A stretch of 64,000 nt of DNA from an uncultured Gammaproteobacteria bacterium (GTDB lineage Bacteria > Pseudomonadota > Gammaproteobacteria > Eutrophobiales > Eutrophobiaceae), in contig CALSOP010000001.1 of assembly GCA_943788005.1 (NCBI GenBank), positions 124,001 through 188,000 of the forward strand, given 5' to 3'. Positions within the stretch are counted from its first letter, which is position 1. Each line of letters opens with the position of its first letter. Positions 1-64,000 of this stretch are shown in pieces. The position numbers and the translations under genes are program-made. The notes under the pieces are model-generated. The model did no database searches. It saw only the letters and a program-made list of their open reading frames with translations, and had not been told where the DNA came from.

Positions 1-1599
1 TATCATCTTCCTTCTTTCTCGTCTTCATCCTTTAAATCACCCAGGTCTAATTCACCCTTGGTAATAGACTGTAGCGGTTTATCTTGCACTTCCGCCCAAT
101 GCGTCGTCACCCATTCATCAACCGGATCAGACATCAATAGCACTTCGATACCTTTCTTTTTAAAGATTTCTAAATGCGGACTGTTTTTTGCCATTGCATG
201 GGTATTGGCAGAGACAAAGTAGATGGCTTTTTGGCCTTCTTGCATACGCTCAATGTAATCTTTAATGGAGACTTTCTGATCTTTCGAGTCATCATGCGTA
301 CTACTAAAACGGAACAAGTTAGACAGGTCTTCTTTGTAATCATCTCCCTTCAACCACGCCTTCCTTGAGTACCTTGCCGAAGGTCTTCCAAAACTCTGCG
401 TATTTATCGGGTTCTTTTTCAGCCATGTTTTTTAACAAACCGATAACCTTCTTGGTACAACCCGAACGAATGGAATCAATCACCTTGTTATGCTGCAAAA
501 TTTCGCGTGAAACATTTAGCGGAAGATCATCTGAATCGACAACACCGCGCACAAAGCGTAACCAGCTTGGGATCAACTGTTCTGCATCATCCATAATGAA
601 GATACGCTTCACATAAAGCTTTACGCCATGTCGTTGCTGTCTGTCCCACATATCGAATGGCGCACGTTTGGGTATATAGAGTAAGGAGGTGTATTCGAGT
701 TTGCCTTCAACCCGATTATGGATATGCGCCATCGGTTCTTCAAAATCGTGGCCTACATGTTTATAAAACTCATTATATTCTTCGTCTGTTATATCCTTCT
801 TGTTACGCGCCCAGAGTGCGGTTGCACTGTTAACCGTTTCTTCAGAGATAACGGTTTTAAATTTCTTTTCCTTGGTTTCTTCTTCCTTGGTTTCCTCGCT
901 TTGAGCCTCTTCTCCCTCTGCAACAGCTTCCTCTTCTATCTCTACCTGTTCTTCTTTATCCATAATAATAGGCAAGGAGATATGGTCAGAATATTTCGTG
1001 ATCACATTTCTTAATTGGTAATCATTTAAAAACTCTTCATTATCATCACGAAGATGCAAGATCACTTTGGTGCCGCGTGTTTCACGATCGATTGATTCAA
1101 TCGTGTAATCGTTTTCACCTTCAGACACCCAACGTACGCCCTCATCTTTACCTAAACCTGCACGACGAGTAATCACTTCAACTTTTTGAGCGATAATAAA
1201 ACAGGAATAAAAACCGACACCAAATTGCCCGATTAATTGAGAATCCTTGGATTCGTCACCCGTCAATGCTTCAAAAAATTGTTTGGTACCTGATTTGGCG
1301 ATGGTGCCGAGATGCTCAATAACTTCGTCTCGTGACATACCGATGCCATTATCAGAGACGGTGATTGTTTTTAATTCTTTATCAAATTCGACCTTAATCT
1401 TTAGATCCGAATCGCCTTCATACAAACCATCATTCTTAAGTGCTTCAAAACGCAGCTTATCCGCCGCATCCGAGGCATTTGATATCAATTCACGTAAGAA
1501 TATCTCTTTATTACTGTATAAAGAGTGAATCATGAGGTGCAGTAATTGCTTGACCTCGGTTTGGAACCCCAGTGTTTCCTGTTTTGTTTCTACAGCCAT
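1..1599 (-). pseudogene. htpG: HtpG (Hsp90-family chaperone), frameshifted twice, 3' end outside window
   Basis: HtpG is the bacterial Hsp90, a cytosolic ATP-dependent dimeric chaperone. The 419-aa ORF starting at 1599 holds the GHKL ATPase domain ([30 protein letters not shown]) and most of the middle domain. It stops in KEGVVEGR just where the family continues. A second ORF (116 aa) resumes in another frame with [13 protein letters not shown] and matches the rest of the middle domain. Removing one G from the coding-strand GGG near 346 restores the frame. A second break near position 6 (gaaGGaagatgat) again looks like one extra G, and the C-terminal dimerisation domain would lie beyond the window. 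The start is natural ([13 protein letters not shown]). Either a recent pseudogene or two consensus errors; I lean to errors because the protein around both breaks is well conserved. Confidence 0.85.
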
Positions 1600-1779
1600 T
1601 GTAATTAAACCCCAATTATTGGTAATGAATTCATAATGACGGGTTATATAGGGGTTCTCTTACAAAATTTCAAGTCTGAAAAGATAACTCTTTACTAATC
1701 TCGTTTGTCATTGCCTTTGGGCTAATAAGGCGCGATAATCAACTCAGTTTAACTTAAGTATCCGTTGGAGGATTTGAAT

Positions 1780-1860
1780 ATGAAACGCTTTATGAAACAA
1801 GTAGGTCAGGGAATGACCGAATGTACGTCGTCAAAACCTTTTGGACAGGTAGCGGTTTGA
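1780..1860 (+). pseudogene. Flp/Tad-type pilin, N-terminal stub cut by IS insertion
   Basis: A GGAGG ribosome binding site (1767-1772) precedes an ATG that opens MKRFMKQVGQGMTE. This resembles the leader and processing site of type IVb Flp-like pilins (a glycine followed by a short residue and a TE(Y) motif before the hydrophobic helix). After codon 14 the IS begins at 1822 and the frame runs 12 more codons into IS sequence to a stop at 1858. The hydrophobic helix is missing, so no pilin can be made. The Flp assignment rests on 14 residues only, but the TadE-like fragment on the far side of the same IS supports it. Confidence 0.5.
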
Positions 1861-1881
1861 TTTAAGAGACACATTAGTTCA

Positions 1882-2880
1882 TCAATAGGTTATGTGCTTC
1901 ACTTGTTGTTTATCGTAATGCATTTGTCGTCTCATCGCTAACGTGTTTTGTTTGATTAGCTCTCGTTGACTTAGTATTTCTTCGCCACGCCCATAAAAGA
2001 CATCAGCCGGTGTCAGGTTATCAAGTGATTCATGATAACGCTCATGGTTGTAATAACTCACAAAACGCTGCAACTGTTCCTCCAGTTCCCCGGGGAAATA
2101 ATAGTGGTGAAGTAATATCTGATTCTTCATTGAACGATGCCAGCGCTCTATCTTGCCTTGTGTTTGTGGATGATAAGGTCGACCTCGAGTGTGCGTCATA
2201 CCGTTTTCTTCAAGGTAATCGGCTAATTCACCGGAGATATAACACGGGCCATTGTCACTGAGTAAACGCGGTTTATGATTTACCTTTACTGTATCAAGTC
2301 CCGTAAAGCGTAAGGCGTCATCCAGCGTATCAGAGACATCACGGCTACTCATGCCCGTACATAAACGCCAGGCAATAATGTAACGTGAGTAATCATCTAA
2401 TACCGTGGATAAGTAATACCAACCCCAACCGATAATCTTGAAATAGGTAAAATCCGTTTGCCACATCTCATTCACGCGCGTAGTGGGCTGTTGAAACTTA
2501 TCACTGGCCTCCATCAGGATATAGGCCGGACTGGTAATTAAGTCTTGTTCTTTCAGCAGCCTGTACACCGTGGATTCTGAGACGAAGTAAGCCTTGTTGT
2601 CAGTGTAATTTACGGCTAACTCTCGTGGAGACAAATCAGGCTTCTCTAAGGCTAACTCAATAACGGCTTCACAGTGGTCTTCGGTGATTTTATTCCATAC
2701 CGCATGGGGAATCGGCTTCTTGTCTTCCAAGCCATCAACGCCATTCTCTTCATAACGTTTGAGCCAGTTGTAAAAAGTGGACTTATGAATGTCCAGCCGA
2801 GTCAGCGTTTGTCGAACCGACAGATCTGAGTTCTGTACCAGTTGAATAATCTCGACTTTATCCGATGCTAAGTACCTCAT
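1882..2880 (-). CDS. IS3-family transposase OrfB (integrase catalytic domain), copy 1
   Basis: This is the catalytic transposase subunit, 332 aa. The first 60 residues form an HTH of their own (LSVRQTLTRLDIHKSTFYNW), followed by an HTH_21-like region and the rve integrase core. The DDE residues are visible as WQTDFTY, LLSDNGPCY and GKIERWHRS. The ATG overlaps the TGA of orfA (ATATGAGG), so translation is probably coupled rather than produced by the -1 frameshift common in IS3 elements. The protein is identical to copy 2 and full length, so the element may still be active. Confidence 0.93.
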   Translation of the reverse strand: MRYLASDKVEIIQLVQNSDLSVRQTLTRLDIHKSTFYNWLKRYEENGVDGLEDKKPIPHAVWNKITEDHCEAVIELALEKPDLSPRELAVNYTDNKAYFVSESTVYRLLKEQDLITSPAYILMEASDKFQQPTTRVNEMWQTDFTYFKIIGWGWYYLSTVLDDYSRYIIAWRLCTGMSSRDVSDTLDDALRFTGLDTVKVNHKPRLLSDNGPCYISGELADYLEENGMTHTRGRPYHPQTQGKIERWHRSMKNQILLHHYYFPGELEEQLQRFVSYYNHERYHESLDNLTPADVFYGRGEEILSQRELIKQNTLAMRRQMHYDKQQVKHITY

Positions 2881-3239
2881 ATATCGTCCTCCCCATCCCC
2901 GAGCACGCTTTTTTTAAGCAGCCGATTCTCCATGACTACTTCGCCTAAGGTTTCTTTCAGCGCAGATGTTTCAGCACGCAGTTCTTTGACTTCATCTGAG
3001 GTCGCTTCACGTACGATATCGCCTGATAAACGTTTCTTACCTGCCTCCAGAAAGTCTTTCGACCAACGGTAGTAAACATTTGGGTTTAGTCCTTCCTTGC
3101 GACATAGCTCAGCGATGCTTTCTTCGCCACGTAAGCCTTCAAGTACGATACGAATTTTTTCTTCTGCTGAATATTTTTTACGGGTGCGTCGACGAATATC
3201 GCGCACAGTATGTTCTACACTTCTTTTACTTGTCATCAT
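2877..3239 (-). CDS. IS3-family transposase OrfA (HTH protein), copy 1
   Basis: A 120-aa protein with the DNA-binding HTH of IS3/IS911 OrfA proteins (YSAEEKIRIVLEGLRGEESIA, then NPNVYYRWSKDF) and a C-terminal heptad-like helix (ELRAETSALKETLGEVVMENRLLKK) typical of the leucine-zipper multimerisation segment. It begins MMTS, so the start may be the second ATG. It binds the terminal repeats and acts with OrfB in transposition. Identical to the OrfA of copy 2. Confidence 0.9.
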   Translation of the reverse strand: MMTSKRSVEHTVRDIRRRTRKKYSAEEKIRIVLEGLRGEESIAELCRKEGLNPNVYYRWSKDFLEAGKKRLSGDIVREATSDEVKELRAETSALKETLGEVVMENRLLKKSVLGDGEDDI

Positions 3240-3322
3240 CGTTTCCTCTTGGGTTAACGATGAACTAAAACTATCTCTTAGACAATCAGGCTAGTTGGTC
3301 CACATGGTGCTGACGGGGTACA

Positions 3323-3864
3323 AAAACGATGATACTGTCGCTGAATTTAAACAAGCCAGAACTTTGGTTCGACAACATATGTTGCCCTTTAGTCCTCCTC
3401 TAATCGGCAATGATGGAAAACCCGGCAGTGGTCGTTTAGTAATAGACCTGATTAATCCTTCTCCAGATTCATTCGTTGATTTTGGTCAGACAAATAGTGG
3501 CGTTCGCACAATCCCTAATGATAATTTAATGTACCGCGGCGTAACGCTGGGGACTGATTCAGGTCAGACCATACAAGATGCTAACTTATTAAAAATTCAA
3601 ACATATTACTGTTATGAAATGATAGTGCCATTCGTAAACCGAATTATCTGGCTGATGATGCGTTATTCATCCACTGCGACACCTGCAAATCAGCCTAGCC
3701 TTGGCCAACAAGCGCGCTTTGGCGCACCTACTGTAGGGACTTTTAATAATACCTGCATAAGAAGACAATATAATCGCAGTGCCGCTACAGATCGCTTTTA
3801 CGGTATTCCGATAAGGTCACAGGCTATAATGCGTATGCATTCAGACGCTCTTCTAGAACCTTGA
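3323..3864 (+). pseudogene. TadE/TadG-like pilus assembly protein, C-terminal fragment
   Basis: The ORF track starts this frame inside the IS, but the native part begins right after the IS end with KNDDTVAEFKQARTLV. About 180 residues remain. The pattern (INPSPDSFVDFG, LLKIQTYYCYEMIVPFVNRI, final [18 protein letters not shown]) resembles the C-terminal region of TadE/TadG-like pseudopilin proteins, whose N-terminal transmembrane helix is missing here. Together with the Flp-like stub left of the IS it looks like the wreck of a Tad pilus locus. Family assignment is by recall of the motif pattern, moderate confidence; that it is truncated by the IS is clear from the sequence. Confidence 0.5.
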
Positions 3865-3958
3865 TAGGCTTATATATCACACATGCTTTCAAGGCCCGCA
3901 ATCATTAAAATTCACCCGGCTTTATAGCGTTATTTATATTGTTAAACTAAAATACAAT

Positions 3959-6514
3959 ATGCCAGTACAAACACAGCAGTCCCCTCAACATACTCCCGTG
4001 ATGCAACAGTTTCTCGGCTTTAAAGCCGAGTACCCCGATATGCTTCTGTTCTTTCGCATGGGCGACTTTTATGAGTTGTTCTTTGACGATGCAAAAAAAG
4101 CAGCACGTTTATTGAATATCACCCTGACCAAACGTGGCAAATCCGGTGGTAACGCCATACCTATGGCAGGCGTACCCTATCATGCAGTTGATACTTATCT
4201 AGCCAAACTTATTAACCTGGGTGAATCAGTTGTCATCTGCGAGCAAGTTGGCGATCCATCACTCTGTAAAGGCCCCGTAGAACGTAAGGTCGTAAGAATA
4301 ATTACACCCGGGACGATTACTGAAGATGTTCTGCTCAACGAACGCGTTGCAAATGTTTTATTAGCAATTTACAAAAGCAAAGAACACTATGGTTTAGCCA
4401 GTGTCGAAGTCAGTAGTGGTCAAGTAGCTGTTCTAGAAGTCAATAATACGACTTCTCTAATAGATATTATTGAACAGTATCAACCTGCAGAAATCTTGAT
4501 TAGTGACGATTTTGAAGACGATAATCTTCAGGGTTTAAATAAAACAATCACAAAACGTCCTGATTGGCATTTCAATAAAAAAACAGCTGAATCACTTATA
4601 AAACAACAGTACGGAATCAAGGATCTTAATGGCTTTGGTTGCCAACATCTGAGTGCGGCAATTAGTGCTCTAGGTTGTTTAATTCAATATCTTAACGATA
4701 CACAAAAAATATTATTACCTCATATACAACCACCAAGCATCAACCTCGCGGACGACATCGTACAAATCGATGCCGTGTCACGCCGTAACTTGGAAATTGA
4801 GTCATCGTTAGCAGATGGAAAATCTCATTCGTTATTAAATGTTATCGATACTACTTCGACAGTAATGGGAGGTCGTTTATTACGACGTTGGTTACAACAA
4901 CCCATTCGTGATCATGCTGTCTTGCAGTGTCGTCATGACGCTGTAGAAAAGCTATCACATAATCGATGTCACAGTGATTTTCATGACAATATGCGTGGTG
5001 TTTGTGACATAGAAAGAATCATGTCACGAGTGGCTCTAAAATCTGCACGTCCACGCGATCTGATACAACTGCGAGATAGTCTCACCCTGCTCCCACAAAT
5101 CAAAGATCGTCTAGCGAATATAGATAGCCCTAGATTGAATAATTTATATCAAGACATCAGTTTATTCCCTGAGTTACTTCAGACCTTAAATAAGGCACTT
5201 ATAGATGAACCACCAGTAATTATTCGCGATGGTGGTGTTATTGCTAACGGTTATAACAAAGAACTGGACGAGTTAAGACAACTGAGCAATGACGCAGGTC
5301 AGTTTTTAACTAATCTCGAAGAACAAGAAAAACAACGCACAGGTATACAAGGTTTAAAAGTAGGCTATAACCGGGTACATGGTTATTACATAGAAATTAG
5401 CCGTCTTCATTCTGCCAACGTCCCGGATAATTATAATCGTCGTCAAACCTTAAAGGCGACAGAACGTTTCATTACGCCAGAATTAAAAGATTTTGAAAAT
5501 AAAATTCTTAGCGCTAAAGAAAAATCATTAGCGCGTGAAAAACAATTATATGATGCATTGTTGGATATCATTGCTAACTACTTATCTGAACTGCAACGCT
5601 GTGCGTCAGCACTTGCTGAATTTGATATCTTCTTAAGTTTTGCCGAAGTAGCAGCAACACTGAATTTTACCGCACCAGTTCTGACAAAAGAAAACAAGAT
5701 AATTATCGAAGCAGGACGACATCCTGTCGTTGAACAGATTCAAGCCGCACCCTTCATAGCCAATGATTTATCGCTTGATAATGATACGAGCATGTTGATC
5801 ATCACTGGTCCAAATATGGGTGGTAAATCGACGTATATGCGGCAGACAGCCCTAATTGTCATCCTCGCCCACATCGGTAGTTACGTCCCGGCAGTCAAGG
5901 CGACCATTGGTCCTATCGATCGTCTATTCACCCGTATAGGCGCTTCGGATGACCTCAGCAGCGGTCGTTCAACATTTATGGTAGAGATGACTGAAACAGC
6001 TAATATCTTAAATAATGCAAGCCAGAATAGTCTTGTCTTGATAGATGAGATCGGCCGCGGCACCAGCACCTATGATGGTTTAGCATTGGCTTGGGCCTGC
6101 GCTTTACATCTCGCAAAAGTAACTCAATCTTATACCCTATTCGCCACACATTATTTTGAGCTAACGGCGTTACCCGAACATAACGATAATGTTGCGAATG
6201 TACATATGGACGTCGTTGAACATGGCGATGAGATAGTTTTATTACATGCTGTTAAAAAAGGTCCGGCAAACCAGAGCTATGGTATTCAAGTCGCCTCTCT
6301 TGCCGGTATACCAAAAACAGTTATCACTGCTGCAAAAAAACGTCTACATGAAATTGAGTCACAAGCCCCCGTTTCTAATATTGAGAAACCACAAACTGAT
6401 TTGTTTAATACCGAGCCCGTTTTAGAAAAAATAAAAATGATTGACCCAGATACTACCAACCCGAAACAGGCACTTGCCATACTGTATGAATTACAAGCAA
6501 TGCTGGATCTGTAA
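3959..6514 (+). CDS. mutS: DNA mismatch repair protein MutS
   Basis: MutS recognises base mismatches and small loops and starts MutL-dependent repair. The protein is 851 aa, essentially the E. coli length (853). The mismatch-binding domain carries the Phe-X-Glu motif ([11 protein letters not shown]). The connector, lever and clamp domains follow, then the ATPase with Walker [15 protein letters not shown], the D-loop/Walker B region [16 protein letters not shown] and FATHYFELT. The end [10 protein letters not shown] is the usual MutS C-terminus. No clear Shine-Dalgarno sequence precedes the ATG. The gene stands alone between an IS and an ABC transporter; there is no adjacent cinA, recA or rpoS. 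It lies between two direct IS copies, so a single recombination would delete it. Confidence 0.97.
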
Positions 6515-6562
6515 TGCATAAAAAGTACAATATTAAAAAATAATAATTAATCAACGCTGTTC

Positions 6563-7372
6563 ATGCTAAATCTTTATCGCTTAAAAGAGCTGACGCTATT
6601 TAATTTCTGTTATTCGCTTAGCAGCCTGAAAAGTCTGGCCTTTATAATTCCCTACTTTTTATTTTGGTATTTAATATTCGATAATGTCATTTTGTTAGCC
6701 GTAGAATGGCTACAAAGCACACAAGGCTTAATATTCGTTAGCTGGATTACACAAGATCAAGAGCTTGCATTGGAATTATTTGTTGATCGTTCTGCAAGTT
6801 TATCTATCTACTTACTTGTATCCATAACTCTGACACCACTATTTATTTTAGTCGCCGCCAACAATCAATACTCCAGTGATATGACCAGAGGGGCATTTCG
6901 TTTTTTATTGATGCGTGCAACCCGAGCCGAGATATATTTCTCACGGTTTATTGCGGTGACCTTATTAGTCTTAATCTGTGTCTCTATCACCTCAGTCTGG
7001 GCTTCGATACAAGCATTACTCAATGAAGAAGATACTCTGGAAGCCATTACCGTATTTGGCTTACAAACCTTTATTATCGTATTTGTCTATAGTCTGCCGT
7101 TTATCGCCTTTATGTCGATGATTTCATCCATTGCGCGTTCTGCTTTAGGTTCCCTGTTTTTGGGGATGATGAGCTATGTCATTCTTTTACTCATCAGTTT
7201 TTGGTTTAAATCCGATATTAGTCAGGCAATCTATTTAATACCTAGCGGTCTTAAGTCTTATTTAATAGATATCAACACTGAGAATATTTTGATTGCAGTT
7301 GCAGCACTCTGCGCATACACCCTCTTCTATTTCGTGTGTGGTTGGCATATCTTCAAACGCAGAGATATATAA
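6563..7372 (+). CDS. ABC-2 type transporter, permease subunit
   Basis: A 269-aa inner membrane protein with about six hydrophobic segments (for example FIIPYFLFWYLIFDNVILLAV, VTLLVLICVSITSVWASI, FIIVFVYSLPFIAFMSMISSIA, LCAYTLFYFVCGWHIF). Between segments two and three it has SSDMTRGAFRFLLMRATRAEIYFSRF, the cytoplasmic loop common to ABC-2 permeases related to NosY and CcmB-like exporters. It abuts the ATPase gene with no gap (TAA then ATG), so the two form an exporter. Substrate unknown. Nothing neighbouring suggests nos genes or an antibiotic cluster. Confidence 0.8.
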   Translation: MLNLYRLKELTLFNFCYSLSSLKSLAFIIPYFLFWYLIFDNVILLAVEWLQSTQGLIFVSWITQDQELALELFVDRSASLSIYLLVSITLTPLFILVAANNQYSSDMTRGAFRFLLMRATRAEIYFSRFIAVTLLVLICVSITSVWASIQALLNEEDTLEAITVFGLQTFIIVFVYSLPFIAFMSMISSIARSALGSLFLGMMSYVILLLISFWFKSDISQAIYLIPSGLKSYLIDINTENILIAVAALCAYTLFYFVCGWHIFKRRDI

Positions 7373-8302
7373 ATGGCTAATCATATAAAATGTGAATCAC
7401 TAACAAAACGTTTTCAGGGGATTAAAGCTCTTGACGAGCTTGATTTGGAATTGGAGATAACACAGCCAACTGGGATAGTGGGCCCAAATGGGGCGGGCAA
7501 ATCAACTTTATTTGCTATTCTGTGTGGATTTATAAGTCCAACTTCTGGCAAGGTTCGCGTTCTGGAACACGCTCCTGATTCAAGTCATGTAAAAGGTAAG
7601 CTCTCACTGTTACCACAAGATACTTCAATGTTTAAAGGTGTAGATGTAATAACACAACTTAGGCATTACGCAAGACTGCAAAACTTCAATCGCAATGAAG
7701 CTAAAAAAGAAGTTGATCATGTACTGTCCCTTGTACAAGCAAAAAATTTTGCGAAACAATTTCCAGAAACATTAAGCTTTGGTCAACGCAAACGTATCAT
7801 GTTGGCTCAGTCCTTGATTGGAAAGCCAGAATTAATATTAATGGATGAACCAACATCGGGGCTCGACCCAGTTGCTGCAACTGAGGTTAGAAATTTACTC
7901 CGTGAACTAGGTAATGAATATAGCGTCATCATAAGCTCACACAATTTAGCCGAAATTGAAGATATCTGTAGCGATATCGCGATCCTGAATAAAGGTAAAT
8001 TAGTAATCCATTCCAGCCTGACTGAATTAAAACGTAGCGGTCAATGCTTTAGTCTCAGGTTGGAGGCGCCCATCGATATCCACTTAAGCGAATTTTTAAA
8101 CGAAATAAGCGAAATCGGGAAAATAGAGAATGACAATAAGGACATGAAATCATGGATTATTCACTATGAGACAGGCTCAGCAGAGCAACTACAAATAAAG
8201 ATATTATCCAAACTCGGAGAAACAGGAATTGCTATATCTGAGTTCAAAAAAGGTAAAGCACTGGCCGATGAAATATCTGAAATAATAAAAAGTGATAATT
8301 AA
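7373..8302 (+). CDS. ABC transporter ATP-binding protein (ABC-2 exporter)
   Basis: A 309-aa ATPase that should drive the permease encoded just upstream. Walker A is GPNGAGKST, the Q-loop LLPQDTSMF, the signature LSFGQRKRIMLAQ, Walker B LILMDEPTSGLDP and the H-loop IISSHNLAE. The C-terminal 90 residues after the nucleotide-binding domain form the small extension common in CcmA/NosF/NatA-type ATPases. Its start codon follows directly on the permease stop, so translation is probably coupled. The exported compound cannot be inferred. Confidence 0.87.
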   Translation: MANHIKCESLTKRFQGIKALDELDLELEITQPTGIVGPNGAGKSTLFAILCGFISPTSGKVRVLEHAPDSSHVKGKLSLLPQDTSMFKGVDVITQLRHYARLQNFNRNEAKKEVDHVLSLVQAKNFAKQFPETLSFGQRKRIMLAQSLIGKPELILMDEPTSGLDPVAATEVRNLLRELGNEYSVIISSHNLAEIEDICSDIAILNKGKLVIHSSLTELKRSGQCFSLRLEAPIDIHLSEFLNEISEIGKIENDNKDMKSWIIHYETGSAEQLQIKILSKLGETGIAISEFKKGKALADEISEIIKSDN

Positions 8303-8395
8303 ATATCAATTTAATTAATTGAATGGTCTTTTATGCAGGGCAAGGAACGAGTATGATCGCGTTCTTTTTAACACTTGAATTTATAGGTAAATCTG

Positions 8396-8719
8396 ATGCC
8401 ATTTGTTGTTATCGAAAACTGCATTAAATGCAAATACACAGACTGTGTAGAGGTCTGTCCGGTCGATTGTTTCCACGAAGGGCCAAACATGTTGGTCATT
8501 GACCCGGATGAGTGTATCGACTGCACTCTTTGTGAACCAGAATGTCCGGTTGAAGCCATTATGGCCGATGAAGATGTTCCTGAAGAAATGCAGAACTTTA
8601 TCGAATTAAATGCTGAGTTATCAAAGGATTGGCCCGTCATTAATGAGATGAAACCAGGTCCTGAAGATGCTGATGAATGGAAAGACAAGAAAGGTAAACT
8701 AGAATACCTGGAACGCTAA
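8396..8719 (+). CDS. fdxA: Seven-iron ferredoxin FdxA
   Basis: A 107-aa cytosolic electron carrier with one [3Fe-4S] and one [4Fe-4S] cluster. The cysteines lie in [18 protein letters not shown] and [16 protein letters not shown], and the acidic C-terminal half ([16 protein letters not shown], then [15 protein letters not shown]) is characteristic of the FdxA type found in many proteobacteria, often near mutS. Length equals the family norm. A hairpin follows within 20 bases of the stop. No redox partner gene is adjacent. Confidence 0.95.
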
Positions 8720-8735
8720 ACAAGCTTTTCACTCT

Positions 8736-8766
8736 GGGGATAGATTCCTTCTATCCCCTGATTTTA
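8736..8766 (+). terminator. Probable terminator after fdxA
   Basis: GGGGATAGA and TCTATCCCC form a 9-10 bp stem with a short loop 16 bases after the fdxA stop. It is followed by TGATTTTAC, a weak U-tract, so termination may be partial. Confidence 0.55.
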
Positions 8767-8951
8767 CTCAAGATTTACCCTATTCGTCCGATAATCTCTC
8801 TGTAGGGGCGACTTTTCTCCGTTATGTAGTTTTATTCTGGTTCTGTTTGTCTCTAATAATTTCTCAACAGGAAGGTATAGAGACACTATGGTGTACGTCG
8901 TCAAAACCTTTTGGACAGGTAGCGGTTTGATTTAAGAGACACATTAGTTCA

Positions 8952-9950
8952 TCAATAGGTTATGTGCTTCACTTGTTGTTTATCGTAATGCATTTGTCGT
9001 CTCATCGCTAACGTGTTTTGTTTGATTAGCTCTCGTTGACTTAGTATTTCTTCGCCACGCCCATAAAAGACATCAGCCGGTGTCAGGTTATCAAGTGATT
9101 CATGATAACGCTCATGGTTGTAATAACTCACAAAACGCTGCAACTGTTCCTCCAGTTCCCCGGGGAAATAATAGTGGTGAAGTAATATCTGATTCTTCAT
9201 TGAACGATGCCAGCGCTCTATCTTGCCTTGTGTTTGTGGATGATAAGGTCGACCTCGAGTGTGCGTCATACCGTTTTCTTCAAGGTAATCGGCTAATTCA
9301 CCGGAGATATAACACGGGCCATTGTCACTGAGTAAACGCGGTTTATGATTTACCTTTACTGTATCAAGTCCCGTAAAGCGTAAGGCGTCATCCAGCGTAT
9401 CAGAGACATCACGGCTACTCATGCCCGTACATAAACGCCAGGCAATAATGTAACGTGAGTAATCATCTAATACCGTGGATAAGTAATACCAACCCCAACC
9501 GATAATCTTGAAATAGGTAAAATCCGTTTGCCACATCTCATTCACGCGCGTAGTGGGCTGTTGAAACTTATCACTGGCCTCCATCAGGATATAGGCCGGA
9601 CTGGTAATTAAGTCTTGTTCTTTCAGCAGCCTGTACACCGTGGATTCTGAGACGAAGTAAGCCTTGTTGTCAGTGTAATTTACGGCTAACTCTCGTGGAG
9701 ACAAATCAGGCTTCTCTAAGGCTAACTCAATAACGGCTTCACAGTGGTCTTCGGTGATTTTATTCCATACCGCATGGGGAATCGGCTTCTTGTCTTCCAA
9801 GCCATCAACGCCATTCTCTTCATAACGTTTGAGCCAGTTGTAAAAAGTGGACTTATGAATGTCCAGCCGAGTCAGCGTTTGTCGAACCGACAGATCTGAG
9901 TTCTGTACCAGTTGAATAATCTCGACTTTATCCGATGCTAAGTACCTCAT
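8952..9950 (-). CDS. IS3-family transposase OrfB, copy 2
   Basis: A 332-aa protein identical to OrfB of copy 1: N-terminal HTH followed by a DDE integrase core with WQTDFTY, LLSDNGPCY and GKIERWHRS. Its ATG overlaps the orfA stop (ATGA). It is intact, so both copies could supply active transposase. The identity of the two copies makes this pair a substrate for homologous recombination across the mutS segment. Confidence 0.93.
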   Translation of the reverse strand: MRYLASDKVEIIQLVQNSDLSVRQTLTRLDIHKSTFYNWLKRYEENGVDGLEDKKPIPHAVWNKITEDHCEAVIELALEKPDLSPRELAVNYTDNKAYFVSESTVYRLLKEQDLITSPAYILMEASDKFQQPTTRVNEMWQTDFTYFKIIGWGWYYLSTVLDDYSRYIIAWRLCTGMSSRDVSDTLDDALRFTGLDTVKVNHKPRLLSDNGPCYISGELADYLEENGMTHTRGRPYHPQTQGKIERWHRSMKNQILLHHYYFPGELEEQLQRFVSYYNHERYHESLDNLTPADVFYGRGEEILSQRELIKQNTLAMRRQMHYDKQQVKHITY

Positions 9951-10309
9951 ATATCGTCCTCCCCATCCCCGAGCACGCTTTTTTTAAGCAGCCGATTCTC
10001 CATGACTACTTCGCCTAAGGTTTCTTTCAGCGCAGATGTTTCAGCACGCAGTTCTTTGACTTCATCTGAGGTCGCTTCACGTACGATATCGCCTGATAAA
10101 CGTTTCTTACCTGCCTCCAGAAAGTCTTTCGACCAACGGTAGTAAACATTTGGGTTTAGTCCTTCCTTGCGACATAGCTCAGCGATGCTTTCTTCGCCAC
10201 GTAAGCCTTCAAGTACGATACGAATTTTTTCTTCTGCTGAATATTTTTTACGGGTGCGTCGACGAATATCGCGCACAGTATGTTCTACACTTCTTTTACT
10301 TGTCATCAT
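9947..10309 (-). CDS. IS3-family transposase OrfA, copy 2
   Basis: A 120-aa HTH protein identical to OrfA of copy 1, with the same C-terminal zipper-like helix. It would be transcribed from the right end of the element, near 10340-10390, towards the left, as in copy 1. Confidence 0.9.
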   Translation of the reverse strand: MMTSKRSVEHTVRDIRRRTRKKYSAEEKIRIVLEGLRGEESIAELCRKEGLNPNVYYRWSKDFLEAGKKRLSGDIVREATSDEVKELRAETSALKETLGEVVMENRLLKKSVLGDGEDDI

Positions 10310-10393
10310 CGTTTCCTCTTGGGTTAACGATGAACTAAAACTATCTCTTAGACAATCAGGCTAGTTGGTCCACATGGTGCTGACGGGGTACAA

Positions 10394-10933
10394 GTAATTT
10401 ATAATACGGCAAAAGCAGATCCACAATGTCAGGGCATGGGCACAACCATCGTCGTTGGCCTCTTCCACAACAACGTTTTATCAATTGCGCATGTCGGGGA
10501 TTCACGACTTTATCGAATAAGAAACAACGAGTTACAACAAATAACCAAAGACCACTCTTTGATACAGGAATTGATTGACCGAGGGCTTTACACCTCAGAA
10601 GAAGCACATGCTAATACACCGAAGAATCTGGTCACTCGTGCAATGGGAATTGAAGCTGATGTCGATGTTGATGTGGTCGAAGAAGTGGTTTTACCTGACG
10701 ATATTTACCTGCTTTGTTCGGATGGATTAACAGATCTAGTAAAAGATGAAGAAATTCACTTAACCCTAAGTAAATATAGTGCTAATCTTGCACAAACAGC
10801 AGATGAATTAATGAAATTTGCGAACAAAAGAGGGGGCAAGGATAACACCTCAATAATATTGGTGCGTATCCGGGAAGAGTTTTCTTCACCCAAGGGTTTT
10901 TTAACAAAAATTAAAAATCGATTTATTAAATGA
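10394..10933 (+). pseudogene. PP2C-type Ser/Thr protein phosphatase, N-terminus removed by IS
   Basis: The frame is open from the IS end (VIYNTAKADPQCQGMGTT) through 10933, about 179 codons. Visible PP2C motifs are GMGTTIVVGLF, IAHVGDSRLYRIR, QITKDHSLIQELIDRG, YLLCSDGLTDLV and GGKDNTSIILVRI. The family is usually about 240-260 aa. The missing first 70-90 residues would hold the early metal-binding acidic residues and the DGMGG-type motif, so the remnant should be inactive. The ORF-track ATG at 10436 is internal. The next gene encodes an FHA phosphothreonine reader, so an intact kinase/phosphatase/FHA unit probably existed here. Confidence 0.85.
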
Positions 10934-10955
10934 AATACGGGGATAGGAATTAGCA

Positions 10956-11651
10956 ATGGCGAAGTTAGTTCTGAGCATGAATGGCGTCGTTCAAGGCGAA
11001 TACGAACTCAATCAGGAACGATTGACCATAGGGCGTAAGCCTGACAACGACATACCAATAGATAATCTAGCGGTTAGCGGTAAGCATGCCTTGGTAATTA
11101 CCATACTTGATGATTCCTTTCTGGAAGATCTTGGTAGTACTAATGGCAGCTACGTTAACGGTAAACTTGTTAAAAAACACGCACTTAAAGATGGTGATGT
11201 TATTGCCATTGGTAAGCATGAGCTCAAATATGTAAACGAGCATGCAACCGCTGATGATGACGATTTTGAAAAAACCATGATCATCAAACCTGGCTCGGCC
11301 AGCGCTGCAGTTGCTGCCGCACAAGCTGCCGAAAAAGCTGTTGAATCTGCTGCCCCTGCTGCTGCTGCACCACCAGCCGGCGGTGGTATGCCATTAGGCC
11401 GCCTAACGGTCTTAAATGGCCCAATTGCAGGCAAAGAACTGGAATTAACCAAGGCGTTGATAACCTTAGGTAAACCAGGCACTCAAGTCGCCGTCATTTC
11501 ACGTCGACCTCAGGGTTACTTCCTGACACATATTGAGGGTAACAATTTTCCTCTGGTCAACAGTGAACAAATCGGCGCAAAGGCCTATCAGCTAAAAGAC
11601 AGTGATCTGATTGAATTGGCCGGCATCAAGATGGAGTTTTCATCTGCATAA
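10956..11651 (+). CDS. FHA-domain protein
   Basis: A 231-aa cytosolic protein. Residues 1-90 are a forkhead-associated domain that binds phosphothreonine peptides: LTIGRKPDNDI, NLAVSGKHA and DLGSTNGSYVNG are the standard GR, SxxH and NG motifs. A low-complexity Ala/Pro/Gly linker (about 105-145) follows. The C-terminal 85 residues (GRLTVLNGPIAGKELELTKALITLGKPG) look like a second, degenerate FHA fold without the SxxH signature. The gene follows the PP2C remnant after 22 bases with GGGGAT/AGGA upstream. With the phosphatase broken, its regulation may be altered. A strong terminator follows. Confidence 0.9.
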   Translation: MAKLVLSMNGVVQGEYELNQERLTIGRKPDNDIPIDNLAVSGKHALVITILDDSFLEDLGSTNGSYVNGKLVKKHALKDGDVIAIGKHELKYVNEHATADDDDFEKTMIIKPGSASAAVAAAQAAEKAVESAAPAAAAPPAGGGMPLGRLTVLNGPIAGKELELTKALITLGKPGTQVAVISRRPQGYFLTHIEGNNFPLVNSEQIGAKAYQLKDSDLIELAGIKMEFSSA

Positions 11652-11687
11652 ATATACTAAAACACATACACATACTGCTTTTACATG

Positions 11688-11723
11688 AAAAACGGGCCAA
11701 TCACTTGATTGGCCCGTTTTTTT
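11688..11723. terminator. Bidirectional rho-independent terminator
   Basis: AAAAACGGGCCAATCA and TGATTGGCCCGTTTTTTT are perfect complements with almost no loop, flanked by A-runs and T-runs, so the hairpin can end transcription both from the FHA gene (plus) and from the Mla operon (minus). It overlaps the lipoprotein stop codon by two bases. Confidence 0.92.
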
Positions 11724-12315
11724 AGTCCTTGATAATTTCAACAAGATCGACATAGAAATCGTTAAATATTAAATCTACTGCCTCTGCAAATGCTTTAATT
11801 GCATTTGCAATATTGTTGGATGGTAATGCCACAGTCTGTACATACTCTTTATGTAAAATTGGGGCATGTTTGAAATTAGAATTAACCTGAAGCAATAATT
11901 TCACATAAACACTTTCACTGCCTTTTTGTTGCAATCGCTCAAAGGCTTTAATTTGTCCCTTAATGATAAATTCACTATTACCTTCAAACGTATTTAAAAC
12001 TAATTTTGAGATATTACTCAAACGTAACCTTTCGGCCAGACGTTCTTGTAGTAATCTGCTCGGAGAATCGGTCCAATGGTGATAATGATATTGTTTTAAC
12101 TCTATCTCATCTTCAGTATAGAGGATTGCACGTTCCTGATATAAACCCTCTGTCTGAAATGTAATGACACTAATTGAACCCACCCGCTGCTCATCAGGGT
12201 TAACATCGCTTAATCCAGGCAGACGGTAATAATGATCTGTTGGTAGCGGCGCTTGGCTGGAACAAGCCATCAATATTAAAAAACAATACAATAAAATACT
12301 ACAGCGCATGATCAC
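11722..12315 (-). CDS. PqiC-like ABC-type transport auxiliary lipoprotein
   Basis: A 197-aa protein starting with a signal peptide that ends in a lipobox (LILMACSSQ), so it should be lipidated and probably sent to the outer membrane. The mature part (HYYRLPGLSD, LLQERLAERLRLS, AIKAFAEAVDLIFNDF) matches the DUF330/PqiC type of auxiliary lipoprotein that accompanies MCE transporters. It overlaps the MlaD gene by four bases (ATGA-type) and is the last gene of the Mla operon. In this operon it stands where MlaC would be in E. coli; no MlaC or MlaA is present. Role in lipid hand-over at the outer membrane is inferred. Confidence 0.78.
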   Translation of the reverse strand: MIMRCSILLYCFLILMACSSQAPLPTDHYYRLPGLSDVNPDEQRVGSISVITFQTEGLYQERAILYTEDEIELKQYHYHHWTDSPSRLLQERLAERLRLSNISKLVLNTFEGNSEFIIKGQIKAFERLQQKGSESVYVKLLLQVNSNFKHAPILHKEYVQTVALPSNNIANAIKAFAEAVDLIFNDFYVDLVEIIKD

Positions 12316-13322
12316 TCAACCTCTTCAACTTGAGCTGAACCACGAATAAGCAAACCCGGATTTTCTTTAATCTGTCTCGTGAACTCATGAATATTTCGAC
12401 TACTCCCTTCAAGATGATGAGTAATAGCATCTATATGCGTAGACATTACCGACAAGGTCTTTTGTAGGTCAGTTAGTGAAGCGCTCATTTTTCCATCATT
12501 ATCTTCAAGCATGTAATTAACATCTCCAATGACATTATCAATATTACTCAAGAGCAGGTCCATTGACTTCCTCGTATTATCGATATTGGCGACTAACTCA
12601 TTCATTCCTGTTGATGCGTTACTCATATTATCTAAAAAAGTTGTTAAGTTTGTCTGGTTTTGACTATTAAATACCTTTTGCAGATCTTCCGATGTCTGAT
12701 TCAAGTTAGTAATTAACGTATCTATCTTACTAACCATATCAGTCTGCTCGACCTGATTACTAAAATTTTCAAGTAATGGCTTGATCGTATTTCTAGTGAT
12801 ATCGGTCAGTTCTGTTGACACAGAAATAACCTGCTTATTTAGATTATCCAATAATGGTTTTATGCTACTTTGAGACAGATCACGAAGATCTGATGCTACT
12901 TCATTTACCGTCGCAAAAATATTAGCCGCTTCTTTACCTGTTATTTCTGATCCCGGCTCAAGCAAGACATCACTGCTTCCTTCTGCAATATCAATAGTCA
13001 CTGCGGCGAGTAAACCGGAGGCAACTATTTTGGCGAGACTATCGACAGGTATAGCCCATTCTTTTTCTATGGACAACGTTAAACGATAATTTGTTTTACC
13101 CTCTTCCCTGATGGGTTCAATTATTTCAACCTGCCCAACTTGATAGCCTTCAAACGCCACCGGAGTCCCGTATTTAATACCTGAAACATTATTGTAGGTA
13201 ACATAATATTTTTCTGTCGGACCATTACTACCCATTAATTGATAAAGAAACACAAAGAAGCTAAGCAGTACAATGATGACAAAAGATCCTACAACAAGGT
13301 AATTAATATTATCGCGTTTCAT
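12312..13322 (-). CDS. MlaD-like MCE-domain lipid-transport protein
   Basis: A 336-aa periplasmic protein anchored by one N-terminal helix (YLVVGSFVIIVLLSFFVFLY). One MCE domain follows (about 35-125: VSGIKYGTPVAFEGYQVGQV, ASGLLAAVTIDIAEGSSDVLLEPGSEI). The C-terminal 200 residues are a long helical, coiled-coil-like stretch rich in Asn, Thr and Ser. E. coli MlaD is about 183 aa, so this is the longer form seen with PqiC-type partners. It should form a hexameric ring on the MlaFE complex and pass phospholipids across the periplasm. Nine bases separate it from mlaF. Confidence 0.87.
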   Translation of the reverse strand: MKRDNINYLVVGSFVIIVLLSFFVFLYQLMGSNGPTEKYYVTYNNVSGIKYGTPVAFEGYQVGQVEIIEPIREEGKTNYRLTLSIEKEWAIPVDSLAKIVASGLLAAVTIDIAEGSSDVLLEPGSEITGKEAANIFATVNEVASDLRDLSQSSIKPLLDNLNKQVISVSTELTDITRNTIKPLLENFSNQVEQTDMVSKIDTLITNLNQTSEDLQKVFNSQNQTNLTTFLDNMSNASTGMNELVANIDNTRKSMDLLLSNIDNVIGDVNYMLEDNDGKMSASLTDLQKTLSVMSTHIDAITHHLEGSSRNIHEFTRQIKENPGLLIRGSAQVEEVE

Positions 13323-13330
13323 AATCTTTG

Positions 13331-14131
13331 CTACACACCTGTTAATCGATTTAAATATTCATCTGCTTGCACTTCATCATTACTGGGTCGTCGATTTAAT
13401 AATGATTGTATTCGTTCGTTGTCAGAATTTTTTATATTTTCTACTGTATCCGTCATCAGAATATTACCTTGATCAAGCACGGTAATTCTGTCAGCAATTT
13501 TAAAAGCACTCTCTAGTTCATGCGTAACAACAACGATCGTCATTTTCATTGCATCTCTTAGATTTAAAATAAGCTCATCCAACTCAGCAGAAACAACCGG
13601 GTCAAGACCTGCGGAAGGCTCATCGAAGAACATCAATTTTGGATCCATGACGATGGCGCGAGCAACGGCAGCGCGTTTAATCATGCCGCCGGATAACTCT
13701 GCCGGCATTAACTTTTCAAAGCCTCCAAGATTAACGACCTCAAGCTTCATTCGGGCCATGATCTCCATTGTTTTTTCATCGAGGTGCGTATGTTCGCGTA
13801 ATGGTAATTGAACATTTTCACCAATAGACATTGAACTTAGTAATGCCCCGCCCTGAAATGCGACACCCATATTCTGTCTCAGTTGATGCATTTCTGTATT
13901 ACTGATTTTGGTAATATCCTTGCCAAGTAAATTAATACTGCCGCTGGTAGGAATACCAAGTCCAAGTAAATAACGTAACAATGTACTTTTACCCGAACCA
14001 CTACCGCCCATGATGATCATTATCTCACCTTCATTAATGGTCAGATTAATGCCGTGCAAGATTTCACGTGGGCCGTAATGCGTTACCAAATCGATAACTT
14101 CAATAGCTGCACTATTATTATTTGCCATCAT
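13331..14131 (-). CDS. mlaF: MlaF-like ABC transporter ATPase
   Basis: A 266-aa ATPase of the lipid-transport ABC complex. Walker A GGSGSGKSTLLR, Q-loop VAFQGGALLSSMS, signature LSGGMIKRAAVAR, Walker B LMFFDEPSAGLDP and H-loop VVVTHELES are all present. The LSGGM(I)KRAA form of the signature is typical of the Mla/Ttg2A/Mkl family. It lies directly downstream of mlaE (stop and start adjacent) and upstream of the MCE gene, as in mla operons. Function in phospholipid trafficking and outer membrane asymmetry is inferred from family. Confidence 0.93.
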   Translation of the reverse strand: MMANNNSAAIEVIDLVTHYGPREILHGINLTINEGEIMIIMGGSGSGKSTLLRYLLGLGIPTSGSINLLGKDITKISNTEMHQLRQNMGVAFQGGALLSSMSIGENVQLPLREHTHLDEKTMEIMARMKLEVVNLGGFEKLMPAELSGGMIKRAAVARAIVMDPKLMFFDEPSAGLDPVVSAELDELILNLRDAMKMTIVVVTHELESAFKIADRITVLDQGNILMTDTVENIKNSDNERIQSLLNRRPSNDEVQADEYLNRLTGV

Positions 14132-14956
14132 TTACAAATTTAAAAAATAAGTAAAAATCATATCAGCAATGACGATATATGAAATTGAAAGAACTACGGA
14201 ACGTGTTGTAGCCTTACCAACACCTTCTGCGCCTCCTGTCACGGAAAAGCCATTGCTAACACCAACCAAAGTAATAATTAAGGCAAAGAGAAGACTCTTG
14301 AATATTCCCTGCATCACATCTGCCACGGCCAAAGCTGATACGGTCCTATCTATATAAGCATCGAAACTCAAGCCGATTTCAATACTTGTATATACTGCGC
14401 CGCCTAACAGACCAGCCAGATCAGAGAAAAAAGTCAATACGGGAACCATAATCATCATTGCAAACAAGGCTGGAGCAACCAGATATCTTACTGGGTTGAT
14501 TCCCATTACGCGTAATGCATCTATCTCTTGATTGACTTGCATAGTGCCTATTTTTGCTGCCAATGATGAACCTGTCCTGCCGGCAATCAGAATACCGGTT
14601 ATTAATGGACCAAATTCTCTGGTGACAGATAATGCTACGCCAACGACAACCTGAGATTCAGCACCGAATGTCTTTAGGTTATAAATCATTTGAATTGCTA
14701 ACATGACGCCGATTGAAAATGACAGAACAAAAACAATCGGGCAAGCTGCTATGCCCATTGTCATCATTTGCGAAAAGATGGATGAAATGCGAACTGGCCG
14801 TTTTATGAATGGACCGGCTAAGATCCAGAAGAGTGATTCAACTAATAAAGCAGAGTAGTAACCCGCTTCTTCTATCAGCTTTACGGTTGAACGGCCAACG
14901 AGTTCTAATGAGTTAATTACTGGATGAGTAGCGGATTCAGGCATCCTCTTTTTCAA
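14132..14956 (-). CDS. mlaE: MlaE-like lipid ABC transporter permease
   Basis: A 274-aa integral membrane protein of the MlaE/YrbE family. Segments include CPIVFVLSFSIGVMLAIQMI, FGPLITGILIAGRTGSSLAA, YLVAPALFAMMIMVPVLTFF and VVLSISYIVIADMIFTYFL. The conserved EIDALRVMGINPVRYLVAP loop couples the permease to its ATPase. It is a little longer at the N-terminus than E. coli MlaE (260 aa), which resembles the permeases that carry a short STAS-interacting extension. It overlaps the STAS gene by 20 bases, so the two are likely translationally coupled. Confidence 0.92.
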   Translation of the reverse strand: MKKRMPESATHPVINSLELVGRSTVKLIEEAGYYSALLVESLFWILAGPFIKRPVRISSIFSQMMTMGIAACPIVFVLSFSIGVMLAIQMIYNLKTFGAESQVVVGVALSVTREFGPLITGILIAGRTGSSLAAKIGTMQVNQEIDALRVMGINPVRYLVAPALFAMMIMVPVLTFFSDLAGLLGGAVYTSIEIGLSFDAYIDRTVSALAVADVMQGIFKSLLFALIITLVGVSNGFSVTGGAEGVGKATTRSVVLSISYIVIADMIFTYFLNL

Positions 14957-15269
14957 ACTCTGCTACAGAATCATGTATTGGAAAAACTTTATCAAGCCGC
15001 GCTAATTTCAAGACACTCATCGCAGCATCACTAACACCAACCAGACCAAACTTTAAAGCCTGCTTTTTTGCTGTCTGATAACCTTCAACCAGACTGGCAA
15101 CTCCTGAACTATCTATATAACTTACCTTGCCTAGATCAATTAACAGATTTTTGTTTGTTTGTAACACGTCAAGAATACTTTTCCGAGCATCGGGTGAACA
15201 AGATAGATCGACATCACCTTCTAACCCAATAATCGTATACCCTTCCCCTTCCAGTGTATTGATATTCAT
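14937..15269 (-). CDS. STAS-domain protein (MlaB / anti-sigma-factor antagonist type)
   Basis: A 110-aa STAS domain. The antagonist signature is LIDLGKVSYIDSSGVASLVEG, with the serine of DSSG at the place that RsbV/SpoIIAA-like proteins have phosphorylated. In E. coli MlaB the STAS protein binds MlaF and is needed for the complex. Here the gene sits exactly between mlaE and an RsbW-like kinase gene (22 bases away), so it could serve both as MlaB and as the substrate of the kinase/phosphatase pair upstream. That double role is inference from position and the intact serine. Confidence 0.85.
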   Translation of the reverse strand: MNINTLEGEGYTIIGLEGDVDLSCSPDARKSILDVLQTNKNLLIDLGKVSYIDSSGVASLVEGYQTAKKQALKFGLVGVSDAAMSVLKLARLDKVFPIHDSVAEFEKEDA

Positions 15270-15291
15270 GCTTAATACTCACGTTTTATTA

Positions 15292-15720
15292 TTAACTTAT
15301 TTTTTTTGTCATCTCGAGGTAGTTTCCATTTCCCTCCTCAAGATGTCCCCTGTCACATTCATCCATTATCTCGTTAATGAAGTGTGTTCCCAGCCCACCC
15401 GGTCGTATATCGTCAAGATCACGAGGCTTGACTGAATCTAAATCTATCGGATTCGCATAGTCCACTATTTTGAAATGAACCTTGCCGTCATTATTGAGCA
15501 TTTGCAGCACAATTTCACCCAATTCATCACCCTTATAGGCGTGTTGAATGACATTCATACAGGCTTCATTAACAGCAATCACCAACTTATCCGTTAATTC
15601 AGAACAACAACCCACTTCATCGGCCGTTTTCTTTACCAATGCCCGCACTTCACATAAGCGTTCCGCTTTAGCCGGAAATTGAATTTCAAATAAGGTTTCG
15701 ACACTCATTTCAAACAACAC
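15292..15720 (-). CDS. RsbW/SpoIIAB-like serine kinase (HATPase_c)
   Basis: A 142-aa GHKL-ATPase of the anti-sigma/switch kinase type. N-box VIAVNEACMNVIQHAY, G1 box KIVDYANPID and G2 box RPGGLGTHFINEIMD are visible. Such proteins phosphorylate a STAS antagonist on serine and sequester a partner. The track start is MLFEMSVET; the second Met (15708) is equally possible. It overlaps the phosphatase gene by 16 bases and is followed by the STAS gene, so the three elements of a partner switch lie together. No sigma factor gene is adjacent; the sequestered partner is unknown. Confidence 0.87.
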   Translation of the reverse strand: MLFEMSVETLFEIQFPAKAERLCEVRALVKKTADEVGCCSELTDKLVIAVNEACMNVIQHAYKGDELGEIVLQMLNNDGKVHFKIVDYANPIDLDSVKPRDLDDIRPGGLGTHFINEIMDECDRGHLEEGNGNYLEMTKKIS

Positions 15721-16991
15721 TCGATCACCATAAGAGTAATATCATCATGTTGCTGAGCATTTGGATGCCGTATCTTTGCAACAATATCTTCCAATCGCTT
15801 TGATGCTGTTACTTCCGAGTTTTCTTCAATCAGTTTAATCAAACCGCCTACATCTAATAATTTCTGCTCATGATTCAGACTCTCAGTAACACCATCTGTA
15901 AAAATATAAACTGAACCACCATCAAGCTTAATGGTTGAAACAGGGAATTCAGTGCCTGGCAAGATACCAATCGGCGGTGCGCCTGCTTCTATTTCCTCAA
16001 ACTCACCAGAACAGTGATGAAACAATGGCGGTTGATGCCCCGCATTAGAATATTTAATCGTGCATGTATTAGTATCAATAAAGCCTGAAACAATGGTAAC
16101 AAACATACCATGTGAAACGGTTTCGCAGATCTCATCATTAACTCTGGCTAATAATTCTCCTGGATCACTAATATCTTTGGCTAAGTGATGCAATAAGCTG
16201 CTCGCTTTTGCCATTAACATGGCCGCATTCATGCCTTTGCCAGACACGTCCGCCAAATTGAAATAAATTAATCCATCATCACGCTGAAAAAAGTCATAGA
16301 AATCCCCAGATACTTCTAAGGCTGGCACATTCATACCATTAACAGGAAAATTAGTGACATCGGATATGTCGGGCAAAAGATCGAGTTGTATTTCTCTCGC
16401 CAATTCAAGTTCTTTGCGCATACGTTCTTGCCCAACTAAGGCATCTGCCATACGTGCATTATTTATAGCTAAAGCTGCATAAGAAGCTAATGCCATTGAC
16501 AAGTGCTTGTCTTGATCGCCGAAGAGGTCATCGTTCTTCTTATTTAATAACTCCAGTGCACCAATACATTCATTGTTAACGATTAATGGGACACAAAGAA
16601 TCGAACGCGTACGAAACCCAGACCCCATATCAACCTTTTTCGAAAAGTCAGGATCGCTTTGTACATCACGAATCATCTGACTGCTGCGTGTCGTTACTGT
16701 CTTACCAACAATGCCTTGTGTTGAAGATAGCCTTAAACCAGTTATATCGACAGGACCTGCACACTCAACACATACCAGTTCATGAGAATCAGTTTCTAAT
16801 AAAAATATTGATGCAGCTTCAGCATTCATATATTCCATGAATTGCGCAATTGCATTGTTTAAGGTCTGCGAAATATCCAACGTACTTGAGAAACCTTGAG
16901 AGATTTCGGCTAATAGCGCGAGCTGTTCTTCAAGTGAATGTGATTCACGCTTTTCAAATAAACTGTATACATTACGTTTTGACATCAGCAA
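15705..16991 (-). CDS. GAF-domain SpoIIE/RsbU-type PP2C phosphatase
   Basis: A 428-aa protein with a GAF sensor domain (about 30-190, FSSTLDISQTLNNAIAQFME ... ALELLNKKNDDLFGDQDKHL), a linker helix (ERMRKELELAREIQLDLLPD) and a SpoIIE phosphatase domain. Metal ligands appear in VSGDFYDFF, LADVSGKGMNAAM, YIFTDGVTES and QHDDITLMVIE. The role would be to dephosphorylate the STAS antagonist in response to a ligand or redox signal sensed by GAF. A start at the second Met (16985) would avoid most of the overlap with the DUF1841 gene. No transmembrane segment is seen. Confidence 0.9.
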   Translation of the reverse strand: MLMSKRNVYSLFEKRESHSLEEQLALLAEISQGFSSTLDISQTLNNAIAQFMEYMNAEAASIFLLETDSHELVCVECAGPVDITGLRLSSTQGIVGKTVTTRSSQMIRDVQSDPDFSKKVDMGSGFRTRSILCVPLIVNNECIGALELLNKKNDDLFGDQDKHLSMALASYAALAINNARMADALVGQERMRKELELAREIQLDLLPDISDVTNFPVNGMNVPALEVSGDFYDFFQRDDGLIYFNLADVSGKGMNAAMLMAKASSLLHHLAKDISDPGELLARVNDEICETVSHGMFVTIVSGFIDTNTCTIKYSNAGHQPPLFHHCSGEFEEIEAGAPPIGILPGTEFPVSTIKLDGGSVYIFTDGVTESLNHEQKLLDVGGLIKLIEENSEVTASKRLEDIVAKIRHPNAQQHDDITLMVIECCLK

Positions 16992-17410
16992 GCCTTATTC
17001 AAGCATTCTAAATAGTCATCATCATTTGGTAAGGCATTATTACGTTGCGCTTCCCATAATATGCGTCCAAGACATTCCATCATTTTATGTTCTGCATCAT
17101 GAGTAGAATTGGATTTACTCATTATTTTTTTATAAGCATCATTAATACCCGTCGGCCTATTAGAACTTACTTGTTCTTTTAATGCGATATGCATCCCCAT
17201 ATGTAAAAAAGGATTTGTTTCATTTTGTTCAGGACTAAAATCATTTTCCTTTGATGATTCTTTCACTTCAAGATAATGGTGATATTCAGGGTGCTCCATA
17301 ATTACATCAGAAATAATCGCCTCTATCGGTTCTAATGGAAGCTTATTTTTTTGCTTACTCCATACCTGGTAAAAGTAGTTACGTGCCTCATCTCGATCTT
17401 GAACAAACAT
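16985..17410 (-). CDS. DUF1841 family protein
   Basis: A 141-aa cytosolic protein of unknown function. It matches the DUF1841 pattern of gamma- and betaproteobacteria: an N-terminal RDEARNYFYQVWSK, the stretch IMEHPEYH, and the conserved core NPFLHMGMHIALKEQVSSNR followed by AEHKMMECLGRILWEAQR. It overlaps the phosphatase gene by seven bases and may be the first gene of the whole switch-Mla operon. Elsewhere this family is often near nth; here nth lies just upstream on the same strand, 61 bases away. Confidence 0.85.
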   Translation of the reverse strand: MFVQDRDEARNYFYQVWSKQKNKLPLEPIEAIISDVIMEHPEYHHYLEVKESSKENDFSPEQNETNPFLHMGMHIALKEQVSSNRPTGINDAYKKIMSKSNSTHDAEHKMMECLGRILWEAQRNNALPNDDDYLECLNKAC

Positions 17411-17471
17411 ATTTTCAGTTAGTAATCATAATTAAAGAAACCGCTATTTCTTGGTATTTTACGCCTGTTTA

Positions 17472-18116
17472 TCACTGTTCTGCATGCTTTTCGCGATCTT
17501 TCCACTCACATTCGTCGAATATCACACAACTTCCGCATCTCGGGCTACGTGCAATACAGGTATATCGTCCATGTAAAATCAGCCAATGATGTGCATCTTT
17601 TTTAAATTCATCAGGGATAAACTTCAATAAACGCTGCTCAACTTGGTTTACGTTCTTCCCTGGCGCGATACCGGTACGATTTGATACTCGGAAGATATGT
17701 GTATCAACTGCGATAGTCGGTTCACCAAAAGCTGTGTTTAATATAACATTTGCTGTCTTACGCCCCACCCCGGGCAAGCTCTCTAATGACTCTCGATCTT
17801 GTGGTACTTCACTATTAAATTTTTCTACAAGAATCCGGCAAGTCTCATTGATATTCTTTGCCTTATTGTTATAAAGGCCAATAGTCTTGATATAAAATTT
17901 AAGTTTTATTAAGCCAAGTGCGTAAATTGCCTCAGGGGTATTAGCAACTGAATACAATTTCTTGGTGGCTTTATTGACACCTATATCTGTCGCTTGAGCT
18001 GAAAGAATAACGGCAATCAATAACTCAAAGGGTGTTTTGTAAACTAACTCTGTTGTTGGTGAAGGATTTTGTTCGCGCAATATACTAAATATGCGTGTTC
18101 GTTTTTCTTTATTCAA
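17472..18116 (-). CDS. nth: Endonuclease III (DNA glycosylase/AP lyase)
   Basis: Nth removes oxidised pyrimidines and cleaves the abasic site. At 214 aa it has the family length. The helix-hairpin-helix LESLPGVGRKTANVILNTAF carries the catalytic lysine, and IAVDTHIFRV the catalytic aspartate. The [4Fe-4S] loop is CIARSPRCGSCVIFDEC with the expected C-x6-C-x2-C-x5-C spacing. It follows an rnfE-like gene after six bases, the order of rnfABCDGE-nth operons in gammaproteobacteria, although the other rnf genes are absent. Confidence 0.97.
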   Translation of the reverse strand: MNKEKRTRIFSILREQNPSPTTELVYKTPFELLIAVILSAQATDIGVNKATKKLYSVANTPEAIYALGLIKLKFYIKTIGLYNNKAKNINETCRILVEKFNSEVPQDRESLESLPGVGRKTANVILNTAFGEPTIAVDTHIFRVSNRTGIAPGKNVNQVEQRLLKFIPDEFKKDAHHWLILHGRYTCIARSPRCGSCVIFDECEWKDREKHAEQ

Positions 18117-18122
18117 AGCTTT

Positions 18123-18683
18123 TCACTCTTTAAGTTGGTCAGTAACTTTACTGGTTTTTAAAAAGTTGATTGTCGCGAACAACAAGCCCAATAAAATAAA
18201 GATACCTGCAGGTGAGTTGATAATCGAAAACATTTCAAGTAATCCTTTCAAGGAGCCTAAAATGATAAATAAAATCAAAAGCGCTACGGCAATACTCAAA
18301 ACATAAATCAGAGTAGATTTATAATCCTGCTTAGAAAAAACCTCTTCTCCTAGAGAGAGTACCAAACTATTTATAACTAACAATGGTAAAAACAAACCTA
18401 TTTTGTCTGCTACAAAATAGAATTCCGAATTTAATAACATTCTTGCTATTAAAATCACAGTGACGCCGATTATAAGAACACTGACGAGCCTTTGCTGTGT
18501 TGAGATAAAATTACTTAAGAAATATAATATCGACGTTAGACTTACAATCAGAACTAATGATATGAGTCCTATACTAATTCCATCATTAAACGAGCTTATA
18601 ACTAAAAATAATGGTGATAATGCTAGCAAGCCTAATTGATTTTTATTATTGAATAATCGTTTAATCATAGCCGTGTGCTGCAT
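18123..18683 (-). CDS. RnfE/RsxE-like membrane protein, orphan and shortened
   Basis: A 186-aa membrane protein with six hydrophobic segments. It shows a faint but collinear match to RnfE: NQLGLLALSPLFLVISS, KIGLFLPLLVINSLVLSLGEEVFSK and INSPAGIFILLGLLFA correspond to LGLCPLLAV, LGIFIPLIVTNC...AEAFA and PPGAFIGLGL. RnfE is usually about 200-235 aa; the stretch after the REIIGNGTLF region is missing. Rnf is a six-subunit ion-pumping ferredoxin:NAD oxidoreductase, but no rnfABCDG lies upstream here (the next gene is divergent). The gene's place before nth supports descent from rnfE. It may be a relic or have a new role. Confidence 0.65.
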   Translation of the reverse strand: MQHTAMIKRLFNNKNQLGLLALSPLFLVISSFNDGISIGLISLVLIVSLTSILYFLSNFISTQQRLVSVLIIGVTVILIARMLLNSEFYFVADKIGLFLPLLVINSLVLSLGEEVFSKQDYKSTLIYVLSIAVALLILFIILGSLKGLLEMFSIINSPAGIFILLGLLFATINFLKTSKVTDQLKE

Positions 18684-18782
18684 TTAGAATGTTTAATGGA
18701 TAATTCTATTTGATTTACTCTCAGTACGCACCTGTAAAAAACACTCTCTAAAAATGCACATCATTATATTAAAAATATAACT

Positions 18783-18804
18783 CCAATTTACTGCCAATTT
18801 ACTG
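18783..18804. repeat. 11-bp tandem repeat, two units
   Basis: CCAATTTACTG occurs twice head to tail in the divergent promoter region between the rnfE-like gene and the FAA hydrolase. A two-unit repeat may be an operator or chance; nothing else supports a role. Confidence 0.4.
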
Positions 18805-18840
18805 CAATAATAGAGCTTTATAATTCATTTAGAATAATTT

Positions 18841-19716
18841 ATGAAACTTGCTTCATATAACTACAATAATACAATTTCAGTAGGTGCTGCCACAGAGAAT
18901 GGCATCTGTCCTGCTGCAGAAGAATACAACGGCAATGATGGCATGATTCGTTTCTTACTTGCGGGTGAATCTGCATTAAATGAACTAAGGAATAAAATAG
19001 ATAGTCCATCTAATCTACTACCTCTTGAAGTTACTCAACTTCTTGCACCGATATCTAAACCGAATAAGTTCTTTGGCGTCAGTCTGAACTACGCTGATCA
19101 CATTGTAGAAACTGGTTTAGATAAACCCGAATTCCCAACTTTTTTTAATAAACAAAATAGCTGTGTCATCGGCCCGGACGATGTCATCCACAGACCCAAG
19201 GTATCTGAAAAACTAGATTATGAAGGCGAACTCGGCATTGTTATCGGCAAACGTTGCCGCCATGTGAGTCGCGAACAAGCATCCTCAGTAATTGCAGGCT
19301 ATACCATAGTCAATGATGTGAGTGTGCGTGACTGGCAGATGCGTTCTCATACATGGACCTTGGGAAAGTCTTTTGACACACATGGCCCTGTTGGACCTTG
19401 GATAGTCACACCTGATGAAATAGGTGACGCGCAAAATCTTTCTATCAAGACCTGGGTAAACGATGAGTTAAGACAAAATTTCAAAACAGAGAATATGGTT
19501 TTTGACTGTTATTATTTGATTGAATACCTTTCTCAAGTGATGACATTGGAGCCGGGAGACATTATTGCGACAGGAACTGGCAGTGGTGTCGGAGTTAAGA
19601 TGAAACCGCGTGGTTATATGAAACCGGGTGACGAGGTCAAGATTGAAATTGAGAAGATAGGCTTTTTAAAAAATCCAATCATAGGAGAGCCAGAATCATC
19701 CAGCTTTATAGATTAG
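18841..19716 (+). CDS. Fumarylacetoacetate hydrolase (FAH) family protein
   Basis: A 291-aa enzyme of the FAH superfamily, whose members hydrolyse or decarboxylate acylpyruvate-like compounds with a divalent metal. The first 65 residues are the usual variable N-terminal domain; the core begins at KPNKFFGVSLNYADHI. Metal ligands are expected in KLDYEGELGIVIGK and TIVNDVSVRDWQ. GKSFDTHGPVGPW, LEPGDIIATGTGSGVG and LKPGDEV-like MKPGDEVKIEIEKIG are standard motifs. It stands alone and divergent from rnfE. Substrate (homoprotocatechuate product, acylpyruvate or other) cannot be decided. Confidence 0.88.
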   Translation: MKLASYNYNNTISVGAATENGICPAAEEYNGNDGMIRFLLAGESALNELRNKIDSPSNLLPLEVTQLLAPISKPNKFFGVSLNYADHIVETGLDKPEFPTFFNKQNSCVIGPDDVIHRPKVSEKLDYEGELGIVIGKRCRHVSREQASSVIAGYTIVNDVSVRDWQMRSHTWTLGKSFDTHGPVGPWIVTPDEIGDAQNLSIKTWVNDELRQNFKTENMVFDCYYLIEYLSQVMTLEPGDIIATGTGSGVGVKMKPRGYMKPGDEVKIEIEKIGFLKNPIIGEPESSSFID

Positions 19717-19721
19717 ACCTT

Positions 19722-20318
19722 TCAGCTTTGTGAATACTCTCCTGAATCAATCTTTTCTAACAACGCTTGCATATAGTCGAATCGATTTAGTGCATTATCC
19801 ATTTCCAGTAAAGATTGCTTGGCACTTATCTCAAACGGTAACAACTCGGCCAATCGATCACTGACCCAAACTGCCTCTTCAAACCGCTCTGGTACATCCC
19901 TCAAAGGCAATTCATAGCGATTGGCTATCTCCTTGAGCAAGTCAGAAAAATTCTGATATGTGACTGGGAGAGTCTCATCATCTTCATCCAATAAAGTGAC
20001 ACTCCCTATACATAAATTATCTTTTTGTACTTCATAGCTCTCAACCTTGAAACGCCGCTCACCGATCACTTTGATCCCAAGCAAGCCATCATCCATCTGA
20101 TCCCAATCACTAATTTTGACATAGGTACCCATAGGGAAAAAATCAGCTAACTCCCCTGCTTCACCTCCCTCACGTATTAAACAAATACCAAATCCACCAT
20201 CAGAACGTAAGCATTCACTTACCATATCAAGGTACCGCGGCTCAAATAGTCGTAGTTGCAATTCTCCTTCAGGGAATAAAACTGTATTAAGTGGAAATAA
20301 AGGGATCTTCATATTCAA
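19722..20318 (-). CDS. LON substrate-binding-domain protein
   Basis: A 198-aa protein consisting only of the N-terminal domain of Lon protease (IPLFPLNTVLFPEGELQLRLFEPRYLDMV ... FGICLIREGGEAGE). No ATPase or protease domain follows, so it is the stand-alone LON-N family, common in gammaproteobacteria and of unclear function. The C-terminal helices (EFSAKQSLLEMDNALNRFDYM-like) match the family. It directly follows mpl with no gap and is probably co-transcribed with it. Confidence 0.85.
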   Translation of the reverse strand: MNMKIPLFPLNTVLFPEGELQLRLFEPRYLDMVSECLRSDGGFGICLIREGGEAGELADFFPMGTYVKISDWDQMDDGLLGIKVIGERRFKVESYEVQKDNLCIGSVTLLDEDDETLPVTYQNFSDLLKEIANRYELPLRDVPERFEEAVWVSDRLAELLPFEISAKQSLLEMDNALNRFDYMQALLEKIDSGEYSQS

Positions 20319-21668
20319 TTACAAGACATCGATTAATTTTTTGTGAAGTCCACCAAAAGCCCCATTACTCATTATGACTATATGATCACCCTGCTGATGG
20401 TCCTTGCTTAACAGGCTAATAATTTCTTCAATGTCAGTAAATACCCGACAGCGATCACCGAGATCACTCATGTGTGCAGTGATATCCCAATCGACATTAT
20501 TGGCTTGGAAAAGTATAACCTGATCTGCGTCAACAAAAGCTGCTGCTAAAGTATCAGCATGAACGCCCATCTTCATCGTGTTTGAACGTGGTTCCATCAC
20601 TGCAATTACGCGACCTTCTCCTGCATGCTGCCGAAGGGCCTTGAGCGTCTTGGAGATGGCTGTAGGATGATGTGCAAAATCATCATAGACCCGTATTCCC
20701 TTAGCATCAAAAATACACTCTAAACGTCGTTTAACCGATTTAAAATTAGATAAGGCAGCACAAGCCTTGTCTATCGGAACACCTACGTCATGGGCAGCGA
20801 TTATGGCCGCTAATGCATTATTAGCGTTGTGTTCACCAATTAATGACCAGGAAACCTTCCCCACGATCTCATCCTTTTTTAACACTGAAAAATGTCGATA
20901 ATCGCGGTCAGTGTCAGTAAGTGACCACTCAGCATCTAAGCCTGAGAATGTCTCAACTGGAGTCCAGCAACCCATCTCAAATACTTTTGCTATTTCTATA
21001 TCATCTTGAGGGGCAATAATCTTTGCTTGTTGTGGGATAGTGCGTAACAAATTATGGAATTCGCGTCTTATAGACGCAATATCGTGAAATATGTCAGCAT
21101 GATCGAACTCAACGTTATTTATGATCAAGGTTTTTGGATGGTAATGTATAAATTTTGAGCGTTTATCATTAAATGCTGTGTCGTACTCATCTGCTTCAAT
21201 GACGAAATATTCAGAATCTGTATAACGTGCTGATAAGCCGAAGTTTTCTGCCACTCCACCGATCAAAAACCCGGGATTAAGACCGGAGTATTCGAGGATC
21301 CAGCTCAAGATTGTTGTCGTTGTCGTTTTCCCATGTGTGCCAGATACAGCTAACACATGTTTATCTTTCAATACTTCTTGATATAGCCACTCAGGCCCAG
21401 AGATATAGGGGAGCTGTCTATTTAATACACTCTCAAGAGCAGGATTACCTCGTGAAAGAGTATTACCAACAATGACCATGTCTGGTGTTGGGTCAAGATG
21501 CTCTGGCTCATAACCATTCATGAGCTCAATACCCAGAGCAGTAAGTTGATCACTCATTGGAGGATAGACATTTTGGTCAGACCCAGTGACCTGGTGGCCT
21601 AAGGAACGTCCGATTTGTGCCACGCCGCCCATGAATGTGCCACAGATACCTAGAATGTGAATATGCAT
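20319..21668 (-). CDS. mpl: UDP-N-acetylmuramate:L-Ala-D-Glu-meso-DAP ligase
   Basis: Mpl recycles murein by joining the tripeptide L-Ala-D-Glu-mDAP to UDP-MurNAc. The protein is 449 aa (E. coli 457). HIHILGICGTFMGGVAQIG is the characteristic Mpl N-terminus that separates it from MurC, and SGTHGKTTTTTILSWIL is the ATP loop. EADEYDTAFNDKRSKF and VYDDFAHHPTAISKTL are further Mur-ligase motifs. Its stop touches the LON-domain gene and its ATG overlaps the upstream membrane-protein stop, so the three are one operon. Confidence 0.96.
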   Translation of the reverse strand: MHIHILGICGTFMGGVAQIGRSLGHQVTGSDQNVYPPMSDQLTALGIELMNGYEPEHLDPTPDMVIVGNTLSRGNPALESVLNRQLPYISGPEWLYQEVLKDKHVLAVSGTHGKTTTTTILSWILEYSGLNPGFLIGGVAENFGLSARYTDSEYFVIEADEYDTAFNDKRSKFIHYHPKTLIINNVEFDHADIFHDIASIRREFHNLLRTIPQQAKIIAPQDDIEIAKVFEMGCWTPVETFSGLDAEWSLTDTDRDYRHFSVLKKDEIVGKVSWSLIGEHNANNALAAIIAAHDVGVPIDKACAALSNFKSVKRRLECIFDAKGIRVYDDFAHHPTAISKTLKALRQHAGEGRVIAVMEPRSNTMKMGVHADTLAAAFVDADQVILFQANNVDWDITAHMSDLGDRCRVFTDIEEIISLLSKDHQQGDHIVIMSNGAFGGLHKKLIDVL

Positions 21669-22210
21669 TAAGTCGCTTCCATAGGCATGATAGCCGCTGT
21701 AAAACTGAAGATGATCCAGATATAAGAAATCGCCAGAATAATAGCTGAGAACATATTAAGGTCTAGGGCATGCCGCAGAATATGCCCCATGATGGTGATA
21801 TTCCAACATGCTAATACGGCTAAGAACAGCAAACCCAAAGCATGTACTCCGCCAGAAGCGGCTGCATCATCCGCACCGATACCAATAAAAAGGTATAGTG
21901 GTATCGCTAGAATACTAATAATAATCCCGGTGCCGGCCAGAGCTGTGACCATCTGCACCCATCTTTCTGATTTTCCCCTTATTTGCAATAAGGCTAGGGA
22001 GAAGATCATTATCAAAGCCACTTCCAGAACACCTGCGAAAACGGCTTTTTCGATTGGCTGTGACAGCACCGCAAGCTGAATCGACAATAAACCATACACG
22101 ACTAGACAAATTGTTAATAAATTCCTAGATGCAGGTATGTCCTGAGGCCCTTTGTTCAAGCGACAGATTTCAAAAAAAGCTAAAAAGAGTACTTTGCCAG
22201 CAGACAACAT
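21668..22210 (-). CDS. Conserved membrane protein upstream of mpl, function unknown
   Basis: A 180-aa protein with four or five hydrophobic helices (NLLTICLVVYGLLSIQLAVL, GVLEVALIMIFSLALLQI, ALAGTGIIISILAIPLYLFI, LGLLFLAVLACWNITIMGHIL, AIILAISYIWIIFSFTAAI). No catalytic motif is visible. Similar proteins of this size occur beside mpl in other gammaproteobacteria, which suggests a link to the cell envelope but not a function. It overlaps mpl by one base and is the first gene of that operon. The 200 bases upstream show no gene. Confidence 0.75.
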   Translation of the reverse strand: MLSAGKVLFLAFFEICRLNKGPQDIPASRNLLTICLVVYGLLSIQLAVLSQPIEKAVFAGVLEVALIMIFSLALLQIRGKSERWVQMVTALAGTGIIISILAIPLYLFIGIGADDAAASGGVHALGLLFLAVLACWNITIMGHILRHALDLNMFSAIILAISYIWIIFSFTAAIMPMEAT

Positions 22211-22411
22211 TGATTATTTAAAAATCCCATTTTTATGATGCGAATATAGACAGTCAGTTTCGAGACATATTACCGTAACTCGATAATACTTTTCGACCAT
22301 TCTGCTGGAAAGAATAATGATAATAAAAAAACAATACTTAATGAATATTAGATATGTAAGAACAATTTCAAAAAATGTAATACTGAATCACGTTTCATTT
22401 AAATCTTTCAA

Positions 22412-23347
22412 CTAAGATTGATTAGTATTAACTTTCTCTTTATCTGGTTTATTATTTAATTTTGTTCCGCAGTCAGCACAAAAATTATCATCAATCTGCA
22501 CTTCTGAATTACAAGCCTGACAAGGTTGAGATAAATCATATGATTGCTCTACACCGCAGTGCGGGCAAAAACCATACTCATCTGACAGCTTATTCAAACA
22601 ACTTGCACAAATATGAGAACGATTTACGATTTGGGCAATTTTAACGGAAATAGTGCCTGTAAGCATGGCAAATATTGTGATCCCAGTTACCATCAATATT
22701 GATGCGATCACTTTCCCTAAAGTTGTAGAGGGAACGAGGTCACCATAACCAACCGTAGTCATGGTCACCAGACTCCACCAACTGCCAATAAAGGCATTGG
22801 GTATGGTTTCAGGCTCTACTGCATGTATGAGATTACCGGAAATTGCGATAACAATTAGCACCGTAAATACGACAACTAGCATAATCTCAATGGTGTCTTG
22901 AAGTGATGAAAGAAATAAATGTAGGGCCTTAAGATAACGAATGAGCTTCAACAACCTCAACACTCTAAGCAAACGAATCACGATGGTGGAATCACCGATA
23001 AATAACAATGGAAGCCAGGTAAGGAGATCGATTAAGCCGTAAAAGCTAAGCATATATGCAATGGTTCTGCGAGCTGAAATTACGCGCAACACATATTCCA
23101 ACGCAAACGCAAATGTAATCACCAACTCGGTTGCTTCGATATATTTTCGTGTCGAAGGCGAAATCGTGTCCAACGTACCTATCATGGAAAGGATTACAGT
23201 AATAACAATTACTACAATTCCTAGCAGGTTAATATTGCGACCTAATCGACTATCCAGATCAAACAGCGCGGTATTTAGATTACGTTTGAACGGATTTTCT
23301 ATAATAGATACACGTTGATATTTTTCAGAAGAAAATGTTTGCATCAA
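22412..23347 (-). CDS. Voltage-gated-type K+ channel with two C-terminal zinc ribbons
   Basis: A 311-aa inner membrane protein. It has six transmembrane helices, an S4-like positively charged helix (RLLRVLRLLKLIRYLKAL) and a pore loop with the selectivity filter TMTTVGYGDLVPST. The last 75 residues hold two zinc ribbons, CASCLNKLSDEYGFCPHCG and CQACNSEVQIDDNFCADCG, followed by a charged tail. Bacterial Kv-like channels are usually about 250-290 aa; a double zinc-ribbon tail is uncommon and might sense metal or redox state or mediate assembly. The gene is alone, with about 160 and 200 empty bases on either side. Confidence 0.88.
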   Translation of the reverse strand: MMQTFSSEKYQRVSIIENPFKRNLNTALFDLDSRLGRNINLLGIVVIVITVILSMIGTLDTISPSTRKYIEATELVITFAFALEYVLRVISARRTIAYMLSFYGLIDLLTWLPLLFIGDSTIVIRLLRVLRLLKLIRYLKALHLFLSSLQDTIEIMLVVVFTVLIVIAISGNLIHAVEPETIPNAFIGSWWSLVTMTTVGYGDLVPSTTLGKVIASILMVTGITIFAMLTGTISVKIAQIVNRSHICASCLNKLSDEYGFCPHCGVEQSYDLSQPCQACNSEVQIDDNFCADCGTKLNNKPDKEKVNTNQS

Positions 23348-23509
23348 ATCTTTTGCTTAGAGCCATAATTTAATTAACTATCGGCAAATATTGTTATTTC
23401 TATAGGAAAAAGATAAAAATTGATGGTCCTGAATAGACAAAGAAGTAAGGCGGGCTTTATTTATTAACGCTATTTTTTGAGGGACAAGTGCCTTATTAAT
23501 ACACATTGA

Positions 23510-24658
23510 CTAAAGGCGGCTACGGAAAGAATCGTAACTATATTGTTTTAACAATTTGAAACTATTATTCTGCAGCAAGTAGCTTGCTGGCAAGTTAATT
23601 CCATTAAACATATTGGACTTAACCTGCATATAAGCACCTACGTTTTCAAAAATAATACGACTACCCATTTCTAAAGGTTTTTTAAAAGAATAATCGCCGT
23701 ACAGATCGCCACTTAAGCAGCTACACCCGACTAAACGGTACTCATACTTACCCTTATCTGATGTATCCATTATCTTAGGTTGATATTGATATTCAAATAC
23801 TTCCGGCAAGTGATTTATTGTTGTATCGAGAACAGCAATTGTTTTATTTTTACTTTCTATAAGATCAATAACGGTAGAAACTAAATAACCTGCTCCACCA
23901 GTGATTGCTTTGCCAGGTTCGATATAGACGTCAACATTAAATTCTTCTTGCAGCCATTTAATAGTGTCTTCTAATGGTGTTAGGTCGGTTTTATCATTTA
24001 GAAGATAGCCGCCACCCAGATTAACCCATTTTATTTCTGGATTAAATTCTGAAAGACCTGACATAACTTTTTCCACACTCTGTTTTAATTCTTGATATTG
24101 TGTTGATTCGCAGTTGTTATGTATATGCACACCTTCTATAGATTCCCAATTCAATTCTTGTTTTGAATTTGCTACAGCGAGTTGCTCAAATGTCATACCT
24201 AATTTTGAGTCTGGTCGACAAGGGTCGTACCTATCGTCACTAACAAACGATAATTCGGGATTAAGTCGAATACCACAACTTGAATCGGCATCAATTTTTT
24301 TGGCCACTCTTTGCCATTGGTTTGTTGAGTTCAAGGTAACAAAATCACATAACTGAATAATGCTATCCCACTCATCATCTCGATAACCCGGCGTTGTTAT
24401 ATGTATCGTCTGCCCCTCATCAAGCACTTCTGCCGCGAGTTGCGCTTCAAATAAGGAACTACAGGAAAAACCCGACACGTAAGGTTTAATAACCTCAAGT
24501 AATCCCGTCATGTTTGCAGATTTGATCGAATACAAAGGCAAACAAGCAGTTTTTTCTTTCAATTTAACCAGTTTATCAAGCGCAGTAACAATACTAGCTT
24601 GATCATAGACATAGGCCGGAGTTAACAAGTCAGGAGTATGGAAAATTGAATCTTTCAT
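23510..24658 (-). CDS. nspC: Carboxynorspermidine/carboxyspermidine decarboxylase
   Basis: A 382-aa PLP enzyme of the alanine-racemase fold III type. The PLP lysine is in LYSIKSANM, and CGIRLNPELSF with RYDPCRPDSKLGMTFE is the NspC signature that separates it from LysA. VNLGGGYLLN, YIEPGKAI and GCSCLSGDLYGDY follow, the last supplying the catalytic cysteine. It makes norspermidine or spermidine from the carboxy form. The partner, carboxy(nor)spermidine dehydrogenase, normally next door, is absent from this window. Divergent from the following secreted protein gene. Confidence 0.87.
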   Translation of the reverse strand: MKDSIFHTPDLLTPAYVYDQASIVTALDKLVKLKEKTACLPLYSIKSANMTGLLEVIKPYVSGFSCSSLFEAQLAAEVLDEGQTIHITTPGYRDDEWDSIIQLCDFVTLNSTNQWQRVAKKIDADSSCGIRLNPELSFVSDDRYDPCRPDSKLGMTFEQLAVANSKQELNWESIEGVHIHNNCESTQYQELKQSVEKVMSGLSEFNPEIKWVNLGGGYLLNDKTDLTPLEDTIKWLQEEFNVDVYIEPGKAITGGAGYLVSTVIDLIESKNKTIAVLDTTINHLPEVFEYQYQPKIMDTSDKGKYEYRLVGCSCLSGDLYGDYSFKKPLEMGSRIIFENVGAYMQVKSNMFNGINLPASYLLQNNSFKLLKQYSYDSFRSRL

Positions 24659-24701
24659 GTTATTGTTGTTCTTAATATGAAATTAATTTGTGTGAGGAAA
24701 T

Positions 24702-25079
24702 ATGATGCATCCTAAACTCTGTCTTTATCTGGCTTCATTGTTATGTCTTTTGAGCGTTAATGTTTATGCGGAATATAAAACGTCCGGACAAATGACTCAG
24801 GAAGAATATCAAAAGGTCAGAGAGTCGTCAGCCGAATATAATGAATGTTTAAATGAATTCGCCATCAGTCAGCTTCAGTCACAGCCAGATGCCAGAGTTA
24901 TTGCCGATCATGCGATGAAAAAATGCGCAACACACCTTGAAGGTCTCTATGAATTTTTACTAACAGGGAACTATGCACCAGAAGCAATGAGACGCTTTGT
25001 TCATAGTATAACTAATAAATCTGCAAATAAATTATTGTCTAATGTAATGCGTTATAAGGCGATGCAACCACAACAATAG
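24702..25079 (+). CDS. Small secreted protein, unknown function
   Basis: A 125-aa protein with a clear signal peptide (LCLYLASLLCLLSVNVYA, cut before EYKTSG). The mature part, about 100 aa, has two cysteines (ECLNE and KKCATH) that could form one disulfide, and is mostly helical and charged. No family recognised. GAGGAA lies just upstream; its distance favours the second ATG (24705) over the first. It is divergent from nspC and convergent with rppH, so it is probably a single-gene unit. Confidence 0.7.
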   Translation: MMHPKLCLYLASLLCLLSVNVYAEYKTSGQMTQEEYQKVRESSAEYNECLNEFAISQLQSQPDARVIADHAMKKCATHLEGLYEFLLTGNYAPEAMRRFVHSITNKSANKLLSNVMRYKAMQPQQ

Positions 25080-25086
25080 TTCTTCT

Positions 25087-25578
25087 CTAAAGCCTGCGGC
25101 CAAACCCTGATGATATAAAGGGGGCAAATTGCCTGATGGCCTGTTCATAGACATTACGTTTGAAGGAGACGACCTCATCTATGGGGTCCCACAGGTCGAC
25201 CCATTTCCATATATCGAATTCCGGTTCATCAGAATGAGTAAGATTTACACAACTTTCATCGGCAACGAGCTTGAGTAAATACCAGATTTGTTTCTGGCCG
25301 ATGCATAAAGGAAAAGTGTTGTGACGAATAAATCGTTTCGGCAGCCAATATTTTAACCAGTCATCGGTAGAGCCCATTATTTCAACATGTTCTTCGTCTA
25401 AACCGGTTTCTTCCTTCAACTCACGATACATGGCCAATTCGGGTGATTCGTCTTTCTTGATGCCGCCTTGGGGAAACTGCCACGCATCCATACCCAGCCG
25501 ACGCGCCCAAAAGACCCGTCCTTCGTCATTCGTCAGTATGATGCCTACGTTGGCCCTGAAGCCTTCCGAATCAATCAC
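25087..25578 (-). CDS. rppH: RNA pyrophosphohydrolase (Nudix)
   Basis: RppH removes pyrophosphate from 5'-triphosphate mRNA and so starts RNase E-dependent decay. At 163 aa it has the family length. The Nudix box is [23 protein letters not shown], and the opening [21 protein letters not shown] and FPQGG are typical of RppH rather than of other Nudix enzymes. KQIWYLLKL and [23 protein letters not shown] complete the match. No ptsP follows, unlike the common ptsP-adjacent arrangement. Confidence 0.94.
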
Positions 25579-25706
25579 GTTCTAATTCCAAATAATCATT
25601 GATGGCTTAATTCTCTAATAATAGAACAAAACAAGCAATTCATTTGCCTTATCTGAAATAACTTCTAAACTAGCCGCTTTTATTAAATTGCTTAATATTC
25701 AATAAC

Positions 25707-26360
25707 ATGAAACTCGCTATTTTTGATCTTGATAACACCTTAATTGCCGGAGACAGTGATTGTTTATGGGGAGAATTCCTCAGCGAACAAGGCTATGTCG
25801 ATTCTGAAGCGTATCAAGCCGGTCATGAAAAGTTCTATCAAGAATACGTTGAGGGAACCATGGATATCTATGAGTTTCTGGAATTTCAGTTAAAAGTACT
25901 GGCCGACAATGATCGGGCGCAATTAGAAGAGTGGCGGAAAATTTATATTAAAACAAAAATAAAACCGATCATGCTGCCCAAGGCAATCAAACTCGTTGAT
26001 GAGCATCGCCAACAAGGTCATGAAATATTAATCATCACGGCAACCAATCGCTTCATCACTGCGCCGATTGCCAATGAATTTAAAATCGATAATTTAATCG
26101 CCTGCGAACCGGAAGTAATTGATGGCCAATACACCGGCAAAGTTTCTGGAACACCTTCTTATGCCGAAGGTAAAGTGACTCGCTTAAACGAATGGCTGCA
26201 GAATCAAGAACAAACTTTCGATGAGAGTTGGTTCTACAGCGACTCGCATAACGACATCCCACTTTTAAAAAAAGTCGACCATGCAATCGCTGTCGATGCA
26301 GATGACACATTGATAGCTGAAGCAGAGAAACAAAACTGGCCAGTTATTTCTTTAAGATAA
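25707..26360 (+). CDS. HAD-superfamily phosphatase (SerB-like, HAD-IB)
   Basis: A 217-aa cytosolic phosphatase. Motif I is IFDLDNTLIAGDSD, motif II ILIITATNRF and motif III with motif IV YSDSHNDIPLLKKVDHAIAVDAD. The cap insertion after motif I and the order match the HAD-IB subgroup that includes CicA-like and SerB-like phosphatases. In many gammaproteobacteria such a gene lies next to rppH, as here (divergent). Substrate may be phosphoserine, histidinol phosphate or lysophosphatidate; the sequence alone does not decide. A strong terminator follows at once. Confidence 0.87.
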   Translation: MKLAIFDLDNTLIAGDSDCLWGEFLSEQGYVDSEAYQAGHEKFYQEYVEGTMDIYEFLEFQLKVLADNDRAQLEEWRKIYIKTKIKPIMLPKAIKLVDEHRQQGHEILIITATNRFITAPIANEFKIDNLIACEPEVIDGQYTGKVSGTPSYAEGKVTRLNEWLQNQEQTFDESWFYSDSHNDIPLLKKVDHAIAVDADDTLIAEAEKQNWPVISLR

Positions 26361-26361
26361 T

Positions 26362-26390
26362 AAAAAGGCCGCTGAGCGGCCTTTTTATTT
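26362..26390. terminator. Bidirectional terminator between the HAD phosphatase gene and mdh
   Basis: AAAAAGGCCGCT and AGCGGCCTTTTT form a perfect stem, with A- and T-runs that serve both directions. It lies two bases after the phosphatase stop and 19 bases beyond the mdh stop. Confidence 0.92.
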
Positions 26391-26408
26391 AAACGGAAAA
26401 ATAGTTTT

Positions 26409-27386
26409 TTAAAGTATCTTTGCTACCGCATCTCTTTCTTCTTCCAATTCCTTTTGTGTGGCATCCATCATAGTTTGACTAAAATCATTAATTTCTAAAC
26501 CTTGAACGATTGAATAGTCACCATCTTTACAAGTCACAGGAAACGAATAAACCAGACCTTCTGGAATACCATAGCTACCATCACTTGGCACACCCATGCT
26601 GACCCAATCACCATCTGCTGTTCCTAAAGCCCAATCACGAATATGGTCAACTGCACCATTCGCTGCTGATGCCGCACTAGATGCGCCTCTGGCATCAATG
26701 ATCTCTGCGCCACGTTTTGCAACACGAGGAATGTATTGATCTTTGTACCAATCAAAATCGACCATGTCCTTAGCTGCTTTTCCTGCGACCGTTGCATTAG
26801 AAATATCAGGGTATTGCGTCGTTGAATGATTACCCCAAATCGTCATCTTTTTAATATCACTCACTTGTGATTCTGTCTTCGCAGCAAGCTGTGCCAATGC
26901 ACGATTATGATCAAGGCGAGTCATTGCCGTAAAGTTACGCGGATTTAAATCCGGTGCACTTATCTTTGCCGTATGTGCATTTGTGTTAGCAGGATTACCA
27001 ACAACTAACACTTTTACATCTCGACTTGCATTCGCGTTGAGTGCTTGTCCTTGGACTTTAAAGATACCACCGTTTGCTTCCAACAAATCACTTCGCTCCA
27101 TGCCAGGACCGCGAGGTTTCGCACCCACCAACAACGCATAATCAACACCTTTAAACGCAGTGTTAGCATCATCTGCCAAAACAAAACCAGCCGAGAGAGG
27201 AAATGCACAATCGTCAATTTCCATCACCACACCCTCTAATGCCTTCATGGCAGGAGTGACTTCCAAAAGTTGCAAAATAACAGGTTGATCCGGTCCGAGC
27301 ATTTGCCCGGAAGCAATTCGAAACAATAATGAGTAGCCAATCTGACCAGCAGCACCTGTGACTGCAACACGAACAGGGGGTTTCAT
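26409..27386 (-). CDS. mdh: Malate dehydrogenase (NAD-dependent)
   Basis: A TCA-cycle enzyme that oxidises malate to oxaloacetate. At 325 aa with [17 protein letters not shown] at the nucleotide site it belongs to the type-2 (eukaryotic cytosolic-like) Mdh, not to the E. coli form. The substrate arginines sit in [15 protein letters not shown] and [13 protein letters not shown]; the catalytic histidine is in [21 protein letters not shown] precedes the ATG. It follows gltA on the same strand after 42 bases, so citrate synthase and Mdh may be co-expressed. Confidence 0.96.
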
Positions 27387-27428
27387 TCTCTTAATTCTCC
27401 TTTGAATCTTTTGTATAATTTGAGTAGA

Positions 27429-28724
27429 TTATTTGCGTTTATTTATAGGTACATAGTCGCGTTTTTCTTGACCGACATACAGTTGACGCGGGCGACCAAT
27501 CTTAAAATCAGGGTCTTCCATCATCTCCAACCATTGTGCGATCCAGCCTACTGAACGCGCCAATGCAAACATAACGGTATACATGGATGTTGGGATTCCT
27601 AACGCCTTCAAGATAATGCCTGAGTAAAAATCAACGTTAGGATAAAGCTTACGTTCGATAAAATACTCATCTTTTAAAGCAATCTCTTCAAGCGCCATCG
27701 CGATTTCAAATGTTGGTTGATCAACCGTATCTATTTCTTTTAGTAGATCATGACAAACTTGGCGAATGATGGTCGCACGCGGGTCATAGTTTTTATAAAC
27801 ACGATGGCCAAATCCCATTAGTTTAAACTTATCGTCTTTGTCTTTAGCACGCGCGATAAATTTTGGAATATTGTCAACAGTTTCAATCTCGGCCAACATT
27901 TTTAGAACCGCTTCATTAGCACCACCATGGGCACTACCCCACAGCGTAACAATACCAGCAGCGATACATGCAAAAGGATTTGCTTCGGCACTACCCGCCA
28001 GACGTACGGTCGAGGTTGATGCGTTTTGCTCATGATCTGCATGCAAGATCAACATCAAATTAAGTGCCTTAACCGCAGTAGGATTAGGAGTGTATTCACG
28101 CATAGGTACTGAAAACATCATATTCAAGAAATTCTCAACATAACCTAGATCATCTCTGGAATAGACAAAAGGATGACCAACAGAGTGCTTGTAGCAATGA
28201 GCCGCTAAGATTGGCATCTTTGCAATAACTCGAATCGCGGTTAATTCACGGTCTAAAGGATCATGTATATCCATTGCTTCGTGATAATAAGATGATAACG
28301 CACCCGTCACACCAATCAACATGGACATAGGATGTGCGTCATATAAATACCCAGTATAAAAACGTTCTAGATGCTCGTGCACCATATTGCGTTTATTCAA
28401 ATGCCCACGAAATGTATCAAATTGATCTTCTGTTGGAAGCTCACCATAGAGTAATAAATAGCACACCTCTAGATAAGAACTATTCTGAGCAAGTTCTTCA
28501 ATTGAATAGCCCCGATGGAGCAGGATACCTTTTTCCCCATCCAGGTAAGTAATCGCACTTTTACATGCGGCCGTTGTTGTAAAACCCGGATCAAAAGTGA
28601 ACACTTCAAGTTCTTTATAGAGCGTTTTTGTATCAATTACTGGCGCACCATATACCCCGGTTAAGATGGGACATTCAACCTGTTTTCCAGTGCGATTATC
28701 AGTGATAGTGACTGTATCAGCCAT
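27429..28724 (-). CDS. gltA: Citrate synthase
   Basis: Type-I/II hexameric citrate synthase, 431 aa. [44 protein letters not shown] (active-site histidine region), [14 protein letters not shown] and [15 protein letters not shown] are the conserved blocks, and the catalytic aspartate lies in [20 protein letters not shown] lies seven bases before the ATG. The gene is divergent from sucA across a 310-base region, so the entry enzyme and the 2-oxoglutarate dehydrogenase of the TCA cycle share a control region. Confidence 0.97.
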
Positions 28725-29034
28725 TAAGCTTCTCCTATCTATTATCTTATTATTTGTAGTTATGATTAAAATTTTGCGTAAGCATACAGGCGTTTATGGC
28801 ATTGCAGCAAGATCTGATATAATGGCAGAAATGAATTTGTGCATAAAAATTGCATTGGTTTATTAACAAAGTAGTCTAAAATTATAGGAAATAGTTTCAG
28901 GAAATCTTATAGTTAGGCGTGATATCTATTTTAATTACGCTATTTGATATAGAGCAGTAGATATTTCCTGTATTTTTGCGTCAATATCACTTTGATCCAG
29001 AGTGAAACATAATAAATATTGTAAGGAATAAATA
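28725..29034. promoter_or_regulatory. Divergent control region gltA / sucA
   Basis: A 310-base AT-rich region without a credible gene. The gltA side holds AGGAGA at its RBS; the sucA side holds AAGGA at 29021-29026. No complete sigma-70 promoter or known operator stood out on either strand. A small ORF reported here (28666-28866, plus) is a run-on from the gltA antisense frame and is not supported. Confidence 0.5.
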
Positions 29035-31893
29035 ATGAAAAACACGATACCCTCGTGCTTATACAGTGGAAATGCCTGGTTTGTTGAAGATTTATATGAG
29101 GTTTACCTGAATAAACCTGAAACTATCGAACCTGAGTGGCGTAATTATTTTGACTCCCTGCAAAATGGCACGGAAGGCAAAGATGTTGCTCATAGCTCAA
29201 TTCAGCAAGCCTATACAAATCTGGCATCACACCCTCGCCAAAGGACACAAACTCAGGCACCAGCAGCTGATGCTGTATCACATCAAAAACAAACGGCTGT
29301 TTTACAATTAATCAATGCGCATCGCTTTAATGGTCATCGTCAAAGCGACCTTGACCCGCTAAAACAATACCAACGGCCTGATATTCCTGAGCTTGATCCC
29401 GCTTACCATGGTCTCACTGAAGAAGACATGGACAAGACTTTTAATACAGGGTCACTCTTCGCAGCCGATGAAATCACACTGCGCGAAATAGTCCATATTA
29501 TTAAAAAAACGTATTGTGGTTCAATTGGTGCTGAATACATGCATATCAATGAAACCGAACAAAAACGTTGGATTCAAAAATATCTCGAAGAACCGCTTGC
29601 TAACCCGAATTTCGATAAAGAACAACGTATACGCATTCTGGACCGTGTTATTGATGCTAATGCGCTGGAAGAATATTTACATACCAAATATGTGGGTCAG
29701 AAACGATTCTCGCTAGAAGGCGGCGAATCACTCATCCCGTTATTGGATGAAATTGTACAGTCCGGTGGTGCTCAGGATATAAAAGAAATGGTCATAGGCA
29801 TGGCACATCGTGGCCGATTGAACGTTCTTGTCAATACTGTTGGGAAAAAACCAAGTGAATTGTTTGATGAGTTTGAAGGTAAAACGTTAGAGTCCATCAC
29901 TGGTTCAGGTGATGTGAAATATCACATGGGTTATTCTTCTGACATTAGTACACCCGGAGGCAGCGTACATTTAACATTATCATTTAATCCCTCGCACCTG
30001 GAAATTATAAACCCTGTGGTTGAAGGTTCGGTCAGGGCGCGTCAAGACCGGCGTAATGACCATCTACACAATCAAGTGTTGCCTATCTTGATACATGGTG
30101 ACGCTGCCTTTGCCGGTCAAGGCGTGATCATGGAGACGCTTAATCTTTCACAAACTCGTGGTTATGCTACCGGCGGCACGCTGCATATTATTATTAATAA
30201 TCAGATTGGCTTCACCACTAGTGACCCACTTGATTCGCGCTCATCATTGTATTGCACTGATGTCGCAAAGATGGTTCAGGCACCTATTTTTCATGTGAAT
30301 GGTGATGATCCAGAGGCTGTCGTATTTGTCACCAAACTCGCGCTTGATTATAGGATGGAGTTTAATAAAGACGTTGTCGTTGATATGGTCTGTTACCGTA
30401 AGTATGGACACAGTGAAGCTGATGAACCGATGTCGACCCAACCGATCATGTATCAACATATCCGAAAACACCCTGGTGTGCGTAAATTGCATACAGACAG
30501 GTTAATTTCAGAAGGTGTCATTACTCAGGAAGAAGCCGATGCCATTGCTAAAAACTATGTTGAGTCACTTGAGAGTAATGAAGGCGTTGCAGGCACTCAT
30601 ACTGAACATGCAAACCCAAAATATCTGCTTAACTTTACGCGCTTTATTGGAACAAAATGGACTGACCCAGCTGATACGACTATTACAAAAGAGGCTATTG
30701 AAAAATTAACAGCGTCAATCACAAACATTCCGGCTGATTTCGAATTAAGTCCAGCGGTCGACAAAATCATCGAGTCTCGTAAAAAAATGGGTGCTGGCGA
30801 AATTCTTATGGATTGGGGTTTTGCTGAAACCATGGCCTATGCCTCATTAATTGATGATGGCTACCCGATTCGCATTTCAGGACAGGACAGTGGTCGCGGA
30901 ACCTTCTTCCATCGCCATGCCATTATCCATAATATGAAAGATGGTAGAACTCACATACCACTGCAACACATTAAAGACGGACAAGCGAAGTTTCTGGTTA
31001 TTAATTCAACGCTATCAGAAGAAGCTGTGCTTGCATATGAGCTCGGCTACGCTAGTGCGGAACCCAATGCTCTGGTTGTATGGGAAGCACAGTTTGGTGA
31101 CTTTGCCAATGGGGCTCAGGTCGTGTTTGATCAATTTATTAGTTCTAGTGAGGCTAAATGGGAGCGACTTTGTGGTTTAACCGTATTCCTGCCACACAGT
31201 TATGATGGACAAGGTCCGGAACATTCTTCAGCTCGACTTGAACGATATCTACAACTTTGTGCTGAACAAAACATGCAGGTTTGTTTCCCTAGTACACCAT
31301 CACAAATGTTTCATATGCTGCGTAGACAAATGATACGTACTCATCTCAAGCCATTGATCGTGATGAGCCCGAAAAGCCTGTTGCGAAGAAAACTATCTAC
31401 ATCACCGGTGGATGACTTGGTTAACGGCAAATTTCACACAGTGATCGATGAAATTGATGATCTGGATAAAGATCAAGTCACACGCTTGCTAATGTGTAGC
31501 GGTAAAGTTTATTTTGACTTACTAGAACAACGCCGTGAAAGTGATCTTAAAAATATTGCTATTGCTCGTATAGAACAGCTGTATCCATTCCCTAGAGAAG
31601 AAGTAAGAGCACTGATTGATCAATATAAAAATTTAAAAGAAGTCGTGTGGGTACAAGAAGAACCAAAGAATCAGGGAAGTTGGTACTATATGCAATCTCG
31701 AGGAACAATGATTGGTTGCTTAAAAGATCAGCATACCTTTGGTTATGCAGGTCGGTTCTACTCAGCGTCACCGGCTACTGGTTTAATGCCTATTCATCTT
31801 GCTCAACAAAAAGAATTGATATCTGATGCTTTGCAAATTGATAAGCTAGAAGTAACAACACATAAACAAGTTAACGCAGTATTGCGTCGATAA
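29035..31893 (+). CDS. sucA: 2-oxoglutarate dehydrogenase E1 component
   Basis: A 952-aa thiamine diphosphate enzyme that decarboxylates 2-oxoglutarate and passes the succinyl group to SucB. The N-terminal SGNAWFVEDLYEVYLNKPE helix binds the E2 core. MAHRGRLNVLVN, HGDAAFAGQGVIMET and TLHIIINNQIGFTTSD carry ThDP/Mg and substrate contacts; SGQDSGRGTFFHRHA and VWEAQFGDFANGAQV belong to the pyrimidine domain. Length matches E. coli (933). First gene of sucA-sucB-lpdA; no sdh or sucCD genes are in the window. Confidence 0.97.
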   Translation: MKNTIPSCLYSGNAWFVEDLYEVYLNKPETIEPEWRNYFDSLQNGTEGKDVAHSSIQQAYTNLASHPRQRTQTQAPAADAVSHQKQTAVLQLINAHRFNGHRQSDLDPLKQYQRPDIPELDPAYHGLTEEDMDKTFNTGSLFAADEITLREIVHIIKKTYCGSIGAEYMHINETEQKRWIQKYLEEPLANPNFDKEQRIRILDRVIDANALEEYLHTKYVGQKRFSLEGGESLIPLLDEIVQSGGAQDIKEMVIGMAHRGRLNVLVNTVGKKPSELFDEFEGKTLESITGSGDVKYHMGYSSDISTPGGSVHLTLSFNPSHLEIINPVVEGSVRARQDRRNDHLHNQVLPILIHGDAAFAGQGVIMETLNLSQTRGYATGGTLHIIINNQIGFTTSDPLDSRSSLYCTDVAKMVQAPIFHVNGDDPEAVVFVTKLALDYRMEFNKDVVVDMVCYRKYGHSEADEPMSTQPIMYQHIRKHPGVRKLHTDRLISEGVITQEEADAIAKNYVESLESNEGVAGTHTEHANPKYLLNFTRFIGTKWTDPADTTITKEAIEKLTASITNIPADFELSPAVDKIIESRKKMGAGEILMDWGFAETMAYASLIDDGYPIRISGQDSGRGTFFHRHAIIHNMKDGRTHIPLQHIKDGQAKFLVINSTLSEEAVLAYELGYASAEPNALVVWEAQFGDFANGAQVVFDQFISSSEAKWERLCGLTVFLPHSYDGQGPEHSSARLERYLQLCAEQNMQVCFPSTPSQMFHMLRRQMIRTHLKPLIVMSPKSLLRRKLSTSPVDDLVNGKFHTVIDEIDDLDKDQVTRLLMCSGKVYFDLLEQRRESDLKNIAIARIEQLYPFPREEVRALIDQYKNLKEVVWVQEEPKNQGSWYYMQSRGTMIGCLKDQHTFGYAGRFYSASPATGLMPIHLAQQKELISDALQIDKLEVTTHKQVNAVLRR

Positions 31894-31908
31894 ACCAAGG
31901 AGAAAATC

Positions 31909-33213
31909 GTGTTAGTTGATATCAAAGTACCTGTATTAGCGGAATCTGTCGCAGAAGCAACACTGATAAGCTGGCAAAAACGTGTTGGCGACCAGGTAAA
32001 ACGTGGTGATAACCTGATAGATATTGAAACCGATAAAGTGACTCTCGAAGTAGCTGCTTTAAACGATGGTGTCATTTCTGAAATTTTACGAGATGATGGC
32101 GAAACAGTAGGCAGTGATGAAGTTATTGCTCGAATTGATACAGAAGCACAAGGTGACAGCCCTACGTCATCAACACCTGTGTCAGAGCCAACACAACAAT
32201 CTTTGCCGGAAATGGATACAAAGGCTACGGAGGTTTCTAAAACCGACTTGCCAAAGCTAAGCCCTGCCGTTCGCAATATGGTGGCAGAACATAAATTAGA
32301 TGTGACAGAAATTCCCACAAATACCGACAGAGTTACAAAAGAAGATGTTTTACGTCACATTGAAGGTAGCCCAATGGCGTCAAACGAGACAGCTGATGCC
32401 CCGCAAAAATTCACTGAAGCTCAACAAACCGTTGCGCCACAAGTAGCACCTAAGCCTGAAACAGCAAGTACGCCTCCTGTAGCGGTACCTGTGTTAACAA
32501 GCAGTACCGGTGATAGACCCGAAGAAAAAGTACCTATGACTCGGCTGCGTAAACGTGTGGCAGAAAGACTATTGAGCGCACAACAAGAAAATGCCATTCT
32601 CACGACGTTTAATGAAGTGAACATGCAACCGGTTATGGACATCCGCAATCGTTATAAGGATGAGTTTGAAAAAACACACGGCACTAAACTCGGTTTTATG
32701 TCTTTCTTTACTCGTGCCGCAATAGAAGCGTTAAAAAAATTCCCTGTTGTTAATGCATCGGTCGAGGGCGACAGCATTATTTATCATGGATATTTCGATA
32801 TTGGTATTGCCGTTAGTTCTCCCAGAGGCTTAGTAGTGCCGATTGTCCGCGATGCTGATTCCTTATCGCTTGCTAATATTGAGACTCAAATAAGAGGCTT
32901 TGGTGAAAAGGCAAGAGACGGAAAACTAACCATGGATGATTTGACCGGCGGTACATTTACTATTACTAATGGTGGTACGTTTGGATCACTCTTATCAACT
33001 CCGATTATAAACCCACCACAAAGTGCAATATTGGGTATGCATGCAATTAAAGATCGCCCCGTCGCAGAAAATGGTGAAGTTGTTATACGCCCAGTGATGA
33101 ATCTTGCCTTGTCATATGATCATAGAATCATTGATGGCCGTGAAGCGGTTCAGTTTTTGGTATCCATAAAACAACAACTGGAAGATCCAGCTCGTCTCCT
33201 TTTACAACTGTAG
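31909..33213 (+). CDS. sucB: Dihydrolipoamide succinyltransferase (E2)
   Basis: A 434-aa E2 subunit. It has one lipoyl domain (residues 1-78) with the modified lysine in [11 protein letters not shown], a Pro/Ala/Thr linker, an E3-binding domain ([19 protein letters not shown] ... TKEDVLRHI), a second linker and the acyltransferase core with the catalytic [16 protein letters not shown] near the C-terminus. [13 protein letters not shown]-like [17 protein letters not shown] is the usual start of the core. It begins 15 bases after sucA with AAGGAGA upstream and a GTG start. Confidence 0.97.
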
Positions 33214-33227
33214 TCACATAAACCTAA

Positions 33228-34664
<1,437 letters not shown>

Positions 34665-34715
34665 GACCATATTATCTATCACTAGCGCAACCTTCCAACA
34701 GCTGCAAAATATTAT

Positions 34716-34748
34716 AGTGCATTGACCTTAACTACAGGTCGATGCACT
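34716..34748 (+). terminator. Hairpin after lpdA, possible terminator
   Basis: AGTGCATTGACCT pairs with AGGTCGATGCACT (13 bp, one G-U pair). No T-run follows, so it may be a 3' stabilising hairpin or a factor-dependent terminator. Confidence 0.45.
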
Positions 34749-34819
34749 TAGCGTGTTGTGTAAATAATCAGAACCACATAAATAATCTACTTTCCTACGG
34801 TTTAATCAATTATATAGAC

Positions 34820-34839
34820 TTGATTTTGATCAAGATCAA
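34820..34839. promoter_or_regulatory. Two overlapping FNR/ANR-type boxes
   Basis: TTGATTTTGATCAA (34820-34833) and TTGATCAAGATCAA (34826-34839) each match the FNR/ANR consensus TTGAT-N4-ATCAA exactly, and share nine bases (offset of six). They lie about 170 bases before the thiolase start. A role in low-oxygen control of acetyl-CoA flow to PHA is plausible. Exact promoter position is not known, so activation or repression cannot be told. Confidence 0.6.
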
Positions 34840-35005
34840 ATAGATTGAATTAGGTCAATAATAGCACCCACTCGACAGATCTGATTGATTTCTGCTAGGA
34901 TTTGCTTTCTTTTTTGCAGCGCATCATATTATCAGCGGGTTTCCTCTTGTTGTAGAAACAACAGAAAATCCTGCATATATTTTCATTTTAACGGAGGGGA
35001 AAAAC

Positions 35006-36190
35006 ATGACAGATAACGTTGTCATAGTAGCAGCAGTTCGTACAGCAGTGGCTAATTTTGGAGGGTCTCTATCAAGTTTACCTGCCCATACCTTTGGTGC
35101 AACAGTAATAGCTGATGTCATTAAACGCGCGGGAATTAAACCTGAACAAGTGGATGAAGTCATTTTTGGACAAGTATTAACTGCCGGCACAGGTCAAAAC
35201 CCTGCGCGCCAATCGGCTATCGCCGCAGGCCTACCAAATTCAGTCCCTTGCATGACAATAAATAAAGTCTGCGGTAGTGGTCTTAAGACAGTTCATCTAG
35301 CCGCACAAGCAATCAAATGTGGGGATGCAGATATAATCATCGCTGGCGGGCAAGAAAGCATGAGCCTGTCTCCACATATCCTGCCAAAATCAAGAAATGG
35401 TACAAAAATGGGCGATTGGAAGATGCAGGACTCCATGATCATAGATGGTTTGTGGGATGCTTTTAACAACTATCACATGGGCACCACAGCCGAGAATATA
35501 GCCAAGAAATATGAAATTTCTCGCGAAGAACAAGACGCATTTGCAGCAGCTTCTCAACAAAAGGCTGAAGCGGCTATGAATGCAGGGAAGTTTGATGAAG
35601 AGATAGTTCCTGTTGAAATTCCTCAACGCAAAGGTGATCCGATAATCTTCGATAAAGATGAGTTCCCACGTGCGGGTGTAACTGCTGAGGGCCTAGCAAA
35701 GATGCGCCCTGCTTTTGATAAAGAAGGCACAGTTACCGCTGCTAATGCATCCGGTCTTAATGATGGCGCAGCTGCGGTATTAGTTATGTCTGAAAACAAG
35801 GCTAAAGAACTTGGTTTGGAACCATTAGCAACCATAGCCTCATACTCCAGCGCCGGAGTTGATCCAGCTATTATGGGTACAGGCCCAATTCCAGCGAGTA
35901 AACGCTGTTTGGAAAAAGCAGGTTGGACAGTTGATGACCTGGATCTAGTAGAAGCCAACGAAGCATTTGCAGCTCAGGCAATATCTGTAAATCGTGATGT
36001 TGGTTGGGACACTGCGAAGGTTAATGTGAATGGTGGCGCCATATCAATTGGACACCCAATAGGCGCTTCAGGTTGTCGTGTTCTCGTGACACTACTTCAT
36101 GAGATGAAACGTAGCGATGCTAAGAAGGGACTAGCCACTCTCTGCATAGGTGGAGGCCTTGGCGTCGCTCTGGCAGTCGAAAGAAAATAA
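35006..36190 (+). CDS. phaA: Acetyl-CoA acetyltransferase (beta-ketothiolase)
   Basis: A 394-aa thiolase that joins two acetyl-CoA to acetoacetyl-CoA. The nucleophilic cysteine is in [17 protein letters not shown], and the C-terminal motifs [20 protein letters not shown] and [13 protein letters not shown] supply the other catalytic residues. Length and motifs match the biosynthetic PhaA/AtoB type. The placement just before phaR and a phasin gene supports a role in polyhydroxyalkanoate synthesis; reductase phaB and synthase phaC are not in the window. A strong GGAGGGG RBS lies seven bases before the ATG. Confidence 0.93.
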
Positions 36191-36300
36191 GTAATATCAG
36201 GGCTACTTCTGCCTTTACTGTATCTTGAGGCTATGAAATAAGCGGCTAACGGCATATCATATAGTCTGATAGCAAAAAACTTATGTACTTTTTAAGTATC

Positions 36301-36328
36301 TATTGGCGCACTATTTAGTGCGCCAATA
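36301..36328. repeat. Perfect inverted repeat between phaA and phaR
   Basis: TATTGGCGCACTA and TAGTGCGCCAATA form a 13-bp perfect palindrome with a two-base centre. It is 110 bases after the thiolase stop and has no T-run (TTCGATTAAAG follows), so it may be a weak terminator, a protein-binding site or a 3' hairpin. Confidence 0.6.
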
Positions 36329-36448
36329 TTCGATTAAAGTGTCATGCAAACATTAGAATAGCTTGTTCAAGAGTGCCATAAATAGTTAAATTAACATTCA
36401 GTAATTAGTGCAGTTTTCATGATTTTATATTTTATTCAGGACAGATAG

Positions 36449-36925
36449 ATGGAAGATAAACGAATTATAAAAAAATACCCAAACCGCCGCCTTTATGACA
36501 CGGAAGAAAGTAAATATATAACTCTGGAAGATATAAAAAAACTGGTCATTAATAATAAAGAATTTATTGTTAAAGATGCCAAATCCGAAGAAGACCTTAC
36601 TAGGACAATTCTTCTGCAAATTATCACCGAACAAGAGGACGATGGGGAACCGCTTTTCACAACACAAGCCCTCTCACACATTATTCGATTTTATGGTGAT
36701 TCTGTACAATCTGTTGCCGGTGATTACATACAAAAAAGTATTGATCTTTTCGTGACACAGCAAAAACAACTACAAGATCAACTGCAATCAGCAGTAAGTA
36801 CAAACCCTATGACTGCAATGTCTGAGTTAGCTGAGCAAAACCTTGAAATGTGGAAAACAATGCAGGCAAACTTCTTTAAAACGGCCTCAAATTCTCCTTT
36901 CTCTAATAAAAAAGATAAAGAATAG
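36449..36925 (+). CDS. phaR: PHA synthesis repressor PhaR
   Basis: A 158-aa regulator. The N-terminal 60 residues are the PHB/PHA accumulation regulator DNA-binding domain (RIIKKYPNRRLYDTEESKYITLEDIKKLV); the C-terminal half is helical, with many Gln, and should bind PHA granules. The family represses phasin genes until polymer is present. It precedes a phasin gene by 200 bases containing probable PhaR operators. CAGGA lies a few bases before the ATG. Confidence 0.93.
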   Translation: MEDKRIIKKYPNRRLYDTEESKYITLEDIKKLVINNKEFIVKDAKSEEDLTRTILLQIITEQEDDGEPLFTTQALSHIIRFYGDSVQSVAGDYIQKSIDLFVTQQKQLQDQLQSAVSTNPMTAMSELAEQNLEMWKTMQANFFKTASNSPFSNKKDKE

Positions 36926-36995
36926 ATCACATTTATCATCTAAGTACATAAAACCATTGTTCAATATTCCATTTTTTCCAATAAATACAATAACT

Positions 36996-37018
36996 TATAG
37001 TTATTTAATATAACTATA
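36996..37018. repeat. 9-bp inverted repeat upstream of the phasin promoter
   Basis: TATAGTTAT and ATAACTATA flank a five-base centre, ending 18 bases before the -35 element of the phasin promoter. It could be an activator site or the AT-rich end of the phaR transcript; no T-run supports a terminator. Confidence 0.45.
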
Positions 37019-37036
37019 ATTATTAATACTTTCCTG

Positions 37037-37090
37037 TTGACAGCTCTTTAAAATCCGAATATGCTGCATTGCAATAATTGTTGCATTGCA
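37037..37090 (+). promoter_or_regulatory. Phasin promoter with two TGCATTGCA boxes (probable PhaR operator)
   Basis: TTGACA (37037-37042), a 17-base spacer and TATGCT (37060-37065) form a strong sigma-70 promoter. TGCATTGCA occurs at 37065-37073, touching the -10, and again at 37082-37090. Each is a TGC-N3-GCA palindrome, the core of the CTGC-N3/4-GCAG pattern described for PhaR in Paracoccus. A repressor bound here would block the polymerase. Operator function is inference. Confidence 0.65.
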
Positions 37091-37131
37091 CAACGCGATG
37101 CGTAACAAACTTACTTTTTAGGAGTACAGCA

Positions 37132-37491
37132 ATGACTAATGAAATATTTGAAACCATGAACAAATTAGGCAAATCAAATTACGATGCGATGCAAGAACTT
37201 TACAACATCAACTTAAAAATTGTTGGTCAGATTGCAGACCAACAGCAAGCTTTTTTTAAACTTTCTGTAGAGTGCATAACGGCACAAGTCGATATGCTTG
37301 GTAAATCTAAAGATTATAAAGAAGTCATCAGTGAACAAACCGCTTTGATCAATGAAACAAGCGCAAAGGTACAAGGCATTGCTAGAAACACAGTAGACAT
37401 TATGAATGAATCAAAAGATGAAGTAAGCGCATGGGTTGAAAAAGGCGTTGAAGAAGCAGCAACCATCGTTCCATTTTCGAAAACTGCTTAA
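37132..37491 (+). CDS. Phasin family protein
   Basis: A PHA-granule surface protein of 119 aa. I chose the ATG at 37132 instead of the track's 37078 because TAGGAG lies seven bases upstream and the peptide then starts MTNEIFETMNKLGK, as phasins do; the upstream residues would lie over the promoter. The protein is all helical with GQIADQQQAFFKLSVECI and ISEQTALINETSAKVQGIARNTVDIM, typical of the phasin_2 family. It is transcribed from its own promoter under probable PhaR control and ends at a strong terminator. Confidence 0.9.
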   Translation: MTNEIFETMNKLGKSNYDAMQELYNINLKIVGQIADQQQAFFKLSVECITAQVDMLGKSKDYKEVISEQTALINETSAKVQGIARNTVDIMNESKDEVSAWVEKGVEEAATIVPFSKTA

Positions 37492-37553
37492 AGATTATTA
37501 TCGCGTATTCATTTGAATATGCGATTACAGATTTAGAAATACCCCTACTTATT

Positions 37554-37590
37554 CCACGGTCCTATGTCTAATAGGCCGTGGTTTTTTTAT
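37554..37590. terminator. Terminator after phasin gene
   Basis: CCACGGTCCTAT pairs with ATAGGCCGTGG (one bulged T) and is followed by TTTTTTTATT. It overlaps the last bases of purF on the other strand. Confidence 0.85.
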
Positions 37591-39101
37591 TGGTTCTCAG
37601 TTAGATCCGTCAAGCCTTCATCAATACCCTGCTTTTCCATAGCATAATTGTTCCGGATTGATTCAATATGCTCAAGATAGTCAGTGCTCACATCACCGGT
37701 AACATATTCTCCAGTAAAACAAGACGTATCGAAGTCTGTTATTTTTTCATTTCCTTTATGAGCAGAAGATATAAGATCTTCAATGTCTTGATACACTAAC
37801 CAATCAGCACCAATTTTTTCAGCAATTTCCTCGACGGAACATTTATTAGCAATTAATTCAGTTGCCGTAGGCATGTCTATACCATAGACATTTGGAAAGC
37901 GCACTGGTGGCGCTGCTGATGCTATATAAACACGCTTAGCACCCGCCTCTCTTGCCATTTGAACAATCTCTCTTGAAGTCGTCCCTCTTACAATAGAGTC
38001 ATCGACTAATAATACATTCTTTCCTTTAAACTCTAGATCAATTGCATTTAATTTTTGTCGTACAGACTTCTTGCGAATACTTTGACCAGGCATGATAAAT
38101 GTCCTGGGGATATATCGGTTTTTAACAAAACCCTCTCGATATTTCACATCTAGCATAGTGGCTAAAGGTAAGGCTGCCGTCCGGCTTGTGTCAGGGATGG
38201 GAATAACAACATCGATATCATGCTCTGGATATAGCTTCAGGATCTTTTTAGCGAGCTCTTCTCCCATTCTTAGACGAGCTTTATAAACTGAAATACCATC
38301 TATAATCGAATCAGGTCTGGCTAAATAAACATGCTCAAAAATACATGGACTGTAATTTGATTTATCTGAACATTGGAAGGTATGGATTTCTCCACTCAAG
38401 GTAATAAAAACGGCTTCCCCGGGTTCAATATCACGTGTGAGCTCGAAATCAAGAGCATTAATAGCGACACTTTCTGATGCGATAATAAATTCCGATCCAC
38501 TATCCGTCTTACGCTCTCCAAAAACAACTGGCCGAATACCATTTGGATCACGAAACCCTACTATGCCAACACCGGTAATCATCGCTACAGCTGCATAACC
38601 ACCCTTGCAACGTTGATGTAATCGTTTAACTGCATGAAAGATATCTTTTGCATCTAGACTATCTCGAGGTTTACCGATTGCGTTTAATTCGTGTGCAAGA
38701 ATATTTAATAATACTTCAGAATCTGAATTGGTATTCAAATGTCGTAAATCATCACGCATAAGATCTTCTTTCAAAGTCTCTGCATTAGTTAAGTTGCCAT
38801 TATGAGCGAGGGTAATACCATAAGGAGAATTAACATAGAATGGTTGGGCTTCTGCTGAAGATGAACAGCCTGCAGTAGGATAACGCACATGCCCAATACC
38901 CATATTTCCCTTAAGGTTAAGCATATGCCGGGTATGAAAGACATCTCTGACTAGGCCATTATCCTTTCTCAAATAAAGTTTACTTTCATCACAAGTCACC
39001 ATCCCCGCAGCATCTTGTCCACGATGTTGAAGAACTGTTAAGCCATCGTATATAGCCTGATTGACAGGGTTTTTGGCAACTATTCCGATTATGCCGCACA
39101 T
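37587..39101 (-). CDS. purF: Amidophosphoribosyltransferase
   Basis: PurF makes phosphoribosylamine from PRPP and glutamine, the first step of purine synthesis. It has 504 aa (E. coli 505). The N-terminal nucleophile is Cys-2 in [11 protein letters not shown] (no propeptide), the glutaminase domain runs to about 230, and the PRPP loop is [32 protein letters not shown] is the flexible loop. cvpA lies 21 bases upstream on the same strand, the usual cvpA-purF pair. Confidence 0.97.
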
Positions 39102-39122
39102 AGTATTGTTCTTATGAGTAGT

Positions 39123-39635
39123 TTATAAATCATTTTCATTTGCCTGTTCATATGAATGATATTCGGTAATTGATTCTGGCAGAAAACGAGAACTCCATGT
39201 GCTTATCCGCTCAAATGGAGCTGCTAGCTTTGATTCTTCCCACCATGGCTCTTGAGGGAATGCTGTGAATCCAGCCATAAAAATTATAACTGTGACGATT
39301 AATCCGCCTAAACCCATGCCAAAAAATAAACCTAAAATCCTGTCTGCGGCTGTAAGTCCCGTTCTTCCTAACAACTTTACTACGAAATAACTTATACCGC
39401 TCATTATAAGCAAACTTAGAATAAACAGTGCAATGAACGCCAAAACAATCCTTAAAATTGGCGTGTCTACATAGTTTTCCAGCAAAGGGGAGAAATAGGG
39501 TACGAGTTTTATTGAAAGGCCTAAAGATACTGCCCAAGATAATAAAGAAAATAATATATTCAAAAAACCATAAAAAACACCCACGATTGTGGGCAATGCA
39601 ATTAAACAAAGAATGACTATGTCGGCTGTAGACAT
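39123..39635 (-). CDS. cvpA: CvpA family membrane protein
   Basis: A 170-aa inner membrane protein with four helices (DIVILCLIALPTIVGVFYG, SLLSWAVSLGLSIKLVPYF, VLAFIALFILSLLIMSGISY, FFGMGLGGLIVTVIIFMAGF) and a short cytosolic tail, as in CvpA, first described for colicin V production and later tied to envelope stress and purF. TAADRILGLFFG is the family signature. It lies between dedD and purF as in most gammaproteobacteria. Confidence 0.93.
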   Translation of the reverse strand: MSTADIVILCLIALPTIVGVFYGFLNILFSLLSWAVSLGLSIKLVPYFSPLLENYVDTPILRIVLAFIALFILSLLIMSGISYFVVKLLGRTGLTAADRILGLFFGMGLGGLIVTVIIFMAGFTAFPQEPWWEESKLAAPFERISTWSSRFLPESITEYHSYEQANENDL

Positions 39636-39670
39636 TATTGTAATCTGATGTTTTTTAAGTTAATTAATAA

Positions 39671-40279
39671 TTATGGATAGCTCAATACTATACCGTTTAG
39701 TTTCGTATTTTCTTTAATTTTCTTTAGTAAAGCATCGGCATCAGCACGCAATAATTCTGGCCCTACTCTAACCCGGTAAGCTACTTCATTATTTTGTTCT
39801 AATGGTTCAACGAACGCTGGAAATCCGGATTTCCTAAGCGTTAAATTCAGTTTGTCTGCATTGACTTTACTTGAGAAGCTACCTAACTGAACTACCCATG
39901 CGGTCAGTCCTACTTGTTTATCTTTTACTGTTTTATTTGGTTCCGACTTTTTAGCACTACCTTTTACCGCGCTAATCGATTCTGGTTTAAAAGATGTTTC
40001 TACACTTGGTTTAACATCGATCAGAGCACCTTTTTGGTCGTCTATAATAGGCTGTTCTTCTACAACTTCTTCATCAGTATTAATCGGTACGTCTGGTGCC
40101 CGGGAATTATTAAGCGGGATTAACCTGGAATTAAACTTCTCTGTCGTTCGCTCCGGAATATTGGTATCTGTAATGGAGCCAGTATCTATAGGTCCTGTTA
40201 ATAACATCGGTATAAAAATAACAGCAATAAAAATTAGAACTGCTGCACCAACCAATCGTTCTTTTAAGCGTTGATGCAT
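39671..40279 (-). CDS. dedD: SPOR-domain protein DedD
   Basis: A 202-aa division-associated protein: a short cytosolic N-terminus, one transmembrane helix (LVGAAVLIFIAVIFIPMLL), a disordered acidic/proline-rich periplasmic linker and a C-terminal SPOR domain (AWVVQLGSFSSKVNADKLNLTLRKSGF ... YRVRVGPELLRADAD) that binds denuded peptidoglycan at the septum. Length near that of E. coli DedD (220). Six bases separate it from folC. Confidence 0.93.
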   Translation of the reverse strand: MHQRLKERLVGAAVLIFIAVIFIPMLLTGPIDTGSITDTNIPERTTEKFNSRLIPLNNSRAPDVPINTDEEVVEEQPIIDDQKGALIDVKPSVETSFKPESISAVKGSAKKSEPNKTVKDKQVGLTAWVVQLGSFSSKVNADKLNLTLRKSGFPAFVEPLEQNNEVAYRVRVGPELLRADADALLKKIKENTKLNGIVLSYP

Positions 40280-40285
40280 TTTAAT

Positions 40286-41629
40286 CTAGCTTGACTCCTG
40301 GTTTAAATGACCAAGTGCGGCACCTACCGTTAGAAAAGAGCCTGTGACAACAATTCTATCGCCAGCCATAGATAACTCATCAAGTTGATCTAATGCCTCG
40401 CCGACATTTGTATATTCAACGACATTTTCATTTATACCTAATGAATTGAGTTCTGAAATTAAAGTTTTAGCATCACTACCACGCTCTTCCGTCAAGGTAA
40501 TGATATTCCAGCTATCAGCTATATTATTTAACACTTTAAACACTTCTGGATGATCTTTATCCTTCAACATGCCCACGATTAAATGAGTTTGACCTAAACA
40601 TGGAATCTTGCTTATGTTCTTTACAAGCTCCCTTACTGATTCACTGTTATGAGCCACATCTAATATTTTTGGGATCCTGCCAGGGATAAATTGCATGCGA
40701 CCATTAAAACGAAAACTACCAAGTCCGTCCTTAATATTTTCTATACTAACGGGGTAATCATTTTTTATTTTTTCCAATACCATTAATACACCTGCTGCAT
40801 TTTGTAATTGAAAATCACAAAACTGCATAGGTCTGGGTAATTTTTCCAAAGAGATATTATCTGTCTCCCATGACCAATCACTATGTCCCATAGTCAAATT
40901 ATAATCACGTCCTAGTACACTTAATGGGGTATCCAAAGCGTTAGCACAATCAAGTAAACTTTGTGGTGGATTAGCATCAGAACATATAGCAGGTGCCTTG
41001 TTTCTAAGGATACCTGCCTTTTCTCTAGCAATACTCTCACGATTGTCCCCAAGCCATTGCTGATGATCGATATCGATACTGGTAATTAATGCGACGTCTG
41101 CATCAAGTACATTTACCGCATCAAGCCGACCCCCTAAACCCACTTCAAGAATAGCCAGATCGACGTTATGCTGGCGAAAGAGGTCTAACGCCGTAAGCGT
41201 TCCGAATTCAAAGTAAGTCAATGAAATTTCACCGCGTGCACGATCAATTCGATCAAATGATTCACACAGTTCAGAATCTGATACTTCAACACCATTGATA
41301 CAAATTCGTTCGTTATAACGGAGTAAATGTGGTGATGTATACCGTCCTACTTTGTAATCTGCATTACGTAGGATTTTATCCAACATGGTGACACTAGATC
41401 CTTTCCCATTGGTTCCGGCAACACTAATGACGTTATACGCTGGCTTGAGCAAACCCATATTATTTGCAACACGACGACATCGCTCTAATCCTAATTCAAT
41501 CGCTGTGAAATGTAGCCTTTCTTGCCACTCTAACCATTTTTCAAGACTGTTAAATCTTAATTTATCGGGGCGTGTTCCTGACTTAGAAATTGATTTAATT
41601 TTACTAGTCATAAGTGGCGTCAGAAACAA
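40286..41629 (-). CDS. folC: Folylpolyglutamate/dihydrofolate synthase
   Basis: FolC adds glutamate to dihydropteroate and to folates. The 447-aa protein has the ATP loop VAGTNGKGSSVTMLDKIL, the metal-binding ILEVGLGGRLDAVNVLDADVALITSIDIDH, and DVAHNSESVRELV at the Mur-ligase-like C-terminal domain. The predicted start MFLTPLMTSKIKS may be long; MTSKIKS (41611) is an alternative. It sits between dedD and accD as expected. folP is missing from its usual place beside glmM, so the dihydropteroate source is not seen here. Confidence 0.95.
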   Translation of the reverse strand: MFLTPLMTSKIKSISKSGTRPDKLRFNSLEKWLEWQERLHFTAIELGLERCRRVANNMGLLKPAYNVISVAGTNGKGSSVTMLDKILRNADYKVGRYTSPHLLRYNERICINGVEVSDSELCESFDRIDRARGEISLTYFEFGTLTALDLFRQHNVDLAILEVGLGGRLDAVNVLDADVALITSIDIDHQQWLGDNRESIAREKAGILRNKAPAICSDANPPQSLLDCANALDTPLSVLGRDYNLTMGHSDWSWETDNISLEKLPRPMQFCDFQLQNAAGVLMVLEKIKNDYPVSIENIKDGLGSFRFNGRMQFIPGRIPKILDVAHNSESVRELVKNISKIPCLGQTHLIVGMLKDKDHPEVFKVLNNIADSWNIITLTEERGSDAKTLISELNSLGINENVVEYTNVGEALDQLDELSMAGDRIVVTGSFLTVGAALGHLNQESS

Positions 41630-41635
41630 TTTATA

Positions 41636-42499
41636 TCATGCAGTTAATGATTGATGGGTTAACATTGACAACAACTTGCTGATTCTATCGCGTAATTCTC
41701 TACGATCGACAATCAAATCAATATCACCATTTTCAAGTAAAAATTCACTACGCTGAAAACCTGCAGGTAGCGTCTCTCTTACTGTTTGCTCAATAACACG
41801 TGGACCTGCAAAACCAATCAAGGCATTTGGTTCAGCTATATTAATATCTCCGAGTGTAGCTAAGCTTGCAGATACACCACCCATGGTTGGATCTGTCAGT
41901 ACTGAAATATAGGGCAATCCTTTGTTCCGTAAAATAGCTATGGCAGCCGCTGTTTTAGCCATTTGCATTAAAGAGAATAGAGCTTCCTGCATTCTGGCAC
42001 CACCACTTGTTGAAAAACAGATTAATGATGCATTCATCTCTATTGCCGTTTCAACTGCACGAACAAACCGCTCACCAACAACCGAACCCATAGAACCACC
42101 CATAAAATTGAATTCAAATGCACAAGCAACAACAGGTAAACCTTTTAATTTTCCAGACATAACTACCAAAGCATCATCCTCACCCGTTTTCTTTTGCGCT
42201 TGGTTGAGTCTATCTTTATATTTTTTATTATCACGAAACTTCAGGATATCAACTGGTTTGACTTCAGCACCAATCTCAACTCTATTATCACTATCTAAAA
42301 ATGTTTCCAGACGTACTCGCGCACTAATTCGCATGTGATGATCGCATTTCGGACAAACATCATTATTTCTGTCGAGCTCTGCACGATACAGTACAGCATT
42401 ACACTCCGGACATTTTGTCCAAACACCTTCTGGCACAGTACGACGTGTTGTCCCATTTGTTTTGTCTCGCGACGGTAATATTTTTTTAAACCAGCTCAT
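41636..42499 (-). CDS. accD: Acetyl-CoA carboxylase carboxyltransferase beta subunit
   Basis: AccD is part of the complex that makes malonyl-CoA for fatty acids. It has 287 aa. The N-terminal zinc ribbon ([23 protein letters not shown]) is followed by the crotonase-fold domain with [40 protein letters not shown] and [17 protein letters not shown]. Six bases separate it from folC and nine from trpA. Confidence 0.97.
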
Positions 42500-42508
42500 A
42501 TTTAATTG

Positions 42509-43318
42509 TTATCCAATATTATCTAGTGCAGTTCGTAAAGATCTCATAAATGATGATATTTCTAATTTCATTTTTTCACCGTCACCAGAATGTTCAGCAA
42601 TTCTTTCAACCAAGGCACTACCCACAACAACTGCGTCACTGACCCTTCCAACATCTTCTGCTATTTGCGGATTCTTAATCCCAAATCCAACACCTAAAGG
42701 CAAAGAAGTTTTGCTACGAATCTCATTCAGTTTATCGTCAACAGCTTTGACATCCAGCTGATTGCTGCCTGTTACTCCTTTTAACGAGACATAATATAGG
42801 AAGCCTGTGGCAACTTCACAAATCCTATCCAAGCGCTCCCCCCGTGTTGTCGGTGAAATCAAGAATATCTGATCTATACCAGACGGTTTCAAAACCTCAC
42901 CAAACTCGGCAGATTCCTCGGGCGGCAAATCAACAATTATTAGGCCGTCAACGCCTACATTTGTTGCTTTTTCAACAAAATTTTTATAACCCATAACTTC
43001 TATAGGATTCAAATATCCCATTAAAATAATGGGTGTAGATTCGTTCTCGACTCTAAATTCCTTAACAATATTAAATACATCATCTGTATTGGTACCATTT
43101 AACAAGGCGCGTTCACTCGCACGTTGAATCACCGGCCCATCGGCCATAGGATCTGAAAAAGGGACGCCTAATTCAATAATATCTGCTCCTGCTTCTGTCA
43201 ATACATGCATTAATTCAACAGTCATGTCGAGTGATGGATCGCCAGCTGTTATAAATGGGATTAGTGCTTTTTTGTTATTATTTTTAAGTGCGCTAAAACA
43301 CGCTTCAATTCTGCTCAT
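42509..43318 (-). CDS. trpA: Tryptophan synthase alpha subunit
   Basis: TrpA splits indole-glycerol phosphate to indole and glyceraldehyde phosphate. It has 269 aa. The catalytic glutamate lies in ADIIELGVPFSDPMADGPVIQ and the catalytic aspartate in VDGLIIVDLPPEES. LPLGVGFGIKNPQIAEDV is the phosphate-binding loop. It is separated from trpB by a 63-codon gene, which is not the usual tight coupling. Confidence 0.97.
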   Translation of the reverse strand: MSRIEACFSALKNNNKKALIPFITAGDPSLDMTVELMHVLTEAGADIIELGVPFSDPMADGPVIQRASERALLNGTNTDDVFNIVKEFRVENESTPIILMGYLNPIEVMGYKNFVEKATNVGVDGLIIVDLPPEESAEFGEVLKPSGIDQIFLISPTTRGERLDRICEVATGFLYYVSLKGVTGSNQLDVKAVDDKLNEIRSKTSLPLGVGFGIKNPQIAEDVGRVSDAVVVGSALVERIAEHSGDGEKMKLEISSFMRSLRTALDNIG

Positions 43319-43383
43319 AATATTTTTAATTTGAAATATAAATAGGTAACGAAAATTAAGGATATACCGGATTACTAACCAAA

Positions 43384-43575
43384 TTACTCTTTTAAGCCAA
43401 GTTTCAACTCAAGTAACTCGATGGCCATATCTGGTATTTCTTTATGATTTCTTGACTCATGTGATAACAACCAACTATCAACTTCTGCGCGTTTAACTTT
43501 TAGCAAATCCGCAAGTTGCAAACGGTCCAACTCTCGATCAGTCATTATTTCCATCAAACGTTCGCGATTATTCAT
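43384..43575 (-). CDS. Small HTH-like protein between trpB and trpA
   Basis: A 63-aa protein, MNNRERLMEIMTDRELDRLQ then LADLLKVKRAEVDSWLLSHE, which reads as a short helix-turn-helix of the Xre/Cro type, then IPDMAIELLELKLGL. It begins 19 bases after the trpB stop and ends 65 bases before the trpA start. It may be a DNA-binding regulator of the trp block or a general small HTH protein that happens to sit there. Similar short HTH proteins starting MNNRERL are familiar to me from other gammaproteobacteria, but I cannot name a function. Confidence 0.7.
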   Translation of the reverse strand: MNNRERLMEIMTDRELDRLQLADLLKVKRAEVDSWLLSHESRNHKEIPDMAIELLELKLGLKE

Positions 43576-43594
43576 AATCTATAAATTCCCGATT

Positions 43595-44833
43595 TTAAAG
43601 TGTAATCCCTTCATGTGCGGCAACCGTGTGAATATCCTTATCCCCACGACCTGACAAATTAGCAATAATTATCGCATCTTTGGCCATTTTGGGGGCAATT
43701 TTTGCTGTATACGCTAATGCATGGCTAGATTCTAAAGCTGGGATAATGCCTTCTATGCGCGTCAAATCGTGGAAAGCCTGCAATGCTTCAATATCTGTAA
43801 CAGAGACATAATTAGCTCGACCGGTATCCTTTAACCAAGCATGCTCTGGACCGACACCTGGATAATCCAAGCCCGCTGAGATACAGTGTGTTTCAATTAT
43901 TTGGCCATAATTATCTTCCATTAGATAAGTACGGTTACCATGTAAAACGCCTGGTTTTCCTGCACTTAAAGGAGCTGCATGATGTCCAGTCTCGATACCT
44001 TCACCTGCTGCTTCGACACCATAAATCGATACTCCCTTATCATCTAGAAAAGGATGAAACAATCCAATAGCATTAGAACCGCCACCGACACAGGCTACCA
44101 AAGCATCGGGAAGACACCCCGCTTGATCTAGGCATTGTTTTCGTGCCTCGCGTCCCACTACCGCATTGAAATCCCTCACCATAGTTGGATACGGATGGGG
44201 GCCAGCAACAGTACCAATTATATAAAAGGTATCATCAACATTTGTTACCCAGTCCCGCATAGCTTCATTCAAAGCATCTTTTAATGTTTTAGAACCTGCT
44301 TCAACGGAAATAACTGTTGCTCCAAGGAGCTTCATGCGAAAGACATTCATAGCTTGTCTTTGGATATCTTCCGCGCCCATATAAACAATACATTCCATGC
44401 CATAGCGAGCAGCAACTGTTGCCGTTGCGACACCATGCTGACCAGCACCAGTCTCTGCAATAACACGCCGTTTACCCATCAATTTCGCTAACAATGCCTG
44501 TCCAACAGTATTATTGATTTTATGTGCACCGGTATGATTCAAATCTTCGCGTTTCAAATAAATTTGCGCGCCACCTAGTTGCTTGCTCCAGCGATCTGCA
44601 TGATATAGCGGTGAGGGTCGCCCCACATAGTGTTTTAAATCATGTTCATATTCGGCGATAAATTCAGGGTCATTTTTATATTTATTATATGCTTGTTCAA
44701 GTTCTTCTAATGGCCCCATTAAGGTTTCAGAGACGAATCGACCTCCATATGTACCAAAATGACCACGCTTATCTGGCATAGTCATAAACGATTCGATTTC
44801 AGAAGTATCACTTTTTTTATTGGTTTCAGGCAT
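43595..44833 (-). CDS. trpB: Tryptophan synthase beta subunit
   Basis: TrpB is a PLP enzyme that joins indole and serine. It has 412 aa. The PLP lysine is in [34 protein letters not shown] and [18 protein letters not shown] are the substrate and phosphate loops; [12 protein letters not shown] is the C-terminal motif. A short N-terminal extension (about 18 residues) precedes [16 protein letters not shown], where the family usually starts. Its start overlaps the trpF stop by eight bases. Confidence 0.97.
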
Positions 44834-45455
44834 TCAAAGTCTCACTAATAAATTTTTTAATTTTAACGGGATCTTTTATCCCTTTTTCCTTTTCTACGCC
44901 ACCACTTACATCTACAGCATAAGGGTGAACTTGAGATATCGCTTTTTTCACATTATTTTCATCCAAACCACCAGCAAGGATAATAGGCTTCGTCAAATTA
45001 TTCGGGATAATACTCCAGTCAAAAGCTTTTCCAGTACCGCCAGGTATACCTTTTACATAAGCGTCAAGCAATAAACCCTTAGCCGAGGGATACTTTTCAA
45101 CTTCATCAAATAAACTAACACTATCATTCATTCTAAGCGCTTTAATATAAGGCCTATTGAATAAAGCGCAAGCTTGTTCCGTTTCTTGTCCATGAAACTG
45201 AAGTGTATCAATCGCAACCTCTTTTATAACCTCACTTATATACGCATCATCTGCATCCACAAACAGTCCAACACAATTAACAAAAGGCGAAATGTTTTCT
45301 GTGATTTGTTTAGCTAAACTGATTGAAACACAGCGTGGGCTTGCTGCATAAAATACAAGGCCAATTGCGTCAGCTCCTGCTGCAACAGCAGCATTTGCGT
45401 CCTCAGGAGTTGTGATACCGCAAATTTTTACCCGTGTACGTTTTAGGTGTTCCAT
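44826..45455 (-). CDS. trpF: Phosphoribosylanthranilate isomerase
   Basis: A 209-aa TIM-barrel enzyme of tryptophan synthesis. [27 protein letters not shown] carries the catalytic cysteine, QFHGQE and [12 protein letters not shown] the phosphate and substrate contacts, and [16 protein letters not shown] the C-terminal phosphate site. As in Pseudomonas-like genomes, it is a stand-alone TrpF between truA and trpB and not fused to TrpC. Confidence 0.96.
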
Positions 45456-45489
45456 TCTTTCATTACTTAATTGCTATAAAATTAATTAT

Positions 45490-46281
45490 CTAACGACAAA
45501 TTCCAAATTTATCTAATATCGATTTTGCATCAGGAATAGAAAATCGCTCCGGATACTGAATATTAACCAAATATAACCCATCAGGCTGTGCAGTTACTCC
45601 GCCAGCTGTTCTATCTTTCGCTGCTAGTACCTCAGCCGCCCAATTTACTTCTTTCTTACCTAAGCCGATAGCTATTAATACACCAGCTATATTCCTGACC
45701 ATATGGTGAAGAAAGGCATTTGCAGTAAGTGTAATCACTATCCAGTCTTCCAGTCTATCAATCTCAAGGTTTTGTATCGTTCTGATAGGTGAGTTTGCCT
45801 GGCAGGCAACCGCTCTATATGAGGTAAAATCATGTTGACCGATAAAACATGATGAGGCTTGCTTCATTTTAGCATAATCAAGTGGCCTAGATTCCCAGGA
45901 GACCAAGCCATTGAATATAGCTGGGCGTGCAGGTCGATTCAGGATCAAGTATTGATAGGTTCTTTGCTCAGCACTGAATCTAGCATGAAAATCATCATCA
46001 CTTTCTAATGCCCATGTAACCGAAATATCTTTTGGGAGAATTGAATTTGTCCCGAGCACCCAGGCATGTGTATCTCTTATGGATGTTGTTTCGAAGTGAA
46101 TGACCTGTTGAATCGCATGAACGCCAGTATCAGTTCTTCCCGCGCAATGTATTCTAATAGATTCATCTGCGATGGTTGATAATGCTGTTTCTATACATTC
46201 TTGTATCGTTGGCGAGATTGATTGCCTTTGCCAGCCATAATAATTACAACCATTATATTCAATTCCCAGTGCAATCTTCAT
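45490..46281 (-). CDS. truA: tRNA pseudouridine(38-40) synthase
   Basis: TruA makes pseudouridine at tRNA positions 38-40. The protein is 263 aa. The catalytic aspartate lies in HCAGRTDTGVHAIQQVIHFET; ALEIEYNGCNYYGWQRQ-like LGIEYNGCNYYGWQRQ is the N-terminal motif and AFLHHMVRNIAGVLIAIG the C-terminal RNA-binding motif. It stands in the standard place between fimV and trpF, 34 bases upstream of the latter. Confidence 0.97.
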   Translation of the reverse strand: MKIALGIEYNGCNYYGWQRQSISPTIQECIETALSTIADESIRIHCAGRTDTGVHAIQQVIHFETTSIRDTHAWVLGTNSILPKDISVTWALESDDDFHARFSAEQRTYQYLILNRPARPAIFNGLVSWESRPLDYAKMKQASSCFIGQHDFTSYRAVACQANSPIRTIQNLEIDRLEDWIVITLTANAFLHHMVRNIAGVLIAIGLGKKEVNWAAEVLAAKDRTAGGVTAQPDGLYLVNIQYPERFSIPDAKSILDKFGICR

Positions 46282-46403
46282 TATGGACTGGCCACGCTAA
46301 TATTTAACGCTAATGATAAAATTAATATGACTATGCTGAATTATTTAAGCATTGATGAACGAGCACTTTTAATGAAATAGTGCAGCACTAAACTTATTTT
46401 TCT

Positions 46404-49400
46404 CTAAACCTGACCTAAGAGATCTTCAGCTTGTTTCCGCTGCTCATCGTTTCCATCCGCCATGACTTCATCCAGAATTGTCTTTGCACTGTCCTTGTCG
46501 CCTAATTCCACATAGGCCTTCGCAAGATCAAGCTTAGTAGCTATTTCATCTTCTGCAGTTTGCTCTTCAGGTTGTGCAGCCCTTGGTACGAAAACAGTAT
46601 GCTCATCGTCGTCGTCGTCGTCGTCACCACTCAAATCAACACTTTTTGGTATTTCAACTGTTTCGTCAAGATTGAGACTGAGATCATCCTCTAACGACAA
46701 CTCAGGGGTGTCATCTTCCATGGTTAATTCAAAATCCATATCCGCGCTATCAATTTGAACCGTATCAGCTTCAGATGCACTACCCATATCTAACTCTAGT
46801 TCAGGTGTTTCATCAGCTGTTTCAGCTGAGAGATCAAGCTCTATGCCATCGTCTTCACCTATATCAAAATCAAGTGAAATCTCACTTTCATCTTCTACAT
46901 CAAGTCTAATAGGCTCATCTTCTTGTGGTGCTTCCAAGCCAATATCTAAACCTTCATCTTCTGTTGGTAATTCCAAACCAATATCTAAACCTTCATCTTC
47001 TGCTTCAGAGGATTCTAATTCAGGCATACCAAGATCTATTTCTAAACCGGCATCCTCTGGCTCGCTTGCTTCAATTTCAATACCATCATCTTCATCATTA
47101 TTGCCAAGATCGAAATCGAGTACATTTTCATCATCGCTTGCAGGGGTTTCTTCTGATGATTCAGCAGCAGCGCCCATATCAAACTCTATAGTTTCATTCT
47201 CTTCTGGAGTATCAATATCGAGACTTTCTGATTCAGGTTCTATATTGAGACCAAGTAACTCAGAACTATCCGCACCAGCACTTGTAGCAGCAGTCACATC
47301 TAACAAATCTTCTTCAGAATCTAAGTCAAGGTTTGCAGCCGAAGTTACATCCAATAAATCATCACCTGAGGATTCCTCACTTGCGGTCAAATCAAGCAGA
47401 TCGTCACCACCAGCACCAGAGATATCAAGCACATCTTCAGGCTCATCATTTGGAATATCGTCAACTTCATCGAGACCGACAGCAGCAGTTACATCCAGCA
47501 TGTCTTCACCTTCGTCTGATGCGGTGAGATCTAACATACCTTCACCTTCATCACCTGCGGTAATATCTAGCATACCTTCATCAGCTGGTGATTCTTCGGC
47601 ACCACCTATATCAAAATCAAGACCTGCATCTTCACTTCCTGCTTCATCATCAGCTGTTACATCGACAAACCCACCGGTGTTATCTGCAGCATCGTCTTCA
47701 TCATCCGCACCTTCTTCAAACAGAGCTCGATTAGGAGACATCTCTGACCACATAGCGACAGCCATATTCCAATGCTCGTTAGCTTCACCAAATTTATCAT
47801 GTAAGACTTTGGCTTCTTCCTCGTAACTCTTCTTATTTCCTGAGGTATAAAATACTTCCAGTAATTTCGTGTGATACTCAGCATTATCAGGGGCATCATT
47901 TATCGCATTACGTACAAATTCTTCTGCTTGATCGAATTGCTCAAATGCAAGATAAGTATTCACTTCTTGCATGGGGTCTTCGTCAGATTCTTCTTCGATT
48001 GGAGCAGCAGCAGCTTCCTCTTCTATATCCAGTTCTACTGACGCTTCAGGCATTGCCTCTACTGACGCTTCAGGCATTGCCGTCTCAGCTTCTGAATCTG
48101 GCGGTAAAACCGTCACAGCTTCTGAATCTGGCATTTCATCACCAGTAGCACCCAAATCTCCCGAATCAAAATCAGGAAACGCTTCTTCTGTCATAGGGTC
48201 TATATCTAATGTTTCAGCTGGCTCTTTCCTGAATTTCATTATTACAACAATCAGAATTAGGAGAGAAAGAACACCAGCTACTGCCATTCCTATCATAGGA
48301 TTGCCGAGTAAGAATTCTTTTGCTTTGCCTAGGTATTGATTAAGCATACCCATGATGCCATCAGAACTTGATGCAGGTTCAGTTTCAATTACATCAACGA
48401 CTTCTTCATCAATCGTTTCTAGCTCTTCTTCATCTCCAACTAGCATTTCATCTTCCGCAGCTTCCATTGCGGTTTCTTCTAAAGCATCTTCTTCTGAATC
48501 TTCAAGAACCTCTTCTTCATCTTCTAAAACAGCTTCCTCTTCAGCTTCGGATACCATTTCTTCATCAACTGAGCCAACTTCTTCCTCAGCCATGTCAATG
48601 TCAGGTTCAACAACCGCCTGTCCTTGAAGTGCAGCTAGCTCATCATCTTTAAGTGACAACAAACGTTTAAGATCTTCCAGTAAAGCTTCAGATTCCTGCA
48701 GGCGATCCTTCAATTCCATATTTTCATGGGTTAATGCCTGAATAGATTCTTGAGCCAATATCAAGTCTTCTCCCTGTCCAGCATCTACACTGGAAACTTG
48801 CTGTGTGGCTTCACCAGTCTCTTCTGCTGCTACTAGTTTTAATTCAGGGTCAGACTCGACAACAGCTTCAACAGAGTCTGTTGTGTCTTCTGAAGCTGTA
48901 TCCGATGATTCAGGAACCGAGCTTACCTCGGGGCGTTCATTAACCGCGCTGGACAAATTATCTTTAATGCCATCCCATGCAGCATGCTGTGACTGTACCT
49001 CTGCTAATGCTTGAGCATTAGAGAGCGCATTAATCTCACTCTCAGTCGGCATGCGTAGTATCTGACCACGCTTTAAGCCATTTATATTCTGATTAAAAAA
49101 CGCTTCAGGGTTTGCGCGTAATAAGGCAGACATCATTTGATTCACACTGATCGTTGAATCTGGCCGCATTCCTGATGCGATGGACCATAATGTATCCGAC
49201 TGCTCTGTCGGACCATAATCACCACCGGAGTAATTTATATTTGGCGAAGCAGTTGTTGGGCTACTAGATTGCTCAAAGTCATTCGTGTAAACAACGTTAT
49301 GATTCGGATCATTGATAGTTACAGTTTCAACTTTTGGCTGAGCAGTATAACTAGTGGACTGATCCTGAGTGAATTCACTAGCGCGTGCATTAGGATCGTA

Positions 49401-49790
49401 GAGTGGAGGATCAAGTAAGACCGTGTATTCACGGAATAAGCGTCCATTAGACCAACTAACTTCTACCAAGAAATTTAAAAACGGCTCGCGAATCGGCTCT
49501 TGACTGAAAACACGAATGTAATCAGGTCCATCGTCAGGTGAGCGGCGCAAAGCAAACTTAAGATTACTTAAAATAAATGGACGATCAATTTTAGCTCTAG
49601 CAAAAGCTTCGCTATCAGCCAAGCCAACGTTCAGAGAATCAAGCTCATCCGCAGTAGGAGAAAGCAATTGAACTCTTGCATCAAATGGCTCATTTAACGC
49701 TGAATTTAAATCAAGATTACCTAAGCCTAGTGCATTAACTAAAGTTGGAGCTAAAGCTAATAAGATGACGATATAAAATTTGCGTTTCAT
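46404..49790 (-). CDS. fimV: FimV-like peptidoglycan-binding polar hub protein
   Basis: A 1128-aa inner membrane protein, related to Pseudomonas FimV, a polar organiser of type IV pili. I use the ATG at 49790 (MKRKFYIVILLALAPTLVNA) because it starts a signal peptide; the track start adds 14 residues. Domains: FimV_N (NSALNEPFDARVQLLSP ... VLLDPP, residues 20-140), LysM (SDTLWSIASGM ... GQILRMP), coiled coil (ALTHENMELKDRLQESEALL), one transmembrane helix (MIGMAVAGVLSLLILIVVIM), then a very acidic cytosolic region with TPR-like parts and repeats of DLLDLTA/DLLDVTAA, and a final TPR (AYVELGDKDSAKTILDEV). A mini-FimV gene lies just upstream. Confidence 0.9.
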   Translation of the reverse strand: MKRKFYIVILLALAPTLVNALGLGNLDLNSALNEPFDARVQLLSPTADELDSLNVGLADSEAFARAKIDRPFILSNLKFALRRSPDDGPDYIRVFSQEPIREPFLNFLVEVSWSNGRLFREYTVLLDPPLYDPNARASEFTQDQSTSYTAQPKVETVTINDPNHNVVYTNDFEQSSSPTTASPNINYSGGDYGPTEQSDTLWSIASGMRPDSTISVNQMMSALLRANPEAFFNQNINGLKRGQILRMPTESEINALSNAQALAEVQSQHAAWDGIKDNLSSAVNERPEVSSVPESSDTASEDTTDSVEAVVESDPELKLVAAEETGEATQQVSSVDAGQGEDLILAQESIQALTHENMELKDRLQESEALLEDLKRLLSLKDDELAALQGQAVVEPDIDMAEEEVGSVDEEMVSEAEEEAVLEDEEEVLEDSEEDALEETAMEAAEDEMLVGDEEELETIDEEVVDVIETEPASSSDGIMGMLNQYLGKAKEFLLGNPMIGMAVAGVLSLLILIVVIMKFRKEPAETLDIDPMTEEAFPDFDSGDLGATGDEMPDSEAVTVLPPDSEAETAMPEASVEAMPEASVELDIEEEAAAAPIEEESDEDPMQEVNTYLAFEQFDQAEEFVRNAINDAPDNAEYHTKLLEVFYTSGNKKSYEEEAKVLHDKFGEANEHWNMAVAMWSEMSPNRALFEEGADDEDDAADNTGGFVDVTADDEAGSEDAGLDFDIGGAEESPADEGMLDITAGDEGEGMLDLTASDEGEDMLDVTAAVGLDEVDDIPNDEPEDVLDISGAGGDDLLDLTASEESSGDDLLDVTSAANLDLDSEEDLLDVTAATSAGADSSELLGLNIEPESESLDIDTPEENETIEFDMGAAAESSEETPASDDENVLDFDLGNNDEDDGIEIEASEPEDAGLEIDLGMPELESSEAEDEGLDIGLELPTEDEGLDIGLEAPQEDEPIRLDVEDESEISLDFDIGEDDGIELDLSAETADETPELELDMGSASEADTVQIDSADMDFELTMEDDTPELSLEDDLSLNLDETVEIPKSVDLSGDDDDDDDEHTVFVPRAAQPEEQTAEDEIATKLDLAKAYVELGDKDSAKTILDEVMADGNDEQRKQAEDLLGQV
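46605..46625. repeat. GTC/GAC trinucleotide repeat in fimV
   Basis: Six GAC codons and one GAT in a row encode seven aspartates near the FimV C-terminus. Runs of this kind are prone to slippage but stay in frame. Confidence 0.8.
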
Positions 49791-49812
49791 TTTTACTTCA
49801 ATTTCCTTGAAA

Positions 49813-50207
49813 TCAATTACGCGGCGGATCAATCAAAAAAGAGTACTTCCCTGACCACATGACCATCAGACCAGCCGATGTCTAATGTAAATTCGACAGT
49901 GGGCTCACGAATAACGTCTCTGCTGGTGATCTTGAGTATATTTACTCCCACCACTCTTTCAAAACTTTCGTATTTCAACTGGTGATCGGGATGCATAATC
50001 TGTCAAGCGGATTGCCTGTCAACTCGACCTTGAGATCATCGATTTCAGCCGCATCGTCCGTTTTCAGCTCAATTCTGACATCAAGCGATTGATTTAAATG
50101 AGATTTTAGCTCAGCCTCAGACAATGCGCTAGTGCGTGGCCTGCAACAGCATAGAAGCCCAAACATGTGAGCATCAAGAGCTTAAATATTATTTTGTAGA
50201 CACCCAT
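49813..50207 (-). pseudogene. Short FimV-N-domain protein upstream of fimV, frameshifted
   Basis: An ATG at 50207 opens a signal peptide (VYKIIFKLLMLTCLGFYAVAG, then HALA). In the next frame LSEAELKSHLNQSLDVRIEL follows, the FimV_N pattern, and in further frames FERVVGVNILKITSRDVIREP and TVEFTLDIGWSDG, then VVREVLF-LIDPPRN and a stop at 49813. At least three single-base shifts separate these pieces. The intact protein would be about 130 aa: a secreted FimV N-terminal domain only, ending just where the full FimV begins 23 bases later. It is either a tandem mini-paralogue or a decayed copy; it lies in the indel-rich stretch, so it may be intact in reality. Confidence 0.65.
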
Positions 50208-50369
50208 CAGTTTGCACGCTATGTTATTGTTTCATATAGTAATTATATTCTCCTTACTACTGCAAATTCTTACATATATTTCAGAATACAATTTAACTAC
50301 TATTTACAATCGGTTTTGTAGCACTTTAGAACTTGCGAATGTCCTTTACATATAACCGATAACTATAGT

Positions 50370-51408
<1,039 letters not shown>

Positions 51409-51441
51409 AACACTTCTATTTTAAATAACTTAATTAAATTT

Positions 51442-52531
51442 TTAATTCGAAATTGAAGTCAACGCCTTAACTACCGCGTCACCCATTTCATTTGTACCCA
51501 CACAATTCATACCGTCAGAATGAATATCTTTTGTTCTGAATCCCTCTGTCAACACTTGACTCACCGCTTGTTCAATTTGCTCCGCGGCCTGCACTTCAGA
51601 AAGCGAATACTTTAATAGCATCGATAAAGATAATATCGTCGCTAGTGGATTTGCAAGATCCTGTCCTGCTATATCGGGAGCCGAACCATGGCTCGGTTCA
51701 TACAAACCACTACCATCACTAGCCAAGGATGCAGAGGCTAACATGCCAATCGATCCCGTTAGCATTGATGCTAAATCAGACAATATATCGCCAAACATAT
51801 TGGTGGTTACGATCACATCAAATTGTTTTGGTTCGCGAACCAATTGCATGGCCGCGTTATCAACATACATATGTTGTAATTCAATATCAGGATAATCCTT
51901 TGCCCACACTAGTAACGACTTCTCGCCACAATTCGGTTGCTTCTAAGACATTAGCCTTATCGACCGAACAAACACGTCCTTGACGTTTACTTGCGACTTC
52001 AAACGCAGTCCTCGCAATTCGCTCAATCTCACTCTCACTATAGACAAGTGTATTAAAACCTTGTCGTTGTCCATCAGCGAGCGTTTTTATACCGCGCGGT
52101 TCGCCAAAATAGATACCTCCGGTAAGTTCTCTGACAAACATAATATCGAGATCACTGACGATTTCTTCTTTCAGGGTTGAAGCTGCTGCCAATTGTGGAA
52201 ACAGTACCGCTGGACGTAAATTAGCAAATAATTCAAGACTAGACCGAATCGCCAATAAACCCCGTTCAGGGCGTAAAGAGCGCTCGATAGACTCCCATTT
52301 TGGGCCACCAACGGCACCCAACAATATAGCTGCTGAGGCTTTAGCCTTGCTCAGAGTTTCGTCTGGGAAAGGAGTGCCAGCAGCATCTACAGCACAGCCA
52401 CCAAGCAAACCATGGTCTATCTCCAAATCAAAACCGCGTTCATTAATCAGAAAGGCCAGCACTTTTTCAGCCTGAGCCACGATCTCTGGACCGATGCCGT
52501 CACCGGGTAATATCAAGATTTTTTTAGTCAC
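51442..52531 (-). pseudogene. leuB: 3-Isopropylmalate dehydrogenase, one frameshift
   Basis: LeuB oxidises 3-isopropylmalate in leucine synthesis. Two ORFs cover it: the N-terminal 214 codons ([52 protein letters not shown]) and the C-terminal 155 ([55 protein letters not shown]). They join at [10 protein letters not shown] if one G is removed from aaaGGatta near 51900. Joined, it has the family length of about 360 aa. It sits upstream of asd as usual, but leuC and leuD are absent. Frameshift or sequencing error; the rest is intact. Confidence 0.9.
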
Positions 52532-52596
52532 GTTTTAATAAATTCCAAATAATAAAAATTACGCTATTTTTAACGGGCGCAAAGCATACATCAACT

Positions 52597-53553
52597 TTAA
52601 GTCGACGACGACTTATAGGCACTTATATCACCAGTTTTTTCCTTTAAAACGCTGATTAACCCAGCAAATATAATTAATGCACCGCCGATATATTCAATAT
52701 TGCTGACAATTTCATTTGTTAAAAATGCCGCGGAGACCGCACCGGCGACGATCTCTAGCAATAAAATAACAGAGGAACGCTGGATGGGTAAAAAAGTAAC
52801 TCCGTATTGTGCCGTCCATGTCAGCACATACATCATTGGAAAACCTATCAAGAAGGCGAGCACGCCTGACTGAACTGTTAATTCTGGCAATTGAGGCTGT
52901 GCTATCAATAAGCCACAAAGCGTAAGACCTAACACGCCTAACCATGCCGAGCCCATTTTCATGCCGATAGGAACCTCCCCAATCTTTCTGACCACCACAT
53001 TCGTTACGGCAAATGCCATCCCGAGGTGATAGCGTAGAAATCTGCTAGGTTCATTGTATTGAGGTCAAACAACTTTGGGTTCCACAACATCAATACCGCA
53101 CCGAGCATTGCCAAAACTAATGCCATCAGGCCTATCTTCGTTAAACGTTCACGCAGAATAAAAAAGGCTAGCAAAATCGCCCATATCGGAGACAGATAAA
53201 ACAACAATAAAACCCGAACAACCTCTCCCTCCAACATAGCTAGATATAAACCCAAGGTTGGCCCAACCAGCAAAAAGACCAATGAGGATATAATCGAGTT
53301 TGTGTTCTAATAATTCACCCCGCGCCCGAAAGCAACCAGGAAAAAGAATAAGCATGGCTGTACAAAAGATAATCAATGTCGACCACAAACCCGGAACACC
53401 CATACCTTCCAATACTCTGATTGGGTACCAAAGCAGTCCCCAGAGAATTGCAGCGACAATACAAGATAATGCCGCAAAGTGATGTGATGTTTGTTGGGAA
53501 GAAAGAGTTGATAACATATACTTAGATTTTTTTACCATTAAATAACACAACAA
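52597..53553 (-). pseudogene. EamA/DMT-family transporter, frameshifted
   Basis: Three overlapping ORFs in different frames tile one protein of about 305 aa with about ten hydrophobic helices: FAALSCIVAAILWGLLWYPIRV and LWSTLIIFCTAMLILFPGCF, then EGEVVRVLLLFYLSPIWAIL with FILRERLTKIGLMALVLAML, then GFPMMYVLTWTAQYGVTFLP and IEYIGGALIIFAGLISVLKE. This is the two-repeat drug/metabolite transporter fold, which exports small solutes such as amino acids. Two frame changes (near 53210-53260 and 53010) break it. The start could be 53553, 53538 or 53520. It lies only 11 bases from the divergent dapC start. Confidence 0.8.
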
Positions 53554-53564
53554 TAATCTTTCTC

Positions 53565-54805
53565 ATGAATCCCGGACTGGAAAATTGTCATGCATACCCG
53601 TTTGAGAAGCTAACGCAATTACTCGAAGGCGTTACCATTGACCCGAATAAATCAGCCATTAGCCTTGCGATTGGCGAACCTAAACATCCTACACCAGAGT
53701 TTATATTAGATGCATTAAAATCGAATATAACTGGCGTAGCGGTCTATCCAACCACCCGTGGCATTATCGAGTTACGTCAGGCAATAGCTGATTGGTTATG
53801 CTCACGATTTAATTTGCCACGCACATCGATAGATGCCGATAAAAATGTATTGCCTGTCAACGGAACACGAGAAGCATTATTCGCCATCGCCCAAACAATA
53901 ATCAACAAAGATAAACAAACACCGATTGTGATTCTACCTAACCCGTTTTATCAAATCTATGAGGGGGCTGCCTTACTCGCTAGGAGCTGAACCCTATTAT
54001 CTAAACTGCACTGAGGATAACAACTTCATCCCGGATCTATCATCAGCCGTACCTGACAGACATCTGGCAACGATGCCAACTCGTCTACTTATGCTCACCC
54101 GGTAATCCAACTGGCGCCGTGGTTGATTTAGAGTCTGTAAAGGAATTAATGGCATTAGCGGAAAAATACGACTTCGCTATCGCTTCTGATGAATGTTATT
54201 CAGAAATTTATCCAGCTAGAAGATCAAGCTCCACCGGTTGGTCTGCTTGGAGTACGCGAATCAACTGGGCAATTCACGAGTATTCAAACGCTGCCTGGTC
54301 TTTCACAGCCTCTCCAAACGCTCTAACGTTCCGGGCCTACGTTCTGGGCTTTGTTGCGGGTGATGGAGAACTCAATTGAGAGAACTCTTCCTTCGCTATC
54401 GAACCTATCATGGTAGTGCGCTATGCCTTTACACACGCAAAAAGCCAGTATTGCCGCCTGGGGTGATGAAGGACACGTCAATACACAACAGAGCTGCAAT
54501 ACAGAGAAAAATTCACCCGTGTCTGTGACTATCCTGAAGCCGGTACTTAGACAGTCTCAGCTCACGCCGTTGCCAGTTTCTACCTGTGGCCTGCACTGCC
54601 CGGCTCCGACACAGACTTTGCAAGAAATTTATTTACAAGCGAGAATGTCAAAGTATCTACCCGGCTCTTATTTGTCCCGCGATATCCAGTGCGGTATCAA
54701 CCCCGGCACGAACCGCGCATTCGCATTGCCTTGGTAGCGGACAGTAGCAGAATGCGTACCGATGCCGCAAACCGCATTAAACAATTTATACAGAATTCAT
54801 TTTAA
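53565..54805 (+). pseudogene. dapC: Succinyldiaminopimelate aminotransferase, multiple frameshifts
   Basis: DapC transfers the amino group in DAP/lysine synthesis and is a PLP enzyme. The first 141 codons are clean (YPFEKLTQLLEGVTIDPNK, AISLAIGEPKHPTPEFILDA, GIIELRQAIADWLCSRFNLP). After ALLA-RS the frame changes repeatedly: LVYLCSPGNPTGAVVDLESV, FAIASDECYSEIYP, VFHSLSKRSNVPG-like (PLP lysine region) and MPLHTQKASIAAWGDEGHV are in different frames, ending near NRIKQFIQNSF at 54805. Total length fits a family member (about 400 aa). dapD follows after 19 bases. Confidence 0.8.
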
Positions 54806-54824
54806 AAATATCAGGAAAGAATAC

Positions 54825-55647
54825 ATGAGCGACTTAGAAAAACTAATCAACGACGCATTTGATAACCGCGCCGAGACTCGAACCCGATGCAGCTAATCAG
54901 GAAATCAAGGATGCCGTTGAAGAGATCATCTGGAAACTCGACAGTGGTCAATTACGCATTGCTGAAAAGATCGATGGCGAGTGGGTCGTCAATCAGTGGC
55001 TGAAAAAAGCCGTGCTGCTCTCTTTCATCCTTGAAAACAATGTCGTGATGCAAGGTGGCCTGACAAATTACTACGACAAAGTTCCTAATAAGTTTTACGG
55101 TTATAACAAGACCAACTTTATTGAAACCGGTGCACGCGTTGTTCCAAACGCAACGGTTAGACGTGGCAGTTATATCGGGCAAAACGTCGTATTGATGCCA
55201 AGCTTTGTCAATATCGGCGCCTATGTCGATAGCGGCACGATGGTTGATACCTGGGCTACGGTTGGTTCATGCGCGCAGATTGGTAAAAATGTACATCTCT
55301 CTGGTGGCGTCGGTATCGGTGGTGTTTTAGAACCTTTACAAGCAAACCCTACCATCATTGAAGACAATTGTTTTATCGGCGCAAGATCAGAAGTTGTTGA
55401 AGGTGTCATAGTCGGACAAGGTTCTGTTATTTCCATGGGTGTTTACCTTGGCCAAAGTACGCGTATCTTTGATCGTGCAACCGGAGAAGTCACCTATGGC
55501 TATATCCCACCCGGCTCAGTTGTCGTTTCAGGCAATCTGCCTTCAAATGATGGTAAATACAGTTTGTATTGCGCGGTTATCGTAAAGACAGTTGATGAGA
55601 AAACTTTAAGTAAAGTAGGTATTAACGAAATTTTACGTGACGTTTAA
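54825..55647 (+). pseudogene. dapD: Tetrahydrodipicolinate N-succinyltransferase, one frameshift near the N-terminus
   Basis: DapD succinylates tetrahydrodipicolinate in DAP/lysine synthesis. The natural start is the ATG at 54825 with CAGGAAAG upstream: [17 protein letters not shown]. Near 54880 the frame shifts, and the long ORF continues with [20 protein letters not shown]. The track's TTG start at 54859 is an artefact of the shift. The left-handed beta-helix hexapeptide repeats ([32 protein letters not shown] and [15 protein letters not shown]) and [13 protein letters not shown] are intact. About 273 aa when joined, the family length. Confidence 0.92.
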
Positions 55648-55676
55648 GAATCGCATTTTTTAGAAGGTTAAAGAAA

Positions 55677-56028
55677 ATGTCATCCGCAACCCTCTATGGC
55701 ATAAAGAACTGCGACACGGTTAAAAAGGCACGGAAATGGTTAGACGACCAATTCCGTGCCGTATACCTTCCATGACTTTCGCGTCGATGGCATCGACAAA
55801 ACACTCATTAATAATTTTCTGAAACAGCTCGATCTTGAATCTCTTATCAATAAACGTGGCACAACCTGGCGTAAATTATCAGCCCAAGAAAAAGAGATTA
55901 AGAATAAAAACCAGACCATAGCGTTAATCATCGATAATCCGACAATCATTAAACGACCTGTGCTGGATGTTAATAAAACGTTAACCCTTGGGTTTAGTGA
56001 AGAGAGTTATAAATCGATTAAGTTTTAA
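55677..56028 (+). pseudogene. ArsC/Spx-family protein (YffB-like), one frameshift
   Basis: A thioredoxin-fold protein of the ArsC/Spx superfamily, found between dapD and dapE in many gammaproteobacteria. The ATG at 55677 opens LYGIKNCDTVKKARKWLDD; near 55760 the frame changes and PYTFHDFRVDGIDKTLINNF, LINKRGTTWRKLSAQEKEI and RPVLDVNKTLTLGFSEESY follow. Joined, the protein has about 116 aa, normal for YffB. The single cysteine of NCDTV is kept. dapE, which would normally follow, is absent; a gene remnant from another operon comes next. Confidence 0.87.
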
Positions 56029-56094
56029 TAGCTGCGTCAAGCCTTTGAATTCAGCCTTAACCTGCAACTGAATCAGGGCTTTTAAACTTTGCAT

Positions 56095-56202
56095 TTAAAA
56101 TAAAGCTTCACTCTCATTAACCAATGAAAGGTTGCTGCGTCCAATAATACCGTCAACAGGTGAAATTATTTCTTCTTCAACTTCACCAAAAGGATTCCGC
56201 AT
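56095..56202 (-). pseudogene. C-terminal remnant of a succinylglutamate desuccinylase/aspartoacylase-family gene
   Basis: A 35-codon reading frame starting directly after the protease stop: MRNPFGEVEEEIISPVDGII and GRSNLSLVNESEALF. This matches the C-terminal end of the AstE/aspartoacylase family, which typically reads DPFG..EVRAP..G.VIGRTNLPLVNEGEALFHI. That family gene is normally the last of a three-gene set: protease (RimB-like), rimK, deacylase. Here rimK and the first nine-tenths of the deacylase gene are gone and the tail is joined to the protease gene. Too short for the ORF track. Confidence 0.65.
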
Positions 56203-56676
56203 TTAAAGAGCCTGGCCGCAGTTATTATCATATGTGGAACCTAGTTGCCTACCTGCCGTATATTTAAGTTCAGGTGAAACGATCATTTCACCACTAATTA
56301 GTGCAGTTCTACCTAATAGCATTCTAAATAGCATATCTTCTCGACTGGTTAGACTAATTTCGATATCCCATGTTCTCCCATGTATAGATACTGGCGTTTG
56401 AATAAAAATTCTGTCCTCTTTATGCCCACCTGAGTCCTTCACTGTTCTCATGTCGAGAATTTCTGACTCACAGGCTATCAAGTTATCTGTGTTTTTTTGT
56501 AGTGGATGAATGTTAAATCTGACAATATCCTTTCCATCCTTTGATAACCTTTCTAACTGGTAAGTATGTAATGCTGAAGTACGAGCGCCGGTATCTATTT
56601 TTGCCTTAATTGCAGGAATATTAATTGCCGGTAGTGAGACCCACTCCTTCCAGCCGATTATTTTTTTATTTTCCAT
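56203..56676 (-). CDS. RimK-associated retropepsin-like protease family (annotated as ATP-dependent zinc protease)
   Basis: A 157-aa protein of the family formerly called putative ATP-dependent zinc protease. KIIGWKEWVSLPAINIPAIK and AKIDTGARTSALHTYQLERL carry the DTGA motif of retropepsin-like aspartic proteases; RMLLGRTALISGEMIV is the family's second motif. These genes normally sit beside rimK (an ATP-grasp glutamate ligase) and a deacylase; only the tail of the latter remains here. The last 20 residues (AGRQLGSTYDNNCGQAL) have no family counterpart I recognise. Divergent from a LysR gene. Confidence 0.8.
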   Translation of the reverse strand: MENKKIIGWKEWVSLPAINIPAIKAKIDTGARTSALHTYQLERLSKDGKDIVRFNIHPLQKNTDNLIACESEILDMRTVKDSGGHKEDRIFIQTPVSIHGRTWDIEISLTSREDMLFRMLLGRTALISGEMIVSPELKYTAGRQLGSTYDNNCGQAL

Positions 56677-56772
56677 TAAAATATATGTTATTAGAAATAG
56701 AAGAACTCTTGTGAGTATATACTAGAACAAAACAAAGGCATCTATTATCAACTTTACGAGTTATTAAATAAT

Positions 56773-57603
56773 ATGGATGATGAACTTTTAAAGACATTTC
56801 TTGAGCTAAATAAAACACGCCATTTTGGCCAAGCGGCAGATAATCTCTTCATTACACAATCTGCTGTCAGCGCTCGAATAAGGCAACTAGAAGAAGAAAT
56901 GGGCGTTAAATTATTCACCAGAGACAGGAATAATATTTGCCCAACAGCAGCTGGGAAAAAATTAATTCAGCATGCTGAAAACATCTTGAGCACATGGAAT
57001 AAAATCAAGAGTGATATCTCTGTAGATGAAGAGAATAAAACGCCATTATCCATCGGTTCAGTCTCAAGCTTGTGGGATATTTATTTAAACCAATGGTTAG
57101 TCAAATTCACAGAAAGCAACAATAACATTGTATTGAATTGCCAAGTTTTAAATGCAGACGCTATCTATCAGAAAATATGTAACCACACTCTAGATTTTGG
57201 ATTTACTTATAATGCACCTCAAGATGATATTGTAAGCATATTAAAGACCCTGCCGATTGAGTTTATAATGGTGTCCTCAGAAAAAAACCTTAATGCGGAG
57301 CAAGCTGTAACCGAAAATTATGTGTACGTTGATTGGGGGACACCATTTTCCGAGGCGCACGACAAATATTTTATTGGGATCCCGCCTCCACTAATGCGCA
57401 TCGATGTTGGTCGTATAGCAAAAAGTTTCATACGGCGAAAAGGAGGTGCAGCTTATCTCCCTGAACGCATGGTAAAACGAGATATCGAAATTGAACGCTT
57501 ATATAGGGTTGATGATGCACCAAAAATCAAACGAAATGCTTACATTATTTATAATAAACAAAATAAGCGATGCGATTCACTCGCTAAAATAATGAACCCA
57601 TAA
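56773..57603 (+). CDS. LysR-family transcriptional regulator
   Basis: A 276-aa regulator. The N-terminal winged HTH is complete (LLKTFLELNKTRHFGQAADNLFITQSAVSARIRQLEEEMG ... TAAGKKLIQHAENIL). The C-terminal effector domain is short and starts TPLSIGSVSSLWDIYLNQWL. It is about 20-30 residues shorter than typical LysR proteins. It is divergent from the protease gene (96 bases between), so that gene is the first candidate target, but no clear T-N11-A site was confirmed. Confidence 0.9.
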   Translation: MDDELLKTFLELNKTRHFGQAADNLFITQSAVSARIRQLEEEMGVKLFTRDRNNICPTAAGKKLIQHAENILSTWNKIKSDISVDEENKTPLSIGSVSSLWDIYLNQWLVKFTESNNNIVLNCQVLNADAIYQKICNHTLDFGFTYNAPQDDIVSILKTLPIEFIMVSSEKNLNAEQAVTENYVYVDWGTPFSEAHDKYFIGIPPPLMRIDVGRIAKSFIRRKGGAAYLPERMVKRDIEIERLYRVDDAPKIKRNAYIIYNKQNKRCDSLAKIMNP

Positions 57604-57612
57604 AGAATATCG

Positions 57613-57789
57613 CTAGTCAGTAAACATAGTCCTGCGTTGTTCATTAGTATTTTGAGTAATGAACTTCATAGTTCCTAATCTATTGCGGGCATTTTGATTT
57701 GAAGCTTTATTGGCTACGCTTATATCTATTTTTTTATAAGCAGGCGACGCACTTATTCCACAAGCGCCACTTCCTTTAAAATAATTCAC
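57613..57789 (-). CDS. Unannotated small protein (58 aa), unknown function
   Basis: A reading frame just under the ORF-track limit. It starts with GTG at 57789, with GAGAGAGGA seven or so bases upstream, and reads NYFKGSGACGISASPAYKKI, then DISVANKASNQNARNRLGTM and KFITQNTNEQRRTMFTD before TAG. The protein is basic and rich in Asn, Ser and Lys, with one cysteine and no hydrophobic helix. It begins 12 bases after the stop of the acidic small gene 57802-57993, so the two likely form a two-gene operon. No family recognised. Confidence 0.5.
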   Translation of the reverse strand: MNYFKGSGACGISASPAYKKIDISVANKASNQNARNRLGTMKFITQNTNEQRRTMFTD

Positions 57790-57801
57790 TTTTGTCCTCT
57801 C

Positions 57802-57993
57802 TCAATCAAATATTATGTCGTTATAAGAATCTTCCATTAATCTTTTCAATTCTTTAAGTTCTAATCTCTTTTCTATTTCAGCACGAATATCACGCTTGAC
57901 TGAGTGCTCTTTATCACTTGCATTATATTCTGTGTCTAGTTCCACTAGTTCCTGATTGTCGATGTCTACTTCATAATCATCAGCGTCATTCAT
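57802..57993 (-). CDS. Small acidic protein, PA3496-like
   Basis: A 63-aa protein: an acidic N-terminal half (DADDYEVDIDNQELVELDTE) and a charged helical C-terminal half, VKRDIRAEIEKRLELKELKR, ending in DSYNDIIFD. The layout of acidic tail, R-R/D-I-x-x-I-E-x-x-L-E helix and a DFYDDxxFD-type end resembles the PA3496 family of pseudomonads, annotated as putative envelope integrity proteins; function is not established. The 200 bases upstream contain an ATTGTC/GACAAT palindrome. Confidence 0.65.
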   Translation of the reverse strand: MNDADDYEVDIDNQELVELDTEYNASDKEHSVKRDIRAEIEKRLELKELKRLMEDSYNDIIFD

Positions 57994-58096
57994 ATATCAG
58001 ATCCTCAAAATGATGATTTAAATAAGCAATGTAAGCTATCTTATTAATTTCAGGAGATATATAAGGTTTATTCGTAACGAAGTACAATGAATAATA

Positions 58097-58110
58097 ATTG
58101 TCGTGACAAT
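58097..58110. promoter_or_regulatory. ATTGTC-GT-GACAAT palindrome
   Basis: A perfect 6+6 palindrome 104 bases before the start of the PA3496-like gene, in a region with no gene. Could be an operator; no regulator can be named. Confidence 0.3.
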
Positions 58111-58190
58111 CATTTTAATTTCTTAATAAAACACAAGCTATTTATGTCAAATATTTACACTTAAAGCTGAGAACAGACAAAAAGAAACGT

Positions 58191-59105
58191 TTAATTTTCT
58201 AATCCCTTCAACATCTCAACAGAAGGCGCAAAGAAATATGCGCCACTTTTTGCTGTTGTGTAATTCATTAAGTGATCATGCAAGCCATCACCACTGGTCC
58301 CGAACATATTCGCTAGCATTTTTTCCAGTATGGTGTTGTCTTTGCTGTAGGCACAAAAGAACAGACCCGCATCAGCCGAAGCCTGACCATAAGGCAGACT
58401 ATGACGAACAATTTCGAGTTCTTCTCCCTCTTCTTCAATCACTACCCTACTGACATGTGAAGTCTCAGGCATTACATCCTCGCCCAGTTCTACGCTATCT
58501 GGTTTAGTACGACCGATAATTTTTTCCTGTTCGTTGTCTGTCACCTTCTGCCATTTTGGTAAGTTGTGTACATAACGTTGTGCTAGTACATAGCTACCCC
58601 CACTAAACTCTGGCTCGTCCTCTATTAATGCGACTTCGGCCCGTTCTCCACCTTCGGGATTTTCAGTGCCATCAATAAAGTCGGTTAGATCACGGTCATC
58701 CAGATAATGAAAACCATCGACTTCATCAAGGACATCGATACTTCCCTTAATCGGCTTGATAAATTCACTTGCCAAGACGTAAGTCATGTCCTTTCTATCA
58801 GAATGGATGTGTAGGAAAATATCGCCACCGGTAGCTGGAGCAGAGATATCCCCCTTACCTAGTTCAACAAACGTTTTCAGCCGTTGTGGTCTACCTTTCG
58901 AATAAATAGTACCCCAATAATCTGCGCCAAAAGCCAAACTGGCATATAGCTTATCAACCTCATGTTCATTTTTTATTGTTTCTATTAACGCTGGAAGCGA
59001 TGCATATTGCTTAACAAGGTCTTTTTTATTTTCAGTCACATTGATGACCATATATAAAGCATGTTGCCCGGCTTCAGGTAATATTGCTGACTGTGGCGTA
59101 CTCAT
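58191..59105 (-). CDS. DyP-type haem peroxidase
   Basis: A 304-aa dye-decolourising peroxidase of the bacterial cytosolic type. The distal aspartate motif is FIDGTENPEGGERAE (GxxDG-like), the distal arginine and proximal histidine regions are HVSRVVIEEEGEELEIVRHS and GLFFCAYSKDNTILEKML. No Tat signal is present. No encapsulin gene lies next to it and the tail (VEMLKGLEN) lacks a clear encapsulin cargo motif. The physiological substrate is unknown. Divergent from recQ with 200 bases between. Confidence 0.9.
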   Translation of the reverse strand: MSTPQSAILPEAGQHALYMVINVTENKKDLVKQYASLPALIETIKNEHEVDKLYASLAFGADYWGTIYSKGRPQRLKTFVELGKGDISAPATGGDIFLHIHSDRKDMTYVLASEFIKPIKGSIDVLDEVDGFHYLDDRDLTDFIDGTENPEGGERAEVALIEDEPEFSGGSYVLAQRYVHNLPKWQKVTDNEQEKIIGRTKPDSVELGEDVMPETSHVSRVVIEEEGEELEIVRHSLPYGQASADAGLFFCAYSKDNTILEKMLANMFGTSGDGLHDHLMNYTTAKSGAYFFAPSVEMLKGLEN

Positions 59106-59305
59106 TTATGTTTATTCCCATTCTACTATAATTGCAAGCGTCATATTTTCTTTGAACAGACGTGCACTATAACAATATTTTTCTTGCTGCTTAAGGCTAT
59201 CAGTAAGTTATTAACTTTATTTGTATAGTACAATCCTGTCTTGATTAAAACAGTACCTTTTTATTACATCAGCAATAACAATCTCCATCATAGGCCGACC
59301 CCTGA

Positions 59306-61420
59306 ATGAAGCGCGCGCATGCGATTTTAAAAACCACTTTTGGTTACGAACAGTTCCGCCATCATCAAGAAGATATTATTCGGGAAATACTGAATAGCAA
59401 TGATGCCCTTGTTTTAATGCCTACCGGTGGTGGCAAGTCTTTATGCTATCAGATCCCAGCATTGGTACTCGATGGCACAGCTATTGTGATATCACCTTTG
59501 ATAGCCCTGATGCAGGATCAAGTTGATGCCTTAAAACAACTTGACGCCAAAGCTGCCTATCTAAACTCCAGTATGAGTCATGAAGAAGCGCAAGCAGTAG
59601 AACAGCAGCTAATCAATAACGAACTTGATATTGTCTATGTTGCACCGGAAAGATTATTGACCAATCATATGTTGTTTCTACTAGATCGCTGTCAGGTCTC
59701 TTTATTCGCAATCGACGAAGCGCATTGTGTATCGCAATGGGGTCATGACTTTCGTCCAGAATATCAACGGCTGAAAATTTTACATGAACGCTATCCTGAT
59801 ATTCCGCGAATTGCACTGACGGCAACAGCTGATCAACGTACGCGTGAAGAGATTATTTCTCAACTACAATTGGAAGAAGCCAAAGTATACGTTAATAGTT
59901 TTGATCGACCGAATATTACCTATGCTATCTCGGAAGGGAATAATCCTAAAAATAGATTATGGCGGTTCCTTGAAGAGAATCATAAAAACGATGCAGGGAT
60001 TGTTTACTGTCTATCGCGTAAGAGTGTCGAAGCTATAGCTGAATGGTTAAGCGATCAAGGACGGATAGCATTACCTTATCATGCAGGCTTGACTCAAGAG
60101 ATACGACAAGCAAACCAACAACGATTTTTACGCGAGGACAGTGTCATTATTGTCGCGACAATAGCCTTCGGTATGGGGATTGATAAACCGGATGTCCGCT
60201 TTGTTGCTCATCTAAACCTACCAAAAAGTATAGAGGCCTATTACCAAGAAACAGGGCGTGGTGGTCGCGATGGCGAACCGGCCAATGCCTGGATGGCGTA
60301 TGGTTTAAAAGACGTGATTACCTTGCGGCAATTTATGTTGAACTCTAATGCCGATGAAATTCATAAACGCGTTGAACATCACAAACTTGAATCGATGCTC
60401 GGGCTTTGTGAACTCATTACTTGCCGACGCCATGCCTTGCTCGAATATTTTGATGAAGCTTCTAACGAAAAATGTGGAGCATGTGACAATTGTCTTAGCC
60501 CACCGGAAAAATGGGATGCGACTGAATCAGCACAAAAAGCATTATCCGCAATATATCGAACAGAACAACGCTTTGGTGTGAATTATATCGTTGATATTTT
60601 GATGGGAAAAAATGATGATCGTATCCAACGAAATAGACACGACCAACTTAGTACCTTTGCTATTGGTAAAGATTTATCAACTACAGAATGGCGTAGTGTT
60701 TTCAGACAATTAATAGCCTTAGGTTATATTGACATCGATATGGAACGGCATGGCGCATTACGCCTCACTGAAAAATGTCGACCCATATTGCGCGGGGAAC
60801 AACAACTAGACTTGAGAAAACAATCCAAAGAAGAAAAAATCACTAGAGAAGCAAAACAAAAATCTGTTGTCCGCCCACAAGATCAAACCTTATGGGACGC
60901 CTTACGATCCTTACGCTCAACATTAGCAGATGAAGCTGGCGTACCACCCTATGTCATCTTTCACGATGCGACCTTACAAGAAATGGTGAAGAAAAGGCCA
61001 ACATCTTCTGACAGCATGCTCCGCATCTCGGGTATAGGAGAACAAAAACTCCAACGTTATGGACAGCAATTTCTCAGGGAAATTACTAAACACCCACTTC
61101 CTGCACTTCTCGACAATAACCTAAGCAAAACGATTAATGAAACATTGATGCTCTATCAGCAAGATATCAGTATTGAAAAAATTGCAGAACAAAGAGATAA
61201 AAACATAAGCACTATTTACATGCATCTCGCCGATGCTATTGAAATAGGGTTGCTAGATGTCCGTGAGGTTATCGATCTGGATGACGGAGCATACGATGAG
61301 ATTGTCTATACCATCGAAACAATGGAAGATCAGGCTAAAAATCGACTCAAACCACTATATGAAGCCTTAAATGAAGAATACGACTATGGCGTTTTGCGGT
61401 GTGTACAAGCATCTATTTGA
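59306..61420 (+). CDS. recQ: ATP-dependent DNA helicase RecQ
   Basis: RecQ is a 3'-5' helicase in recombination and repair. The protein is 704 aa, longer than E. coli RecQ (609). Motif [56 protein letters not shown] and the zinc site [15 protein letters not shown] with CGACDNC are intact, followed by the winged-helix RQC domain and HRDC ([20 protein letters not shown]). The extra C-terminal 100 residues ([20 protein letters not shown] ... [16 protein letters not shown]) form an added HTH_40-like domain found in longer RecQ proteins. Confidence 0.95.
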
Positions 61421-61714
61421 TATTGAATAGCATCATCTAAGGCTTAATCTATCATAGTCAATCGGTTTGGATGTTAACGCTAATCAGCGATGATTTTTCT
61501 ATAATAGTCTTAGTTATATCTTTAATAGAAACCTTGCAATAAACTCAATAAATAATATTTTTTATAATTAAATCAATTATTTAAAAATATACAGACACCT
61601 TGATTTATCTGGCATGATGTTCTATCTTTTATAGTGAATGACGTGAATTTAGCTTTATAAATGTACTCTGAATATAAGTAAAATAAACAAGTGATTAATT
61701 AGGAGGTTTATAGC

Positions 61715-62044
61715 ATGGCTAATGTAAAACTGATTATTCAATACCCTCATCCACTTGATGTTTACGCTTTTGATCATAGTTATAAGGAGGAGCATATGCC
61801 TCTAGTAACTGAAAAACTGGATGGCAAGACAAAGATCGTGACAACAACGGCATTACCCCATGCCCATCACATACTTCCAGCATATCATCGTACCTCCGAA
61901 ATATATTTTCCTACAATGGATACATTGCTTGCCAGTACACAATCAGATGCTGGAAAAGAAGTCTTGGCGCATGCCGCTGAAATTTCAACAGGTGGCGCAC
62001 CAAATTTTATTATTGCAGAAGAAGAGGATGTGATTGAGTTCTAA
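61715..62044 (+). CDS. EthD-family protein
   Basis: A 109-aa protein of the EthD/dimeric alpha-beta barrel type (VKLIIQYPHPLDVYAFDHSY, KEEHMPLVTEKL, then EIYFPTMDTLLASTQSDAGK), with the family's histidine (EEHMPL). EthD-like proteins are small stress- or ether-degradation-linked proteins without a settled reaction. A full AGGAGGT lies seven bases before the ATG. The 294 bases before it contain no gene and no clear terminator or promoter. Confidence 0.85.
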   Translation: MANVKLIIQYPHPLDVYAFDHSYKEEHMPLVTEKLDGKTKIVTTTALPHAHHILPAYHRTSEIYFPTMDTLLASTQSDAGKEVLAHAAEISTGGAPNFIIAEEEDVIEF

Positions 62045-62087
62045 TTCAATCGGTAAGTTGTAATTTATTGTTAATTACTTTTAGGTT

Positions 62088-63437
62088 TTAAAGTAACTTT
62101 TCTACTACTTCACTAACTTTTATTGAAAGCTGATCAACCAATGTCTGAACTTGTTGTTGGTTTTCACCTTCAACCATAACCCTGACTAAAGGTTCGGTAC
62201 CCGAAGGTCTTAGCACTACTCGTCCCGAATCGCCGAGTGTGTTTTCTGCATCCTTGATGGCATTATTAATTTCATTATTAGAAGTAATATCAATTTTCTT
62301 TTTAAGTTTTACATTTTTCATTATTTGTGGAAATTTTTTGATATTACCAACTAACTCTGATAATTTTTTCTCTGTTACTTTCATAGCCTCTAGTACTTGT
62401 AGTGCAGCTATGATTCCATCTCCTGTTGTCGTACGATCAAGGTTAATAATATGACCCGATGTTTCTCCGCCCAAGACCAGATTTTCTTTCAGTAATAACT
62501 CCATAACATAACGGTCGCCAACTGAAGCCCTTAAAAAATCCAACTGTAAATCTTGTATCGCGTGTTCCAGACCCAGGTTACTCATCACTGTACCAACAAC
62601 GGCACCATTTAATTTTTCCGTATCTAACTGCGCAATTGCATAAAGAATATCATCTCCGTCAATAACATTTCCCTGTTCGTCTACCATTATTAAGCGATCA
62701 CCATCACCGTCCAGTGCTATGCCGACATCAGCGCGTGACTCTTTCACCACAGCTTGTAATGCTGCGGGAGATGTCGCACCACACTCCTCATTAATATTCA
62801 GCCCGTCTGGTGTTGCTGCATGGAGAAATACTTCTGCGCCTAATTCTTCAAAGACTTTCGGTGCAATGTGATAGGTTGCGCCATTGGCGCAATCGACAGC
62901 AATTCTTAGTCCGTTAAAATCAACATCATTATGCAGCTTTGATTTACAAAACTCGATGTAACGTCTCGGTGCGTCTGTAATGCGTCGCGCCTTACCAAGA
63001 TGACGTGAATGCACGGTTTCCATTGGTAAATTTAATTCATATTCAATTTCATGCTCAACTTGATCGGGTAATTTAGTACCGTCACCTGAAAAGAATTTAA
63101 TTCCATTATCATAGAATGGATTATGTGACGCGCTGATCACAATGCCTGCTTGCGCTCGCGTATTCTTAGTTAAGTAGGCGATACCTGGGGTTGGCATAGG
63201 ACCTAGCAAGCGAATATCAACACCTGCCGCAGATAGGCCTGCCTCAAGCGCTGATTCAAACATATAACCTGATATTCTCGTATCTTTACCTATCAAGACA
63301 GGGCCATTGCCCTTTTTTGCAAGCACACGCCCTGCAGCCCAACCGAGCTTCATAATAAAGTCAGGAGTAATCACGCCCTCGCCGACAATACCGCGGATGC
63401 CATCGGTACCGAAATATTTTCTACTGTTGGTATTAAT
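62088..63437 (-). CDS. glmM: Phosphoglucosamine mutase (apparent ATT start)
   Basis: GlmM converts glucosamine-6-phosphate to glucosamine-1-phosphate for peptidoglycan and LPS. The active serine is in [15 protein letters not shown], the metal site in [14 protein letters not shown], and the phosphate loop in [15 protein letters not shown]. The track starts at an internal GTG (63374). In the same frame [16 protein letters not shown] lies upstream, which every GlmM has, and the frame is open to a TGA. The only codon that gives a normal N-terminus is ATT at 63437 ([10 protein letters not shown]), 449 aa. No ATG, GTG or TTG exists there. folP is missing upstream, and the ftsH terminator is only 48 bases away. 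Confidence 0.9.
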
Positions 63438-63484
63438 CGTGATTCACTTATCGATTAGGTTATAGATAACACTATTGTGCGGAT

Positions 63485-63525
63485 AAAAACAAAACCTGTG
63501 AAGTAAAAAATTACTCCACAGGTTT
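63485..63525 (-). terminator. Terminator after ftsH
   Basis: On the minus strand AAACCTGTGGAGTA pairs with TACTTCACAGGTTT (one G-U pair) around an ATTTTT loop and is followed by TGTTTTT. It separates ftsH from glmM, so glmM needs a promoter within the remaining 48 bases or read-through. Confidence 0.88.
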
Positions 63526-63534
63526 GCAATTGTA

Positions 63535-64000
63535 TTATGCAGGTTTTGCTGGTGGTTCACTCGATGGAGCATCATCTTCTTTAGAAGATTTTGCTTTAGT
63601 TTTGCTCTTTTTCTTCGCAGAAGTAGAACCATCATCATCACTATCATCCCAGCCTGATGGTGGTCTGGGTGTTTTACCTTCCATCAAATCATCGATCTGA
63701 TCAGAGTCTATAGTCTCATACTTAATCAATGCTTCGGCCATCGTATGGAGTATAGCTTCATTTTCTTTCAGAATTTTCTCTGAGCGAGCATAGTTCTTGT
63801 CAACAATAGAACGGATTTCTTCATCGATAGTATGTGATGTTTCGTCTGAAATAGCCTTATGCTGCGTCACCGAGTGACCCAAAAAGACTTCACCGTCTTC
63901 TTCGCTGTAAGTCAAAGGACCCAGCTTTTCTGACAAACCCCATTTAGTGACCATATTACGTGCAAGCAATGTCGCTCGTTCAATATCGTTACTTGCTCCG
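63535..64000 (-). CDS. ftsH: ATP-dependent zinc metalloprotease FtsH, C-terminal part (5' end outside window)
   Basis: FtsH degrades membrane and regulatory proteins. The frame is open to the window edge ([21 protein letters not shown]), so the track's ATG start is internal. Present are the end of the peptidase domain ([39 protein letters not shown]), the helical tail and a hydrophilic low-complexity end rich in Asp, Ser and Lys ([20 protein letters not shown]). The AAA and HEXXH motifs lie outside. It precedes glmM on the same strand, where folP would normally intervene. Confidence 0.95.

Follow-up and report, generated by a model that had tools for sequence, protein, structure and literature searches.

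In an uncultured gammaproteobacterium, genes for the parts of a partner switch share one operon with genes for an Mla-type lipid transporter. We analyzed a window of 64,000 nucleotides from this genome and compared the operon with those of relatives. The STAS protein of the operon is probably a phosphorylation-regulated MlaB, in which case the partner switch would have an ABC lipid transporter as its output. We give this reading, which comes from sequence comparison, a probability of roughly two in three. It builds on what we observed of gene content, gene order, conservation, the exclusivity of the parts within the source genome, and their tie to one MlaF subfamily.

Gene content of the operon

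Positions 11722-17410 of the window hold a single run of eight minus-strand genes, identified from the list of open reading frames, Pfam, and NCBIfam (Table 1). The original prediction had placed a phosphatase, a kinase, a STAS protein, MlaE, MlaF, MlaD, and a PqiC-like lipoprotein here in this order, with overlaps or very short gaps between them. All were found where it put them, and starts re-read from the sequence bore out the tight packing: four of the junctions overlap, by 1, 4, 8, and 4 nt. The run also includes a DUF1841 gene that was absent from the earlier list and is a usual neighbor of the module in Gammaproteobacteria. No sigma factor gene was found in the operon by open reading frames and Pfam; transporter genes are there instead. 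Pfam also found neither the MlaC shuttle nor the MlaA lipoprotein of the canonical pathway in the operon, which encodes a PqiC-like lipoprotein in their stead.

Table 1. Genes of the run, in order of transcription
Product	Coordinates	Strand	Evidence	Start and junction with the gene before
DUF1841 protein	16985..17410	-	PF08897 2.9e-54; conserved position; first gene of run	
GAF-SpoIIE (PPM) serine phosphatase	15705..16985	-	PF07228 5e-44, GAF 5e-14	ATG 16985; 1 nt overlap with DUF1841 stop
RsbW/SpoIIAB-type serine kinase (predicted)	15292..15708	-	PF13581 8.5e-26	ATG 15708; 4 nt overlap (ATGA) with GAF-SpoIIE
STAS protein	14937..15269	-	PF01740 3.2e-17; TIGR00377 above cut-off	22 nt gap
MlaE permease	14132..14944	-	PF02405 1.8e-71; TIGR00056 above cut-off	ATG 14944; 8 nt overlap with STAS stop
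MlaF ATPase, MlaF-T subfamily	13331..14131	-	PF00005 4.5e-32; PRK11831 MlaF top model, below cut-off	
Long MlaD	12312..13322	-	PF02470 4.7e-12	8 nt gap
PqiC-like lipoprotein	11722..12315	-	PF03886 3.5e-5, just under cut-off; lipobox LMAC	GTG; 4 nt overlap with MlaD

Parts of the switch and of the transporter

By its motifs, the kinase is assigned to the GHKL serine kinases of the RsbW/SpoIIAB type, with N-box and glycine box intact. The N-box NEACMN and the RPGGLG motif are invariant in an alignment of 23 relatives. The first Gly of the DxG box is Ala in 23/23 (D87 and A89 are invariant), and the kinase scores below the cut-off of the NCBIfam RsbW family models. The phosphatase has the PPM motifs GDFYDF, DVSGKG, TDGVTE, and DD, and D230, D248, G251, D366, D416, and D417 are invariant in its family alignment. 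Its sensor domain varies among relatives (GAF in 34 of 46, HDOD in 12 of 46), whereas the output genes do not change. There were also 30 cases in which kinase and phosphatase are joined in a single open frame.

An intact DSSG serine had been predicted for the STAS protein, and we located it in the motif YIDSSG. The candidate phosphorylatable residue is the first S, residue 54, and DSSG is retained in 149 of 150 STAS sequences of relatives. An AlphaFold2 model (pLDDT 91) has an RsbV-like fold and superposes on RsbV and SpoIIAA, with TM-scores of ~0.83-0.88 against RsbV/TM1442 versus 0.63-0.69 against MlaB. The protein is nearer RsbV/TM1442 than MlaB in sequence too, and it does not pass the MlaB model NF033618 (29 bits, cut-off 90). 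The predicted structure has an extra C-terminal helix (102-108) and does not match the minimal MlaB-type fold. The gene is separate and is not fused to the N-terminus of MlaE; mlaE is translationally coupled to it through the 8 nt overlap. Helix-2 residues A58, L60, E62, and Q65 are invariant at loci both with and without adjacent mla genes, and likewise in five genomes (see below) that lack MlaF-T. Therefore, they are not usable as an MlaF signature. We saw no clear differences between STAS proteins of the two locus types that might signal lost MlaF contact. A58/E62 was rejected as a general MlaB mark because it is missing from Pseudomonas MlaB.

The window MlaF has an LSGGM signature and a C-terminal tail (..ADEYLNRLTG). 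MlaD (336 aa) has an N-terminal membrane helix, one MCE domain, and a helical C-terminal part of ~190 residues; its AlphaFold2 model was of low confidence (pLDDT 63) and too uncertain for a fold search. By Pfam, the PqiC assignment is weak on its own (PF03886, 23.9 bits; cut-off 26), but the gene encodes a lipobox and occupies the same position in relatives.

A separate STAS gene elsewhere might be the true substrate of the kinase, a possibility that the original prediction had raised against itself. We found neither a second stand-alone STAS nor a second small RsbW-type kinase in the source genome, which is 85.5% complete. Three other STAS matches lie inside frames of 497-549 aa that we read as SulP transporters, and all other HATPase_c_2 matches are within large open frames. 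The other four intact SpoIIE proteins have no STAS or kinase nearby.

Conservation and the MlaF-T subfamily

The prediction that STAS genes would co-occur with both mlaE and an RsbW gene gave a strongly positive result. mlaE/mlaF lie beside STAS at 94 of 118 nonredundant kinase-plus-STAS loci from Gamma- and Alphaproteobacteria and at 35 of 40 loci drawn from a class-wide sample by the STAS profile alone; these co-occurrence counts, like those below, are raw and uncorrected for shared ancestry, and most of the genomes are MAGs. With this recurrence, the arrangement is not due to chance. A kinase was present at 39 of the 40 STAS-profile loci. A phylum-wide sample added little because it was dominated by well-sampled groups, and a search of a plasmid collection for relatives returned distant matches only.

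The triad of phosphatase, kinase, and STAS precedes canonical mlaF-E-D-mlaC genes at L119, mlaF-E-D-mlaA-mlaC at L178, and mlaE-D-mlaA-mlaC at L190/L191. As judged from these sequences, it has attached independently to canonical mlaF-E-D-C/A operons. About 19 of the 118 loci have the triad without adjacent mla genes, a state that the tree traces to some nine independent changes.

The STAS protein tracks one MlaF subfamily, MlaF-T, regardless of MlaE type. MlaF proteins encoded beside the triad group in a single clade with the unlinked MlaF of triad genomes, and MlaF that has its own MlaB falls outside this clade. The tail of the clade follows the pattern R(I/V)xxLLxR..(D)AD.YL..LT, which is missing from MlaF beside STAS-MlaE fusions. 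We called MlaF-T presence at E<=1e-80. Among 53 genomes of the source genome's family, it was present in 31/32 with the triad versus 3/21 without it (G046, G048, and G025), as raw counts. Where the linked mla genes are deleted, an unlinked MlaF-T is usually still present. Furthermore, STAS is frame-broken in just one genome of the family (L070, G007), and the MlaF-T gene of that genome is broken as well. Outside the family, five genomes (G364 and G797-G800) have kinase and STAS without any MlaF-T, and these have also lost the kinase-adjacent phosphatase.

The absence of a second STAS or kinase, together with the co-occurrence across genomes, supports the earlier suggestion that one STAS protein may serve both the switch and MlaF. 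Kinase-phosphatase fusions, independent attachment of the triad, and co-loss with one MlaF subfamily add support beyond what that suggestion drew on. With about 19 of the 118 loci lacking adjacent mla genes, and with the five genomes lacking MlaF-T, the triad probably acts mainly on the transporter, which need not be its only client.

Possible outputs of the switch

From these patterns, we infer phosphorylation of the STAS protein, its binding to MlaF, the direction of the effect, a lipid substrate, and a signal. Dephosphorylated STAS would bind MlaF-T at its helical face and C-terminal tail, thereby assembling or activating the MlaFE(D) lipid ATPase and turning transport on. The RsbW-type kinase would bind the same face of STAS, phosphorylate Ser54, and remove STAS from MlaF, turning transport off. 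The GAF- or HDOD-phosphatase, triggered through its sensor, would then strip the phosphate and restore transport. An ABC lipid transporter would thus be the output in place of a sigma factor.

Several known systems resemble parts of this one. Like E. coli MlaFEDB, the operon encodes MlaE, MlaF with LSGGM and a C-terminal extension, MlaD, and a STAS protein. The E. coli mla operon, however, has no STAS kinase or phosphatase, and it differs from the window operon with its long MlaD, PqiC-like lipoprotein, and lack of MlaC/MlaA. E. coli MlaB has Thr52 and no extra C-terminal helix, whereas the window STAS has Ser54 and the helix. Thr52 is the equivalent of the SpoIIAA serine and is within the MlaF interface, T52E weakens MlaF binding, and the MlaFE complex requires MlaB (PMC7367683, PMC5016091). 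T52A also abolishes activity, so the effects of changes at this site are hard to read. The Mpc system of Brucella abortus, a chimeric Mla-Pqi membrane bridge without MlaC, likewise has MlaE/MlaF homologues, a long MlaD, and a STAS that belongs to the transporter (PMC12436622). Unlike the window operon, Mpc carries STAS as part of a fusion with MpcE, and its four-gene operon has no reported kinase or phosphatase (PMC12436622). As in SpoIIAA-SpoIIAB-SpoIIE and RsbV-RsbW-RsbU, a DSSG STAS, a GHKL serine kinase, and a sensor-bearing PPM phosphatase are encoded in one operon, but with an ABC lipid transporter and not a sigma factor. In SiaABCD of Pseudomonas aeruginosa, a switch protein controlled by a kinase and a phosphatase acts directly on an enzyme and not on a sigma factor. 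The SiaABCD target is a diguanylate cyclase, whereas the proposed target here is an ABC transporter.

Some observations count against a phosphorylation-regulated MlaB: the STAS is RsbV-like, the triad persists without adjacent mla genes, kinase and STAS occur without MlaF-T, and MlaF-T occurs without the triad. All but the last also favor an explanation in which triad and mla are genetic neighbors on a shared promoter. In that case, the triad would control something else through the kinase, for example a sigma factor, and leave Mla activity untouched. The resemblance to RsbV holds for both sequence and fold, the triad has remained after those nine or so changes, and the exceptions to MlaF-T number five genomes. 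However, the order is conserved in two classes, the triad has become attached again to operons that have another type of MlaE and to MlaC/MlaA, and it pairs almost exclusively with one MlaF subfamily. The operon also lacks a sigma factor, and the five exceptions have lost their kinase-adjacent phosphatase as well. We consider this explanation unlikely.

The main output might instead be a cyclase of the CHASE2 adenylate/guanylate type, which many relatives encode at the operon end, with lipid transport secondary. There are known STAS switches that control cyclases, such as SiaC-SiaD in Pseudomonas aeruginosa, and a CHASE2-Guanylate_cyc gene follows PqiC or directly follows STAS at 26 of the 118 loci. 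We think this very improbable; the gene is missing from the window locus, from about three quarters of loci, and from nearly all Alphaproteobacterial and HDOD-type loci, in contrast to the 94 of 118 with mlaE/mlaF beside STAS. We give hardly any credence to a constitutive, structural MlaB accompanied by a kinase and phosphatase that act on another protein. The MlaB-like place of the STAS gene ahead of mlaE fits such a role, as do STAS-MlaE fusions elsewhere (PMC12436622). Yet the source genome (85.5% complete) yielded no other stand-alone STAS substrate, and the kinase accompanies nearly every STAS-profile locus. Moreover, the DSSG serine is invariant, whereas MlaB of canonical operons in the source genome's family has NSAG, DSAG, or similar and no adjacent kinase.

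If the STAS is a phosphorylation-regulated MlaB, it might also be shared by two lipid transporters, the linked MlaEFD-PqiC and an unlinked canonical-type MlaFED, an extension that we hold tentatively and at less than even odds. The unlinked MlaF is of the same subfamily as the linked one. We saw no mlaB near the unlinked genes and no second STAS_2 match in the genome. If this is true, one kinase/phosphatase pair would govern both routes of lipid traffic simultaneously.

In the open literature that we searched, we found no description of this module and no paper joining SpoIIE or RsbW with MlaE. Phosphorylation at E. coli MlaB Thr52 has been proposed as a control of Mla, with no kinase or phosphatase named, and was called an open question (PMC5016091, PMC7367683). 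Here, dozens of lineages in two classes encode a STAS kinase and phosphatase within an Mla-type transporter operon. If our reading is true, the module offers a ready test system, in which the genes, the site, and the predicted direction of the effect are known. It would also give envelope lipid transport a direct posttranslational switch and extend the outputs of partner switching to a new class, ABC transporters. Because the set is kept in many proteobacteria, these probably switch the lipid traffic of their envelopes on and off through phosphorylation of one subunit of the transporter.

The operon and its source genome

The triad of SpoIIE phosphatase, RsbW-type kinase, and STAS genes shares an operon with mla genes (see the table). 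With starts read on the sequence, DUF1841 and SpoIIE overlap by 1 nt, SpoIIE and RsbW by 4 nt, STAS and MlaE by 8 nt, and MlaD and PqiC by 4 nt. The phosphatase and kinase have intact catalytic motifs in the window sequence, and the STAS motif is YIDSSG. The PqiC assignment is weak by Pfam, and the long helical part of MlaD is predicted by AlphaFold2 with low confidence. The named relatives that carry this locus are MAGs, assigned by their labels to Thiotrichaceae or Gammaproteobacteria.

The AlphaFold2 model of the STAS protein (pLDDT 91) is closest to TM1442, RsbV, and SpoIIAA (TM ~0.82-0.88); its similarity to MlaB is lower (0.63-0.69). It also passes the anti-sigma antagonist model TIGR00377, whereas it scores 29 bits against a cut-off of 90 with the MlaB model. 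Therefore, by fold and family models, it is an RsbV-type protein occupying the place of MlaB.

The original prediction was that one STAS protein serves both a phospho-switch and MlaF, with transport set by serine phosphorylation; a separate STAS protein as the true kinase substrate would refute this. Searches of the source genome (a 2.41-Mb draft, 85.5% complete) revealed only one stand-alone STAS gene. Therefore, within this incomplete genome, no separate STAS substrate was found. The remaining three STAS matches fall within ORFs 497-549 aa long that we read as SulP transporters. Small RsbW-type kinases are likewise limited to one, and the genome's four other intact SpoIIE phosphatases have neither a STAS nor a kinase gene nearby. 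Its two MlaE genes are the operon copy and one in an unlinked mlaF-mlaE-mlaD locus (L010), where an mlaC-like gene lies convergently on the opposite strand and no mlaB was seen nearby.

Facing the module on the opposite strand is a conserved Ser/Thr signalling set of an FHA protein and a PP2C phosphatase (in the window and loci L042, L046, and L096). In the window, an IS3-type element with two overlapping ORFs interrupts the Stp1-like PP2C gene, which survives only from residue ~98 of 275 on. A CHASE2-protein kinase gene joins this set in 11/118 loci and precedes PP2C in some relatives (e.g., L042); it was not found within the window.

Features of the module and of related loci
Feature	Location	Strand
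DUF1841, GAF-SpoIIE phosphatase, RsbW-type kinase, STAS, MlaE, MlaF, long MlaD, PqiC-like lipoprotein	window 17410 down to 11722	-
FHA/PP2C signalling set	window 10956-11651	opposite to module
PP2C remnant	window 10397-10930	
IS3-type element	window 8952-10436	
CHASE2-cyclase gene	L096:12413-14662; L049:1928-4174; L108:8454-11081	
Tandem STAS genes	L129:6339-7034; L134:8432-9127	
Triad + mlaF-E-D-mlaC	L119	
Triad + mlaF-E-D-mlaA-mlaC	L178	
Triad + mlaE-D-mlaA-mlaC; mlaF on other strand	L190, L191	

Conservation of the triad and its mla neighbors

The kinase is present in 32 of 53 genomes of the order, all in one family, and SpoIIE and STAS genes adjoin it every time. (A 33rd match, in G018, falls outside this family.) Within the family, mlaE-F-D-pqiC follows STAS in 16 nonredundant loci and is absent in 14. 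Gene order is far more constant outside the family. Searching public genomes with a kinase profile yielded 418 relatives; we kept the best 80, a set biased to close relatives because these are the best matches; Rhodospirillales and Magnetospirillum-like Alphaproteobacteria are among them. A STAS profile had matches in 62/369 class-wide genomes, with 58 scoring at least 99 bits and the next 69. Among 40 loci from this list, the kinase is present in 39 and mlaE or mlaF adjoins STAS in 35; in a further one, L172, the contig edge falls inside mlaF.

Over all 118 nonredundant loci, mla genes are adjacent in 94, not adjacent in 19, and cut off by a contig end in 5, counts that come mostly from MAGs and take related genomes as independent. 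We estimate the chance adjacency of two unrelated genes at about 1 in a thousand, based on roughly two mlaE genes per 3 Mb. The DSSG serine motif is retained in 149/150 STAS proteins, and kinase and phosphatase are fused in a single open frame in 30 cases. The phosphatase sensor varies (GAF in 34/46, HDOD in 12/46), whereas STAS and the transporter are constant.

Two loci have tandem STAS genes, both with DSSG, between the kinase and mlaE; the two copies may divide between them the roles of kinase substrate and MlaF partner. The Thiotrichaceae-like loci L093 and L108 are in records titled Klebsiella pneumoniae, MAG labels that look wrong. A CHASE2-adenylate/guanylate cyclase gene is at the operon end in 26/118 loci, and it comes immediately after STAS in those that lack the mla genes.

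MlaF-T as the proposed partner of the triad STAS protein

In four loci (L119, L178, L190, and L191), the triad is joined to canonical-pathway genes. Their MlaE and MlaD are canonical-type (134-149 and ~39 bits with window-type models, versus 300-470 and 240-450), whereas the MlaF proteins of these loci have window-type scores (404-456 bits). Window-type MlaF also occurs with canonical-type MlaE and MlaD in L010 and 20 further family loci (L212-L231), with no mlaB found beside these operons. In the MlaF tree, triad-linked and unlinked mixed-operon MlaF form one clade (support 96), which we named MlaF-T, and MlaF of operons with their own mlaB is far from it (support 100). The C-terminal tail of MlaF-T reads R(I/V)xxLLxR then (D)ADxYLxxLT, whereas in mlaB-bearing operons the MlaF tail is the E. 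coli-like DGPVxFHYPAxDY, and MlaF beside STAS-MlaE fusions is entirely tailless. In E. coli, the MlaF tail docks at the MlaB-MlaF meeting site (PMC7367683). These comparisons indicate that the transporter subunit consistently accompanying the triad STAS protein is MlaF-T, the subunit that MlaB binds in E. coli.

With a threshold of E <= 1e-80 in the 53 genomes, MlaF-T is in 31/32 triad genomes versus 3/21 without the triad (G046, G048, and G025; Fisher p = 3.6e-10, in a test that ignores shared ancestry). The triad is in 0/15 genomes without any MlaE. Both were lost in G049 (genus g1) and in G032 and G033 (g16), beside relatives in the same genus keeping both. The sole triad genome without intact MlaF-T, G007 (L070 and L232), has an unlinked MlaF-T gene with a deletion through Walker B and an in-frame stop in mlaE, and is the only one with a frame-broken STAS gene. 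This damage is either parallel decay or poor MAG sequence or assembly.

On the triad tree, loci that lack neighboring mla genes are dispersed and nested among loci with them (nine state changes). This suggests that the mla genes beside the triad were lost repeatedly. The CHASE2-cyclase gene follows PqiC in L096 but directly follows STAS in L049, L057, and L061, as after deletion of the mla genes. Three genomes outside the family (G392, G095, and G235) have no adjacent mla genes but do have unlinked MlaF-T. However, five genomes are at odds with this association: G364 and G797-G800 have the kinase and STAS without MlaF-T. These loci have also lost the phosphatase gene next to the kinase, and therefore the switch there may be decaying or reused.

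Six loci (L108, L113, L136, L147, L175, and L099) have a kinase-STAS pair but no phosphatase gene separating the kinase from DUF1841 or Nth; the genomes of five of these six lineages also lack MlaF-T. In G048, which has no triad, a SpoIIE-type phosphatase gene is just upstream of a canonical mlaF-E-D with its own STAS/mlaB (L209), perhaps a second, independent phosphatase-mla link.

A putative phospho-switch on MlaF-T

In E. coli, a stable MlaFE complex requires MlaB. MlaB Thr52, which corresponds to the serine phosphorylated in SpoIIAA, is at the center of the MlaF interface, and T52E weakens MlaF binding (PMC5016091, PMC7367683). From these results and the gene anatomy of the module, we infer an on/off switch. 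With dephosphorylated STAS on MlaF-T, transport would be on. It would be turned off when the kinase binds STAS and phosphorylates Ser54, the first serine of YIDSSG, and the sensor phosphatase would reset the switch. Kinase and MlaF would contest one STAS face.

The component parts are already known, as are partner switches whose output is not a sigma factor. Within open-access papers, we found no description of an Mla operon that encodes a STAS kinase and a phosphatase, and none treating MlaE together with SpoIIE or with RsbW. The triad-mla module is unusually conserved, and it makes MlaB phosphoregulation immediately testable.
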